Shown here: positions 1-45,854 of the stretch, one piece after another
Layout: every line of letters begins with the position of its first letter
Position numbering within the stretch: position 1 is the first letter of the stretch
From: Phycisphaerales bacterium
GTDB lineage: Bacteria > Planctomycetota > Phycisphaerae > Sedimentisphaerales > Anaerobacaceae
Length of the DNA stretch: 45,854 nt
Direction of reading: 5' to 3'
NCBI GenBank assembly: GCA_020352515.1
Contig: CP070678.1
Location: 5,034,575 to 5,080,428 of the forward strand
Made by a program: the position numbers and the translations under genes
Notes under the pieces: generated by a model
Seen by the model: only the letters and a program-made list of their open reading frames with translations
The model's database searches: none
Told to the model about the DNA's origin: nothing

Positions 1-2024
1 TTCATCGCCTCGGCCTCTATCTTTATCGGGCCAAGCTCATCGCTGTACGATTCGACGGCATTGGCAATGATGTTCGCAATTGCAGAGACTATCTGAGCCG
101 AGTCAACGAAGACCTTTCCCACCTCCGGGGCTATCCGCACTTGTACGTTCATGTGCTCGGTCTCCGTTTTGCGTCCTGTCAACTGTATCGCCTCGTCGAG
201 CATCTGTTTCATGTCCGTGGCAACGGCTCTGGGCTCCGGCGGCTCGGCAAAACTCATCAGGTCTTCGATGACCTCTGACGCCTCACCGGCGTTGTATTGA
301 ATCTGTTTGAGAATCTTCTTTTTCTCCTGGTCACTCTCGGCCTCGGCCAGCAATTGCGCCCGGCCCGATATCACCGACAGTGGATTGTTCAGCTCATGCG
401 CCGCTCCGGACGCAGTCTCGGCAAGAGCTGTCAACAGGTCCTCCGATCTAATCATCGGCTCCGCCGCTTCCCTCGGCCGGACCTGTGCAGCGCCGGACGC
501 TGAAACAACACGTTCCAACTGCTCGGCGAGATGCTGTTGCCTCGCCTGTTCGATGGTCAGGGACAAGACTGCACCGGCCACCAAGGCCGATCTCTTGAAC
601 TTCTCCTCGATAAGCTCAGTCTCGGCAGGGTAATACAGTTCGAAGGCTATCGCCCCCACCGCCCTGCCCGCCGAAAGCAACGGTGCCAGTTTGGTCACGT
701 TTGAGTCAAAGTCAACATCGAGCTGCTCGAACAGCCAGTCAAGATGCTCGTGAGCATCCAATAATGCAAACCCGCCGGATATGGCTTTGGGTACCGACGG
801 TGTTCCGGCAGGGACCTCCACATCAACTGTTTTGCTTTCTCCGAGCTTCTCAACAACCACCGCCTCGACCCTTCCCGAACCATACCGAGGCGCCAGGTAC
901 AGACAGACTGTCCCGGTCTGATAGAACCTCTGCCAGCGCACCGCGAGATTCTCCGCCGTTTCAACCACGCCGGCCGCTCGACTGACATTCATAAGCAGCT
1001 CTGTCGTGAAATCAAGATGGCTTGAAGCAGCCTGCAGACGACGGTTATCAGCAGACAAAGCCTTATTGTCACGAGCAAATCGGGACGCTGCCGTGTGCAG
1101 AACATCCAGGTAACCCCCGGTCGCGTCCACCATGTCCAGCGACAGCGGTTTAGCCTTCTCTGCGACCAGCTCCGGCAGCCGGCGGCCTATTTCTTCCAAC
1201 TGCCCGGGACCTATTTCCAGCGACCTGGCGACTTCCTCCGAAGGCTCGGGCGAGTCACAACTGCCCGACCGGCCTATGCCATGCCGGCGCACCGTAAGGT
1301 CCGCCAACTGCACAATCTGGGCAAGACGCGCCTCCGGAATAGCCCGCCCAATCGCCCCGGCCTCGCCGTGGTGCAGCCAAATGGCGAATGTGATCTGATC
1401 GGGCAGGCGCCACCTTTGGGCCAGGTGCTTGCCGAAAATAGTGTGATCTGCGCCGAGGTGCTTTTCCTCGATGACGCAGGAGCAGGATTTTGAGGACTCG
1501 GCTTCTTCGACAATACGAGAGAACCCCTTTGGCATTATCTCCTGAATTGCGAGTTTACCCAGGTCGTGCAGCAGACCCGCCAAGTAAGCCCACTGGCTAT
1601 CAACGCCGCCCGACGCTATTTCGGATATTTCCCGCGAGCAGCAGCCTACCGCCAGACTGTGCAACAACAAATCTCTACGCGAAACGCTCGGCCCGCGTTC
1701 GAACTCGACGACCCTCGGGGTCTTCATCAATAGGATAGCTTCACGAACTGCCTCCTGCGGAAGCCTGTCAAGCGCGGCGCGGAGCGAGAACCGCCCGTCG
1801 AGCATGCCAACACCCTCGCGCTCGATAAGCCGGAGAATCCCGGCGGTTAGAGAGGGCTCTGATTCCACGATATCGGCTATCGCCGAGGCGGAGAATTGAG
1901 GCTCCAGCAGCCGCGACAAGAGTTGTGCCCCAACACAGGGAAGGATCGCCAGTGACTCAAGCCGGCCCAGAGCAAGCTCGACCTTGTGTGCCGTCAGGGC
2001 CGGGTTAGGTTTGCCGTTCGGCAT
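1..2024 (-). CDS. HDOD/HD - GAF-like - sensor histidine kinase, C-terminus cut by window edge
   Basis: The minus-strand frame is open from ATG 2024 to the window edge, 674 codons without a stop. The N-terminal part (about residues 15-230) looks like an HDOD/HD module, with the H-D pair at residues 153-154 in LLHDLGK and no GYP motif. A GAF-like region follows (about 345-500). A HisKA dimerisation helix carries the phospho-accepting His543 in GAAHELNNPLS. The N-box of the ATPase domain (NIIANAVES, Asn655) is the last recognisable motif; the G-boxes lie outside the window. No transmembrane segment is visible, so it should be a cytoplasmic kinase. The response-regulator gene lies 130 bp upstream on the same strand and is the obvious partner. 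That gap holds a short perfect hairpin (2122-2139) without a T-run. Confidence 0.85.
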   Translation of the reverse strand, partial: MPNGKPNPALTAHKVELALGRLESLAILPCVGAQLLSRLLEPQFSASAIADIVESEPSLTAGILRLIEREGVGMLDGRFSLRAALDRLPQEAVREAILLMKTPRVVEFERGPSVSRRDLLLHSLAVGCCSREISEIASGGVDSQWAYLAGLLHDLGKLAIQEIMPKGFSRIVEEAESSKSCSCVIEEKHLGADHTIFGKHLAQRWRLPDQITFAIWLHHGEAGAIGRAIPEARLAQIVQLADLTVRRHGIGRSGSCDSPEPSEEVARSLEIGPGQLEEIGRRLPELVAEKAKPLSLDMVDATGGYLDVLHTAASRFARDNKALSADNRRLQAASSHLDFTTELLMNVSRAAGVVETAENLAVRWQRFYQTGTVCLYLAPRYGSGRVEAVVVEKLGESKTVDVEVPAGTPSVPKAISGGFALLDAHEHLDWLFEQLDVDFDSNVTKLAPLLSAGRAVGAIAFELYYPAETELIEEKFKRSALVAGAVLSLTIEQARQQHLAEQLERVVSASGAAQVRPREAAEPMIRSEDLLTALAETASGAAHELNNPLSVISGRAQLLAEAESDQEKKKILKQIQYNAGEASEVIEDLMSFAEPPEPRAVATDMKQMLDEAIQLTGRKTETEHMNVQVRIAPEVGKVFVDSAQIVSAIANIIANAVESYSDELGPIKIEAEAM

Positions 2025-2154
2025 GTTGTTGACCTCATCTTCTTTTCGTGTCCCAATTGTAAATCGCGCCCCCGAGGCCGAATGAGCCCCGTTCCGGCCT
2101 GCTGCCACTGACTATTCGAGCAGCCCAAAGCAGGGCTGGTCGTCTCTCTCTTTG

Positions 2155-2721
2155 CTACTTTATCTTCAAAACCTCGCTGACCTTGTCGGTCAGCTCTCTA
2201 ACGTCGAAAGGTTTCTTTATGAACTGCTCGGCCCCGGATTTGAACAGCCTGTCTATCTCATCCTGTTTCACGACCCCGCTGACGATGACAATCTTGATAT
2301 TCTCGAATTCGGGGTTCTTTCTTATAGTCTGACACACCACGTTGCCGTTGACATCGGGCAGCATGTAGTCGAGCAATATCAAGTCCGGCCGAAACTGCTG
2401 TGTTGCTATTCCCGCCTCGTAACCGCTGGATGCCGTTTCCGTCTCAAACCTGCCGTCCTTCTCGAGCACGTCAACTATAAGCTCGACGATTTCTACGTCA
2501 TCGTCGACAACCAGCACCTTCTTCTTGCCCGACTCGATTGCGTCGAGCGGAATGCCGTTTTCCTGCATGAACTTGATAAGACTTTGTCGCGGAATCCTGC
2601 GAAACCTCGAGCCGGGAACGCGAAACCCCTCAAGCCGGCCCGAATCGAAGCATCTGATTATTGTCTGCTGACTTACCTTACATATCTCTGCCGCTTCACC
2701 GGTGGTAAATAAATCCTTCAT
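2155..2721 (-). CDS. Response regulator with N-terminal excisionase-type HTH and C-terminal receiver
   Basis: This 188-aa protein begins with a MerR/excisionase-like helix-turn-helix (about residues 4-52, with TTGEAAEICKVSQQTI and the wing GFRVPGSRFRRI). A short linker leads to a CheY-like receiver (68-188). The receiver has the acidic pocket DDD at 73-75, phospho-acceptor Asp118 in LLDYMLPD, a Ser in IVSG and the conserved Lys in KKPF. Receiver-last order is the reverse of OmpR-type regulators. AGAGGA lies about 10 nt before the ATG. The downstream HDOD-histidine kinase on the same strand is the likely cognate sensor. The HTH may bind DNA, but the target is unknown. Confidence 0.88.
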   Translation of the reverse strand: MKDLFTTGEAAEICKVSQQTIIRCFDSGRLEGFRVPGSRFRRIPRQSLIKFMQENGIPLDAIESGKKKVLVVDDDVEIVELIVDVLEKDGRFETETASSGYEAGIATQQFRPDLILLDYMLPDVNGNVVCQTIRKNPEFENIKIVIVSGVVKQDEIDRLFKSGAEQFIKKPFDVRELTDKVSEVLKIK

Positions 2722-2789
2722 TTTATCTATTCCTCTTCTTTAACCAAGTCCTTTCGGTTCGATGCTTCACCAGATTGCCTTGTTGCCCT

Positions 2790-2818
2790 AATTTAACTGC
2801 CTGAATTTCGGCTGTCAA
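2790..2818 (-). promoter_or_regulatory. Candidate sigma70-type promoter of the response regulator-kinase genes
   Basis: On the minus strand a perfect -35 TTGACA (2818-2813) is followed after 17 nt by TAAATT (2795-2790, 4 of 6 to consensus). It lies about 70 nt upstream of the response-regulator start. Position, spacing and the exact -35 support it. The weak -10 and lack of transcription data limit confidence. Confidence 0.45.
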
Positions 2819-3086
2819 GGACAAATCTCTTCAAAAAACGCCCTCAGCCCGAGGAAACGCAGATATTATAAGCCACTCGCCACCCCGGCTGCTCAGAATT
2901 CTCTCACTGAGATTGCCGCAATCAGGCGTCGATTGAGAACCCACCGGCAGACTCGCTGCCCTCATAACTCGGAGCCGCGACTTTTTCACAGCGCCGCACG
3001 CTACTCTTCCATTTTGCAACGAACATTTCACAGGATGTATCGAAATAACAGCATATACCAATAAATCTATATCCGGCAGTTGCAAT
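2819..3086. other. Divergent intergenic region upstream of the ArsR operon
   Basis: Together with 2722-2818 this is a 365-bp gene-free stretch between the response regulator (minus) and the ArsR gene (plus). Its last 40 bases are AT-rich, with an imperfect dyad around 3051-3070 (ATATA ... TATAT arms). An ArsR repressor could bind there, but the match is poor. No convincing -35/-10 pair was found on the plus strand, and no Shine-Dalgarno precedes the ArsR start. Reading frames here overlap the ArsR start antisense and show no family features. Confidence 0.4.
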
Positions 3087-3395
3087 ATGGATGAGAAAAC
3101 GGCACAAAGGATTGGTGAAGTTCTAAAGGGGCTCGCACACCCGCTCAGACTCCGCATAGTCGATGCCCTTCAGAAAGGAGAAATGTGCGTCGGCGATGTC
3201 GCCTCCATCCTGGGAGAAAGGCAGGCGGTTACCAGCCAGCACCTCAATACCATGAGAGACAAGGGAGTCCTCGCCTCAAGGCGCGACGGTTCAAGGGTCT
3301 ACTACCGAATCCGAAACAGCAGCGCAGTCAAGCTCCTGCACTGTTTCGCGACCACCCCGAGGACGAAGAAACGGAGCAGAGAAGGGCTTAATTAA
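3087..3395 (+). CDS. ArsR/SmtB-family winged-helix regulator
   Basis: At 102 aa it has the normal ArsR length. LAHPLRLRIVDAL is the first helix signature, VTSQHLNTMRDKGVL the recognition helix, and SRRDGSRVYYRI the wing. The site of the classical ELCVCD metal motif reads EMCVGD, keeping one cysteine (Cys34). A second cysteine, Cys86, lies next to His85 in the C-terminal helix. The pair could form a metal site, or a thiol/persulfide switch as in SqrR/BigR-type members; this is inference. It sits about 100 bp ahead of the MMPL pump operon on the same strand and is the likely local repressor. The start is the first in-frame ATG, without a clear ribosome binding site. Confidence 0.88.
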   Translation: MDEKTAQRIGEVLKGLAHPLRLRIVDALQKGEMCVGDVASILGERQAVTSQHLNTMRDKGVLASRRDGSRVYYRIRNSSAVKLLHCFATTPRTKKRSREGLN

Positions 3396-3493
3396 AGAGT
3401 GGCGCAGGCGATAATCATGCGAGAAGGGTCTTGTCACTGCGGTAGAACGCCGAGAGGCCGGGCTGCCAGGCTACTCGGCAAATCGGCAAATTG

Positions 3494-6394
3494 ATGGCGG
3501 TGGGCATGAATATGGACATCAAACAGAGGATTACGGGCTTTTCCACGCGGCACTACAAGCTGGTGACGGCAGCCATGGTCGTTTTCACACTGGCGCTGGG
3601 GGCGTTGATACCCCGGATAAAGGTTGACACCGATCCGGAGAACATGCTCTCGGCGGACGAGCCCGTGCGCGTGTTTCACAATCAGACCAAGAAGCGGTTC
3701 GTGCTGAGCGATATTGTGGTGGTCGGGATCGTGAACAACAAGGACCCGAACGGGGTCTTTAACCCGGCATCACTGGCCAGGATATACGAGCTGACCGAAT
3801 TCGCCCGGACGCTTCGATGGCCCGACGCCCAAGACCCCAACAAGGATACGGGGATCATTGAAGTTGACCTTCTTGCACCTTCGACCGTCGACCACATCGG
3901 CCAGGGCGGCCCGAGGGTCGTCAGCTTCGAATGGCTGATGAAAGAGCCGCCGGCGACGCAGCCCGGCGCCATAGAGATAAGGGACAGGGCAATGTCCAAC
4001 CCGCTGCTCAGAGGCACCCTTATCTCCGAAGACGCAAAGGCGATATGCCTTTACCTGCCTTTGACCGGCAAGGACTTGAGCCACAAGGTGTATACCCTTC
4101 TCAAAGAGAAGATCGCAACCTTCGAGGGCGACGAGGAATACCACATAACCGGCCTGCCGGTAGCCGAGGACACGTTCGGATACGAGATGTTCCTACAGAT
4201 GGCCATATCCGCCCCCCTGGCGATGCTCGTGATTTTTGTCCTTATGCTGATTTTCTTCCGGAAGATCGTGCTTGTAATATCCCCGATGATTGTGGCGATG
4301 GTCTCTGTCATCTCTACAATGGGTCTGCTGATCGGTCTCGGCTACCCGGTTCATATAATGAGCTCCATGATACCGATCTTCCTGATGCCGATAGCGGTCG
4401 TCGACTCGGTCCACATACTTTCCGAGTTCTTCGACCTGTACACGAAGGAAAAAGGAAGAAAGAACACGATAACCGAGGTTATGGGCAACCTCTTCACCCC
4501 GATGCTCTACACCTCCCTTACGTCGGCGGCCGGCTTTGCATCGCTGGCGCTTACCCCAATACCGCCCGTCCAGGTCTTCGGAATCTTCGTCGCCGCGGGC
4601 ATCATGATTGCGTGGCTCTTCACGGTGACTTTCGTCCCGGCCTACGTAATGATGATAAGCGGCAGGGCCCTTGATAACTTCGGGCGCAACGCCCGGCACG
4701 GCGGTAAACAAACCTGGCTCACAAGGCTACTTCACCGCGCCGGCAGGCTGACATACAATCGCGCCGGGCCCATACTCGCGGGTCTCCTGATAGTCACGGC
4801 CGTGGCTGTATACGGCATCACACGAATCCGCATAAACGATAATCCGGTCAAATGGTTCTCCGGGAGCCACCCCATCCGCCGGGCCGATACCGAATTGAAC
4901 AGGCACTTCGGCGGCACTTACATGGCCTATCTCGTCCTCGATCCTGCCGCCGAGAAGGCCGTCCCGACCGCATATATCAGCGACCTTCGCCGGCGCCTCT
5001 CGGGAGAAATACTCGCCCTTAAAGACGAATTCCCCGCCGCGCCCGCGGCAATCAGCGAGGTTGAAAAGACACTCCTGGAAGAGGCGTCGCAGGTCGACGG
5101 CAAAGAGGACCTCGCCCGGACAGTGGCCGCCTTTGCGCAAAAGAAGGTCGAGACGGTCGATGAGAAACAAACAGACCTGTGGTACGAAGTGGCCGACTTC
5201 TTCGAATTGGAGGCCGAACGTGTAAAACCCTTCAAACAGCCGGATGTCCTGCGATACATGTCGCGCCTCCAGCAGTATCTCCAGGAACAACGTCAAAGCC
5301 GCGGTGGGAAGGCCAAATTGGTCGGAAAGAGCAACTCCGTCGCCGATGTCGTCAAAAAGGTCCACCAGGAGCTGATCGACGGCAAACTGGAGAACTACAG
5401 AATCCCCGATTCCTCCAAGGCCGTTGCAGAGTGTTTAATGCAGTTTCAGAGCAGCCACAATCCGGACGACCTGTGGCATCTGGTTACTTACGACTACATG
5501 CACGCCAGCCTGTGGCTGCAGTTGACCAGCGGTGACAACAAGGACATGGAAGCGGTCGTGGCGGCGGTGGACAAGTTCTTTGAGGACAATCCTCCGCCCG
5601 TTCCCCTCAAGCATAGCTGGGCCGGTCTGACGTACATAAACACCGTTTGGCAGGATAAGATGGTCTGGGGCATGTTACAATCGTTCCTCGGCAGCTTCAT
5701 TATAGTCTTCATCATGATGGCAATCCTGTTCCGCTCGCCTCTCTGGGGTCTTATTTGCATGCTGCCTCTTACGATAACGATAGCGATTATCTACGGTATG
5801 ATCGGGCTGATTGGCAAGGACTACGACATGCCTGTCGCCGTGCTCAGCGCCCTGACACTGGGCATGGCCGTCGACTTCGCGATACACTTCCTCGAGCGCG
5901 CCAGGGCCGCTTATGCCCGGAGTCGCTCCTGGAAGGTCGCCTCGCCCGAGATGTTCGGCGAGCCGGCCAGCGCCATCAGCCGCAACGTGCTGGTTATCGC
6001 CATCGGTTTTCTCCCCCTTCTGGCCGCGCCGCTTGTCCCATACAAGACGGTCGGCATCTTCCTCTGCGCAATAATGGCCCTTTCAGGCGCGGTGACGCTG
6101 TTGGTGCTGCCGGCCGCAATCCGGCTTCTTGAGAAAAGGCTGTTCAAGACCGTCCTTCAGCCTATGCGCCCCGCCTGTAACTGCGTGTTCTGTCTGATTA
6201 TCTCGGCGGCCTCCGTACTGCTAATTGCCCTCAACCTTCACCAGTTCGCCGTCGCCGGCTGGAGCGTGCTGGCCTGGATCAGTATAGTAGCCGTACCGGT
6301 CATGGCCCTGGTCTGCGGGATGATGTCTCGCAGACAGAGATGCAAAGCGGTTGAGGCGGCCGAAAAGAGTCACCCCGATTCTGTCAAGGAGTGA
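3494..6394 (+). CDS. MMPL/RND-superfamily inner-membrane exporter
   Basis: A 966-aa predicted RND exporter with two homologous halves. Each half has one hydrophobic helix, a large periplasmic loop and a five-helix bundle. The first helix is near residues 22-42. Membrane bundles lie at about 235-400 and 725-880, and a further hydrophobic pair near the C-terminus. Candidate proton-relay acids are Asp304 (AVVDSVH) and Asp794 (GMAVDFAIHF), at equivalent places in the two halves. MMPL proteins typically move lipids or hydrophobic compounds across the inner membrane. The downstream periplasmic LolA-like protein and outer-membrane barrel suggest the route continues outward. The exact start is unsure: TTG 3491, ATG 3494, 3506 and 3512 are all possible, none with a strong Shine-Dalgarno. 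Confidence 0.9.
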   Translation: MAVGMNMDIKQRITGFSTRHYKLVTAAMVVFTLALGALIPRIKVDTDPENMLSADEPVRVFHNQTKKRFVLSDIVVVGIVNNKDPNGVFNPASLARIYELTEFARTLRWPDAQDPNKDTGIIEVDLLAPSTVDHIGQGGPRVVSFEWLMKEPPATQPGAIEIRDRAMSNPLLRGTLISEDAKAICLYLPLTGKDLSHKVYTLLKEKIATFEGDEEYHITGLPVAEDTFGYEMFLQMAISAPLAMLVIFVLMLIFFRKIVLVISPMIVAMVSVISTMGLLIGLGYPVHIMSSMIPIFLMPIAVVDSVHILSEFFDLYTKEKGRKNTITEVMGNLFTPMLYTSLTSAAGFASLALTPIPPVQVFGIFVAAGIMIAWLFTVTFVPAYVMMISGRALDNFGRNARHGGKQTWLTRLLHRAGRLTYNRAGPILAGLLIVTAVAVYGITRIRINDNPVKWFSGSHPIRRADTELNRHFGGTYMAYLVLDPAAEKAVPTAYISDLRRRLSGEILALKDEFPAAPAAISEVEKTLLEEASQVDGKEDLARTVAAFAQKKVETVDEKQTDLWYEVADFFELEAERVKPFKQPDVLRYMSRLQQYLQEQRQSRGGKAKLVGKSNSVADVVKKVHQELIDGKLENYRIPDSSKAVAECLMQFQSSHNPDDLWHLVTYDYMHASLWLQLTSGDNKDMEAVVAAVDKFFEDNPPPVPLKHSWAGLTYINTVWQDKMVWGMLQSFLGSFIIVFIMMAILFRSPLWGLICMLPLTITIAIIYGMIGLIGKDYDMPVAVLSALTLGMAVDFAIHFLERARAAYARSRSWKVASPEMFGEPASAISRNVLVIAIGFLPLLAAPLVPYKTVGIFLCAIMALSGAVTLLVLPAAIRLLEKRLFKTVLQPMRPACNCVFCLIISAASVLLIALNLHQFAVAGWSVLAWISIVAVPVMALVCGMMSRRQRCKAVEAAEKSHPDSVKE

Positions 6395-6397
6395 TCC

Positions 6398-6592
6398 ATG
6401 ACTGTTGAGAGATACCTGAGAGGCATTGCAGGCACGTTCGTCCTCGTCAGTGTCCTGCTGGCGCGCTTGCACTCGCCCTACTGGCTGTTCTTCACGGCCT
6501 TTGTGGGCCTGAACCTCCTGCAATCGGCCTTCACCAACTGGTGCCCAATGATTACTATCCTCAAGAAGCTCGGCGTTCCAAGCCGGGGCTAA
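6398..6592 (+). CDS. DUF2892-like small inner-membrane protein
   Basis: A 64-aa peptide with two hydrophobic helices (about 8-22 and 27-42) and the family-like ending FTNWCPMITILKKLG, resembling the YgaP-type transmembrane domain (DUF2892). AAGGAG at the end of the MMPL gene serves its ATG, which lies 3 nt after the MMPL stop, so it is co-translated. DUF2892 proteins often accompany rhodaneses and sulfur-stress ArsR regulators. Here it lies inside the pump operon, and its role is unknown. The conserved NWCP cysteine is present. Confidence 0.75.
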   Translation: MTVERYLRGIAGTFVLVSVLLARLHSPYWLFFTAFVGLNLLQSAFTNWCPMITILKKLGVPSRG

Positions 6593-6609
6593 AGAAAGGA
6601 AGGTGTGAA

Positions 6610-7422
6610 ATGAAATCTCTGCGGCTGACTCTAACCGCCCTTGTTCTCAGCTTGTTTGTTCCAACTGCCTTTGCGCAGGACGCCCCGCCACAGACGCCCG
6701 ATGTCCGGACAATTGTAAACAAGGCGAACCTGGCTGCCTATTACCGGGGCGAAGACGGCAAGGCAAAGGTCGGAATGACCATCATCGACAAGAACGGCAA
6801 CAAGCGCACCCGGGAGTTCATCATCCTCAGAAAGGACGTTAAGGACGGTGGCGATCAGAAGTACTTCGTCTACTTCAACAGGCCGGCAGACGTCCGCAAG
6901 ATGGTCTACATGGTTCACAAACATGCCGACCCCGCCAAGGACGATGACAGGTGGCTGTACATGCCCGCCCTCGACCTGGTAAGGAGAATCGCCGCCGGCG
7001 ACAAACGAACGAGCTTCGTGGGCTCGGATTTCCTGTACGAGGACGTCTCCGGGCGGAGCCTGGAAGAGGATACCCACGAGCTAACCGAGACAACCGACAC
7101 ACTCTTCGTCGTCAAGAACGTGCCCAAAAAACCCGAAACCGTCGAGTTCAGCTACTATAACGTCGCAATCGACCGCAAGACCTATATCCCGATGAAAATG
7201 GAATTCTACGACAAAGACAACAAGCTCTACCGCGTCATTGAGTCCAAGAAGGTCGAGAAGATACAGGACTTCCCGACTGTCGTAAAATCCGTTGTCTCCA
7301 ACCTTAAGACCGGCGGCAGGACCGAGATGGAGTTCAGCCGGGTCACGTACAATATCAACCTCAGTGAGAATATATTCACCGAGCGGTACCTTCGCAGGCC
7401 GCCGCGGGAGGCAATCCGATGA
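6610..7422 (+). CDS. LolA-like periplasmic outer-membrane lipoprotein-sorting protein
   Basis: A 270-aa exported protein with a Sec signal peptide (about 1-22, ending TAFAQ). The mature part matches the LolA_like family found with MMPL pumps: DKNGNKRTREF near the start, the core RWLYMPALDLVRRI and the motif FVGSDFLYEDV. The start was set at ATG 6610, preceded by AAAGGAAGG, rather than at an upstream frame extension. By analogy it would carry a lipid or other hydrophobic cargo between the inner-membrane pump and the outer membrane. Its stop overlaps the barrel gene start by 4 nt (ATGA), which indicates translational coupling. Confidence 0.85.
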   Translation: MKSLRLTLTALVLSLFVPTAFAQDAPPQTPDVRTIVNKANLAAYYRGEDGKAKVGMTIIDKNGNKRTREFIILRKDVKDGGDQKYFVYFNRPADVRKMVYMVHKHADPAKDDDRWLYMPALDLVRRIAAGDKRTSFVGSDFLYEDVSGRSLEEDTHELTETTDTLFVVKNVPKKPETVEFSYYNVAIDRKTYIPMKMEFYDKDNKLYRVIESKKVEKIQDFPTVVKSVVSNLKTGGRTEMEFSRVTYNINLSENIFTERYLRRPPREAIR

Positions 7423-8705
7423 TCGGGCAAAGATGCATCATAACCGCTGCCCTCGCGCTTGCCGCGGCCCTGCCTCTGCAGGCGGCGGACGAGCCGCAGG
7501 ATGGGGGGGATAGCTCGTTTCTCTCCGAGCTGCCCATCGAGTTTCACGGCTTCTACGAGATGAGGGGAGGCTACCGGCTGAGAAAGGACAAATACCAAAA
7601 AGACATGTCGATTATGGAGGGCCGCTTCCAGGCCGACCTGTACTCCTATTTCGACTGGGGCGATATCAGGGTCAAGGCTGACGTGTACGGCGACCTCGTC
7701 GAGGAGCAGGCCGACTTGGACCTGCGAGAAGCCAACGTATTCCTGCGCCCTCTGGACTTCATGGATCTCAAAATCGGCAGGCAGATTCTGACCTGGGGCA
7801 CCGGCGACCTTGTCTTCATAAACGACCTCTTCCCAAAGGACTGGCAGTCTTTCTTCATCGGCAGAGACACCGAGTACCTCAAGGCCCCCTCCGACGCGCT
7901 AAAGGTGAGCTTCTTTGGTGACTGGGCTAATCTGGATATTGTCTACACGCCCCAGTTCGACCCTGACCGCTTCATAAGAGGCGAGCGCATTTCCTACTGG
8001 AACTCGGGTCTCCGACGCCGGGCGGGGCGCGACGCCATCGTACACACCGACCGGCCGGACGAGTGTATCAGCGACCACGAGATCGCCGCCCGGCTGTACA
8101 AGAACATCAAGAATTACGAATTCGCCGTTTACGGCTACCACGGCTACTGGAAGAGCCCCGGCGGGATGAACGACTCGATGACCCAGGCGATCTTCCCGGA
8201 TTTGAACGTCTACGGCGCCAGTGTCCGCGGGGCTGTCGGCAAAGGCATAGGCAACCTGGAAATCGGATACTACGAATCCGCCGGAGACACAAGCGGCAAA
8301 AACCCCCGGATAAACAACTCCGAGATGAGGTATCTCGTCGGCTATACCCAGGAAATCGGCAAAGACTTCACGGCGGGCCTGCAATACTACGTCGAGCAGA
8401 TGCTCGATTACGACCGGTATAAAGACAACCTGATCTCCGGCCCGGCACGTGACCGGTACAGGCACCTGATAACGCTGCGCCTTACTAAGCTACTGATGAA
8501 CCAGAATCTCCGGTGTTCGCTCTTCACCTATTATTCGCCGTCGGACAAGGACGTCTATATGCGGCCGAACATCAATTATAAAGTCAACGACAACCTCGCC
8601 GTCGAGCTCGGCGCCAATATGTTCTTCGGGGACTACCCCAACACATTCTTCGCCCAATTTGAGAACAACACAAATCTCTACGCGGGCTTTCGCTACAGCT
8701 TCTGA
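7419..8705 (+). CDS. Outer-membrane beta-barrel protein (DUF1302-like) of the pump operon
   Basis: A 428-aa protein with an N-terminal signal peptide (AALALAAALPLQAAD). Alternating strands follow to the C-terminus, which ends in RYSF; the terminal Phe is the usual recognition signal for the BAM machinery. The stretch KIGRQILTWGTGDLVF is typical of the DUF1302-like barrels encoded next to LolA-like and MMPL genes. GGGAGG stands 8 nt before the ATG, and the gene overlaps its upstream neighbour by 4 nt. It is likely the outer-membrane end of the export route. Substrate is unknown. Confidence 0.82.
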   Translation: MIGQRCIITAALALAAALPLQAADEPQDGGDSSFLSELPIEFHGFYEMRGGYRLRKDKYQKDMSIMEGRFQADLYSYFDWGDIRVKADVYGDLVEEQADLDLREANVFLRPLDFMDLKIGRQILTWGTGDLVFINDLFPKDWQSFFIGRDTEYLKAPSDALKVSFFGDWANLDIVYTPQFDPDRFIRGERISYWNSGLRRRAGRDAIVHTDRPDECISDHEIAARLYKNIKNYEFAVYGYHGYWKSPGGMNDSMTQAIFPDLNVYGASVRGAVGKGIGNLEIGYYESAGDTSGKNPRINNSEMRYLVGYTQEIGKDFTAGLQYYVEQMLDYDRYKDNLISGPARDRYRHLITLRLTKLLMNQNLRCSLFTYYSPSDKDVYMRPNINYKVNDNLAVELGANMFFGDYPNTFFAQFENNTNLYAGFRYSF

Positions 8706-8773
8706 ACGGCGACCGCAGGGGCCCATCCTGTAATCCTACGCCGGCCGTCAAAGCCTCCTGATAGGCATTCTGC

Positions 8774-8799
8774 GCCCGCAAATTGTGGGCTTTTCGTTT
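8774..8799 (+). terminator. Intrinsic terminator after the MMPL operon
   Basis: A 6-bp stem (GCCCGC with GTGGGC, one G-U pair) closes a 5-nt loop (AAATT). TTTTCGTTT follows immediately. It lies 70 nt after the barrel gene stop and 100 nt before the next start, which separates the pump operon from the glycan locus. Confidence 0.65.
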
Positions 8800-8898
8800 G
8801 ACGCAGCCTCCCACTTCTTTTACACTTATTGTCTTGTCCGGTTTGTCGGTTGAACAGGCCGGGGCTATATACCACATTCGATTGGAAGGAGTTGAACC

Positions 8899-10233
8899 AT
8901 GCGAACGAGAGGCAATCTTTCACGTCGCCGCTTCTTGAGAACGGCCGCAGGCGCCACCGCGGCAGTGGCGGGTTTTCCTTATGTCGTATCTTCTTCGGCA
9001 CTCGGCGGGGCCCAAAACGTCGCAGCCAGTGAGCGAATCACCGTCGGCTGCGTTGGTGTCGGGCCGCAGGGCACCGGCGTTATGCGTAACTTCCTCCGGC
9101 AGAAGGACGCCCGCGTAGTCGCGATCTGCGATGTCAAGAGCACGCGGCGCAACGCCGTGCAGAAGATTGTGAACGACCACTACAAGGGTACAGGGTGCAC
9201 GGCATATAAAGACTTCCGCAAGCTTATGGCCCGGGAAGATATCGACGTCATACTTTCGGCCACCTGCGACCACTGGCACGTCCTGACGGCCCTGGCCGCC
9301 GTACGATCCGGAAAAGACGTCTACCTCGAAAAGCCGATGGGCCTCAGCGTCGAGCAGGACCAGGCCCTCCGCAGGGCCGTACACAGGCGCGGCAGGGTCT
9401 TTCAATTCGGCACCCAGCAACGCTCAGGCAGGAACTTTCGACTCGCCTGCGAGCTGGCCCTTAACGGCAAGCTCGGCAAACTTCACACCATAAACGTCTG
9501 GTCGCCGGGCAGCAGCCAGGGCGGAGACCCGACCCCCGTGCCCGTGCCCGAGTGGCTCGACTACGAGATGTGGCTCGGACCGGCCCCCAAAGTCCCCTAC
9601 ACAAAGGACCGCTGCTCAAATTCGCTCTGGTGGTTTATCTCCGACTACGCGCTCGGTTTCATTGCCGGCTGGGGAATTCACCCGATCGACATCGCCTTCT
9701 GGGGCGGCGGAAAAATGGTAACCACGCCGCTGACCGTTGAAGGCAAGGGCAAATGGCCCACGAAAGGTGTCTGCAATACGGCCATGAACTGGGATGTCGT
9801 ACTGAAATACGACAGCGGACTGACAATGAACTTCACCGGCTGGCCCTGCCGAGAAGAATGGACCAAACGCTACGGCAGGATTACCAGCCACGGCACCGCC
9901 TTCGAAGGCGCCGATGGATGGGTCCACGTTGACCGCTCCGGCATCAACGTCCACCCCAAAGAACTGCTCCAGACAAAGTTCGCAGCCAACGACATTCGCC
10001 TGCCCGTCAGCGGCAACCACGTGCGAAACCTGCTCGACTGCGTCAAAACCCGCTCAAAGCCCGTCGCCCACATCGACGACGCCGTCCAGGGCGATATCCT
10101 CTGCCAGATAAGCGATATTGCAATCCGCCTCGAGCAAAAGCTGCGGTGGGACCCGAAGCAGGAGCAATTCCTCGACAATGACGTCGCCAACCGCAGGCTT
10201 AAACGCGCCATGCGAAGCCCCTGGACACTGTGA
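8899..10233 (+). CDS. Tat-exported Gfo/Idh/MocA-family oxidoreductase
   Basis: A 444-aa protein with a twin-arginine signal (SRRRFLRTA, Arg9-Arg10, then a hydrophobic stretch to about residue 34). A Rossmann domain follows (VGCVGVGPQGTG). The catalytic-lysine motif EKP is at 144-146 in VYLEKPMG, and the C-terminal substrate domain has the conserved GIHPIDIAFW. The family uses tightly bound NAD(P) to oxidise or reduce sugar hydroxyls, often at C3. Export with the cofactor folded in is typical of planctomycete members. GGAAGGAG precedes the ATG. It is the first gene of the glycan block, directly before a DUF1080-ThuA gene, which suggests a 3-keto sugar step. Confidence 0.9.
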   Translation: MRTRGNLSRRRFLRTAAGATAAVAGFPYVVSSSALGGAQNVAASERITVGCVGVGPQGTGVMRNFLRQKDARVVAICDVKSTRRNAVQKIVNDHYKGTGCTAYKDFRKLMAREDIDVILSATCDHWHVLTALAAVRSGKDVYLEKPMGLSVEQDQALRRAVHRRGRVFQFGTQQRSGRNFRLACELALNGKLGKLHTINVWSPGSSQGGDPTPVPVPEWLDYEMWLGPAPKVPYTKDRCSNSLWWFISDYALGFIAGWGIHPIDIAFWGGGKMVTTPLTVEGKGKWPTKGVCNTAMNWDVVLKYDSGLTMNFTGWPCREEWTKRYGRITSHGTAFEGADGWVHVDRSGINVHPKELLQTKFAANDIRLPVSGNHVRNLLDCVKTRSKPVAHIDDAVQGDILCQISDIAIRLEQKLRWDPKQEQFLDNDVANRRLKRAMRSPWTL

Positions 10234-10314
10234 GTTATCGAATCGGCTGGCATCGCCGGTGGACGATTCTTCATAAAGTTCGGAGCAAGGAAGATGATCA
10301 AGGAGAAAGATGAG

Positions 10315-11640
10315 ATGGCAAAGAATTTGATTTCAGCAGTCCTGATCTTATGCATGTTCGCCTCCGGTTGCCTGTCAGCCGCCCCGGACAAGGCGCCGGC
10401 CAAAGAAGCAAAATGGCAGAGTATTTTCGACGGCACGATGAAAGACTGGAAAGCCAGCGAAAGGCAAGGCACTTTCACCGCCAAAGACGACATGATAGTT
10501 GTTCACGGCAACCGTAGCCATCTGTTCTATGTTGGGCCCGTTGCAGACGCAAACTTCACCAATTTCGAGTTCAAGGCCGACGTAAAGACCGAACGGGGCG
10601 CCAATTCCGGCATGTACATCCACACGAAATACCAGGAAACCGGCTGGCCTCGAAAAGGTTGCGAAATACAGGTCAACAACACGCACAGCGACTGGAAAAA
10701 GACCGGAAGCATCTACGACATCGAAAACGTCCGTAAGCCGCCCTCCAAGGATGGTGAATGGTTCACCCAGCACATCATAGTCAGGGGAAAGCGGATCATC
10801 ATCAGGGTCAATAACCAGACAGTCGTCGACTGGACCCAGCCCGAGGGCTTCAAATCTCGGGGCTGGCCCGGCAGGAGAATATCCAGCGGCACCGTCGCAC
10901 TGCAGGGACACGACCCCAAAAGCATCGTATATTACAAGAACATAATGGTCAAAATACTGCCACCGGAAGCACCGGAAAAGATCAGGGCGGTCGTGCTGAC
11001 CGGCGGGCACGGCTTCGAGCACGACCCTTTCTTCGAGCTGTTCAAGGGATACCCTGACATCGAGTACGTCGAGGCCGTACAGAAGGACCACAGCGAGATA
11101 TTCGAAGACACGAGCAAATGGGATTACGACGTAATCGTGATGTACAACATGACACAGAACATTTCCGCCAAGCGCCGGAAGAACTTCCTGGCCCTGCTCG
11201 ATCGCGGCGTCGGCGTGGTCGCTCTGCACCACAATATGGGCTCTTTCCAGAGCTGGCCCGAGTACCGCAGGATAATCGGAACCAAATACTATCTGAAACC
11301 CACGGAAGAAAACGGTGTGAAAAAAGAGGCCAGCACTTACAAACACGACGTGGATTTGAACGTGCATATTGCGGACGCCAAACATCCTGTCACCCGCAAC
11401 ATGGATGACTTTACGATCCACGACGAAGGCTACAAGAAGTGCGCCTTCGAGAAGGACAACCGCGTCCTGCTGACCACCGATCATCGGGCCAGTGACAAGA
11501 CAATCGGCTGGGTCCGTAAGTACGGCCGGGCAAAGGTTTGCACCATACAGTTGGGTCACGATTCCAAGGCGTATTCCAACGAGAACTACCGAAAGCTGAT
11601 CGCCCGCTCTATCAGGTGGGCGGCCGGCAGGCTCGAATAG
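10315..11640 (+). CDS. DUF1080 (3-keto-glycoside hydrolase-like) fused to ThuA domain, lipoprotein
   Basis: The start at ATG 10315 is preferred because AAGGAG lies 9 nt upstream; a longer frame begins at 10294. From that start (441 aa) the protein opens with MAKNLISAVLILCMFASGC, a lipoprotein-like signal with Cys19. Residues about 35-215 are a DUF1080 jelly roll (WQSIFDGTMKDWKAS, NSGMYIHTKYQ, GCEIQVNN, VALQGHD). Residues about 220-441 are a ThuA-like domain (AVVLTGGHGFEHDPFFELF, VALHHNMGSFQSWPEY, TIQLGHDSKAY). DUF1080 members act on 3-keto-glycosides, and ThuA participates in 3-keto-disaccharide use in Agrobacterium. The fusion next to a Gfo/Idh/MocA dehydrogenase supports oxidative glycoside cleavage. 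The exact reaction is inference. Confidence 0.85.
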   Translation: MAKNLISAVLILCMFASGCLSAAPDKAPAKEAKWQSIFDGTMKDWKASERQGTFTAKDDMIVVHGNRSHLFYVGPVADANFTNFEFKADVKTERGANSGMYIHTKYQETGWPRKGCEIQVNNTHSDWKKTGSIYDIENVRKPPSKDGEWFTQHIIVRGKRIIIRVNNQTVVDWTQPEGFKSRGWPGRRISSGTVALQGHDPKSIVYYKNIMVKILPPEAPEKIRAVVLTGGHGFEHDPFFELFKGYPDIEYVEAVQKDHSEIFEDTSKWDYDVIVMYNMTQNISAKRRKNFLALLDRGVGVVALHHNMGSFQSWPEYRRIIGTKYYLKPTEENGVKKEASTYKHDVDLNVHIADAKHPVTRNMDDFTIHDEGYKKCAFEKDNRVLLTTDHRASDKTIGWVRKYGRAKVCTIQLGHDSKAYSNENYRKLIARSIRWAAGRLE

Positions 11641-11790
11641 AACCGGCCCGAAATCCATAACCGCTGGCTTACGCCGGCGCTGACGCGCGCCCAATCCGAA
11701 GCAGGCCCGCTGCAGCAGGCTGTCGCCGCCCTGCCCGGCGCTGTGTTCGACCGTCAAGTGTCCGAAACCGCCGGAGAAAGGAGTTCGGCC

Positions 11791-12975
11791 ATGTCCGCGA
11801 AACGATTGTTGTCAGGTCTCCTTGCCACGGCTTGTCTGCTGACTGCGGCTGACCTCGCCGCACAGCAGCGAATCAGAAAGAAGATTGTCGAGTACGGCTG
11901 GGATGTCCCCTACCCCGAGTTCGTGCGTGACAATATCCGCCAAATGGAAAAACGCCCCTTCGACGGAATCATCTTTCGCACAAAAGGCTTCGACCACGCA
12001 TTCGACACGCGACCGTGGAAACAGACCGACCTCAAACCCCAGCTCGACACCCTCTCCCAGATCAGGTGGGGCAGGTTCACGGACAATTTCCTCACGCTCT
12101 ACTCCGCCAGCAAGTGGAACATGGATTGGTTCGATGACGAACAATGGATAACCATCGTCGAAAACATGAAGCTCTTCTCGCTGGCCGTACGCTCCGGCCG
12201 GTGCATCGGAGTCTGTTTCGACCCGGAGCCCTACGGAACGGACCCCTGGGTCTATCCAGGCGCGCACAAGGACAAATCCTTCGACGAGGTTGCCGAGCAG
12301 GTCCGGCGCCGAGGCTCCCAGCTCGTCACCGCCCTCCAGGAACACGTCCCGCAGCTGAAGATTCTCAGCTTCTTCCAGTTCGGCCTTTTCGGAGACATCC
12401 TCGACGAGCCCGACCCCGGAATACGCCGGAAGAAGCTGCTCAAAAAGTGGATGGTCCTGCTGCCGGCTTTCTACGTCGGTATCCTCGAAGGCGCCGCACC
12501 AGGCACAATCCTCATAGACGGCAACGAGTCCGCCTACTACTACGAAAGTCACCATGACTACTTTCACGCCTACCATCTTATCCGGCAACGGGCCCAGAGC
12601 CTCGTTCCCGAATCACTGCGCAAGAAGTACAACGCGCAGGTTCAGGCCGGCATGGCCCTGTACATAGACCAGACCCTCGCAAAACGCACCACCCAAACCA
12701 CGAGTCACTTCATGTCGCCCGAGCAGCAGCTCAAGTTCTTCGAACACAACGTTTACTACGCCCTGACGACGTCCGACGAGTACGTATGGTGCTACAGTGA
12801 AAGAATGAACTGGTGGCTGCCGCCTGAGAAGGTCCAGAAGGATCGCGTCCTGCCGCCGGGAGTAGAAGAGGCCCTCGTTTCCGCTAAGCAAAAATACGAG
12901 CGGGGTAAGCCCTTGGGCTATGGCATCGACGATATAGTCCGCGCCGCCAGGGAGAAACGAACGAACAAGAAATGA
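11791..12975 (+). CDS. Exported protein of unknown family, possible TIM-barrel glycosidase
   Basis: I do not recognise the family. ATG 11791 is chosen because AAAGGAG precedes it by 7 nt, giving 394 aa with a Sec signal (KRLLSGLLATACLLTAADLAAQ). The mature sequence alternates short hydrophobic strands and amphipathic helices, as in a TIM barrel. Acidic residues sit in strand-end motifs: GVCFDPEPYG (Asp144, Glu146), LIDGNES (Asp243, Glu246) and VWCYSERMNWW (Glu337), with aromatic residues nearby, as in glycosidase active sites. Its place between DUF1080-ThuA and GH172 genes suggests a glycan role. A catalytic function is inference only. A non-catalytic binding protein is also possible. Confidence 0.6.
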   Translation: MSAKRLLSGLLATACLLTAADLAAQQRIRKKIVEYGWDVPYPEFVRDNIRQMEKRPFDGIIFRTKGFDHAFDTRPWKQTDLKPQLDTLSQIRWGRFTDNFLTLYSASKWNMDWFDDEQWITIVENMKLFSLAVRSGRCIGVCFDPEPYGTDPWVYPGAHKDKSFDEVAEQVRRRGSQLVTALQEHVPQLKILSFFQFGLFGDILDEPDPGIRRKKLLKKWMVLLPAFYVGILEGAAPGTILIDGNESAYYYESHHDYFHAYHLIRQRAQSLVPESLRKKYNAQVQAGMALYIDQTLAKRTTQTTSHFMSPEQQLKFFEHNVYYALTTSDEYVWCYSERMNWWLPPEKVQKDRVLPPGVEEALVSAKQKYERGKPLGYGIDDIVRAAREKRTNKK

Positions 12976-13168
12976 TGACCTTCGTGTCGCCGGTGCTACG
13001 ACAACACATAGGTCACTTAGTGCCGGCCACGGGATTTAACGGGACTCCGATTGTAGTGTGCGTCTCACGTAAAAGCTGCGGCGGACGTGTATTTCCCTCA
13101 CGATACTGCCGTCGGAATGCCGCGAGCGCGCGGTTCATAACAACAGGCTTTTTCTACGGAGGTGATCT

Positions 13169-14689
13169 GTGATTTGTCACACATTTATATGTTTGCTCAT
13201 GGCGGGCCTTGCAGCAGGTTTACCGGCCGGGACACAGGGTCTTGACGAGCTGCCAAAGTTGACTTCGGGCCGGACGGCTGCCCAGAATGCCCTCTGGATT
13301 GAAAACGAGCTGACCGCACGCTTCAATTCGTCCAACCGCGTGGTCATAGCCGACATAAAGGGCCCTGCGACCATCACCATGATTCACTTCGCCATGCCGG
13401 CCGTGCTAAAGCTCAACCGCGACCTGCTGCTCAGAATGTACTGGGACGGGGAAACCTCGCCGAGCGTCGATTGCCCCCTCGTGGATTTCTTTTGCGATCC
13501 GGCCGGACTGCGGGAACAGGTGAACACGGCTCTCGTCAACAAAAGACGGGGATTCAACGCCTATTTCCCAATGCCCTTCCGCAAGTCCGCGAGGATCGAG
13601 CTGTTCTATGACGGCCCGGTCAAACCGGGCGGCAAGCTCTGGAGAATAATGCCCTGCTACAGCTATGTCATGTACCGCACCGCCGACCGGCTTCCGGCAG
13701 ACACCGGATACTTTCACGCCCATTGGCGGCAGGAAGGCCTGCTCCTGGGCAAGCGCGACTACATGGCCCTCCAAGCCGCAGGCAGGGGAAAGTTCGTCGG
13801 CTGGAACGTCACCGTCCGCAGGCCCGGCCGCGCAGGCTACCCCGTGGACATGAACGAGAAGTTCTATATCGACGGCGAGAAAGTGCCCTCGATCGAGTTC
13901 CAGGGAATCGAGGACTCTTTCGGCTTTAGCTGGGGATTCCCCGAAACCGAGAGCATCTTCCCGCTGACCGGCTACTTCCCGTTCCTTAAGGGCGCCCTCG
14001 GCTACCGATTCTTCATCAACGACGCCATCAGCTTCGAGAAATCCCTTCGCGTGGCAGTCGGATTCGGAGTTCGGGAAAATCCCGTGTTCGCCAGAGAATT
14101 CAGCAAGCCGGGCAGCACCCTGCAATTGTCGAGCGTCGTTTACTGGTACCAGACAGAGCCCCATCTGGCGTTTCCACCGATGGCCCCTGCCGCAGAACGT
14201 TCCCCTGCGCCGGAAGAGCCCTTCTGGCCGGACAGTGAAAAGCTCCCTGCTGTCGAAGACCTCAAGAAGCGCGGAATTCGCCTGCTGATGCTGTGCGGAC
14301 GGCCCGAAAGGGAGGTAATCTATGCCGAGCCCGGATTCGCCGCGACCGGAAAGTCGGGATATGCCTGGGACGGCTGGGAACTCCCCGTGTACCACTGCCG
14401 TGCCGGCGATAAAGAGCTCGAGATCGAGTTGACGGTCCCGAAAGGCTCGCAGGGGACTATCCGTCTGTACGTGGTCGACCCGGATAGTTTCCAGGGCGGA
14501 CGTAAACAGACGATCGCCGTCGCCGGCAAGTCGCTCGGCCTTGTTGAAGACTTTCAGGAAGGTCGATGGCTCGAACAGCACGTCGGGCCCGGTGACACCA
14601 CCGAAGGCAACATACTCGTCCGGGCTGTCAACGCTCGCCAGGGCTCGAATGCGGTAATCTCAATAATCGAGTGGGTAAGCAAGAATTGA
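13169..14689 (+). CDS. GH172 (DUF2961) family exported protein
   Basis: A 506-aa protein starting at GTG 13169; the start is fixed by an exact anti-SD match, GGAGGTGAT, at 13158-13166. A short signal peptide precedes the DUF2961 double jelly roll. Family-like segments are LWIENELTARFNSSNRV, LLLRMYWDGETSPSVDCPL, FNAYFPMPFRKSARI and QGIEDSFGFSWGF; Glu248 in the last occupies the place of a conserved GH172 Glu. GH172 members include alpha-D-arabinofuranosidase and difructose dianhydride enzymes. The C-terminal 150 residues form an extra beta-rich domain. Substrate cannot be told from sequence. It lies 193 bp after the preceding gene; that gap holds nothing I recognise. Confidence 0.8.
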   Translation: MICHTFICLLMAGLAAGLPAGTQGLDELPKLTSGRTAAQNALWIENELTARFNSSNRVVIADIKGPATITMIHFAMPAVLKLNRDLLLRMYWDGETSPSVDCPLVDFFCDPAGLREQVNTALVNKRRGFNAYFPMPFRKSARIELFYDGPVKPGGKLWRIMPCYSYVMYRTADRLPADTGYFHAHWRQEGLLLGKRDYMALQAAGRGKFVGWNVTVRRPGRAGYPVDMNEKFYIDGEKVPSIEFQGIEDSFGFSWGFPETESIFPLTGYFPFLKGALGYRFFINDAISFEKSLRVAVGFGVRENPVFAREFSKPGSTLQLSSVVYWYQTEPHLAFPPMAPAAERSPAPEEPFWPDSEKLPAVEDLKKRGIRLLMLCGRPEREVIYAEPGFAATGKSGYAWDGWELPVYHCRAGDKELEIELTVPKGSQGTIRLYVVDPDSFQGGRKQTIAVAGKSLGLVEDFQEGRWLEQHVGPGDTTEGNILVRAVNARQGSNAVISIIEWVSKN

Positions 14690-14775
14690 ACAAGGTCACC
14701 TCCATCGGTTCGAGGACGACGAAATGCGTGCACCCAAGTTGAACAAAGAATGCTTTTTGTTGAAGGGATATTCCC

Positions 14776-15735
14776 ATGAAGAATATGAACCGACGCACAT
14801 TTCTCCAAACTGCCGCCGTCACCGGCCTTGCCGGCTCTGTCTTGGCCCCCCCAAAAGCCTTCCCTGCCGAAGGCCCGAGGCACAAATTCACAATGAACCT
14901 CAATACGGGCCAGGTCGGCCTGAGAGTATCGCAGCTCGAAGCAGTCAAGCTGGCCGCCGAGTACGGATACGGCTCGGTCACACCGATGACGCGAGAGCTC
15001 GGCCGGTACTCCGACGCTGAACTCGAAAAGCTGAAGGCCGAAATGAAAGCCGGCGGGATTACTTGGGGCGCGACGGGTATGGGACCCTTTTTTGACCCCG
15101 CCGATGCCAAATTTGACCAAAGACTGACGGAGATTCGGAAAACGGCCGGAGTTTTTAAGCGCGCCGGTGTGACCCGATGCTTCACCTGGACGATGTCAAG
15201 CAGCCGCGATTTGACATACAGGGCTAACTTCCGGCTGCACGTCCGGCGCATCAGCCAGGTAGGAAAAATCCTCGGCGACCACGGTGTGCGATTCGGGATC
15301 GAGTACCTCGGAACAAGCGCCCTTGCAGTCAGGCAAAAGTTCCCCTTTATCAGGACATCCGCCGAGACAAAGGAGCTTCTTGCCGAGGTCGGCCTGTCCA
15401 ATGTGGGCCTGGCCCTTGATTCCTGGCACTGGTTCCAGGCGGGCGAAACAGAACATGACATCCTCAAGCTGGCCGCCAGCGACGTTATCACCGCCGACAT
15501 CTGCGACGCCCCGGCCGGTATCGACCGCAGGCAGATGCCGGATTCACCCCGAAGGCTCCCGTGCGCAACCGGCGTTATCGACGTCAAGGCCTTCCTGCGC
15601 GGCTTGGTCAGAATCGGCTACGACGGACCGGTCGGAACCGAGCCTTTCGACAGGTCTCTCCGAACAATGTCAACCGCCGACGCTATGAAAACCGCTACGG
15701 ACGCCATGAAAAAAGCCTTCGCGCTAATCGAGTAA
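14776..15735 (+). CDS. Tat-exported sugar phosphate isomerase/epimerase-like TIM barrel
   Basis: A 319-aa protein with a twin-arginine signal (MNRRTFLQTAA) followed by a xylose-isomerase-like TIM barrel. Likely metal ligands are Glu176 (FGIEYLG), Asp215 (LALDSWHW) and Glu289 (VGTEPF), plus an acidic residue in ADICDAP. Family members isomerise or epimerise sugars; related barrels act on 3-keto sugars in deglycosylation systems. Export by Tat suggests it works outside the cytoplasm with a bound metal, next to the Tat dehydrogenase at 8.9 kb. AAGGGAT lies 7 nt before the ATG. Confidence 0.82.
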   Translation: MKNMNRRTFLQTAAVTGLAGSVLAPPKAFPAEGPRHKFTMNLNTGQVGLRVSQLEAVKLAAEYGYGSVTPMTRELGRYSDAELEKLKAEMKAGGITWGATGMGPFFDPADAKFDQRLTEIRKTAGVFKRAGVTRCFTWTMSSSRDLTYRANFRLHVRRISQVGKILGDHGVRFGIEYLGTSALAVRQKFPFIRTSAETKELLAEVGLSNVGLALDSWHWFQAGETEHDILKLAASDVITADICDAPAGIDRRQMPDSPRRLPCATGVIDVKAFLRGLVRIGYDGPVGTEPFDRSLRTMSTADAMKTATDAMKKAFALIE

Positions 15736-15787
15736 TCGCCGCCGCGGCCCTTCGGGATAATACGATGTTAAGCCAAAAGGATCCTTA

Positions 15788-18700
15788 ATGAGCAGACATC
15801 AAAACATTGTCCTGAGCATGACCCTGACCCTGCTGGCAATCGCCAACAACTGCAGGAGCGCTGGACCCGAGGACTCCGGTGACCCGGCAACAATAATCAA
15901 ACGTCTGACAGCAGGCTCGAACGGCAGGACACCCACCGTGAAGAGCTTCGAGCCCGAATGGGTCCGGTCTTTGGCGCGCCGAGACCGCCCGACGCTCTAC
16001 ACGAAAGAAAACAGCTCCAATTTCGAATACATAGGCATGCCAATTGGCGGCATCGGCGCCGGCCAGCTCTACCTGGGCGGAGACGGCAAGCTCTGGTACT
16101 GGGACATCTTCAACAACAAGGACCGCAGACACGTCAGAGGAGTAAGAACCTACACAGACCCGTACGAACGCACCGATGCCGCAAACAGCGCCTGCAACAA
16201 CATTCAGCAGGGCTTTGCGATTCAAATATCTTCTGGCGACCGAACCGAGGCCAGGACACTTGACCGGGAGGGGTTCTCGGATATCCAGTTCAGCGGCCGG
16301 TATCCTATAGGGACGGTAACTTATCGTGACGCTAATTGCCCGCTCTCTGTCAAGCTGGAGGCCTTCTCGCCTTTTATCCCGCTCGACCTGGCCCGCTCCA
16401 CATACCCGGCAACCGTGCTGAATTACACGGTCGTCAACAACTCTGAGAAACCCGTCACTGCAAAGATCACAGGATGGCTTGAGAATGCCGTTTGTCTTGA
16501 CAGCAGAAACCGAACGCACGGACGCCTGCGCAATCGAATCGTGCCCGGTCCGGGTATGGTCTCGTTGTTCTGTGACGCGGCAGAATCCGCTGTGCCCCCC
16601 GTCGAGGACGAACGCGAAGATATCATATATGAAGATTTCGAAGACGAGAAGCTGGATAACTGGACGATTGAAGGACGGGCGTTCTCCGGTGCGCCCCGCG
16701 CAAACTATCACCACCAGCCACTTCGAAATTATCGCGGCAGCGGCTTGGCCGATTCATTCTTCAACGCCGGCAAGAAGGCAAGCGCCGGCGACAGCGACGC
16801 CCCGCAGGGCAAAATGACGAGTAAGCCGTTCACAATCGAGCGAAGTATGATTGAGTTTCTCATCGGCGGCGGTAACCACCCCGGCCGAACGTGCCTGAAT
16901 TTGGTGATTGGCGGCAAGGTGGTAAGAACAGCCGTCGGTAGAAACAGCGAAACGATGAACCGCGATGTGTTCGACGTGTCAGCATACACCGGCAGCAACG
17001 CCCGACTCGAAATAGTCGATGCCCACAGCGGCGGCTGGGGCCACATCATGGTTGACCAAATCGTTTTTACCGACAAGAGGACACGTCAGATCGATGAAAC
17101 GCCTTTCGATAAAAGGCGGGATTATGGCTCTATGGCCCTTGCTCTTTTGAAAGAGCCCGGCGCAAACGGTGTATTCGCCGATGCGGCGGAAAGGTCGCCG
17201 AACGGCGTTTTTCCCGACGGATTGCGACTCTCGGCCGAAAAACCTCTCGACGAGGAAGGAAAATTGATTGGCTCGGTCGGCAAGAGTTGCACCCTGAAGC
17301 CCGGTCGGAAAACGACCCTTCGCTTCATCTTGGCCTGGTATTTCCCAAACCTCTATCTTGCGGAGTTTGGGGATAGATGTCTCGGCCGCAGTTACGGCAC
17401 ACGGTTCACCTCAGCCCTGCACGTCGCACAGAAAGTCGGCTCCGACTATGAGATTCTGGCGGACAAGACGCGCCTCTGGCGGGATACATGGTACGATTCG
17501 ACACTACCCTATTGGTTTCTGGACCGCACATTTCTCAACACCTCGGTTCTTGCGACCAATACCTGCTATGTCTTTCGGGACGGCCGATTCTACGGCTACG
17601 AGGGGGTCTATTGCTGTCCCGGCACCTGCACGCACGTCTGGGCCTACGCCCAGGCGATGGCGCGGCTGTTTCCGGAACTCGAGAGGCGGCTGCGCGAGCG
17701 TGTGGATTACAGCCCGCAGGTGTCTTTTCAACCGGAAACCGGGAGGATAGGCTACCGCGGCGAGCTAAACAGAAGCGACGCCGTCGATGGTCATTCCGGC
17801 GTCATATTGAGAACTTACCGGGAACACCAGATGTCCGAAGACGGCGCCTTCCTTCGAAGAAACTACACCGCGATGAAGAGGGCGATGGACTATCTTGTTG
17901 ACAACTATGACGCGGACAAGGACGGAATTCTCACCGGCGCTCAGCACAACACGCTCGATGCCAAGTGGTACGGAAAGATTACCTGGCTCAGCCTTTACTA
18001 CGGCGCCGCCCTGAGGGCGGCCGGCCGAATGGCCGACGAGATGGGCGACAACGAATATGCCCGGTACGTCGACAAGCTTGCCGACCGGGGCCGCCGGTAT
18101 ATCGAGGCCCAGCTCTTCAACGGAGAATACTTCATACAGCAGCCCGACCCCGACCACCCGCAATCTCCCGGCGTCTTCAACGGCTGTGAATACAGCCAGT
18201 TGCTCGGACAGAGCTGGGCATATCAAGTCGGCCTGGCTGCAATTCTCGACCCAGATAAGGTCACTACTGCTTTGGACTATATTTGGAGGTACAACTTCTC
18301 CACAGACGTTGGACCGTTCCGCAAGGTGTTCAAGAACGGTCGCTGGTATGCGATGCCGGGTGAGGGTGGTCTTATCGCCTGCACGTGGCCACATGGCGGG
18401 CAGGAGGCGCTTATGCGAGGCAACCGCCATTTTGCCGGTTATCTCAACGAATGCCAAAACGGCTACGAGTACGCCGCAACCTCCCTGATGATGTGGCACG
18501 GCATGCCATGCAGGGCGTTGGCCCACACCCGAACGCTCCACGACCGATACCACGCCGCGAAGCGAAACCCCTGGAATGAGGTCGAATGTGGGGACCATTA
18601 CGCCCGGTCGATGGCCAGCTACGGTCTGTTCACCGCCGTCTGCGGTTTCGAATACCACGGGCCGAACGGATACATGGCTTTCTCGCCCCGGCTGAGCCCG

Positions 18701-19015
18701 GAGAACTTTAAGGCGGCATTCACAAGCGCCGCCGGATGGGGAACCTTCGCCCAGAGAATTGCGCCAAATACGCAGACCGAAACCCTGGAGCTAAAGCATG
18801 GCCGCCTTCGCCTGAACAGTCTCGGATTCGACTTGCCTGATGCGGCCGCATGCTCCGCAGTGGCGGCAACAGCGGCGGGCAAAAGGCTCAAGACCGAGTA
18901 TTCTGTAAACGGCCGGCGCCTGACCGTCGTTCCGAACTCGCCTGTCCACATCAAGCAGGGCCAGAGCATTACGGTCGAGATTACACTCGCCGGAAACGTT
19001 CGGCGGGATTCATGA
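15788..19015 (+). CDS. GH116 family glycosidase with inserted beta-sandwich-like module (copy A)
   Basis: A 1075-aa protein with an N-terminal signal peptide (IVLSMTLTLLAIANNC). The N-terminal beta domain opens with GMPIGGIGAGQLYLGGDG, typical of GH116 (glucosylceramidase/beta-glucosidase relatives of human GBA2). The C-terminal (alpha/alpha)6 domain carries the expected nucleophile Glu605 (YGYEGVYCCPGTCTH) and acid/base Asp724 (NTLDAKW), aligned by eye to the GBA2 motifs. Residues about 278-433, inside the N-terminal domain, form an insert beginning YEDFEDEKLDNWT and ending VDQIVFTD. It resembles the module found in some GH32 fructanases. Copy B at 22.8 kb has the same layout and length. Substrate is unknown. 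AAAGGAT precedes the ATG. Confidence 0.88.
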   Translation: MSRHQNIVLSMTLTLLAIANNCRSAGPEDSGDPATIIKRLTAGSNGRTPTVKSFEPEWVRSLARRDRPTLYTKENSSNFEYIGMPIGGIGAGQLYLGGDGKLWYWDIFNNKDRRHVRGVRTYTDPYERTDAANSACNNIQQGFAIQISSGDRTEARTLDREGFSDIQFSGRYPIGTVTYRDANCPLSVKLEAFSPFIPLDLARSTYPATVLNYTVVNNSEKPVTAKITGWLENAVCLDSRNRTHGRLRNRIVPGPGMVSLFCDAAESAVPPVEDEREDIIYEDFEDEKLDNWTIEGRAFSGAPRANYHHQPLRNYRGSGLADSFFNAGKKASAGDSDAPQGKMTSKPFTIERSMIEFLIGGGNHPGRTCLNLVIGGKVVRTAVGRNSETMNRDVFDVSAYTGSNARLEIVDAHSGGWGHIMVDQIVFTDKRTRQIDETPFDKRRDYGSMALALLKEPGANGVFADAAERSPNGVFPDGLRLSAEKPLDEEGKLIGSVGKSCTLKPGRKTTLRFILAWYFPNLYLAEFGDRCLGRSYGTRFTSALHVAQKVGSDYEILADKTRLWRDTWYDSTLPYWFLDRTFLNTSVLATNTCYVFRDGRFYGYEGVYCCPGTCTHVWAYAQAMARLFPELERRLRERVDYSPQVSFQPETGRIGYRGELNRSDAVDGHSGVILRTYREHQMSEDGAFLRRNYTAMKRAMDYLVDNYDADKDGILTGAQHNTLDAKWYGKITWLSLYYGAALRAAGRMADEMGDNEYARYVDKLADRGRRYIEAQLFNGEYFIQQPDPDHPQSPGVFNGCEYSQLLGQSWAYQVGLAAILDPDKVTTALDYIWRYNFSTDVGPFRKVFKNGRWYAMPGEGGLIACTWPHGGQEALMRGNRHFAGYLNECQNGYEYAATSLMMWHGMPCRALAHTRTLHDRYHAAKRNPWNEVECGDHYARSMASYGLFTAVCGFEYHGPNGYMAFSPRLSPENFKAAFTSAAGWGTFAQRIAPNTQTETLELKHGRLRLNSLGFDLPDAAACSAVAATAAGKRLKTEYSVNGRRLTVVPNSPVHIKQGQSITVEITLAGNVRRDS

Positions 19016-19126
19016 CCCTACTCGCTCCTCTGTCGGCGCCGGCCGCCACGCCTCGCCCGGCAACCGGCACTCCGCAGGCAAACCGTCACGGAGCCTCGGT
19101 GAATTTGTGAAAATCAAGATTTTTAC

Positions 19127-19155
19127 TTGACGGGCCCGAAGTCGGAATATATCAT
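19127..19155 (+). promoter_or_regulatory. Promoter of the LacI-family regulator gene
   Basis: TTGACG (19127-19132, 5 of 6) and TATCAT (19150-19155, 5 of 6) are separated by 17 nt. They lie about 60 nt ahead of the regulator ATG and about 110 nt after the GH116 stop, so the regulator can be transcribed apart from the upstream block. Confidence 0.65.
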
Positions 19156-19180
19156 TCAAACGTTATATCAAACGTGTGAA
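19155..19180. promoter_or_regulatory. Palindromic operator candidate at the LacI promoter
   Basis: Left arm TTCAAACGT (19155-19163) and right arm ACGTGTGAA (19172-19180) are inverted repeats matching at 8 of 9 positions around an 8-nt centre. An 8-bp direct repeat TCAAACGT (19156-19163 and 19168-19175) overlaps it. The site starts at the last base of the -10 box and covers the likely transcription start, where a LacI-type protein would repress its own gene. I saw no second copy in the window. Confidence 0.55.
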
Positions 19181-19213
19181 GTAGCTTGATGATCCGGAAA
19201 TGCCTTCTTCAAT

Positions 19214-20227
19214 ATGCCCAACAAGCAGGTCACAGTAAAAGACATTGCCGCAAGGCTGAATCTTCACTACACAACCGTTTCCAAGGCGCTGCGGGACCAC
19301 CCCGACATTAAGCCGGCCACAAAAAAGCGGGTCCGCGCGCTGGCCAGAGAGCTTGACTACCACCCCAATTCAATCGCCCGCGGGCTCAAGCGCCGGCAAA
19401 GCTCTACCATCGGCGTCATTGTCCCTTCGATAAGAAACGACTTCTTCTCCGCCGTGATAAGCAGCATGGAAGAGGTGGCATACGACCAGGGATTCAGCAC
19501 GCTCGTGTGCCAGTCGAATGAGAGTCTTGACCGAGAGGAACTCAATATTCGAACCATGATCTCCAACAGGGTCGCCGGCGTGGCCGTCTCGGTTGCCCAA
19601 AGCAAGGACTCCGGCCGGCATCTCAATACCCTCCAGAGGCAGGGAATTCCGCTCGTCTTCTTCGACAGATACCGACAGGGCGTGCGGGCCAGCAGAGTCG
19701 TGGTCGATGATTATGCCGGCGCCCTTGAAGCGGTCCAATATCTAATCGCCTCCGGGCGCGAACGTATCGCCCACTTCGCCGGGCCCGACACCGTATCGGT
19801 TGGCAGGGACCGATGCAAGGGGTATATGGACGCCATGAAGAGGAACCGCCTGCCGATCAACGAAAAGATGCTGATTCGCGGCGGCTTCGAGGAGAAAGAC
19901 GGCGTCGCCGCCTTTGACCGGCTCGCGGCCAACGGCCGATTGCCCGATGCTATATTCGCCGTTAACGACTTGGTTGCTTCCGGTGCATACCGAAGCATCA
20001 AGTACAACGGCCTCCGGATTCCGCGTGACATCGCGATGGTCGGCTTCGGAGACAACGCCATCTCCTCTTACCTCGACCCGCCCTTGACCACGGTCAGACA
20101 GTCACCCCACGAACTGGGAAAAATCTGCGCCGAAATCCTCCTGCTGCAAATTAAGCGCTATCCCGAGCCCTTCACGCCCAAAGTGCAGGTGGTCAAAACG
20201 CAACTGATAATAAGGGAATCGACATGA
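19214..20227 (+). CDS. LacI-family transcriptional regulator
   Basis: A 337-aa regulator. The N-terminal LacI headpiece is TVKDIAARLNLHYTTVSKAL with the hinge helix NSIARGLKRRQS. A periplasmic-binding-protein-like ligand domain follows (IGVIVPSIRNDFFSAVISS, FFDRYRQGVRASRVVVDD, DAIFAVNDLVASGAYRSI). The ligand is probably a sugar. It is placed between the GH116 copy A block and the epimerase/kinase pair, so it may control one or both sides. A promoter and a palindrome lie directly upstream. There is no clear Shine-Dalgarno at the ATG. Confidence 0.92.
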   Translation: MPNKQVTVKDIAARLNLHYTTVSKALRDHPDIKPATKKRVRALARELDYHPNSIARGLKRRQSSTIGVIVPSIRNDFFSAVISSMEEVAYDQGFSTLVCQSNESLDREELNIRTMISNRVAGVAVSVAQSKDSGRHLNTLQRQGIPLVFFDRYRQGVRASRVVVDDYAGALEAVQYLIASGRERIAHFAGPDTVSVGRDRCKGYMDAMKRNRLPINEKMLIRGGFEEKDGVAAFDRLAANGRLPDAIFAVNDLVASGAYRSIKYNGLRIPRDIAMVGFGDNAISSYLDPPLTTVRQSPHELGKICAEILLLQIKRYPEPFTPKVQVVKTQLIIREST

Positions 20228-20366
20228 CAAGAACCCCACCGCTGCTCAAGGCGACTCCCAGGCCGCTCACAACCGCTCGTCGTGATGGTTGCCTGCGACG
20301 CCCCGCCCATGAGCAGCCCGCACCTTGCCGGTTGATTTACTATTCACTCACCGAAAGGAGCACGAA

Positions 20367-21341
20367 ATGAAAAAGGCACTGGTCTGCGGCGCCGGAGGAT
20401 TCATTGGAAGCCACATGGTAAAGAGACTGAAGAAGGAGGGTTACTGGGTCCGAGGCGTCGACCTCAAATACACTGAATTCGCCCCCACGGAAGCTGATGA
20501 TTTTGTTATCGGAGACCTCAGAGAGCAGCGGGTCTGCCGCAGCGTCGTCGACGAGAGTTTTGAAGTCATCTATCAGTTCGCGGCGGACATGGGCGGGGCC
20601 GGCTTTGTCTTTACGGGCGAAAACGACGCCGATATCCTGCACAACTCTGCTTTGATAAACTTGAACATGGTCGAGCTGGCCAACAGGCTGAAAATCAAAA
20701 AGATATTCTACTCCTCCTCCGCCTGCATTTATCCCGAACACAATCAACTGGACCCGGACAACCCCAACTGCCGGGAGGATTCCGCCTATCCGGCCAATCC
20801 CGACAGCGAATACGGCTGGGAGAAGCTGTTCAGCGAGCGACTTTACCTGGCCTTTCACAAAAACCACGGACTTGCCGTGCGGATCGCTCGATACCACAAC
20901 ATCTTCGGGCCAGAAGGCTCCTGGAACAATGGACGCGAGAAGGCCCCCGCCGCGCTCTGCCGCAAGGTCGCCGAGACGCCCGACGGCGGCCAGATCGAGA
21001 TTTGGGGAGACGGCAAACAAACGCGGTCCTTTCTCTACATCGACGAGTGCATCGAAGCCACCCGGCGATTGGTCGATTCGGATTGCCTCGGACCGCTGAA
21101 CATCGGCTCCGAAGAAATGGTCACGCTCGATCAACTGGCGACTATGATAATGCAGATTGCCGGCAAGACCCTTGCTATCAAGCACATTCCCGGCCCGACC
21201 GGAGTCCGAGGCCGAAACTCCGACAACGCGCTCTATTTCGAAAAAATCGGCTGGAAGGTCTCAAAGCCTCTTCTTGATGGACTTACCCAAACTTATCTCT
21301 GGATCAAAGAACAGGCCGAAAGAGTCGGGACCGCTGCCTAA
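20367..21341 (+). CDS. GDP-mannose 3,5-epimerase-like SDR
   Basis: ATG 20367 follows AAAGGAG, giving 324 aa. The extended-SDR Rossmann motif is GAGGFIG (8-14). The sequence closely follows plant GDP-D-mannose 3,5-epimerase: SSSACIYPEHNQL, YGWEKLFSE, GREKAPAALCRK, WGDGKQTRSFLYIDEC, IPGPTGVRGRNSDN. Cys120, Tyr149, Lys153 and Lys192 correspond to Arabidopsis Cys145, Tyr174, Lys178 and Lys217, all with the same offset of 25. That enzyme converts GDP-D-mannose to GDP-L-galactose and GDP-L-gulose. Bacterial members are known but uncommon. The next gene, a nucleotidylyltransferase-kinase fusion, points to a nucleotide-sugar pathway. Confidence 0.85.
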   Translation: MKKALVCGAGGFIGSHMVKRLKKEGYWVRGVDLKYTEFAPTEADDFVIGDLREQRVCRSVVDESFEVIYQFAADMGGAGFVFTGENDADILHNSALINLNMVELANRLKIKKIFYSSSACIYPEHNQLDPDNPNCREDSAYPANPDSEYGWEKLFSERLYLAFHKNHGLAVRIARYHNIFGPEGSWNNGREKAPAALCRKVAETPDGGQIEIWGDGKQTRSFLYIDECIEATRRLVDSDCLGPLNIGSEEMVTLDQLATMIMQIAGKTLAIKHIPGPTGVRGRNSDNALYFEKIGWKVSKPLLDGLTQTYLWIKEQAERVGTAA

Positions 21342-21447
21342 AGTGCCCTCAAAAGAGCCGCAGCCCCCCGGCGAACCGGACATATGATACGAGTATCGTC
21401 TCGGCGCCCGGCATAATCTCGGCGAATGCTTGATAGAAGCCCTCTCG

Positions 21448-21461
21448 GCGTGACGTCACGC
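21448..21461. promoter_or_regulatory. Perfect 14-bp palindrome upstream of the kinase fusion gene
   Basis: GCGTGACGTCACGC is identical to its reverse complement. It ends 26 nt before the ATG at 21488, in the 146-bp gap after the epimerase gene. The position fits an operator. The factor is unknown, and the sequence differs from the palindrome at the LacI promoter. Confidence 0.4.
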
Positions 21462-21487
21462 GCTCATTTGACCGAGGCAAAGGAAGG

Positions 21488-22630
21488 ATGACAGAACGTA
21501 TGAACGATAAGACGGTACTGGTAAGCGGGTGTTTCGATTTGCTCCATGCCGGTCACATCGCTTTTTTCGAGAGCGCCGCGGCCTACGGCAAACTCTACGT
21601 AAGTATCGGCAGCGATGACAACATCCGTCTCCTCAAGGGAAAATCGCCCTATTTCTCCCAGGAAGAAAGGGTCTACATCGTCAACGCCATCGAATCCGTT
21701 AAAAGGGCCTTTGTCGCCTCCGGCTCCGGTATGCTCGACTTCGAACCCGACTTGAGAAATCTCGAGCCCGACTGTTTCGTCGTGAACGAGGACGGCCACA
21801 CCCAAGAGAAAGAACGGCTGTGCGAAGAGCTTGGCGTACAATATGTCGTTCTTGAGAGAATCCCCGCCAACGGACTGCCCGACAGATCCAGTTCGCAGAT
21901 CAAGAAGGAGCTTGGATTTCCGTACCGTGTTTCCATAGCAGGCGGCTGGATTGACCAGCCCTGGGTCTCGAGCGTCTGTTCAGGCTCAATGGTCGTGGCC
22001 TCTATCCGACCGACCATCGATTTCAACGACCGCTCCGGAATGGCCACCAGTTCAAGAAAGGTGGCCATCGAGCTCTGGCCAGACAGGCTCCCCGAAGGCG
22101 ACCCTGTTAGAATGGCACAACTGCTCTTTGGCGCCGAAAATCCTCCCGGCCGGGAATATGTCTCCGGCTCCCAGGACCACATAGGCCTGCTCGTCCCGGG
22201 AATCAGCCGGCTGTACTACGAAGGCCAATACTGGCCGAGCAGAATTGACACCACGGCTGATAAGGACACCTGTGACTGGCTGTCGGATGTCATCAACCTC
22301 GTGCCCCTTGAGCCGCGCCCCGAAGGATACGACCCGCTCGAAGTAAGGAATCTCGAGTACGAATGGGTTAGCAAGCTCGGCCTCTCCGGCCGGAATTGCT
22401 GGCAAAGCATACTGGACCATGACGTCAACGGCCTCGGTGAATCCCTGATGCTCAGCCTGAAGTGCTGGCAGAAGATTTTGCCCGCCACTGTGGCCGACTA
22501 TGCGATGGCCGAACTTGAAAAATATGCCTCACATCCCGGCGCCACGTTTTCGGGCTGCGGAGGGGGCTATATCCTCGTCGCATCGGATAAACGGATCGAC
22601 GGAGCCCTGAAGGTCAGGGTCCGCTATTAG
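21488..22630 (+). CDS. Nucleotidylyltransferase - GHMP kinase-like fusion protein
   Basis: This 380-aa protein joins two domains. Residues 8-140 are a cytidylyltransferase-like fold with VSGCFDLLHAGH (His20-x-x-His23) and, near its end, RSSSQIKKE in the place of the nucleotide-binding ISTT-type motif. Residues 146-380 look like a GHMP sugar kinase: RVSIAGGWIDQPW (motif 1), SGMATSSRKVA (184-193, in the position of motif 2), SGSQDHIGL (226-234) and GATFSGCGGGYILV (motif 3). The kinase half is only about 235 aa, against 300 or more in most GHMP kinases, so it is compact or partly degenerate. It may make an NDP-sugar from a free sugar. It follows the epimerase gene. AAAGGAAGG abuts the ATG. Confidence 0.75.
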   Translation: MTERMNDKTVLVSGCFDLLHAGHIAFFESAAAYGKLYVSIGSDDNIRLLKGKSPYFSQEERVYIVNAIESVKRAFVASGSGMLDFEPDLRNLEPDCFVVNEDGHTQEKERLCEELGVQYVVLERIPANGLPDRSSSQIKKELGFPYRVSIAGGWIDQPWVSSVCSGSMVVASIRPTIDFNDRSGMATSSRKVAIELWPDRLPEGDPVRMAQLLFGAENPPGREYVSGSQDHIGLLVPGISRLYYEGQYWPSRIDTTADKDTCDWLSDVINLVPLEPRPEGYDPLEVRNLEYEWVSKLGLSGRNCWQSILDHDVNGLGESLMLSLKCWQKILPATVADYAMAELEKYASHPGATFSGCGGGYILVASDKRIDGALKVRVRY

Positions 22631-22801
22631 ACTCAAAAAACAGCCCGACTGTTGAAGCCCGGAGGCAAAAGTGAGAGAATTCGAACTTGGCTGGGCCGTT
22701 GCTCGCGTCCCAGGCAAGGCGGGCCGAGGACAATGGCGGCACTTGGTCCTTCAGGACTTTGACGCAGAAATCTGTATGGCTCTATAAGGGAGTATCTGAC
22801 A

Positions 22802-25800
22802 ATGAGAGAGAACACTTCTACCTCTGGCGCTGGCAAATCCTGTTGTGACGGTCCGGCCGGCGCCGCCAATCGTCAATGCGCCCGAATCAATCGACGCGAT
22901 TTCATGGCCCTTACCGCCGCCGGTGCGGCCGGCGCGGTATTGAACGGAGCCGCCCTCCCGGTTATGGCCGGACCCTTCGAGGATAACGAATACCTCAAAA
23001 TCATCCCGGCCGACAAAAGGCTCGACCTCAAATGGATCGAGTCGCTGACCGCGCGCGGACGCCCCACCGTGGTCACCGACCCCGGCGCCCTGCGCCATAT
23101 CGGAATGCCGGTCGGCGGGTTGTTCACCGGAACCCTTTACCTCGGCGGCGACGGAAAGTTGTGGCTGTGGGATATCTTCAACCGCGCTGTGGAAGGAATC
23201 GCACCCAGAGACATAAAGTATAAGGGAAAATCCGTGCCGACCCGCAACGGCGGCAATTACGTTTCTCCCGCCCCGCCCGAATCCCCTCTCGACCAGGGCT
23301 TTGCCATAACAATTGACCAAGACACTCGCCGGCTCGACCATACCGGCTTTGCGGACATCTCATTCGAAGGACGGTACCCCGTCGGCCTCGTGACATACAG
23401 GGACAAGAATTGTCCCCTCAGCGTCAGACTGCAGGCCTATTCGCCCTTTATCCCGCTCAACGCCTACGACTCCTCCCTGCCCGCCACGGTTATGAGCTAT
23501 ACCGTCACAAACCAGTCCGCACGCACCGTCAAGGCCGAAATCACCGGCTGGCTCGAAAACGCAATCTGCCTGCACCACCGCGACCGGGTTCCCGGCATTC
23601 GCCGCAACCGCATCCTGCGAGACAAAGGCACGACATTGCTCCTCTGCTCGGCAGAGTCCGCCCCGCAGCCCGAACAGGCCGCCCGGCCCGACATACTGTT
23701 CGAGGACTTCGAAAAGGACAACTATGAAGGCTGGACCGTCACCGGAAGCGCCTTCGGCGATTCGCCCCTCAAAATGGCCGAAATGCCCGGTTATCAGGGC
23801 GACGTCGGCGGCAAAGGCAAGCGAGTGGTCAACACGCATAACGTTCGCAGCGGCGAAGACGTTCGCGGCGGCGACCGGCACGTCGGAACACTCACCAGCA
23901 AACCTTTCACCATCCAGCGAAACCACATCAATTTCCTGGTTGGCGGGGGCGCACACAGGGGAAGAACCTGCGTAAACCTGCTCGTTGAAGGCAAGGTCGC
24001 CGCCTCCGTAACCGGCCGCAACGACAACCGAATGGCCCCGGCCTCTTTCAATGTGGCCAAATGGGCTGGCAAACAGGCCCAAATACAAATAACCGACAAC
24101 GAGACGGGCGGCTGGGGCAACGTGGGCGTCGATCACATCGTCTTCTCCGACCGCCCGGCACAGACTCTAATCCTAGACGAGCTTCATGATTTCGGCACAA
24201 TGGGCTTCGCCCTGCTGGATGGCGACGCCGATGACCTCGCGTCGGCTTCGATAACCGCCCCGGGTCGGTTCCGCCAGACCGTCGACCAGACAACCAAACC
24301 TCTCGGTGACAGGCTGACCGGCTCCGTCGGCCGCAAGCTCTCACTGCGCCCCGGCCGAAGCCGGACCGTCACCTTCGTAGTCACCTGGCATTTCCCGAAC
24401 CTCTCGGTGGCCCGCATGAACAACGTCGGCCGGTACTACGCGGCCCGTTTCCCGGATGCTCGCGCCGTCGCAAAATACGTGGCCGACAATTTCGACCGGC
24501 TCAGCACCTCCACACACCTCTGGTGCGATACCTGGTACGATTCCTCGCTGCCCTACTGGTTCCTCGACCGAACCATGGCCAACACAAGCACCCTGGCCAC
24601 CAGCACATGCTACCGCTTCGCGAGCGGACGATTCTGGGCATGGGAGGGAATAGGCTGCTGCCACGGCACCTGCACGCACGTCTGGCACTACGCGCAGGCA
24701 ATGGGCCGCCTCTTCCCGGAAGTCGAGCGCTATCACCGCGAGAACGTGGATTTCGGGCTTGCCCTGCATGCCGACGGAAGCATCGGCCATCGCGCCAACC
24801 TGCGCGACAGCTCCGGCCCGGCGCACGACGGACAGTGCGGCCGCATACTCGGCGCATACAGGGAGCATCAAATGACCGCCGACGATGCCTTCCTCAAACG
24901 CGTGTACCTGAAGATAAAGAAGGCGATCGAATACATGATCCGGCGCGACGATGACAGTGACGGCATAGTCGAAGGCTCACAGCCCAACACGCTCGACGCC
25001 GCCTGGTTCGGAAAAATCTCTTTCCTTGCTTCCCTTTATCTTGCCGCCCTGCGGGCCGGCCAAGCCATGGCCGGGGAAATGGGCGACGACGATTTTGCCG
25101 AACGTTGCCGGGATATCGCCGAACGCGGGGCCGCAAACATCCTCGAACTCTACAACGGCGAGTACTTCCACCAGATCGAAGACCCCAAAAACCTCAAAGC
25201 CATCGGAGTCGGCAAAGGCTGCTACATCGACCAGGTCTTCGGCCAGAGCTGGGCTTTCCAGGTCGGTCTCGGCCGGCTCTTCGACGAGCAAAAGACAAAA
25301 AGCGCTCTGCGCGCCCTGTGGAAATACAACTTCGTCCCCGACGTCGGACCGTTCCGAGAAAAGTTCCAGCGAGGGCGGTGGTACGCAACAGCCGGCGACG
25401 CGGGCCTGCTCATGTGCACATGGCCGAAAGGCGGGCTCCGCGAGGACTTCAAGAAACACTGGCAGTACATGTACTTCAACGAATGCATGACCGGCTTCGA
25501 ATGGCAGGTCGCCTCACACATGATCTGGGAGGGCATGATTACAGAGGGCATGGCGGTCGCGCGCGCAATCCACGACCGCTACAACGCCGCCCTGCGCAAC
25601 CCATACAACGAAATCGAGTGCTCCGACCACTACGCCCGCGCCATGGCCAGCTACGGCGCATTTATCGCCGCCTGCGGCTATGAGTACCACGGGCCCAGGG
25701 GTTATCTGGCCTTCGCCCCGCGCATAAACCCTGAGAGCTTCAAGGCCGCCTTCACCACCGCCGAGGCATGGGCAAGCTTCTCCCAGAAGATCTCCGACAA

Positions 25801-26029
25801 TGTCGCTACAGAGCGGATCGAGCTGAAACATGGAACGTTGAAACTCAATGAGCTGCGCTTCGAACCGCCACGAGGCGCGAAACCCGACATCGTTACCGCC
25901 CGCCTCAATGACAGAGAGCTGGACACCCGCTTTGATCTCGACCAACGCTGGCTTCGAGTCTTCCTCCAAAAGCCCCTGACCATGAATAAAGGCGACAATC
26001 TTCTTGTGACAATCGGCAAAAAGGCCTGA
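22802..26029 (+). CDS. GH116 family glycosidase with inserted beta-sandwich-like module, Tat signal (copy B)
   Basis: Also 1075 aa, a diverged paralogue of the gene at 15788. A long N-terminus leads into a twin-arginine signal (RINRRDFMALTAAG), whereas copy A has a Sec-like signal. GH116 landmarks are GMPVGGLFTGTLYLGGDG, nucleophile Glu615 (WAWEGIGCCHGTCTH) and acid/base Asp732 (NTLDAAW). The insert spans about 297-449 (FEDFEKDNYEGWTV to VDHIVFSD) at the same place as in copy A. Different export routes and sequence divergence suggest different substrates or compartments rather than a recent duplication. AAGGGAG lies 9 nt before the ATG. The 171-bp gap upstream holds no clear signal. Confidence 0.88.
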   Translation: MRENTSTSGAGKSCCDGPAGAANRQCARINRRDFMALTAAGAAGAVLNGAALPVMAGPFEDNEYLKIIPADKRLDLKWIESLTARGRPTVVTDPGALRHIGMPVGGLFTGTLYLGGDGKLWLWDIFNRAVEGIAPRDIKYKGKSVPTRNGGNYVSPAPPESPLDQGFAITIDQDTRRLDHTGFADISFEGRYPVGLVTYRDKNCPLSVRLQAYSPFIPLNAYDSSLPATVMSYTVTNQSARTVKAEITGWLENAICLHHRDRVPGIRRNRILRDKGTTLLLCSAESAPQPEQAARPDILFEDFEKDNYEGWTVTGSAFGDSPLKMAEMPGYQGDVGGKGKRVVNTHNVRSGEDVRGGDRHVGTLTSKPFTIQRNHINFLVGGGAHRGRTCVNLLVEGKVAASVTGRNDNRMAPASFNVAKWAGKQAQIQITDNETGGWGNVGVDHIVFSDRPAQTLILDELHDFGTMGFALLDGDADDLASASITAPGRFRQTVDQTTKPLGDRLTGSVGRKLSLRPGRSRTVTFVVTWHFPNLSVARMNNVGRYYAARFPDARAVAKYVADNFDRLSTSTHLWCDTWYDSSLPYWFLDRTMANTSTLATSTCYRFASGRFWAWEGIGCCHGTCTHVWHYAQAMGRLFPEVERYHRENVDFGLALHADGSIGHRANLRDSSGPAHDGQCGRILGAYREHQMTADDAFLKRVYLKIKKAIEYMIRRDDDSDGIVEGSQPNTLDAAWFGKISFLASLYLAALRAGQAMAGEMGDDDFAERCRDIAERGAANILELYNGEYFHQIEDPKNLKAIGVGKGCYIDQVFGQSWAFQVGLGRLFDEQKTKSALRALWKYNFVPDVGPFREKFQRGRWYATAGDAGLLMCTWPKGGLREDFKKHWQYMYFNECMTGFEWQVASHMIWEGMITEGMAVARAIHDRYNAALRNPYNEIECSDHYARAMASYGAFIAACGYEYHGPRGYLAFAPRINPESFKAAFTTAEAWASFSQKISDNVATERIELKHGTLKLNELRFEPPRGAKPDIVTARLNDRELDTRFDLDQRWLRVFLQKPLTMNKGDNLLVTIGKKA

Positions 26030-26200
26030 AATAGGCGTCCAAAACAACAAAACAGCACCGAAACGCGCCTTTCGGCCGACAAATTCCGCCCTGCGTTTGC
26101 GCGGCTACTTGTCCGGTCTTTTAAGCTCTGGTAACATGGCTGCTAAAACCGCGCGCCGACGCCGGGAAAGAACATATACTATTTGCAGAAAGGGATACCT

Positions 26201-28141
26201 GTGACCAACATGCCGACGACACCACCTATCTCGCTTCCCCGGATATCCTTGACCTTGGTTCTCTGCATTCTGGTCGCCTTTCCCGTTGCCTCCGGCGCGG
26301 CCAATGAGAGCATCGACAAAGACCGCCTAAATAACATCGCCGATATGCTCCCCGAAAGACCGGCTGGCTTCGGCTCGCCAATAACCGACCGCAGCGCCTG
26401 GGAAAAGCTGGCCCGCAATGATTCATTCAAGAAAACAATAGCGCGGGCCGAAAGGCTTCTCGAAGAACCGATTCCCGAACAGCCGGATGAGCTATATCTC
26501 GACTTCTCCCGCACCGGCAACCGCACACGCTGGCAGAGAGTCAGCGGCCTTAGGCGAGGAAGGATTGGAGCCCTTGCACTGGCCGAATGTCTGGAGAATA
26601 AAGGCCGTTTCATACCGGCATTCGAACGGATCGTCGGCACGCTCTGTTCCGAGCGCACGTGGGTCATGCCCGCCCACGACAGAGGACTGGCAAACTTCAA
26701 TGGCAAGATTGTGGATATTGACCTCGGTTCGGCAATGCTCGCCTGGTCTCTCGCAAGCGCAGACTATCTTCTCGCCGACAAGCTCAGCCCCAGGACCCGC
26801 CAGCTTATTCGGGACAATCTCGAAACGCGCATCTTCAAACCCTACCGCGATATGGTCCTCGGCAAACGCAAGGAAAATTGGTGGATGCTCGGAACAAACA
26901 ACTGGAACGCCGTCTGCCTCGCCGGCGTGACCGGCTCGGCGCTGGCGGTGATCGATTCGCCCGAATCCCGCGCCCTTTTTGTCACCGCGGCCGAGAAGTA
27001 CTCGCAGAATTTCCTCAACGGCTTTACCGACGACGGCTACTGCTCCGAAGGCCTCGGCTACTGGAACTACGGTTTCGGCTATTACGTGATGCTCTGTGAA
27101 GCCATTCATCAGGCCACCGGCGGCAAAGTGAACCTGATCGAGAATCCCAGAGCGGCAAAGGCCGCACAATTCGGGGCCAATATCGAGATCCTCAACGGAG
27201 TCTATCCCGCCTTTGCCGATTGCTCCGTGCGCGCCAGGCCCGGCTCGCGCCTGATGTACTTCGTAAGCCGCCGGTTTGGCATGGGCCTGCGCTCCTGGGA
27301 GCAAAACGATCCCTCGTCCGCCTCCGGCTCTCTGTACGAAAGCATGATGTATTCCTTCCCCAATTCCGCGTCCCGCGCCGCCACCGCCAAGGTCTCTTCA
27401 AGCGGTCCCGGTATCCGCTCATGGTTCGACAAGGCCGGAGTCCTTCTCTCTCGGCCTCGCGCCGCCTCAGCTTCGCGCCTCGCCGTCGCTCTCAAGGGCG
27501 GCCACAACGCCGAACACCACAACCACAACGACGTCGGTTCGTTCGTCGTGGTGCTGGGCGACAAGCCGCTGCTGCTCGATCCCGGCGGCGAAGTCTACAC
27601 CGCCCGCACCTTCAGCGGCCGACGTTATGAAAGCAACGTCCTCAATTCCTTCGGCCATCCGGTCCCCGTCGTTGCCGGCAAATTGCAGCGAACCGGCCGA
27701 CAGGCTCAGGGCCGTATCGTCGAAAAAACCTTCACCGACTCCGCCGACACACTCGTCCTGGACATTTCCAGCCCCTACGACGTGCCGGAGCTCAAAAAAC
27801 TCGAGCGCAACTTCACCTATTCCCGTCTCGGCGCCGGCTCTCTCACGGTAACTGACAAAGTCGCCTTTGCACGGCCCTGTAACTTCGGCGCCGCAATAGT
27901 GACATTCGACCGGTGGAAACAGATTTCACCTTCCGCCTTGATGGTCTATGACCAACAGGACGCCCTCGGCGTGCAGATTGAAGTAACCGGGGCCGACTTT
28001 GAAATCCTCCCAGAGACCATCAAGGAAGACCTCAGCGGCCGCAGGCTCCCCACGAGATTGGGAATCAACCTTACCCAGCCCGTGACACAAGCCTCCGTTA
28101 CTCTTGTTATAACCCCTGTGGAACAGGCAAAGGGCTCTTAG
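26201..28141 (+). CDS. Heparinase II/III-like polysaccharide lyase, exported
   Basis: GTG 26201 is chosen because AAAGGG lies 6 nt before it; the frame also has TTG 26183 and ATG 26210. The product of about 646 aa has a signal peptide (LTLVLCILVAFPVASGAA) and an alpha-helical toroid (about 60-370, with NNWNAVCLAGVTGSAL and EGLGYWNYGFGYYV). The C-terminal beta-sandwich has the family motif HNAEHHNHNDVGSFV (about 432-446) followed by LLLDPGGEVYTAR. Heparinase II/III-like enzymes cleave uronic-acid polysaccharides by beta-elimination. Here the likely role is on an acidic glycan processed by this locus. The exact PL family cannot be set by eye. Confidence 0.85.
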   Translation: MTNMPTTPPISLPRISLTLVLCILVAFPVASGAANESIDKDRLNNIADMLPERPAGFGSPITDRSAWEKLARNDSFKKTIARAERLLEEPIPEQPDELYLDFSRTGNRTRWQRVSGLRRGRIGALALAECLENKGRFIPAFERIVGTLCSERTWVMPAHDRGLANFNGKIVDIDLGSAMLAWSLASADYLLADKLSPRTRQLIRDNLETRIFKPYRDMVLGKRKENWWMLGTNNWNAVCLAGVTGSALAVIDSPESRALFVTAAEKYSQNFLNGFTDDGYCSEGLGYWNYGFGYYVMLCEAIHQATGGKVNLIENPRAAKAAQFGANIEILNGVYPAFADCSVRARPGSRLMYFVSRRFGMGLRSWEQNDPSSASGSLYESMMYSFPNSASRAATAKVSSSGPGIRSWFDKAGVLLSRPRAASASRLAVALKGGHNAEHHNHNDVGSFVVVLGDKPLLLDPGGEVYTARTFSGRRYESNVLNSFGHPVPVVAGKLQRTGRQAQGRIVEKTFTDSADTLVLDISSPYDVPELKKLERNFTYSRLGAGSLTVTDKVAFARPCNFGAAIVTFDRWKQISPSALMVYDQQDALGVQIEVTGADFEILPETIKEDLSGRRLPTRLGINLTQPVTQASVTLVITPVEQAKGS

Positions 28142-28214
28142 AACCGGGGCATCTAAAACTGAGTTGACTTGACTGCTTTGCCGCAGACCGAAAAAAGTGC
28201 TAAGGACAACGCCT

Positions 28215-30101
28215 ATGACCAGCATCGACAAAGGACGCATAAATTCCTACGGTGGCGTGTTCCTCTTCACTCTGCTCCTCACGCTCGCACCGTTGGCCTG
28301 CGCCGAATCCCAGGTTTCCAAACTCGCCGTTCGACACCACATGGGCCGGACATTCATCACCTGGAGCGAGGTTGACCCTCCTCCGCTGCCGGATGACATC
28401 GACGATGCTGCGCTTCGCAAAATTGCCGCCGGAATCGACAAAGAAGCCCGCGTTCGATACCGAATCTACCGGAGTGACAGACCGATTGCCTCTGTTGAAG
28501 CAATGACCCCCATCGCCGAAATCGGACCTTTGACCTGTTATGACCTCGACTATTATGGCTCCTCCCAGAAAGGCAAACCCGCTATCCGCTACGTAATAAG
28601 GGACGGTGCCGGGCCCCTTAGCCACGGTACCGGCCTGTACGTTCACAGCCCGAAAAACCCGCACGGACAAAAAGCTCAGGGCAGCGGTGCCCGCATGCGG
28701 TCATACTACGCGGTCACATACTCCAAGAATGGCGCCGAAAACACCTCCATCACCGGCGACAACGCTGCCTCCCAACCAGTGCGGGAAGTCGAGGGCCCGG
28801 GCGAGCCCGTTCTGCAGCGCATTGTCAAGCCCGACGAATTCGCCTATATCCGCCGACCGGAGTTGCACTACTACGTCCGATGGGAGGCGCCGCCCAACGC
28901 ATCCGTCGAAAACAAGCCCATCGACTACCTGGTCGCGATTCCGCCGCGAATCGAACGCAGGCCGACCCCCGTTGGCCTCCACCTGCACTGCTGGGGGGGA
29001 AGTCTTAACGGAGGCTTCGGCTGGTGGTACAGCCACGAAAAACTCGGAACCACGTACCTCATTTCGTCAAATCAGATACCCTACGATTGGTGGACCGGTT
29101 ACCACGAGCTTTACTATGAACCCGGCGCATCCGACCAAAGATGGAAAAAGGGCGTTGTCAGGCCCTACACGACAACCCGAATGCTCTCATTTCTCGATTG
29201 GGCCGCCGGAAAATACGACCTGGACCTGACGCGCGTCTTCACCGCCGGCTCTTCTATGGGAGGCAGCGGCGCGCCGATGTTCGCGATTCGCCGCCCGGAC
29301 AGGATTGCATGGTCGATAGGCTGGGTGGGCGTCCATGACCCCGGAAACACGCCTCAATTCACCGGCTCCTACGAAAATGTGTACGGCAAGAAACAGTGGG
29401 GCATAAAATTCGAAGACGGCACGCCCGCCTTTGACCACTTCAAAGATGCATGGTATCTGCGGCGGCACGTGGAAAAGGACATCGGCTTTATCACGTGGTC
29501 CAACGGTAAGAACGACGGGGCGATTGGCTGGCCGCAGGCCCTCGAGTTCTATCGGGCGATGCAGCAAACGCGCCGGCCTCACATATTCGTCTGGGGGCTG
29601 AACGGCCACGGGCAGCGCGCGGCAATGCCGGCCGACGGAGGAGAGCGCGTCATGCCCATCGACATCCGCCTCGACCAGAGCCTCCCCGCCTTCACGAATT
29701 GCTCGCTCGATGACGACCCCGGCACGGCAAGAAGACTCGAATCACCAAGAAAGGTGATCGTGGGCAGGGAAACCAGAACAGACATCTACGACGGGGATTC
29801 CGTCGGCCAGGTGAATCTCTATCTCTACTGGGACACCGAGACCGTGGTTGATACTCCCGAAAGCTGGGAGATAACCGCCGCCCTTCTTCCCAAAGCGCCC
29901 GCCGAAGAATGCACGGTCGACATCACGCCGAGGCGGCTGCAGAAATTCAAACCCCGCCCCGGCCGTCAATTGAAATGGTCCAACGTTTCGCAGGGAAGGC
30001 CGATCCAGACGGGCACGGTCGAGGCCGACGCGTCGGGGCTCGTGACTCTCCGCAACGTCACGGTGACCAGGAACAAGAATCGAATCTCCATCCGCCGCTG
30101 A
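28215..30101 (+). CDS. Secreted alpha/beta-hydrolase (esterase-like) with N-terminal beta domain
   Basis: ATG 28215 has AAGGA 8 nt upstream, and gives 628 aa; a GTG at 28197 is less likely. After a signal peptide (FLFTLLLTLAPLACAES), about 180 residues form a fibronectin-III-like region (HHMGRTFITWSEV, VRYRIYRSDRPI). An alpha/beta-hydrolase core follows, with an oxyanion-like LHLHCWGGSLNGG, nucleophile Ser347 in AGSSMGGSG and a candidate His in WGLNGHGQRA. It is probably an esterase that removes acyl groups from a glycan. It is the last gene of the plus-strand block and converges with the PDZ gene 48 bp downstream. Confidence 0.75.
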   Translation: MTSIDKGRINSYGGVFLFTLLLTLAPLACAESQVSKLAVRHHMGRTFITWSEVDPPPLPDDIDDAALRKIAAGIDKEARVRYRIYRSDRPIASVEAMTPIAEIGPLTCYDLDYYGSSQKGKPAIRYVIRDGAGPLSHGTGLYVHSPKNPHGQKAQGSGARMRSYYAVTYSKNGAENTSITGDNAASQPVREVEGPGEPVLQRIVKPDEFAYIRRPELHYYVRWEAPPNASVENKPIDYLVAIPPRIERRPTPVGLHLHCWGGSLNGGFGWWYSHEKLGTTYLISSNQIPYDWWTGYHELYYEPGASDQRWKKGVVRPYTTTRMLSFLDWAAGKYDLDLTRVFTAGSSMGGSGAPMFAIRRPDRIAWSIGWVGVHDPGNTPQFTGSYENVYGKKQWGIKFEDGTPAFDHFKDAWYLRRHVEKDIGFITWSNGKNDGAIGWPQALEFYRAMQQTRRPHIFVWGLNGHGQRAAMPADGGERVMPIDIRLDQSLPAFTNCSLDDDPGTARRLESPRKVIVGRETRTDIYDGDSVGQVNLYLYWDTETVVDTPESWEITAALLPKAPAEECTVDITPRRLQKFKPRPGRQLKWSNVSQGRPIQTGTVEADASGLVTLRNVTVTRNKNRISIRR

Positions 30102-30149
30102 GCTCAAAAAGACCTCTCCGCCAAAACGGTCCGAGAACTCTTGTCGGGC

Positions 30150-31205
30150 TCATATCTTCTGACCCTCGTCCATATCCTGCCTCGACTCCTTGCCGCGCTC
30201 CGCTGATTCTTGCTTCTTGAGCTTCTCCACAAGACCATCGAGCATCTCCCGGTGACTCTTCTCCAACTGCTCTATCCGCTCCTGCAGCTCGCGCATCTGC
30301 TCCTCTATCCCGTCGAACGTCTCATCCCCGGGGCCGAACCGCGGAACTTCCGGCATTTGATACGGCTGGAGATTCTCGAAGTATTGCCGCCACTGTCTCC
30401 CCGGCTCTACCCACGACATGTCCAAACCGTGGAAGTGCCGGCCCGGCTCCGCGGATTCCCGTGCCTTCTCAAGCGCCTGTGTCGCCGCGCTGCGATACTT
30501 CTCCGGCAGCTCGTCGACCTCCTTTATCGTCGTCTTGTGCTCCGTGTCTCCAATACGAACCGTTATTGTCGAATTCTCTTCGCTCGGGTCACCTTCGATG
30601 GTGATCGTGTAGCTCCGGTCGCCGTCCGTGTAATGATATGTGCGAAGCTCTTTCGTGAACTCCCGAATGTAGGTGGAAACGTCCGGCATCGTCAGGATGT
30701 CATGAAAAGGTATCTCATCCCACCTCTGCCCGCCCGGTTTGAGTTGAAACATCCTTCCGGGACGCCAGGAGGTCACCAGCTCAGGTTCGACCGCATACTT
30801 CCAGTCGAATTGCTCGTCCTTGAGCCGCCCGAGTTCAAGCCTGACGGTCCGGCGCTCCCCTAAGTGGATGACCTCTAACGACACTTCCGCCCCCACGTCG
30901 GTATCTCGCACCGCCTCCACAATCTGCTCGTAGCCGGTCATCTGCTTGCCCTCAAAACCGGTTATAATGTCGTCACGCTCCAGCCCGGCCTTGTCCGCCG
31001 GGCTGTTACGATGGATGTTTTGAATGCGAACGCCCTGTTTTGGTGAGAGTCTCAAGTGCTTTCTAAGCAGTTCCGGCAGTGCTCTCTGGTCCAGTCTGAC
31101 ACCAATATAGGCACGCTCTTCGGCTGGCGCCGACTCGGCAGACACCGCCGTGCAAGCTGCCGCCAGAACGGCGACAACCACGAGTATGACGCTTCTTGTT
31201 CTCAT
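30150..31205 (-). CDS. Exported PDZ-domain protein with C-terminal coiled coil
   Basis: A 351-aa protein with an N-terminal signal (VILVVVAVLAAACTAVSA); an LAAAC motif leaves open a lipoprotein. One PDZ domain (about 33-130) carries YIGVRLD, GVRIQNIHRNSPADKAGLERDDIITGF and a typical carboxylate-loop region. A middle beta-rich domain follows. The last 60 residues are a charged coiled coil (QMRELQERIEQLEKSHREML). No protease domain is present. It is the third gene after an ECF sigma and its anti-sigma, 35 bp from the latter, so it may sense envelope damage or be a target of that sigma. AAAGGGG precedes the ATG. Confidence 0.8.
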   Translation of the reverse strand: MRTRSVILVVVAVLAAACTAVSAESAPAEERAYIGVRLDQRALPELLRKHLRLSPKQGVRIQNIHRNSPADKAGLERDDIITGFEGKQMTGYEQIVEAVRDTDVGAEVSLEVIHLGERRTVRLELGRLKDEQFDWKYAVEPELVTSWRPGRMFQLKPGGQRWDEIPFHDILTMPDVSTYIREFTKELRTYHYTDGDRSYTITIEGDPSEENSTITVRIGDTEHKTTIKEVDELPEKYRSAATQALEKARESAEPGRHFHGLDMSWVEPGRQWRQYFENLQPYQMPEVPRFGPGDETFDGIEEQMRELQERIEQLEKSHREMLDGLVEKLKKQESAERGKESRQDMDEGQKI

Positions 31206-31240
31206 CGTATGCCCCTTTCAAACGCAGTCCTTATTCACCA

Positions 31241-31801
31241 CTACAGGTCTCCGTAATATGCCGCGGGCTTGACCATGTTCTCCCGCAGCCCCTCGATAAG
31301 CCACTGGTCGCCGCCTCTATCGGTGAAGCTGTACCAGTCGACATTCCGCATCACGTCCGGCGCACCATCCGGCAGAACCTCCCGCAGCACGCGCTCCTGC
31401 GTTTCTGCTTTCCCATCCTGGCTCAAGCCGACCGCAGACCTCTCCGGAGCGGCTGTCCCCCCGGCAACGGCAAAGTGAAGGACCGCGCCTATCACAATTC
31501 CGGCCGCTAATCCCGCGACAAACCGAATCACCCCGCGGGCGCCTCTTATGCGCCGCAGCCGGCCCCCTGCCACTCTCCACGCCCGCTCGAAAACCTCATC
31601 TGCCTCATTTGCCCCTCTCGTCATCTCTGAGCCGACGGCAGGAACGCTGCTCTCGTGCAATGCCCGCAGCCCCTCGAACAGACCTCTTGCCGCCGAATCC
31701 CTTTCAAGCGCCGCCTCCAGCATTCGCTGCTCGCTCGGCGTAATCTCGCCGTCGATGTGCCTTCCAATCAGTATCTCGATAGCTTCGTTCGTAATGTTCA
31801 T
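31241..31801 (-). CDS. Anti-sigma factor, single-pass membrane protein
   Basis: A 186-aa protein starting at ATG 31801, which overlaps the sigma stop by 4 nt (ATGA) and has AAGGTGAAGGA upstream. Residues 1-50 resemble the anti-sigma N-terminal helical domain (EILIGRHIDGEITPSEQRML) without the zinc-binding cysteines. One transmembrane helix (91-113) leads to a periplasmic tail of about 70 residues. Coupling to the sigma gene is the main support for its role. The periplasmic PDZ protein encoded next may interact with the tail; this is inference. Confidence 0.75.
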   Translation of the reverse strand: MNITNEAIEILIGRHIDGEITPSEQRMLEAALERDSAARGLFEGLRALHESSVPAVGSEMTRGANEADEVFERAWRVAGGRLRRIRGARGVIRFVAGLAAGIVIGAVLHFAVAGGTAAPERSAVGLSQDGKAETQERVLREVLPDGAPDVMRNVDWYSFTDRGGDQWLIEGLRENMVKPAAYYGDL

Positions 31802-32373
31802 CTTTCCTTCACCTTGTCTTTCCCGGTAACCAGGTCGTATATCATCCGGCGGGCCCGCACAAGCCGTATCTGCACGGTCGTTACCGGCACATCGAGAATC
31901 TCGCCAATCTGTGCGTAGGTCAAATCGCCTGTATATCCGAGAACAAACACCTCGCGGTACTTCGCCGGCAGCCCCCGCAAAGCTTCCAGGATTAGACGGC
32001 ACTGCTCCGCCTGCTCCATACTATCGACAAAATGCGCGCCCCTCCCGTCACACTGCCGCTCGGCCAATTCTTCATCCAGCCTCGCCGGCCTGTGGCCCTT
32101 GTCCCGGCGATATTGAAGCGCCTGGTTCCGCGCCACAACCGCAAGCCAAGGACGAAACCGCTCCGGCTCCCGAAGCGTACCTATCTTGCCGATTACCCGA
32201 ACGCAGATATCCTGAAGCACGTCGTCAACATCAGCCGCATCACAGACCACCCCGTACACCAGAGCCCTGAGCCAGTCCCAGTTTCGCACCAGCAGCGTGC
32301 GCAACGCCTGCTTATCACCCCGCCCGGCCGCACAAACCAGCGCCGATTCGTTTTGCCTTCGTTTCGACTTCAT
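31798..32373 (-). CDS. ECF RNA polymerase sigma factor
   Basis: A 191-aa sigma factor starting at ATG 32373; the frame extends further upstream, but homology starts here. Sigma2 covers about 24-92 (DADVDDVLQDICVRV, FRPWLAVVARNQALQYRR). Sigma4 covers about 124-178 (LPAKYREVFVLGYTGDLTYAQIGEIL, VTTVQIRLVRAR). It is the first gene of a three-gene operon with the anti-sigma and the PDZ protein. The promoter it recognises was not identified. A TATAAT at 32386-32391 lies too close to the start to be convincing. Confidence 0.88.
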   Translation of the reverse strand: MKSKRRQNESALVCAAGRGDKQALRTLLVRNWDWLRALVYGVVCDAADVDDVLQDICVRVIGKIGTLREPERFRPWLAVVARNQALQYRRDKGHRPARLDEELAERQCDGRGAHFVDSMEQAEQCRLILEALRGLPAKYREVFVLGYTGDLTYAQIGEILDVPVTTVQIRLVRARRMIYDLVTGKDKVKER

Positions 32374-32602
32374 AGCCTGGTCTCTATTATATATAGATGC
32401 GCAGCAAGACGCCCCCGTACAACATCTGCGGACTTTTTTGGAAACCGGCAACGTTTTCTCCGCTTCCCGGGCACGAGCGTCCCGACCCCGATCCGCCCGG
32501 CTCTCGTCTCGACGGCCATATCGCCGCAATCACCCTTGGGCCGCCAACGCCCGGCGTTCCCCATAGCCTCGCACTCACAATCCGGACATCGACTGAAGCC
32601 GC

Positions 32603-33286
32603 CTAAATCGCCCCGCTGCGCAGCAGCCTCACGAAATCTCCGGCCCCCAGCTCAACGAGGCTATCGACAACAATATCCGCCTTCGCAAGCTCGGCCCTGC
32701 TCTTTGTGCTTGTGACCGCCACAACAGACATCCCCGCGGCTTTGCCCGCCTGTACCCCCGCCACCGCGTCCTCCACCACCGCACACCGCCCCGGTGATAA
32801 CCCAAGCTTCTCCGCCGCCTTGAGAAACGTATCCGGCGCAGGCTTGCTCCTGCCGACGTCCTCACACGTCACCAACGCGTCAAAATACGCCTCGACCTGC
32901 AGACGCCCCAAAATCAGCTCAAGATTCTCCCGCGGTGCCGAAGAGCCCACTGCCAGCGCGAAACCCTCGCCCTTGAGATCCTTGACCAACGCCGCCGCCC
33001 CCTCCGCCGGAACCAAACGCTCGCCGATAAGTTCACGGTATCGTTGCTCCTTCCAGTCGCTCATCCGCGCCATCTCCTCACCGGACACATCGCGTTCGAG
33101 CAGCATGGGTATTATCTCACAATTCTGCAGCCCGAACGTGCGGCAAAAGACCTCTTCCGACATGGAAAAACCCTCCCTCTCTCCAAGATCCCGCCAAGCC
33201 TGCTTATGTGCCCAGCCGCTGTCGACCAGGACCCCGTCCAGATCGAAAATCACCCCCAGCCCTCTGCCATTCGATGTCGTTTGCAC
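32603..33286 (-). CDS. HAD-family phosphatase / beta-phosphoglucomutase-like
   Basis: GTG 33286 is preferred because AGGAG lies 5 nt upstream, giving 227 aa; the open frame extends to 33361. HAD motif I is FDLDGVLVDS (Asp15, Asp17), motif II the Ser in VGSSAPRENL, motif III Lys in GRSKPAPD and motif IV VVEDAVAGV. A helical cap lies between motifs I and II (HKQAWRDLGEREGF). The family removes or transfers phosphate on sugar phosphates such as beta-glucose-1-phosphate. No coupled neighbour gene identifies the substrate; 229 bp separate it from the sigma gene. Confidence 0.85.
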   Translation of the reverse strand: MQTTSNGRGLGVIFDLDGVLVDSGWAHKQAWRDLGEREGFSMSEEVFCRTFGLQNCEIIPMLLERDVSGEEMARMSDWKEQRYRELIGERLVPAEGAAALVKDLKGEGFALAVGSSAPRENLELILGRLQVEAYFDALVTCEDVGRSKPAPDTFLKAAEKLGLSPGRCAVVEDAVAGVQAGKAAGMSVVAVTSTKSRAELAKADIVVDSLVELGAGDFVRLLRSGAI

Positions 33287-33549
33287 TTTTGCTCCTGTCA
33301 AAAAGCAGATGCCTCTCACACGCGGCAAACCCCCGGCTCCGGCACAGAGAACCGCGGGCATTTGAAGTTGCAGTATTCTATTGCCGCAACGCCCGTACTT
33401 CCAGCGCTAATCCGTCGAAACTAAATGGAGACACAAGGCTAAAGCTCGACCCGTATGGCAACGCCCGCTGACCCCGCCAAGTCAGCGCATTCCGATAATT
33501 GGCCTGTGTGGATGAACACCCGCCGCCTACATCAGTGCGACCAGGCCCC

Positions 33550-33849
33550 TCAGCCGGAAAGCAGCGACCTCGCCTCCTTAAGCCTGCTCGTGAAGGCATT
33601 CAGTGTAGATAGTCTGCTGTCGAGATGTTGAATGAAGACAACGTATTCGTAGAACGCAACCGCCTCTTTCAAAACCCGGATTTCATCTTCTATTTGATTG
33701 CGGCTGCGATATATCTGCGACAGTCTGTAGAATGCGTCGTTCTCGTCGGTGTTGTTTGATATGTCTCGCTCGTAGAGTTCAATTGCTTTTTCAATCCCCA
33801 GCTCCTGCTCCAGTTGGTTTGGCTTCAGGCAGGTCACCACTGTGTTCAT
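33550..33849 (-). CDS. Small TPR-like protein
   Basis: A 99-aa acidic helical protein with two TPR-like helix pairs (AIELYERDISNNTDENDAFY, LSQIYRSRNQIEDEIRVLKE). AGGAAGGA lies 6 nt before the ATG, which supports a real gene. It has no signal peptide and no coupled neighbours; 263 bp downstream (33287-33549) contain nothing I recognise. A protein-binding role is plausible. Function is unknown. Confidence 0.6.
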   Translation of the reverse strand: MNTVVTCLKPNQLEQELGIEKAIELYERDISNNTDENDAFYRLSQIYRSRNQIEDEIRVLKEAVAFYEYVVFIQHLDSRLSTLNAFTSRLKEARSLLSG

Positions 33850-34227
33850 AGCACATCCTTCCTAAAATCAACCTCCCCCAACTATGCGTTTCTTTCGGCC
33901 ATAATCGCCGACGTGCTTAATCCAAAACCCGCAAATAGCTGATACCGACACCACGATTACCGACCCCGAATTCTTATAGGGCCAAACGAAACGCTCAACA
34001 AGAATCCTGAATAAGAAGCGACCGGCGCCCCGAAAGCGCGCAAAAGCAACGCTTCTCCACACAAGCCGGCAAAGACCGATACCAAAGAGAACGCTAAATA
34101 GTGGCCTTCTCAATTCCCATCTCTTGGGGGTACATTGTCATTGGTGGACGCCACAGGAACGCGGAAAAAAGTCTGACGATGCAAGGACCCGAGAACGCGG
34201 GACTGTAATTGCGCCGGGGAAATCACT
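33850..34227. other. Gene-poor stretch between the TPR gene and the DUF6159 remnant
   Basis: With the region up to 34302 this is about 450 bp without a convincing gene. Base composition is less GC-rich than around it. An 81-codon minus-strand frame from TTG 34113 has no good ribosome binding site and no family features. The loss of the 5' part of the DUF6159 gene just downstream suggests the area has been rearranged. No insertion-sequence ends or target duplications were seen. Confidence 0.4.
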
Positions 34228-34256
34228 TTGTTTCACAATGAGCCCTGCTGTATAAT
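34228..34256 (+). promoter_or_regulatory. Candidate promoter upstream of the DUF6159 remnant
   Basis: A perfect TATAAT (34251-34256) is preceded at 17-nt spacing by TTGTTT (34228-34233, only TTG conserved). It faces the truncated DUF6159 frame, 47 nt downstream. Confidence 0.45.
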
Positions 34257-34302
34257 GCGATAAAGTAGTCTCGCGAAGTGTGCTTGGAATGAGCCTGGGA
34301 AT

Positions 34303-34710
34303 TTGGGAGTATTAACCGAACGGATTTTTGGCGGAGGTCAAACTCATGGGCAAGTTTTCCTATACATGGTCATTGAAAAGAAGGGGCCCATAAGTGCGCT
34401 GAAGGAGTCGGCCGCGCTTTTGAAAAAAACGTGGGGTCAGCAGCTTATCGGCAATTTCAGCTTCGTCCTGGTCCTCTTTGTCCTGATCCTCCCCGGGGCC
34501 GTGTTCGTTTTGATGGCGCTCCTCACCATGGGCACTCCCGCAATGATAGTCTTCATCGCTCTGGCGGGGGCATATATCATCCTTCTGTGTAATATTATAT
34601 GGGCACTTGGAGCGATCTTCTGTGCGGCCGTTTATCTGTACGCACGCGACGGGCGAGCCCCCGGCAGCTTCGACAGTTTCTTGTTGAGCGATGCGATCGT
34701 TCAGAGATAG
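34303..34710 (+). pseudogene. 5'-truncated DUF6159-type membrane protein remnant
   Basis: The 135-codon frame opens at TTG 34303. From about residue 22 (MVIEKKGPISALKESAALLKKTWGQQLIGNF) it follows the C-terminal part of DUF6159-type multi-pass membrane proteins, which as I recall are about twice as long. Two hydrophobic helices remain (about 53-75 and 82-105). The preceding codons do not resemble the family, and the missing N-terminal helices were not seen upstream in another frame. It is therefore likely a remnant, although a promoter-like sequence lies upstream and the frame is intact. ATG 34366, at the start of the homology, lacks a ribosome binding site. Confidence 0.55.
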
Positions 34711-34745
34711 ACCCGTCACCCGCTCTGATATGATGGCGGCGGCGC

Positions 34746-36116
34746 CTACAGGGTCCAGCCGTCCCGATACCGGTAGTGCAGGCAATCGTTGGCCTCGGCC
34801 AGATTCGTGACCTTCATGTTCTCGCTGTCCCAGAGCAGTCTGGCGCCACCCATCCGCACGGAGACGGTCCCCAGCAGCACGGCCTCGGTCAGCGCTCCGG
34901 CAAAATCGAAATTCGACCGCGTCGCCGTGCCCTTCTTGCATGCCTCTATCCACTCCCTGTGGTGCCCGACCGAGCGTGGCAGCGTCCTGGCCGGCCGCTT
35001 GTAGTCCCGCATCCTCTGCTCGGGAATGAGCCTCGGACTGTTGCCACCCCAGCCCTCCACGTACATCTTGCCCTTGTCCCCCACGAAGATCACGCCGTCC
35101 TCGCGCGACAGTTCCCGCCCCGCATCCAACTCGACCGGACGAGCCGGAATCATGCCGCCGTCGTACCAGTGCAGCCGCACGGGCGGCATCTCATCTCGCA
35201 CCGGAAACTCATAGTGCACCGTACAGGCCAAAGGCAGAGTCTCATTGTTGAAAAGCGTTGAGCTCGAGTCCACGCTCGTCGGAGCCCCCAGCTTCAAGGC
35301 CGAGAAGACCGGGGCGACGTTGTGTATCCCCATATCACCCAGTCCGCCCGAGCCGAAATCCCACCATCCCCGCCACGCAAACGGCACGTATGCCGGGTGA
35401 TACGGCCTGTACGGAGCCGGGCCCAGCCACAAGTCCCAGTCCAGGCCGTCCGGAACCGGCGGAGTCTCCTTCGGCCGATCCACCCCCTGCGCCCAGAAAA
35501 GTCGCCCGTTGTGAGTCGGCCGGTCCGACCAGGCATGCACCTCGCGCACCGGGCCGATTGCCCCGTCCCATATCCATTCGTTGATCAGCCGGTTGCCCTC
35601 GAACGCCATCCCCTGGTTGCCCATCTGCGTCGCCACCTTGGCCCGGCGCGCAGCCTTCGCCAATGCACGGGCCTCATAAACCGTGCGCGTCAGCGGCTTC
35701 TCGCAGTACACATGCTTGCCCATCTTTATCGCCGCCATCGAAGCCGCCGCATGCGTATGATCCGGCGTGGCCACGACGACCGCATCAATCTCCGCCCCCT
35801 CTTCAAGCATCCTGCGAAAATCGCGATACCGCTTTGCCTTCGGATACCGCCTGAAAGCACCTGCCGCCCGCCGTTCATCGACGTCGCATAAAGCCACGAT
35901 ATTCTCGCTCTCGACCGCCCGCAGGTCATCGCCCCCGCGCCCGCCGACACCTATCCCCGCGATATTGAGCTTCTCGCTCGGCGCCGGACGGCCCGGACCG
36001 CCCAGAACGTGCGCCGGCACAATCGTGAACGCCGCCGCCGCGGCCGCACCGCCCACAAGGCCTCTCCTCGATATTCCACCACCCAAAACCTCGCGACTTT
36101 CAGAGCCCTCTTTCAT
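34746..36116 (-). CDS. Tat-exported Gfo/Idh/MocA-family oxidoreductase (second copy)
   Basis: ATG 36116 begins 1 nt after the peptidase stop, with GGGAAGGG upstream, and gives 456 aa. The twin-arginine signal is SRRGLVGGAAAAAAFTIV. The Rossmann motif is IAGIGVGGRGGDD, the catalytic motif YCEKPLTRT, and the C-terminal domain has GLGDMGIHNVAPVF. It belongs to the same exported subgroup as the proteins at 8.9 and 43.4 kb but is clearly diverged. The upstream DUF1080 lipoprotein in the same operon supports a 3-keto sugar role. The peptidase between them is unexpected. Confidence 0.9.
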   Translation of the reverse strand: MKEGSESREVLGGGISRRGLVGGAAAAAAFTIVPAHVLGGPGRPAPSEKLNIAGIGVGGRGGDDLRAVESENIVALCDVDERRAAGAFRRYPKAKRYRDFRRMLEEGAEIDAVVVATPDHTHAAASMAAIKMGKHVYCEKPLTRTVYEARALAKAARRAKVATQMGNQGMAFEGNRLINEWIWDGAIGPVREVHAWSDRPTHNGRLFWAQGVDRPKETPPVPDGLDWDLWLGPAPYRPYHPAYVPFAWRGWWDFGSGGLGDMGIHNVAPVFSALKLGAPTSVDSSSTLFNNETLPLACTVHYEFPVRDEMPPVRLHWYDGGMIPARPVELDAGRELSREDGVIFVGDKGKMYVEGWGGNSPRLIPEQRMRDYKRPARTLPRSVGHHREWIEACKKGTATRSNFDFAGALTEAVLLGTVSVRMGGARLLWDSENMKVTNLAEANDCLHYRYRDGWTL

Positions 36117-36117
36117 G

Positions 36118-38004
36118 TCACTTACCCTTCCCGGCCAGAATCGCCTCAATTTCATCCATCGTGCGGTTCATTGCCGCCATCGTCTTGTTGAACGGCTCGG
36201 CCGTCGTCATGTCAACCCCGGCCTTCTTCAGTATCTCTATCGGATAATCCGACCCGCCCGCAGATAAAAACGCGATGTACCTCTCGCCCGCCCCCTTCTG
36301 CCCCCCAAGAACCTCCTCCGACAAAGCCGTGGACGCCGTGAAGGACGTCGAATACTGGTACACGTAAAAATCGTAGTAAAAGTGCGGAATGTACGCCCAC
36401 TCGACCGTGTACAGCTCATCTATATGGCAGACGCCCTTGTCGTGACCGTAATATTCCTTCAGGATGTCACCATATAGCTTGCTCAGCACGTCACCAGTCA
36501 GCGGCTCGCCGCGCTCGGCCTTCTCGTGCATCCGCAGCTCGAATTCCGCGAACTGCGTCTGACGGAAAACCGTCTGCCGAATGCCCTCCAGATGGTTCAT
36601 CAACAGGGACAGCCGCGTGCCCTCCTCCTTTATCTCCTTAAGCATCCTCTCGATCAGCAGAGCCTCGTTGAAGGTCGAAGCCACCTCCGCCACAAAAGTG
36701 GAGTAGTCCGCCGTCGGATACGGCTGGGTCTTGTTCGCATAATAGCTGTGCAGCGCATGGCCGAGCTCGTGCGCCAGCGTGCTCACGTCCTCGTATTGCC
36801 CGTTATAGTTCAGAAGGATATACGGGTGAACGTCGTAGATGCTGCCGTTCGAATAGGCCCCGGCCCGTTTGCCCGGAGTGGGATGCACGTCGACCCATCT
36901 GTTCTCCAGCGCCTCCCGCGTCACACGCCGGTAATCCTCCCCCAACGCCCGCACCGAATCCAGAACAAGCGACTTGGCCTCCTCGAAGCTGTACTCGAGC
37001 TCGACGCCCTTGACCGCCGGAGCATATACGTCCGAGTATTTGAGCATCTCGACGCCGAGCATCCGTTTCTTCAGGCCCAGATAGCGGTGGAATGAGCCGA
37101 GATTCTTGCGGACGTTCTCGATAAGGGCCGAATAGACCTTCGTGTCAATATTGTTCTTGTCGAGCGCCCTGTGCAGCGAGGACTCGTACCCGCGAGTGCG
37201 GGCGTAGAACATGTTCTTCTTGACGTTGGCGTAAAGATCGACGCCGAAAGTCCCTTTGAAATTGTTGATCGCTCCCCAAAACGCCCGGAACACCGCCTCG
37301 CGATCGCCGCGATTACTCACTGCTCGATACCGCGTGTATCCGGCCTTCGTCAGCAGCGCCGTCGTACCGTCGCTCAGCTTTATCTCGGGGTACGGCAGCT
37401 CCGCATTGCTGAAGATCGCATAGATTGATGCCGGGCCGTTGGCCAGAAGGCCCGCTTCAGCGAGTATCTTCTCCTCCTTCTCGGAAAGCCTGTGGGCCTT
37501 GGTCCGCTGTATGTCGTACAGGTACATCTTGAAAACCCTCAGCCCGGGCTTTTCAACAATGAACCTGTCGATTTTCGACTTCCCCGTGTCGGCAATTTCC
37601 GACTCAATAAACGACGCCTTTGAGCCGTAGTCGGTGCGCATCTGCTCGATTTCCTGCCTCATCGCCAGATACTTTGAATTCCGCGTGTCCTCGTCGGACT
37701 TCATCGCGGCATAGTTGTACAGCCGGTCAAACTCCTGCGAAATACGGCTGTCAAACTCCAGGCACCCTGCCAAACCGGAGGCGGATTGCGCCAATTTGCC
37801 CTTGTACTCCAAGACCCCGCTGTATTCGGCGGCTAGTTTCACCTTCGCTTCATTCCACGCCTCGTCCGACGCGTAGATGTCCTCGAGTTTCCATGTCTGG
37901 CTGACGGGAACCTCCGGCCGCTCGAGAATCCCAGGTGCCGCCCTGGCGCGGCACAATAAGACCAAAATGCCTGATGCGATTGCAGGCCCAATTACCCTTT
38001 TCAT
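36118..38004 (-). CDS. Exported M3-family oligoendopeptidase F-like metallopeptidase
   Basis: ATG 38004 has AGGGGG about 7 nt upstream, giving 628 aa. The zinc motif HExxH is in LAHELGHALHSYY. The downstream Glu ligand lies in VAEVASTFNEALL, and the C-terminal region has the family's HFYYDFYVYQYSTSF. PepF enzymes are normally cytoplasmic and lack signals. This one begins with a hydrophobic signal (VIGPAIASGILVLLCRARAAPG), so it should act in the periplasm or outside on short peptides. It lies between a DUF1080 lipoprotein gene and a Tat oxidoreductase gene, with 1 nt to the latter. Confidence 0.88.
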   Translation of the reverse strand: MKRVIGPAIASGILVLLCRARAAPGILERPEVPVSQTWKLEDIYASDEAWNEAKVKLAAEYSGVLEYKGKLAQSASGLAGCLEFDSRISQEFDRLYNYAAMKSDEDTRNSKYLAMRQEIEQMRTDYGSKASFIESEIADTGKSKIDRFIVEKPGLRVFKMYLYDIQRTKAHRLSEKEEKILAEAGLLANGPASIYAIFSNAELPYPEIKLSDGTTALLTKAGYTRYRAVSNRGDREAVFRAFWGAINNFKGTFGVDLYANVKKNMFYARTRGYESSLHRALDKNNIDTKVYSALIENVRKNLGSFHRYLGLKKRMLGVEMLKYSDVYAPAVKGVELEYSFEEAKSLVLDSVRALGEDYRRVTREALENRWVDVHPTPGKRAGAYSNGSIYDVHPYILLNYNGQYEDVSTLAHELGHALHSYYANKTQPYPTADYSTFVAEVASTFNEALLIERMLKEIKEEGTRLSLLMNHLEGIRQTVFRQTQFAEFELRMHEKAERGEPLTGDVLSKLYGDILKEYYGHDKGVCHIDELYTVEWAYIPHFYYDFYVYQYSTSFTASTALSEEVLGGQKGAGERYIAFLSAGGSDYPIEILKKAGVDMTTAEPFNKTMAAMNRTMDEIEAILAGKGK

Positions 38005-38105
38005 ATCAACCCCCTTGTCAACAACCAACGTTGCCCATGCAAACCGGCCCGCCCAAATCCCGGAACCTCTCGCCCTTCAAAATGCCGCAGAGCCCGCCCG
38101 GTCTT

Positions 38106-38777
38106 TCAGTTCAGCTTCTTTACCTTGATGTTCCTGTACCAAACCGGCTTGCCATGGTCCTGAAATCCGAAGACGCCCTTACGAGCCATATCCTTGTAGG
38201 CAATGTTGAACTTGTTCTTCGTGCCGTCCTTGTTCAAATGCGCCTCCGGCCAGTCGTTCAGGTCCATATCGATAATCTGCTCACCGTTCAGCACTATATA
38301 TATCATCGAATCCTTCGCCATTATCGTCATGCGATTCCACTCGCCGGGCGCTTTCACCGCGTTGACGCTCGGCTCCTGAACGTCATAGACCGCCCCGCAC
38401 GAATGCTTGTCAGGCTCGGCCCTTCCGAAAGAGTCGTGTATCTGAATCTCAATCCCCGTATGAAGCCACTTCTTTATGTCCGCCGTGCGGAAGAATACCC
38501 CGCTGTTGGTCTGCTTGGCCACCTTGAATTCCAGATCGAGAATGAAATCCCCGTAAACCTCCTTTGTCCATATGTCCCCGCCGCCCTTGCGCGTCAGGAC
38601 ACCATCCTCATAAGTCCAGCTACCCGGCTTGAACGTGCAGTTGGACAAGTCATCCGCAAGCACGCTCTTCCATCCGAGCGTCGCCGGATGACTTGTCAGT
38701 CTCGTCGGTGCGCAAGAACACAAAAAACATACCGCCCCGGCAACTACAAGCATCAATACAACTCTTCTAATCAACAT
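38106..38777 (-). CDS. DUF1080 lipoprotein (3-keto-glycoside hydrolase-like)
   Basis: A 223-aa single-domain DUF1080 protein with a lipoprotein signal ending FLCSC. Family segments are GSWTYEDGVLTRKGGGDIW, NSGVFFRTADIKKWLHTGIE and IQIHDSFG, ending in VFGFQDHGKPVWYRNIKVK. Members bind or cleave 3-keto-glycosides at the cell surface. It is the first gene of a minus-strand operon with the exported PepF and a Tat Gfo/Idh/MocA oxidoreductase, repeating the dehydrogenase-DUF1080 pairing of the central locus. GGGAG lies 7 nt before the ATG. Confidence 0.85.
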   Translation of the reverse strand: MLIRRVVLMLVVAGAVCFLCSCAPTRLTSHPATLGWKSVLADDLSNCTFKPGSWTYEDGVLTRKGGGDIWTKEVYGDFILDLEFKVAKQTNSGVFFRTADIKKWLHTGIEIQIHDSFGRAEPDKHSCGAVYDVQEPSVNAVKAPGEWNRMTIMAKDSMIYIVLNGEQIIDMDLNDWPEAHLNKDGTKNKFNIAYKDMARKGVFGFQDHGKPVWYRNIKVKKLN

Positions 38778-39053
38778 CTCAAATCTCCCAAAATAACAAC
38801 AATACCCGATTCTACCAACAAGCCATAGACTGTCGTATTCCAGGCCGACGACCTGCCTAATCCGCGTTCTTATACCGTATTACTATGCTCCGGACAAGCC
38901 TTTTCATCCCCTCTGGCCGCCCCTTCTTCACGGGAATATCTCGCGTTTGCCTGTAACCTTCTGACCCCCGGCGCCCACTATCCCAATGAAGAGCCTGTTG
39001 GAATGGCTCACGAAACCTGCAAAATACTTGCTTGTACCGAAAGGAGCAATGAA

Positions 39054-39941
39054 ATGACCAAAACCGCACGCAAGGTAATAATGGCGGCCGCGATAGCTGT
39101 AACAGTACTAACAGTGCACGTTTTTGCCAGCCCGGCCCGGCCCGGCCGCCCGGCGGGACGCGGACAAACGTTTGGGCTCGGCGCCCCCGGAGTACCTAAT
39201 CAGGCCAGGCCCCAAACGCCCTGGGCACGCGGCATGGGGCCATATTGCCCCTTCGGACGCGGCGGTGCAGCCGGAATGCTTGGAAGACGCGGCGGCGGAC
39301 GACGATGGAACGCCGGACCTCAAATGTTCGGTCAGCGCAATCGTATGCGTGGACGCGGCCGCGGCAGCCAAATCTTCGGCCGCCCCGGCCGGCGTTTCGC
39401 CCCCCGTGCCGCGCCCGGACGCGGCGCCTGGGGCAGAAGCGGTGCCGCAGCCCAAATACTTGGCGGACGCGCCGCAATGCGCGCGCAGCGTTTCGGACCC
39501 GGCGCCCCTGGCGGACGCGGCGCCATGCCTGGACGACGCGGTGGAGCCGGCGACTTTGTACGACCCGAACCAAGGCCCGGCCGGCGTGTCGGCCCGAGTG
39601 CACCCGACACGCCCGGCAAACCTGATGTCGGGCCCGGCCCCGCGGGCAGACCAGGTGCCATGCGCGGACGCGGTCCTCGAGCCGGCGCCTCTGCACAACC
39701 CGGCACAATGCGCGGCCGCGGCCTGGGACCCGGAACAGCAGCCGGGCCAGGCGGACTTGGTCGTCGCTCAGGCATGGTGCCAAGACCCGGTGGCATGGCT
39801 GGACGCGGTCCAGGACCCGGTGGAATGGCCGGACGCGGTGCGGGACCCGGCGGCATGGGAGGCTTCGGATTTCGCCGAGGACACCAGCGCCCAAATACGA
39901 ACGCTGAGGCCGAAGATGCCGGTGGAGACCCCAACCAGTAG
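39054..39941 (+). CDS. Exported Gly/Arg/Pro-rich low-complexity protein
   Basis: ATG 39054 follows AAAGGAG, giving 295 aa with a clear signal peptide (VIMAAAIAVTVLTVHVFASP). The mature chain is almost wholly Gly, Arg, Pro and Ala, with imperfect repeats: MRGRG, GPGPGGMAGRG (twice near the end) and QMFGQR/QIFGRP/QILGGR. It is strongly basic except for an acidic tail (AEAEDAGGD). It should be disordered and could bind polyanions such as acidic polysaccharide or be a matrix component. It lies on the same strand just before an ECF sigma operon. At the DNA level the octamer GGACGCGG recurs many times, which leaves long spurious frames on both strands. Confidence 0.7.
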   Translation: MTKTARKVIMAAAIAVTVLTVHVFASPARPGRPAGRGQTFGLGAPGVPNQARPQTPWARGMGPYCPFGRGGAAGMLGRRGGGRRWNAGPQMFGQRNRMRGRGRGSQIFGRPGRRFAPRAAPGRGAWGRSGAAAQILGGRAAMRAQRFGPGAPGGRGAMPGRRGGAGDFVRPEPRPGRRVGPSAPDTPGKPDVGPGPAGRPGAMRGRGPRAGASAQPGTMRGRGLGPGTAAGPGGLGRRSGMVPRPGGMAGRGPGPGGMAGRGAGPGGMGGFGFRRGHQRPNTNAEAEDAGGDPNQ

Positions 39942-40017
39942 CAATGATATGGCTGCCTGCGACGGAAGGTGAATCTTACGACCCGCACAGGCAATTGAAA
40001 TGTTGACCAATCCAAAC

Positions 40018-40055
40018 ACGGTCCCGCCGGCCGAGCCTCTCGCTGACGGGACCGT
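40018..40055. terminator. Stem-loop between the Gly/Arg-rich gene and the ECF sigma gene
   Basis: A 9-bp perfect inverted repeat, ACGGTCCCG (40018-40026) and CGGGACCGT (40047-40055), encloses a 20-nt loop that can form a small inner stem. No T-run follows on the plus strand, so it is not a classical intrinsic terminator. It may be a terminator of another type, an mRNA processing site or an operator. Confidence 0.4.
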
Positions 40056-40118
40056 TCGCCCTTGGACAAGAGCAAGAGACGAACCCAAGTATCTGGAAAT
40101 TCTGTTGATGGGTCAAAC

Positions 40119-40820
40119 ATGGCTATGTATCCTCTGAGTATGGTTCTACCACGTTCTCCATACCGGAACCTCGGCCTCCGGGCTCAAGGGTTCGTCGCCG
40201 AAATCCTCCAGGGTGCCCCTGAATCGTTCTCCGATGCAAATGAACCGGAAAACGCCGCCACAGAGGCCTTCGCCGACCTTGAGGACAGCCGACTGAGCCG
40301 CCAGGGCGACCCCGACGCATACCGACGTCTGATCGAGCGGCACCAGCAGTACATCGCGCAGATCATGTGGCGATTCAGCAGAGACCATCTCGTACATGAG
40401 GAGCTCGTACAGGATGTCTTTGTTGAGGCATACCTGAGCCTGCGAACTTATCGCGCAAAAGCCCCATTTGCCCATTGGCTTTCTCGAATAGCCACCCGCG
40501 TTGGATACCGCTACTGGAAACAAATCGCCCGACGCCAGGCAACCGAAAGCTTCACTCTCGAGCAATGGGACCAGTTGCCCGGCGAAGAGCCCGATAAAAT
40601 CGACCCGGCCCAGGCAGCTTCCCAGCTACATGCTCTGCTCCAACAACTGCCGCCTCGCGACCGTCTCGTCCTGACCCTGCGATATCTCGAAGAATGTGAC
40701 GTGGCAGAAACCGCCCGCAGGACCGGCTGGACAAAAACAATGGTTAAGGTCCAGGCCCTGCGTGCCCGAAAAAAACTGGAGAGACTCTTCCGTGAGAGCG
40801 GAAAGGAGTTGATACCATGA
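40119..40820 (+). CDS. ECF RNA polymerase sigma factor (second system)
   Basis: The start is uncertain (ATG 40119, 40125 or 40140, or a TTG at 40062); 40119 gives 233 aa. About 50 unrecognised residues precede sigma2 (DPDAYRRLIERHQQYIAQI, HEELVQDVFVEAYLSLRTY, APFAHWLSRIATRVGYRYW). Sigma4 has LPPRDRLVLTLRYLEECDVAETARRTG and MVKVQALRARKKLERLF. Its stop overlaps the next start by 4 nt (ATGA). The two following membrane proteins are its likely regulators or sensors. Confidence 0.88.
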   Translation: MAMYPLSMVLPRSPYRNLGLRAQGFVAEILQGAPESFSDANEPENAATEAFADLEDSRLSRQGDPDAYRRLIERHQQYIAQIMWRFSRDHLVHEELVQDVFVEAYLSLRTYRAKAPFAHWLSRIATRVGYRYWKQIARRQATESFTLEQWDQLPGEEPDKIDPAQAASQLHALLQQLPPRDRLVLTLRYLEECDVAETARRTGWTKTMVKVQALRARKKLERLFRESGKELIP

Positions 40821-41083
40821 ACCTCGAAGAAAAAATCAAAACTCTCGCAGCACGGGCCCGTGCCGAGGTCGTCCCCAGGGTGAATGTTGCCGGCGGTGTG
40901 CTCAATATCCTGGCACGGGAGCAGTCAGAGACACTTGTAGTGTATGAAAGACCCTGGATGTGGCTGGCGGCCGTCTCGTCCGCCGTTGCCGTGCCTGCCG
41001 CTGTGCTGGCGATAATTGTCTACTTGAAATCGGCCGATCCCGTAATGCAGGTCGTCCAGTCAATCTCGTGGGCCGTACAATGA
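40817..41083 (+). CDS. Small single-pass membrane protein, putative anti-sigma factor
   Basis: An 88-aa protein with a basic/amphipathic cytoplasmic N-terminus (1-45), one transmembrane helix (about 48-70) and an 18-residue outer tail. It overlaps the sigma gene and the next gene by 4 nt each. I recognise no domain. The position between an ECF sigma and a Spy-like protein, and the topology, fit an anti-sigma. GAAAGGAG lies about 9 nt before the ATG. Confidence 0.7.
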   Translation: MNLEEKIKTLAARARAEVVPRVNVAGGVLNILAREQSETLVVYERPWMWLAAVSSAVAVPAAVLAIIVYLKSADPVMQVVQSISWAVQ

Positions 41084-41742
41084 GTGAAAGAAAAGCTCCG
41101 GAAAATCCGACCGTCGTGTTACAGAAAATGCACCGATACCGCATGGCCTTCTTCGGTATGGTTATACTGCTCGCCGGCGTCGTGATTGGCGCCGCCTCGA
41201 CCGCAGTATACCTCCACGACAGACTCCCCACCGTGCCCCCCGGTCCGGGATTCCTAACCGGCAGAATGCTCGCCGGCCTCGAAGAACGCCTCGCGCTATC
41301 ACCCGAGCAGGCTCAGAAAATCAAGCCATTGGTCGAAAAACGATTTCAGATAATGCAGGACCTCCAGAATGAATTCCGCCCGAAATTTGGCGAGCAGTTC
41401 CGCCTCATGCACGAGGAGATCCTTGCCCAGCTCGACGAGCAGCAGAGGCAGCGCTGGGAGGAAGACCTGAAGAAAATGCAGGAGCATTGGCCACGCGGAA
41501 TGCGCGGCGGCCCTCGCGGTCCCGGCTCTCGGCGACCCGGTGGCCCCGGCGGCCCCGGCGGTCCGGGCGGCTCTCGTGGCCCCGGCGGCCAGTTCCGCCC
41601 GGATCAGGAACGACGCGAGGATTCGCGCCGGCCGTTCCCCGATGGCCAGCGCCGGCCCCCTCAGAGACACCGACAACATCCAAACGACCCTCCGGTCATC
41701 GTGCCCCGCCAAAAACCCGCCGACCCGGAACCGAACGAATAA
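41080..41742 (+). CDS. Membrane-anchored Spy/CpxP-like sensor with collagen-like tail
   Basis: A 220-aa protein from ATG 41080, overlapping the preceding stop. A transmembrane anchor (22-44) is followed by a periplasmic helical domain (68-133) like the Spy/CpxP/heavy-metal-sensor family: LALSPEQAQKIKPLVEKR and HEEILAQLDEQQRQRWEED. The last 80 residues are a Gly/Pro/Arg-rich tail with a run of GGP repeats (about 152-170) and a basic, Pro-rich end. Such sensors work with ECF sigmas in metal response (CnrYXH-type logic), so a sigma/anti-sigma/sensor trio is likely. The tail resembles the low-complexity protein at 39.1 kb. Confidence 0.75.
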   Translation: MSERKAPENPTVVLQKMHRYRMAFFGMVILLAGVVIGAASTAVYLHDRLPTVPPGPGFLTGRMLAGLEERLALSPEQAQKIKPLVEKRFQIMQDLQNEFRPKFGEQFRLMHEEILAQLDEQQRQRWEEDLKKMQEHWPRGMRGGPRGPGSRRPGGPGGPGGPGGSRGPGGQFRPDQERREDSRRPFPDGQRRPPQRHRQHPNDPPVIVPRQKPADPEPNE

Positions 41743-41848
41743 GCGGCCTTGCGCGGCACCCGGAAGTCTGAAGCTGTTATTAACCGGCCGCCCCAAATCT
41801 ATCCTAACCAGTCCCTGACCTCTACCGACCTGCACTGCACTATCGGTC

Positions 41849-41877
41849 TTGCCTCCCGCTGGCATTGGCCATAGAAT
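41849..41877 (+). promoter_or_regulatory. Candidate promoter of the FAD oxidoreductase gene
   Basis: TTGCCT (41849-41854, 4 of 6) and TAGAAT (41872-41877, 5 of 6) are 17 nt apart. They lie about 50 nt upstream of the ATG at 41930, in a 187-bp gap after the Spy-like gene. Confidence 0.5.
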
Positions 41878-41929
41878 AACTTGCCTGCCGGGTCCGCCGG
41901 ACTTATCGACAACGAACAAGGAGGCAACG

Positions 41930-43363
41930 ATGTCATTAAATCGGAGAAAGTTTCTCGAAGGCTCGATGACGGCTGCCGGTATCACGGCCGCGGGTCTCGT
42001 CCCGACGACGCTCGGCGGCTGTGCCACCGCCCCGTCAAAGAATATCAGCGCTGGCGCAGTAGTGATCAGAAAGAACATCCCTATCCGGCACGATGTCGAC
42101 GTCTTCGTTGCCGGTGGAGGCCCCTCGGGCCTCGCCGCCTCAATCTCGGCCGCACGCCAGGGTCGCAGCGTCTTTCTCGCCGAGCGACAGAACTGCCTCG
42201 GCGGAATGGGCACCGCCGGCCTGCTCCCCCTCTTCATGCAGTTCACCGACGGCGTCAATTTCCTCGCCGCAGGAATAGGAAAAGAGGTCCAGAACAGGCT
42301 CCGGGCCGCCGAAGGAACCGGGCCCGACAGCGACCGAACCATAAGGGCCGAGGTCCTCAAGAGACTCTACGACGCAATGCTCCTCGAATCCGGCGCCCGC
42401 TTCACCTTCGAAACACGCCTGATCGATGTCCAAACCTCCTCCCAACAGATTCGCTGCGCAATACTTGCCGCCAAGAGCGGACTGTTCGCCGTCAGGGCAA
42501 AAATCTTCATCGACTGCACCGGCGACGGGGACATGGCCGTCTGGGCCGGGGCCCCTTATGAGATAGGTGACAAAGACGGTAACGTAATGGCCGGTACCCT
42601 GTGCAGCACATGGGCCGATATAGACTGGCGCGCCGTCGATAAATTCGGAAGGGACAAGCAGGAGAAGCTACTCCCCGACGCCATCAAGAACAAGCTCTTC
42701 ACCAACGAGGACCGCCACCTGCCCGGTATGTGGCGAACGGGCGCTAACCTCGGCGGTGGAAACATCGGCCATACCTTCGGCGTCGACGGCACCGACGAGC
42801 GCTCGGTGACAGAGGCGCTCATCCGCGCAAGGAAGATGCTCCTCGAATACGAACGTTACTACAAAGAGTACCTCAAGGGCTTCGAGAAGATGGAGCTCGT
42901 AGCGACCGGCTCGATGCTCGGAATACGCGAGACCCGCCGCATCATGGGCGACTACATCCTGAACCTCGATGACTTCAAAAAGCGGGCCGTCTTCGACGAC
43001 GAGATCGGCCGATACTCGTACCCCGTCGATATCCACTCGTCCAAACCCGGCGACGAAGGATACGAAAAATACGCCAAAGACTTCAAAACCCTTCGATACG
43101 GCAAGGGGGAGAACTACGGAATCCCCTACCGAATCCTCGTCCCCAAAAAGCTCTCCAATCTCCTGATCGCCGGCCGCTGCGTCAGCACCGACCGCTACAT
43201 GCAAAGCTCCATCCGCGTCATGCCCGGCTGCTTTATAACAGGCCAGGCCGCCGGGATCGCCGCGGCCATCGCCGTCGAGAAGAGCACCGATACGCGCGGC
43301 GTCCCCGTGGCCGAGCTGCAGCAACGGCTAAAAAAAATCGGCGCGTTTCTCCCGAACTGTTAA
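41930..43363 (+). CDS. Exported FAD-dependent oxidoreductase
   Basis: ATG 41930 follows AAGGAGG by 5 nt, giving 477 aa. The N-terminus combines a twin-arginine motif (NRRKFLEGS) with a possible lipobox (LGGC), so it may be a Tat lipoprotein. The FAD dinucleotide fold begins VDVFVAGGGPSGLAASISAA, with Glu in LAERQNCLGGMGTAGLLP. A second motif is FIDCTGDGDMAVWAG. The C-terminal FAD contact region has LIAGRCVSTDRYMQSSIRV and GQAAGIAAAIA. This is the FAD_oxidored family common in planctomycetes. Substrate is unknown. It converges with the minus-strand Gfo/Idh/MocA gene 55 bp downstream. Confidence 0.88.
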   Translation: MSLNRRKFLEGSMTAAGITAAGLVPTTLGGCATAPSKNISAGAVVIRKNIPIRHDVDVFVAGGGPSGLAASISAARQGRSVFLAERQNCLGGMGTAGLLPLFMQFTDGVNFLAAGIGKEVQNRLRAAEGTGPDSDRTIRAEVLKRLYDAMLLESGARFTFETRLIDVQTSSQQIRCAILAAKSGLFAVRAKIFIDCTGDGDMAVWAGAPYEIGDKDGNVMAGTLCSTWADIDWRAVDKFGRDKQEKLLPDAIKNKLFTNEDRHLPGMWRTGANLGGGNIGHTFGVDGTDERSVTEALIRARKMLLEYERYYKEYLKGFEKMELVATGSMLGIRETRRIMGDYILNLDDFKKRAVFDDEIGRYSYPVDIHSSKPGDEGYEKYAKDFKTLRYGKGENYGIPYRILVPKKLSNLLIAGRCVSTDRYMQSSIRVMPGCFITGQAAGIAAAIAVEKSTDTRGVPVAELQQRLKKIGAFLPNC

Positions 43364-43418
43364 TCGTCGCGCCACCGTCCGCGCGGCTCCCAGGCAATGC
43401 CGCCGGCCAGCCCGACCG

Positions 43419-44765
43419 TTACGATTTCGGATAAACCCACGGCTTTCGATATTCCCGGCTCAGCAGCTTGTTGGCGTCCGGGTCGCCCACCACTACTTCC
43501 CGCTCGCCGTCCCACCTCACGCTGCGCCCCAGCTTGTAAGAGAGCATACCGAGAAGACTCATGTTCGTAGAGCGGTGAATCTCCTCGACGTCACAGACCG
43601 GCCTGCGACCCGTCTCGATGGCGTCCAGAAAGTCCGACCAAAGCTCCTTTATGTTCTGCTGGTCCGGTTCGTTGAGTCGTGCATCCTCGTGGATAACCTT
43701 CTGGCCCCTCCCTGTCGGGTAAAACGTCCAGCCGTCCTTCCAACCCATGTGGAACGTCCCCTTCGTCCCGTAGAAATAGCACCCCACGTTTTCGCCCTTC
43801 TCGGCCGTGTTGCCCGCGAACTGGCGATGCTCCCAGATGGCGGTAAAATCCTCGAATTCGTATGTCGCTATCTGGTGATCCGGGGCGTCCGTCGTCTGAT
43901 ATTCCTCCGTCAGCACCGGCGGACCCTTGATCGGCCGGCCTCCCGTGCTGTAAACGCTCTTCGGCCATTTCTCCTCCATCACCCACAGTATCTGGTCCAC
44001 CCAGTGCACCCCCCAGTCGCCGAGCGTCCCGTTGGCGTAGTCAAGGTACTGCCGGAAGCCACGCGGATGAATCCCGCCTCTCCACGGATCGTCCGGATTG
44101 CCGTTAAAAGGCCGCACCGGACCCGGACCGCACCACATCTCCCAATCCAGCCCCTTGGGAGGCTCGATGTTCTTCTTCGGCTTCTCCGGCCCGCCGCCGT
44201 AGAGCACGAACGCACGTACCATCCCGACCTTGCCCGCGTTGCCCTCCTGCAGAAACTTCATGCCCGAAACGTTGTGCGGAGAGACCCTCCGATGGGTGCC
44301 CACCTGCACAACCCGCCCGGCTGCGCGGGCCGTGTTGACCATCGCCCGGCCCTCCTTGATCGTATGGCCGATAGGCTTCTCAACATAAACATGCGCCCCC
44401 GCCTTCACCGCCGCAATCGTCGCCAGCGGGTGCCAGTGGTCCGGCGTCGCTACAATGGCTATCTCCGGCTTCTCCCTTGACAGCAGCTCGCGGAAGTCCT
44501 TGTATCTCTTCGGTCGCTCCCCCGTCAGCTTCTCGACCTTCTCCGCCGCCGGATTCAATTGATGATCGTCCACATCGCAAAGCGCCGCCAGCCGGCACCG
44601 GCCCGAGGCCATGGCCTCGCCCGCGATGTTCATGCCCCACCAGCCGCTGCCGATAAGCGCCGTCCGGTACTTCTTGTCCCTCGCGGCCCTCAATACGTTC
44701 GGCGCCCCCACAATCAGACCCGACGCCAACGTGCTTTTGATAAAAGTCCGGCGATCCATAGACAT
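43419..44765 (-). CDS. Tat-exported Gfo/Idh/MocA-family oxidoreductase (third copy)
   Basis: A 448-aa protein with a Tat signal (MDRRTFIKSTLASGLIVGAP), Rossmann motif ALIGSGWWGMN, catalytic motif VYVEKPIGHT and a C-terminal domain with GDWGVHWVDQILWVME. AAGGGAG lies 9 nt before the ATG. A near-palindrome (CTTCTT/AAGAAG, 44778-44791) overlaps this ribosome binding site. No DUF1080 partner is adjacent; its neighbours are the FAD oxidoreductase and a secreted dockerin-like protein. Confidence 0.9.
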   Translation of the reverse strand: MSMDRRTFIKSTLASGLIVGAPNVLRAARDKKYRTALIGSGWWGMNIAGEAMASGRCRLAALCDVDDHQLNPAAEKVEKLTGERPKRYKDFRELLSREKPEIAIVATPDHWHPLATIAAVKAGAHVYVEKPIGHTIKEGRAMVNTARAAGRVVQVGTHRRVSPHNVSGMKFLQEGNAGKVGMVRAFVLYGGGPEKPKKNIEPPKGLDWEMWCGPGPVRPFNGNPDDPWRGGIHPRGFRQYLDYANGTLGDWGVHWVDQILWVMEEKWPKSVYSTGGRPIKGPPVLTEEYQTTDAPDHQIATYEFEDFTAIWEHRQFAGNTAEKGENVGCYFYGTKGTFHMGWKDGWTFYPTGRGQKVIHEDARLNEPDQQNIKELWSDFLDAIETGRRPVCDVEEIHRSTNMSLLGMLSYKLGRSVRWDGEREVVVGDPDANKLLSREYRKPWVYPKS

Positions 44766-44859
44766 GGCAACATCTCCCTTCTTCTAAGAAGACACTCAAG
44801 ACACCCGGTTCCTGCCGATACGCACCGGCCAAAAAGGCAATACCGGCTTACCCCCATTA

Positions 44860-44887
44860 AATCTAACCGCACGCCCTCCACAGTCAA
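44860..44887 (-). promoter_or_regulatory. Candidate promoter of the third Gfo/Idh/MocA gene
   Basis: On the minus strand TTGACT (44887-44882, 5 of 6) is followed after 16 nt by TAGATT (44865-44860, 4 of 6), about 95 nt before the ATG at 44765. Spacing and -10 are suboptimal. Confidence 0.35.
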
Positions 44888-44993
44888 GCCGAAAAATGCC
44901 CCTGTCCGCAACCTGCCGGCTTGCTGTCAAATCACAACCCGAACCGAATGGCTGCCCCAAAATCGTCTTTCAAGCCAGCCAATATGCCGCCGA

Positions 44994-45854
44994 TTAGGGT
45001 GCCGCCGACGCCCCGTCGTTGAGCCACCCGTCGGCCATCGCCGCAAAATCGCCGAAGTTGACCTTGCAGTCCCCGTTCACGTCGCCACGCAAATCCAGGC
45101 CGCCCGAGTTGAAGCACCGAGCCGGGTAAATCCTGACGCTGTCGATGATGATTTGGTCGCGGTCGCCCGAACCCGACGGGTCCTGGCCGGAGTCCTCGCC
45201 GTCGCCGATTCCTATTGTAACCTTCTTTACCAGCGACAGATTCACACCCGCGTCGCTGAATTCCTTGAGGTCTATGCTCCACTCGTTCCACGAATCCGCC
45301 TCGACCGCGTAGTCGTAGGGATGCGTCACCGTCGCCGTCTTCGACCCGGCATCCGTCAGCTTCACGTAAATCGGCTGCCCCGGCACATTGTCTTTTCTGC
45401 CGCGGAAGACCAGTGACAAAGCCGCCGCATTACTCGCATTCCAGTCCTCCGCCACCGCAAAGGTCCGCGTCGCCTCCGTATAGTATGGTTCATACTGGTT
45501 CTGATACTCGAAACGCATCGCCCTGCCGCCCTGGTACACCTGTCCGGTCTCAAGGAAAATGTAGTGATAAGTGCCCGTCACGTCGGGGGGAATGTTGTGC
45601 GGCCATACCGCCTCAATCGCCGCATCACTCGCATACGACTCGAAATCATCCACCGTCCAGTAGGCTTCGGTCGTAAAACTCGCCACGTGGCTCGATACCA
45701 CGCCCCCGGGGCCGATCTCGTCAACGCGCCACTCGTACGTCTGACCCAATTCGAGTACGCCCGGATCGTAGCTGGCGCCCGCCGGCGTCACCTTCTCCAT
45801 CGCTCCGGCCTTGCCGAACCACAGCTCCCGCCCGGTGGCAAAGCCCGCCTCGAC
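44994..45854 (-). CDS. C-terminal part of a large secreted protein with dockerin-like repeat
   Basis: The frame is open through the right edge (286 codons to the stop), so the start lies outside. From the N-terminal side there is the end of a fibronectin-like domain (YEWRVDEIGPGG), then a beta-sandwich of about 170 residues (WTVDDFESYASDAAIEAVW to DQIIIDSVRIYPARC). The end is a dockerin-like calcium loop, DVNGDCKVNFGDFAAMADGWL. This architecture is typical of Phycisphaerae surface or secreted glycan-active proteins, where the C-terminal loop probably serves attachment or sorting. An ATG at 45800 is internal. The catalytic or main domain, if any, is not in the window. Confidence 0.75.
   Translation of the reverse strand, partial: VEAGFATGRELWFGKAGAMEKVTPAGASYDPGVLELGQTYEWRVDEIGPGGVVSSHVASFTTEAYWTVDDFESYASDAAIEAVWPHNIPPDVTGTYHYIFLETGQVYQGGRAMRFEYQNQYEPYYTEATRTFAVAEDWNASNAAALSLVFRGRKDNVPGQPIYVKLTDAGSKTATVTHPYDYAVEADSWNEWSIDLKEFSDAGVNLSLVKKVTIGIGDGEDSGQDPSGSGDRDQIIIDSVRIYPARCFNSGGLDLRGDVNGDCKVNFGDFAAMADGWLNDGASAAP

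Follow-up and report, generated by a model that had tools for sequence, protein, structure and literature searches.

A planctomycete ECF sigma operon with a Gly/Arg/Pro-rich exported partner: a possible autoregulated envelope-stress loop

Why would an ECF sigma operon lie directly behind a gene for a low-complexity exported protein rich in Gly, Arg and Pro, and what might such a system sense? The operon belongs to an uncultured planctomycete (genome G000, 5.84 Mb), whose nearest named relatives are MAGs of Sedimentisphaerales and Phycisphaerae. The window, i.e., the whole stretch of DNA that was analyzed (45,854 nucleotides), corresponds to bases 5034575-5080428 of this genome. Our preferred reading, to which we assign a probability of roughly 0.6, is an autoregulated envelope-stress ECF loop, one product of which is a soluble protein related to the loop's own sensor.

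The sigma operon and its upstream gene

Four ORFs lie in one direction on the forward strand. They encode an exported Gly/Arg/Pro-rich protein (39054..39941; 295 amino acids, with a signal-peptide-like N-terminus and an upstream AGGAG), an ECF sigma factor (40119..40820; 233 amino acids), a small protein with a single transmembrane helix (40817..41083; 88 amino acids) and a membrane-anchored periplasmic sensor (41080..41742). The earlier note on this DNA had described the last three genes as joined by two ATGA overlaps, and these are present at 40817 and 41080. The low-complexity exported protein that it had placed just upstream of them is likewise found as an ORF.

The sigma factor matches Pfam Sigma70_r2 (4e-11), Sigma70_r4_2 (1.6e-15) and TIGR02937 (3e-22), and regions 2 and 4 are the only sigma regions in the protein, as in ECF sigma factors generally (orthologue alignment A1). 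Among solved ECFs, CnrH is not especially close to it. The 88-amino-acid protein is a predicted CnrY-like anti-sigma factor. A 58-member alignment of its family (A4) has a conserved cytoplasmic P-x-V-D/N-V motif. One of the 58 members matches Pfam CnrY, at 0.006, and an hhalign comparison of the family with CnrY of pMOL28 gave an E-value of 0.004 over 54 columns, with a short motif in common.

We searched for the sigma factor in 61 relatives and in a scan of public genomes (65 loci), and analyzed 64 loci. The sigma factor, the ~88-amino-acid transmembrane protein and a helical, membrane-anchored third protein occur together in 60 of these 64. Of the closest relatives, 27 have enough DNA 5′ of the sigma operon for a comparison; the Gly/Arg-rich exported gene is directly upstream in 22 of them, and the remaining five have the operon without it. 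Under a strict automatic rule applied to all loci, the exported gene is found in 29 of 59. As a control, 350 kb of other flanking DNA contained four such ORFs. All four are in locus L100, where the promoter motif described below is also nearby, on the same strand as these ORFs. The earlier note had proposed to check whether the low-complexity gene is conserved together with the sigma operon. This is borne out, and we did not find the situation that had been named as speaking against it, in which the upstream gene is absent in relatives and no motif is shared.

The three-gene unit was also observed in MAGs labelled Armatimonadota, Zipacnadia, Desulfomonile and Desulfuromonadaceae (L087, L090, L093, L095, L096, L099, L100), which reflects either a wider spread or mislabelled bins. 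In a distant sigma branch (L044, L046, L047, L048), the genes for the sigma factor, the anti-sigma factor and a short, tail-less sensor are followed by genes for a TolC-like protein, a membrane fusion protein and a MacB-like ABC protein, which we named by eye from sequence. These genes of a MacAB-TolC type pump are apparently in one operon with the sigma factor, and they would also fit a role in envelope stress.

A promoter motif, a hairpin and a predicted regulon

Dyad counting in 36 regions upstream of exported genes identified TAAC-N17-CACT in 18 of them, compared to at most 6 in shuffles. The full motif, TGTAACCt-N15/16-CCACTATC (also written TGTAACCt-N15/16-cCACTATC), occurs in 29 of the 36 regions, nearly always 70-103 nucleotides from the ATG. 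Its spacing is TGTAAC-N17-CACT at 24 sites and N18 at 20 sites. The only zero-mismatch site in the window, TGTAACCTTCTGACCCCCGGCGCCCACTATC (38952..38982, forward strand), has TGTAAC as its -35 and CACTATC as its -10, and is located ~70-100 nucleotides before the ATG of the exported gene. Throughout the 64 loci (662 kb), 44 of 48 motif sites are just upstream of the sigma operon and on its strand, versus 5 sites in a backward control. In 27 sigma-bearing genomes, we found 21 sites and none in the backward control.

A search for a shared ECF motif upstream of 39054 and 40119 had been proposed. Such a motif is present before the exported gene, but there is none before 40119 in the window. In several loci that lack the exported gene, the motif is found before the sigma gene (L062, L064, L080, L082, L093, L096, L100), as expected for autoregulation. 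Its position thus agrees with the ECF feature of an autoregulated promoter with AAC in the -35, the AAC core being a hallmark of such promoters (PMC8103513). Judging from sequence, a specific ECF promoter motif ties the exported gene to the sigma operon, and the sigma factor of the window presumably reads the TGTAACC-N15/16-CACTATC promoter. A literature search for TGTAAC in papers on ECFs turned up nothing that matches the motif in full.

A stable RNA hairpin (40013..40056, forward strand; -25.7 kcal/mol) lies in the gap that separates the exported gene from the sigma gene, and is likely an attenuator or leaky terminator. Its folding energy stands out from shuffles (z -4.15 for 40005-40070). 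When 36 homologous gaps were each compared with 20 shuffles, the best hairpin was stronger than in any shuffle for 27 of them, and a T-run is often present in the relatives. The exported gene and the sigma operon are probably one transcription unit with partial termination at the hairpin. As 40119 has no motif of its own, the arrangement is most simply read as a single operon that yields much exported protein and little sigma factor.

A search of the window's own genome with TGTAACN{16,18}CACTATC gave three sites versus one in the control. These sites belong to the sigma-operon locus, an exported O-methyltransferase and a Gly/Arg-rich protein of the type II secretion operon. The looser motif TGTAACN{16,18}CACTD is at chance level in this genome (10 sites versus 13 in the control), so only strict sites were used. 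A fourth own-genome site (L115) is antisense near a two-component gene and probably due to chance. In genome G040, where the window-type sigma factor was not found, a motif-like sequence of the form TGTAACTggttgaggtttgccaNCCACTATC occurs as a dispersed repeat (L134, L139, L141, L142, L143). Most of the six motif sites of G040 look like this repeat and were set aside.

The O-methyltransferase gene preceded by the motif (L116/L146; Methyltransf_3 5e-28) encodes an exported, Gly/Arg-rich protein. Orthologues immediately follow the sensor gene in L030, L031 and L033, and are also preceded by the motif in G036 and G076. We observed a signal peptide and a Gly/Arg-rich N-terminal part in L116 (G000:C1:3646445 region), L030, L031, L033, L123 and L180. 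Export of the enzyme is thus predicted, even though cells synthesize its cofactor, SAM, in the cytoplasm.

In the type II secretion operon (L145; G000:C1:5306000-5321500, minus strand), which encodes GspE, GspF, pseudopilins, GspK and PilM/GspL, the motif precedes a gene for a Gly/Arg-rich exported protein that overlaps gspE. All seven genomes with a close GspE have, immediately in front of gspE, a gene for an exported helical protein that is rich in Gly and Arg (L145; L183-L188). The motif precedes this gene pair in the window's genome and, weakly, in G024, and is absent in the other five genomes that keep the pair. An exact motif is found before another gspE-gspF operon in G033, and a weak one in G031. 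In G062, G073 and G083, the motif precedes Spy-like or similar exported proteins. A further protein of the window's genome (L190; G000:C1:716826-717272) is exported and has three tandem LTXXQ-type units with no Gly/Arg-rich body. Its gene does not carry the motif, which means that being Spy-like is not enough for a protein to belong to the regulon.

The sensor and the exported product

The sensor consists of a transmembrane helix, a helical domain of the CnrX/Spy type, in which two L[ST]xxQ-like motifs occur, and a C-terminal tail. Its AF2 model (pLDDT 85) has helices at residues 10-48, 56-71, 75-117 and 120-136. Against PF13801 (Metal_resist), the window sensor scores 21.6 bits, below the cut-off of 29.2. 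The family is matched by 39 of 60 sensor orthologues (best 5.8e-9), and CnrX itself scores 91 bits. On the strength of its orthologues, the sensor probably belongs to Metal_resist, the family of CnrX, the window copy being sub-threshold when taken alone. A profile search of the PDB with the sensor placed Spy chains on top (E ~0.003). Foldseek and VIA-align searches with the model of the transmembrane helix and domain gave no fold match, only unrelated weak ones. A phmmer search of the sensor against the PDB returned mainly low-complexity or unrelated chains, and hhalign of the sensor family against CnrX alone found nothing.

The mature exported protein contains 76 Gly, 45 Arg, 37 Pro and 35 Ala among its 270 residues, and has a net charge of about +41. 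Its gene evolves fast yet is coding: changes among relatives concentrate in codon position 3. A Gly/Arg-rich exported gene is also present in a low-GC relative (L036/L069, GC3 ~0.4), so the gene is not a GC artefact. Long antisense ORFs over this GC-rich gene were rejected, since it is the sense frame that has the signal peptide, the ribosome site and the codon-position bias.

A Pfam search did not find PF07813 (LTXXQ) in the window's exported protein. It has no recognizable LTXXQ or EF-hand domains; what remains is the signal peptide, the body rich in Gly and Arg, and a GPYCP motif that it shares with L050 and L051. In several relatives, the same exported gene encodes an LTXXQ domain together with EF-hands. 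Both exceed the Pfam cut-offs in G016 (LTXXQ 35.5 bits; EF-hand_5 51 bits, with two EF-hands), and PF07813 is also found in G062 (54.5 bits). The window's exported protein is probably derived from such LTXXQ/EF-hand proteins.

The predicted structure of the G016 protein is a hooked four-helix domain. Its best solved matches include CnrX, with a TM-score of 0.75-0.78 by target length. Its Z-scores are 11.3 with NccX (115 residues), 9.2 with CpxP and 8.3 with Spy, values that can also arise fortuitously between helical bundles, and the E-values from Foldseek are weak (at least 0.06). The matches span the whole domain and agree with the sequence families. Because the G016 product matches CnrX, CpxP and Spy, and the sensor probably falls in the family of CnrX, the comparison suggests that the sensor and the ancestral exported product share one fold class. 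For the window's exported protein, which has lost the LTXXQ and EF-hand domains, the argument is indirect.

Proposed mechanism, alternatives and known systems

At rest, the 88-amino-acid CnrY-like membrane protein would hold the sigma factor, and the CnrX/Spy-type sensor would keep the complex off. A periplasmic signal, most likely an unfolded or damaged envelope protein or a metal causing such damage, would change the sensor and free the sigma factor, which would then use TGTAACC-N15/16-CCACTATC promoters. In the window, the exported protein would be driven strongly, and the sigma factor, anti-sigma factor and sensor more weakly, via read-through past the hairpin. Elsewhere, the sigma factor would drive the exported O-methyltransferase, and the Gly/Arg-rich protein together with the type II secretion operon. 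In its ancestral form, the exported product would have been a soluble domain of the sensor's fold class with EF-hands and Gly/Arg-rich chains; it might bind the sensor's ligand and thus quench the response, as CpxP, ZraP and Spy do elsewhere. CpxP and ZraP act in feedback on their own stress responses. In this scheme, we infer the direction of signalling, the ligand and the feedback. We are highly confident of the gene set, the promoter and the regulon, and regard the stress and feedback function as tentative, with a chance somewhat short of even.

The system might instead be metal-responsive in the strict CnrYXH sense: a transition metal would bind to the sensor, and proteins of the Gly/Arg-rich or EF-hand kind would serve as buffers for metal ions. 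The sensor's probable place in the Metal_resist family, the CnrY-like anti-sigma factor and the Ca-type EF-hands of exported relatives are consistent with this idea, and SigAb, which has the same gene order, responds to copper (PMC12153292). However, CnrX ligand patterns are rare among the 60 sensors (HxxxH in 2, HxxxM in 6), no His is invariant, and the window sensor does not have the commonest one. Moreover, neither the operon nor the DNA following the motif sites of the window's genome encodes an RND metal pump (cnrCBA-like). We therefore consider a strictly metal-binding sensor unlikely.

A sensor of the cell surface or matrix is the reading offered in the earlier note: the basic tail of the sensor and the exported protein would bind the same acidic polymer. 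Type II secretion would then help to build the surface. Both chains are indeed exported and rich in Gly, Arg and Pro, as had been stated, and the predicted regulon consists of exported products and the type II secretion operon. The tail (41488..41739; 84 amino acids) had been called collagen-like and basic; it is G/P-rich, but it matches no collagen family and is only mildly basic (17 K+R versus 9 D+E). Similar tails are present in most close orthologues and absent in the more distant short-sensor branch, and among the compared loci we saw no statistical association between a long tail and the exported gene (Fisher p 0.59, with only four short-tail loci). The CnrX/Spy fold class in sensor and effector points to an envelope-stress or metal-stress loop rather than matrix sensing, which we judge to be decidedly improbable.

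The tail could also imitate the exported Gly/Arg-rich proteins and act as a secretion gauge. Proteins that pile up in the periplasm, rather than leaving via the type II system, would displace the tail, free the sigma factor and raise expression of type II secretion. Such an ECF switch would measure its own cargo, although we see this as a long shot. That the promoter motif belongs to another regulator, with the exported gene a mere neighbour, is very improbable: the link between sigma factor and motif is one of position, yet in 42 loci the motif accompanies the sigma operon, preceding either the exported gene or the sigma gene, and its -35 has the AAC core typical of ECFs (PMC8103513).

The envelope-stress loop that we prefer would be a possible new branch of bacterial envelope stress control. 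Planctomycete ECF sigma factors are numerous and hardly studied in the literature that we searched. For one of them, a promoter motif has now been defined from sequence data, along with a small, coherent set of target genes and a sensor that can be put to the test. An ECF system in which the membrane sensor is paired with exported proteins of its own fold class, both bearing Gly/Arg-rich chains, offers a regulatory context for unannotated low-complexity exported proteins, and the association with type II secretion hints at what these proteins may serve.

Among known systems, CnrYXH of Cupriavidus metallidurans and NccYXH also have an ECF sigma factor, overlapping genes, a short single-transmembrane anti-sigma factor with a cytoplasmic VDV-type motif and a membrane-anchored sensor, which is of the Metal_resist family to which the window sensor probably belongs. 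The mechanism of CnrX, CnrY and CnrH has been described (PMC7689651, PMC4598750). The CnrYXH gene order is Y-X-H, whereas that of the window is sigma, anti-sigma, sensor. Unlike CnrYXH, sensors of the window type have no conserved Ni/Co ligands, and the window system adds a Gly/Arg-rich exported partner gene and a sensor tail.

SigAb-AabA-AabB of Acinetobacter baumannii (PMC12153292), compared by gene order and described architecture only, has the same gene order with overlaps, a small CnrY-like transmembrane anti-sigma factor, a third, periplasmic helical protein and autoregulation. Its promoter is GTCAAC/CGTT and its direct regulon is relA and small RNAs (PMC12153292), as opposed to TGTAACC/CACTATC and a predicted regulon of exported Spy-type proteins and type II secretion for the window type. 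Bacillus subtilis SigX shares the -35 TGTAAC, and its -10 is CGWC instead of CACTATC (PMC12153292).

In the enterobacterial Cpx/CpxP, Bae/Spy and Zra/ZraP systems, the response product is a soluble periplasmic protein of the LTXXQ fold, as it is here in relatives of the window's genome. Cpx, Bae and Zra are two-component systems, whereas the present system uses an ECF sigma factor, and the sensor itself has the same kind of domain.
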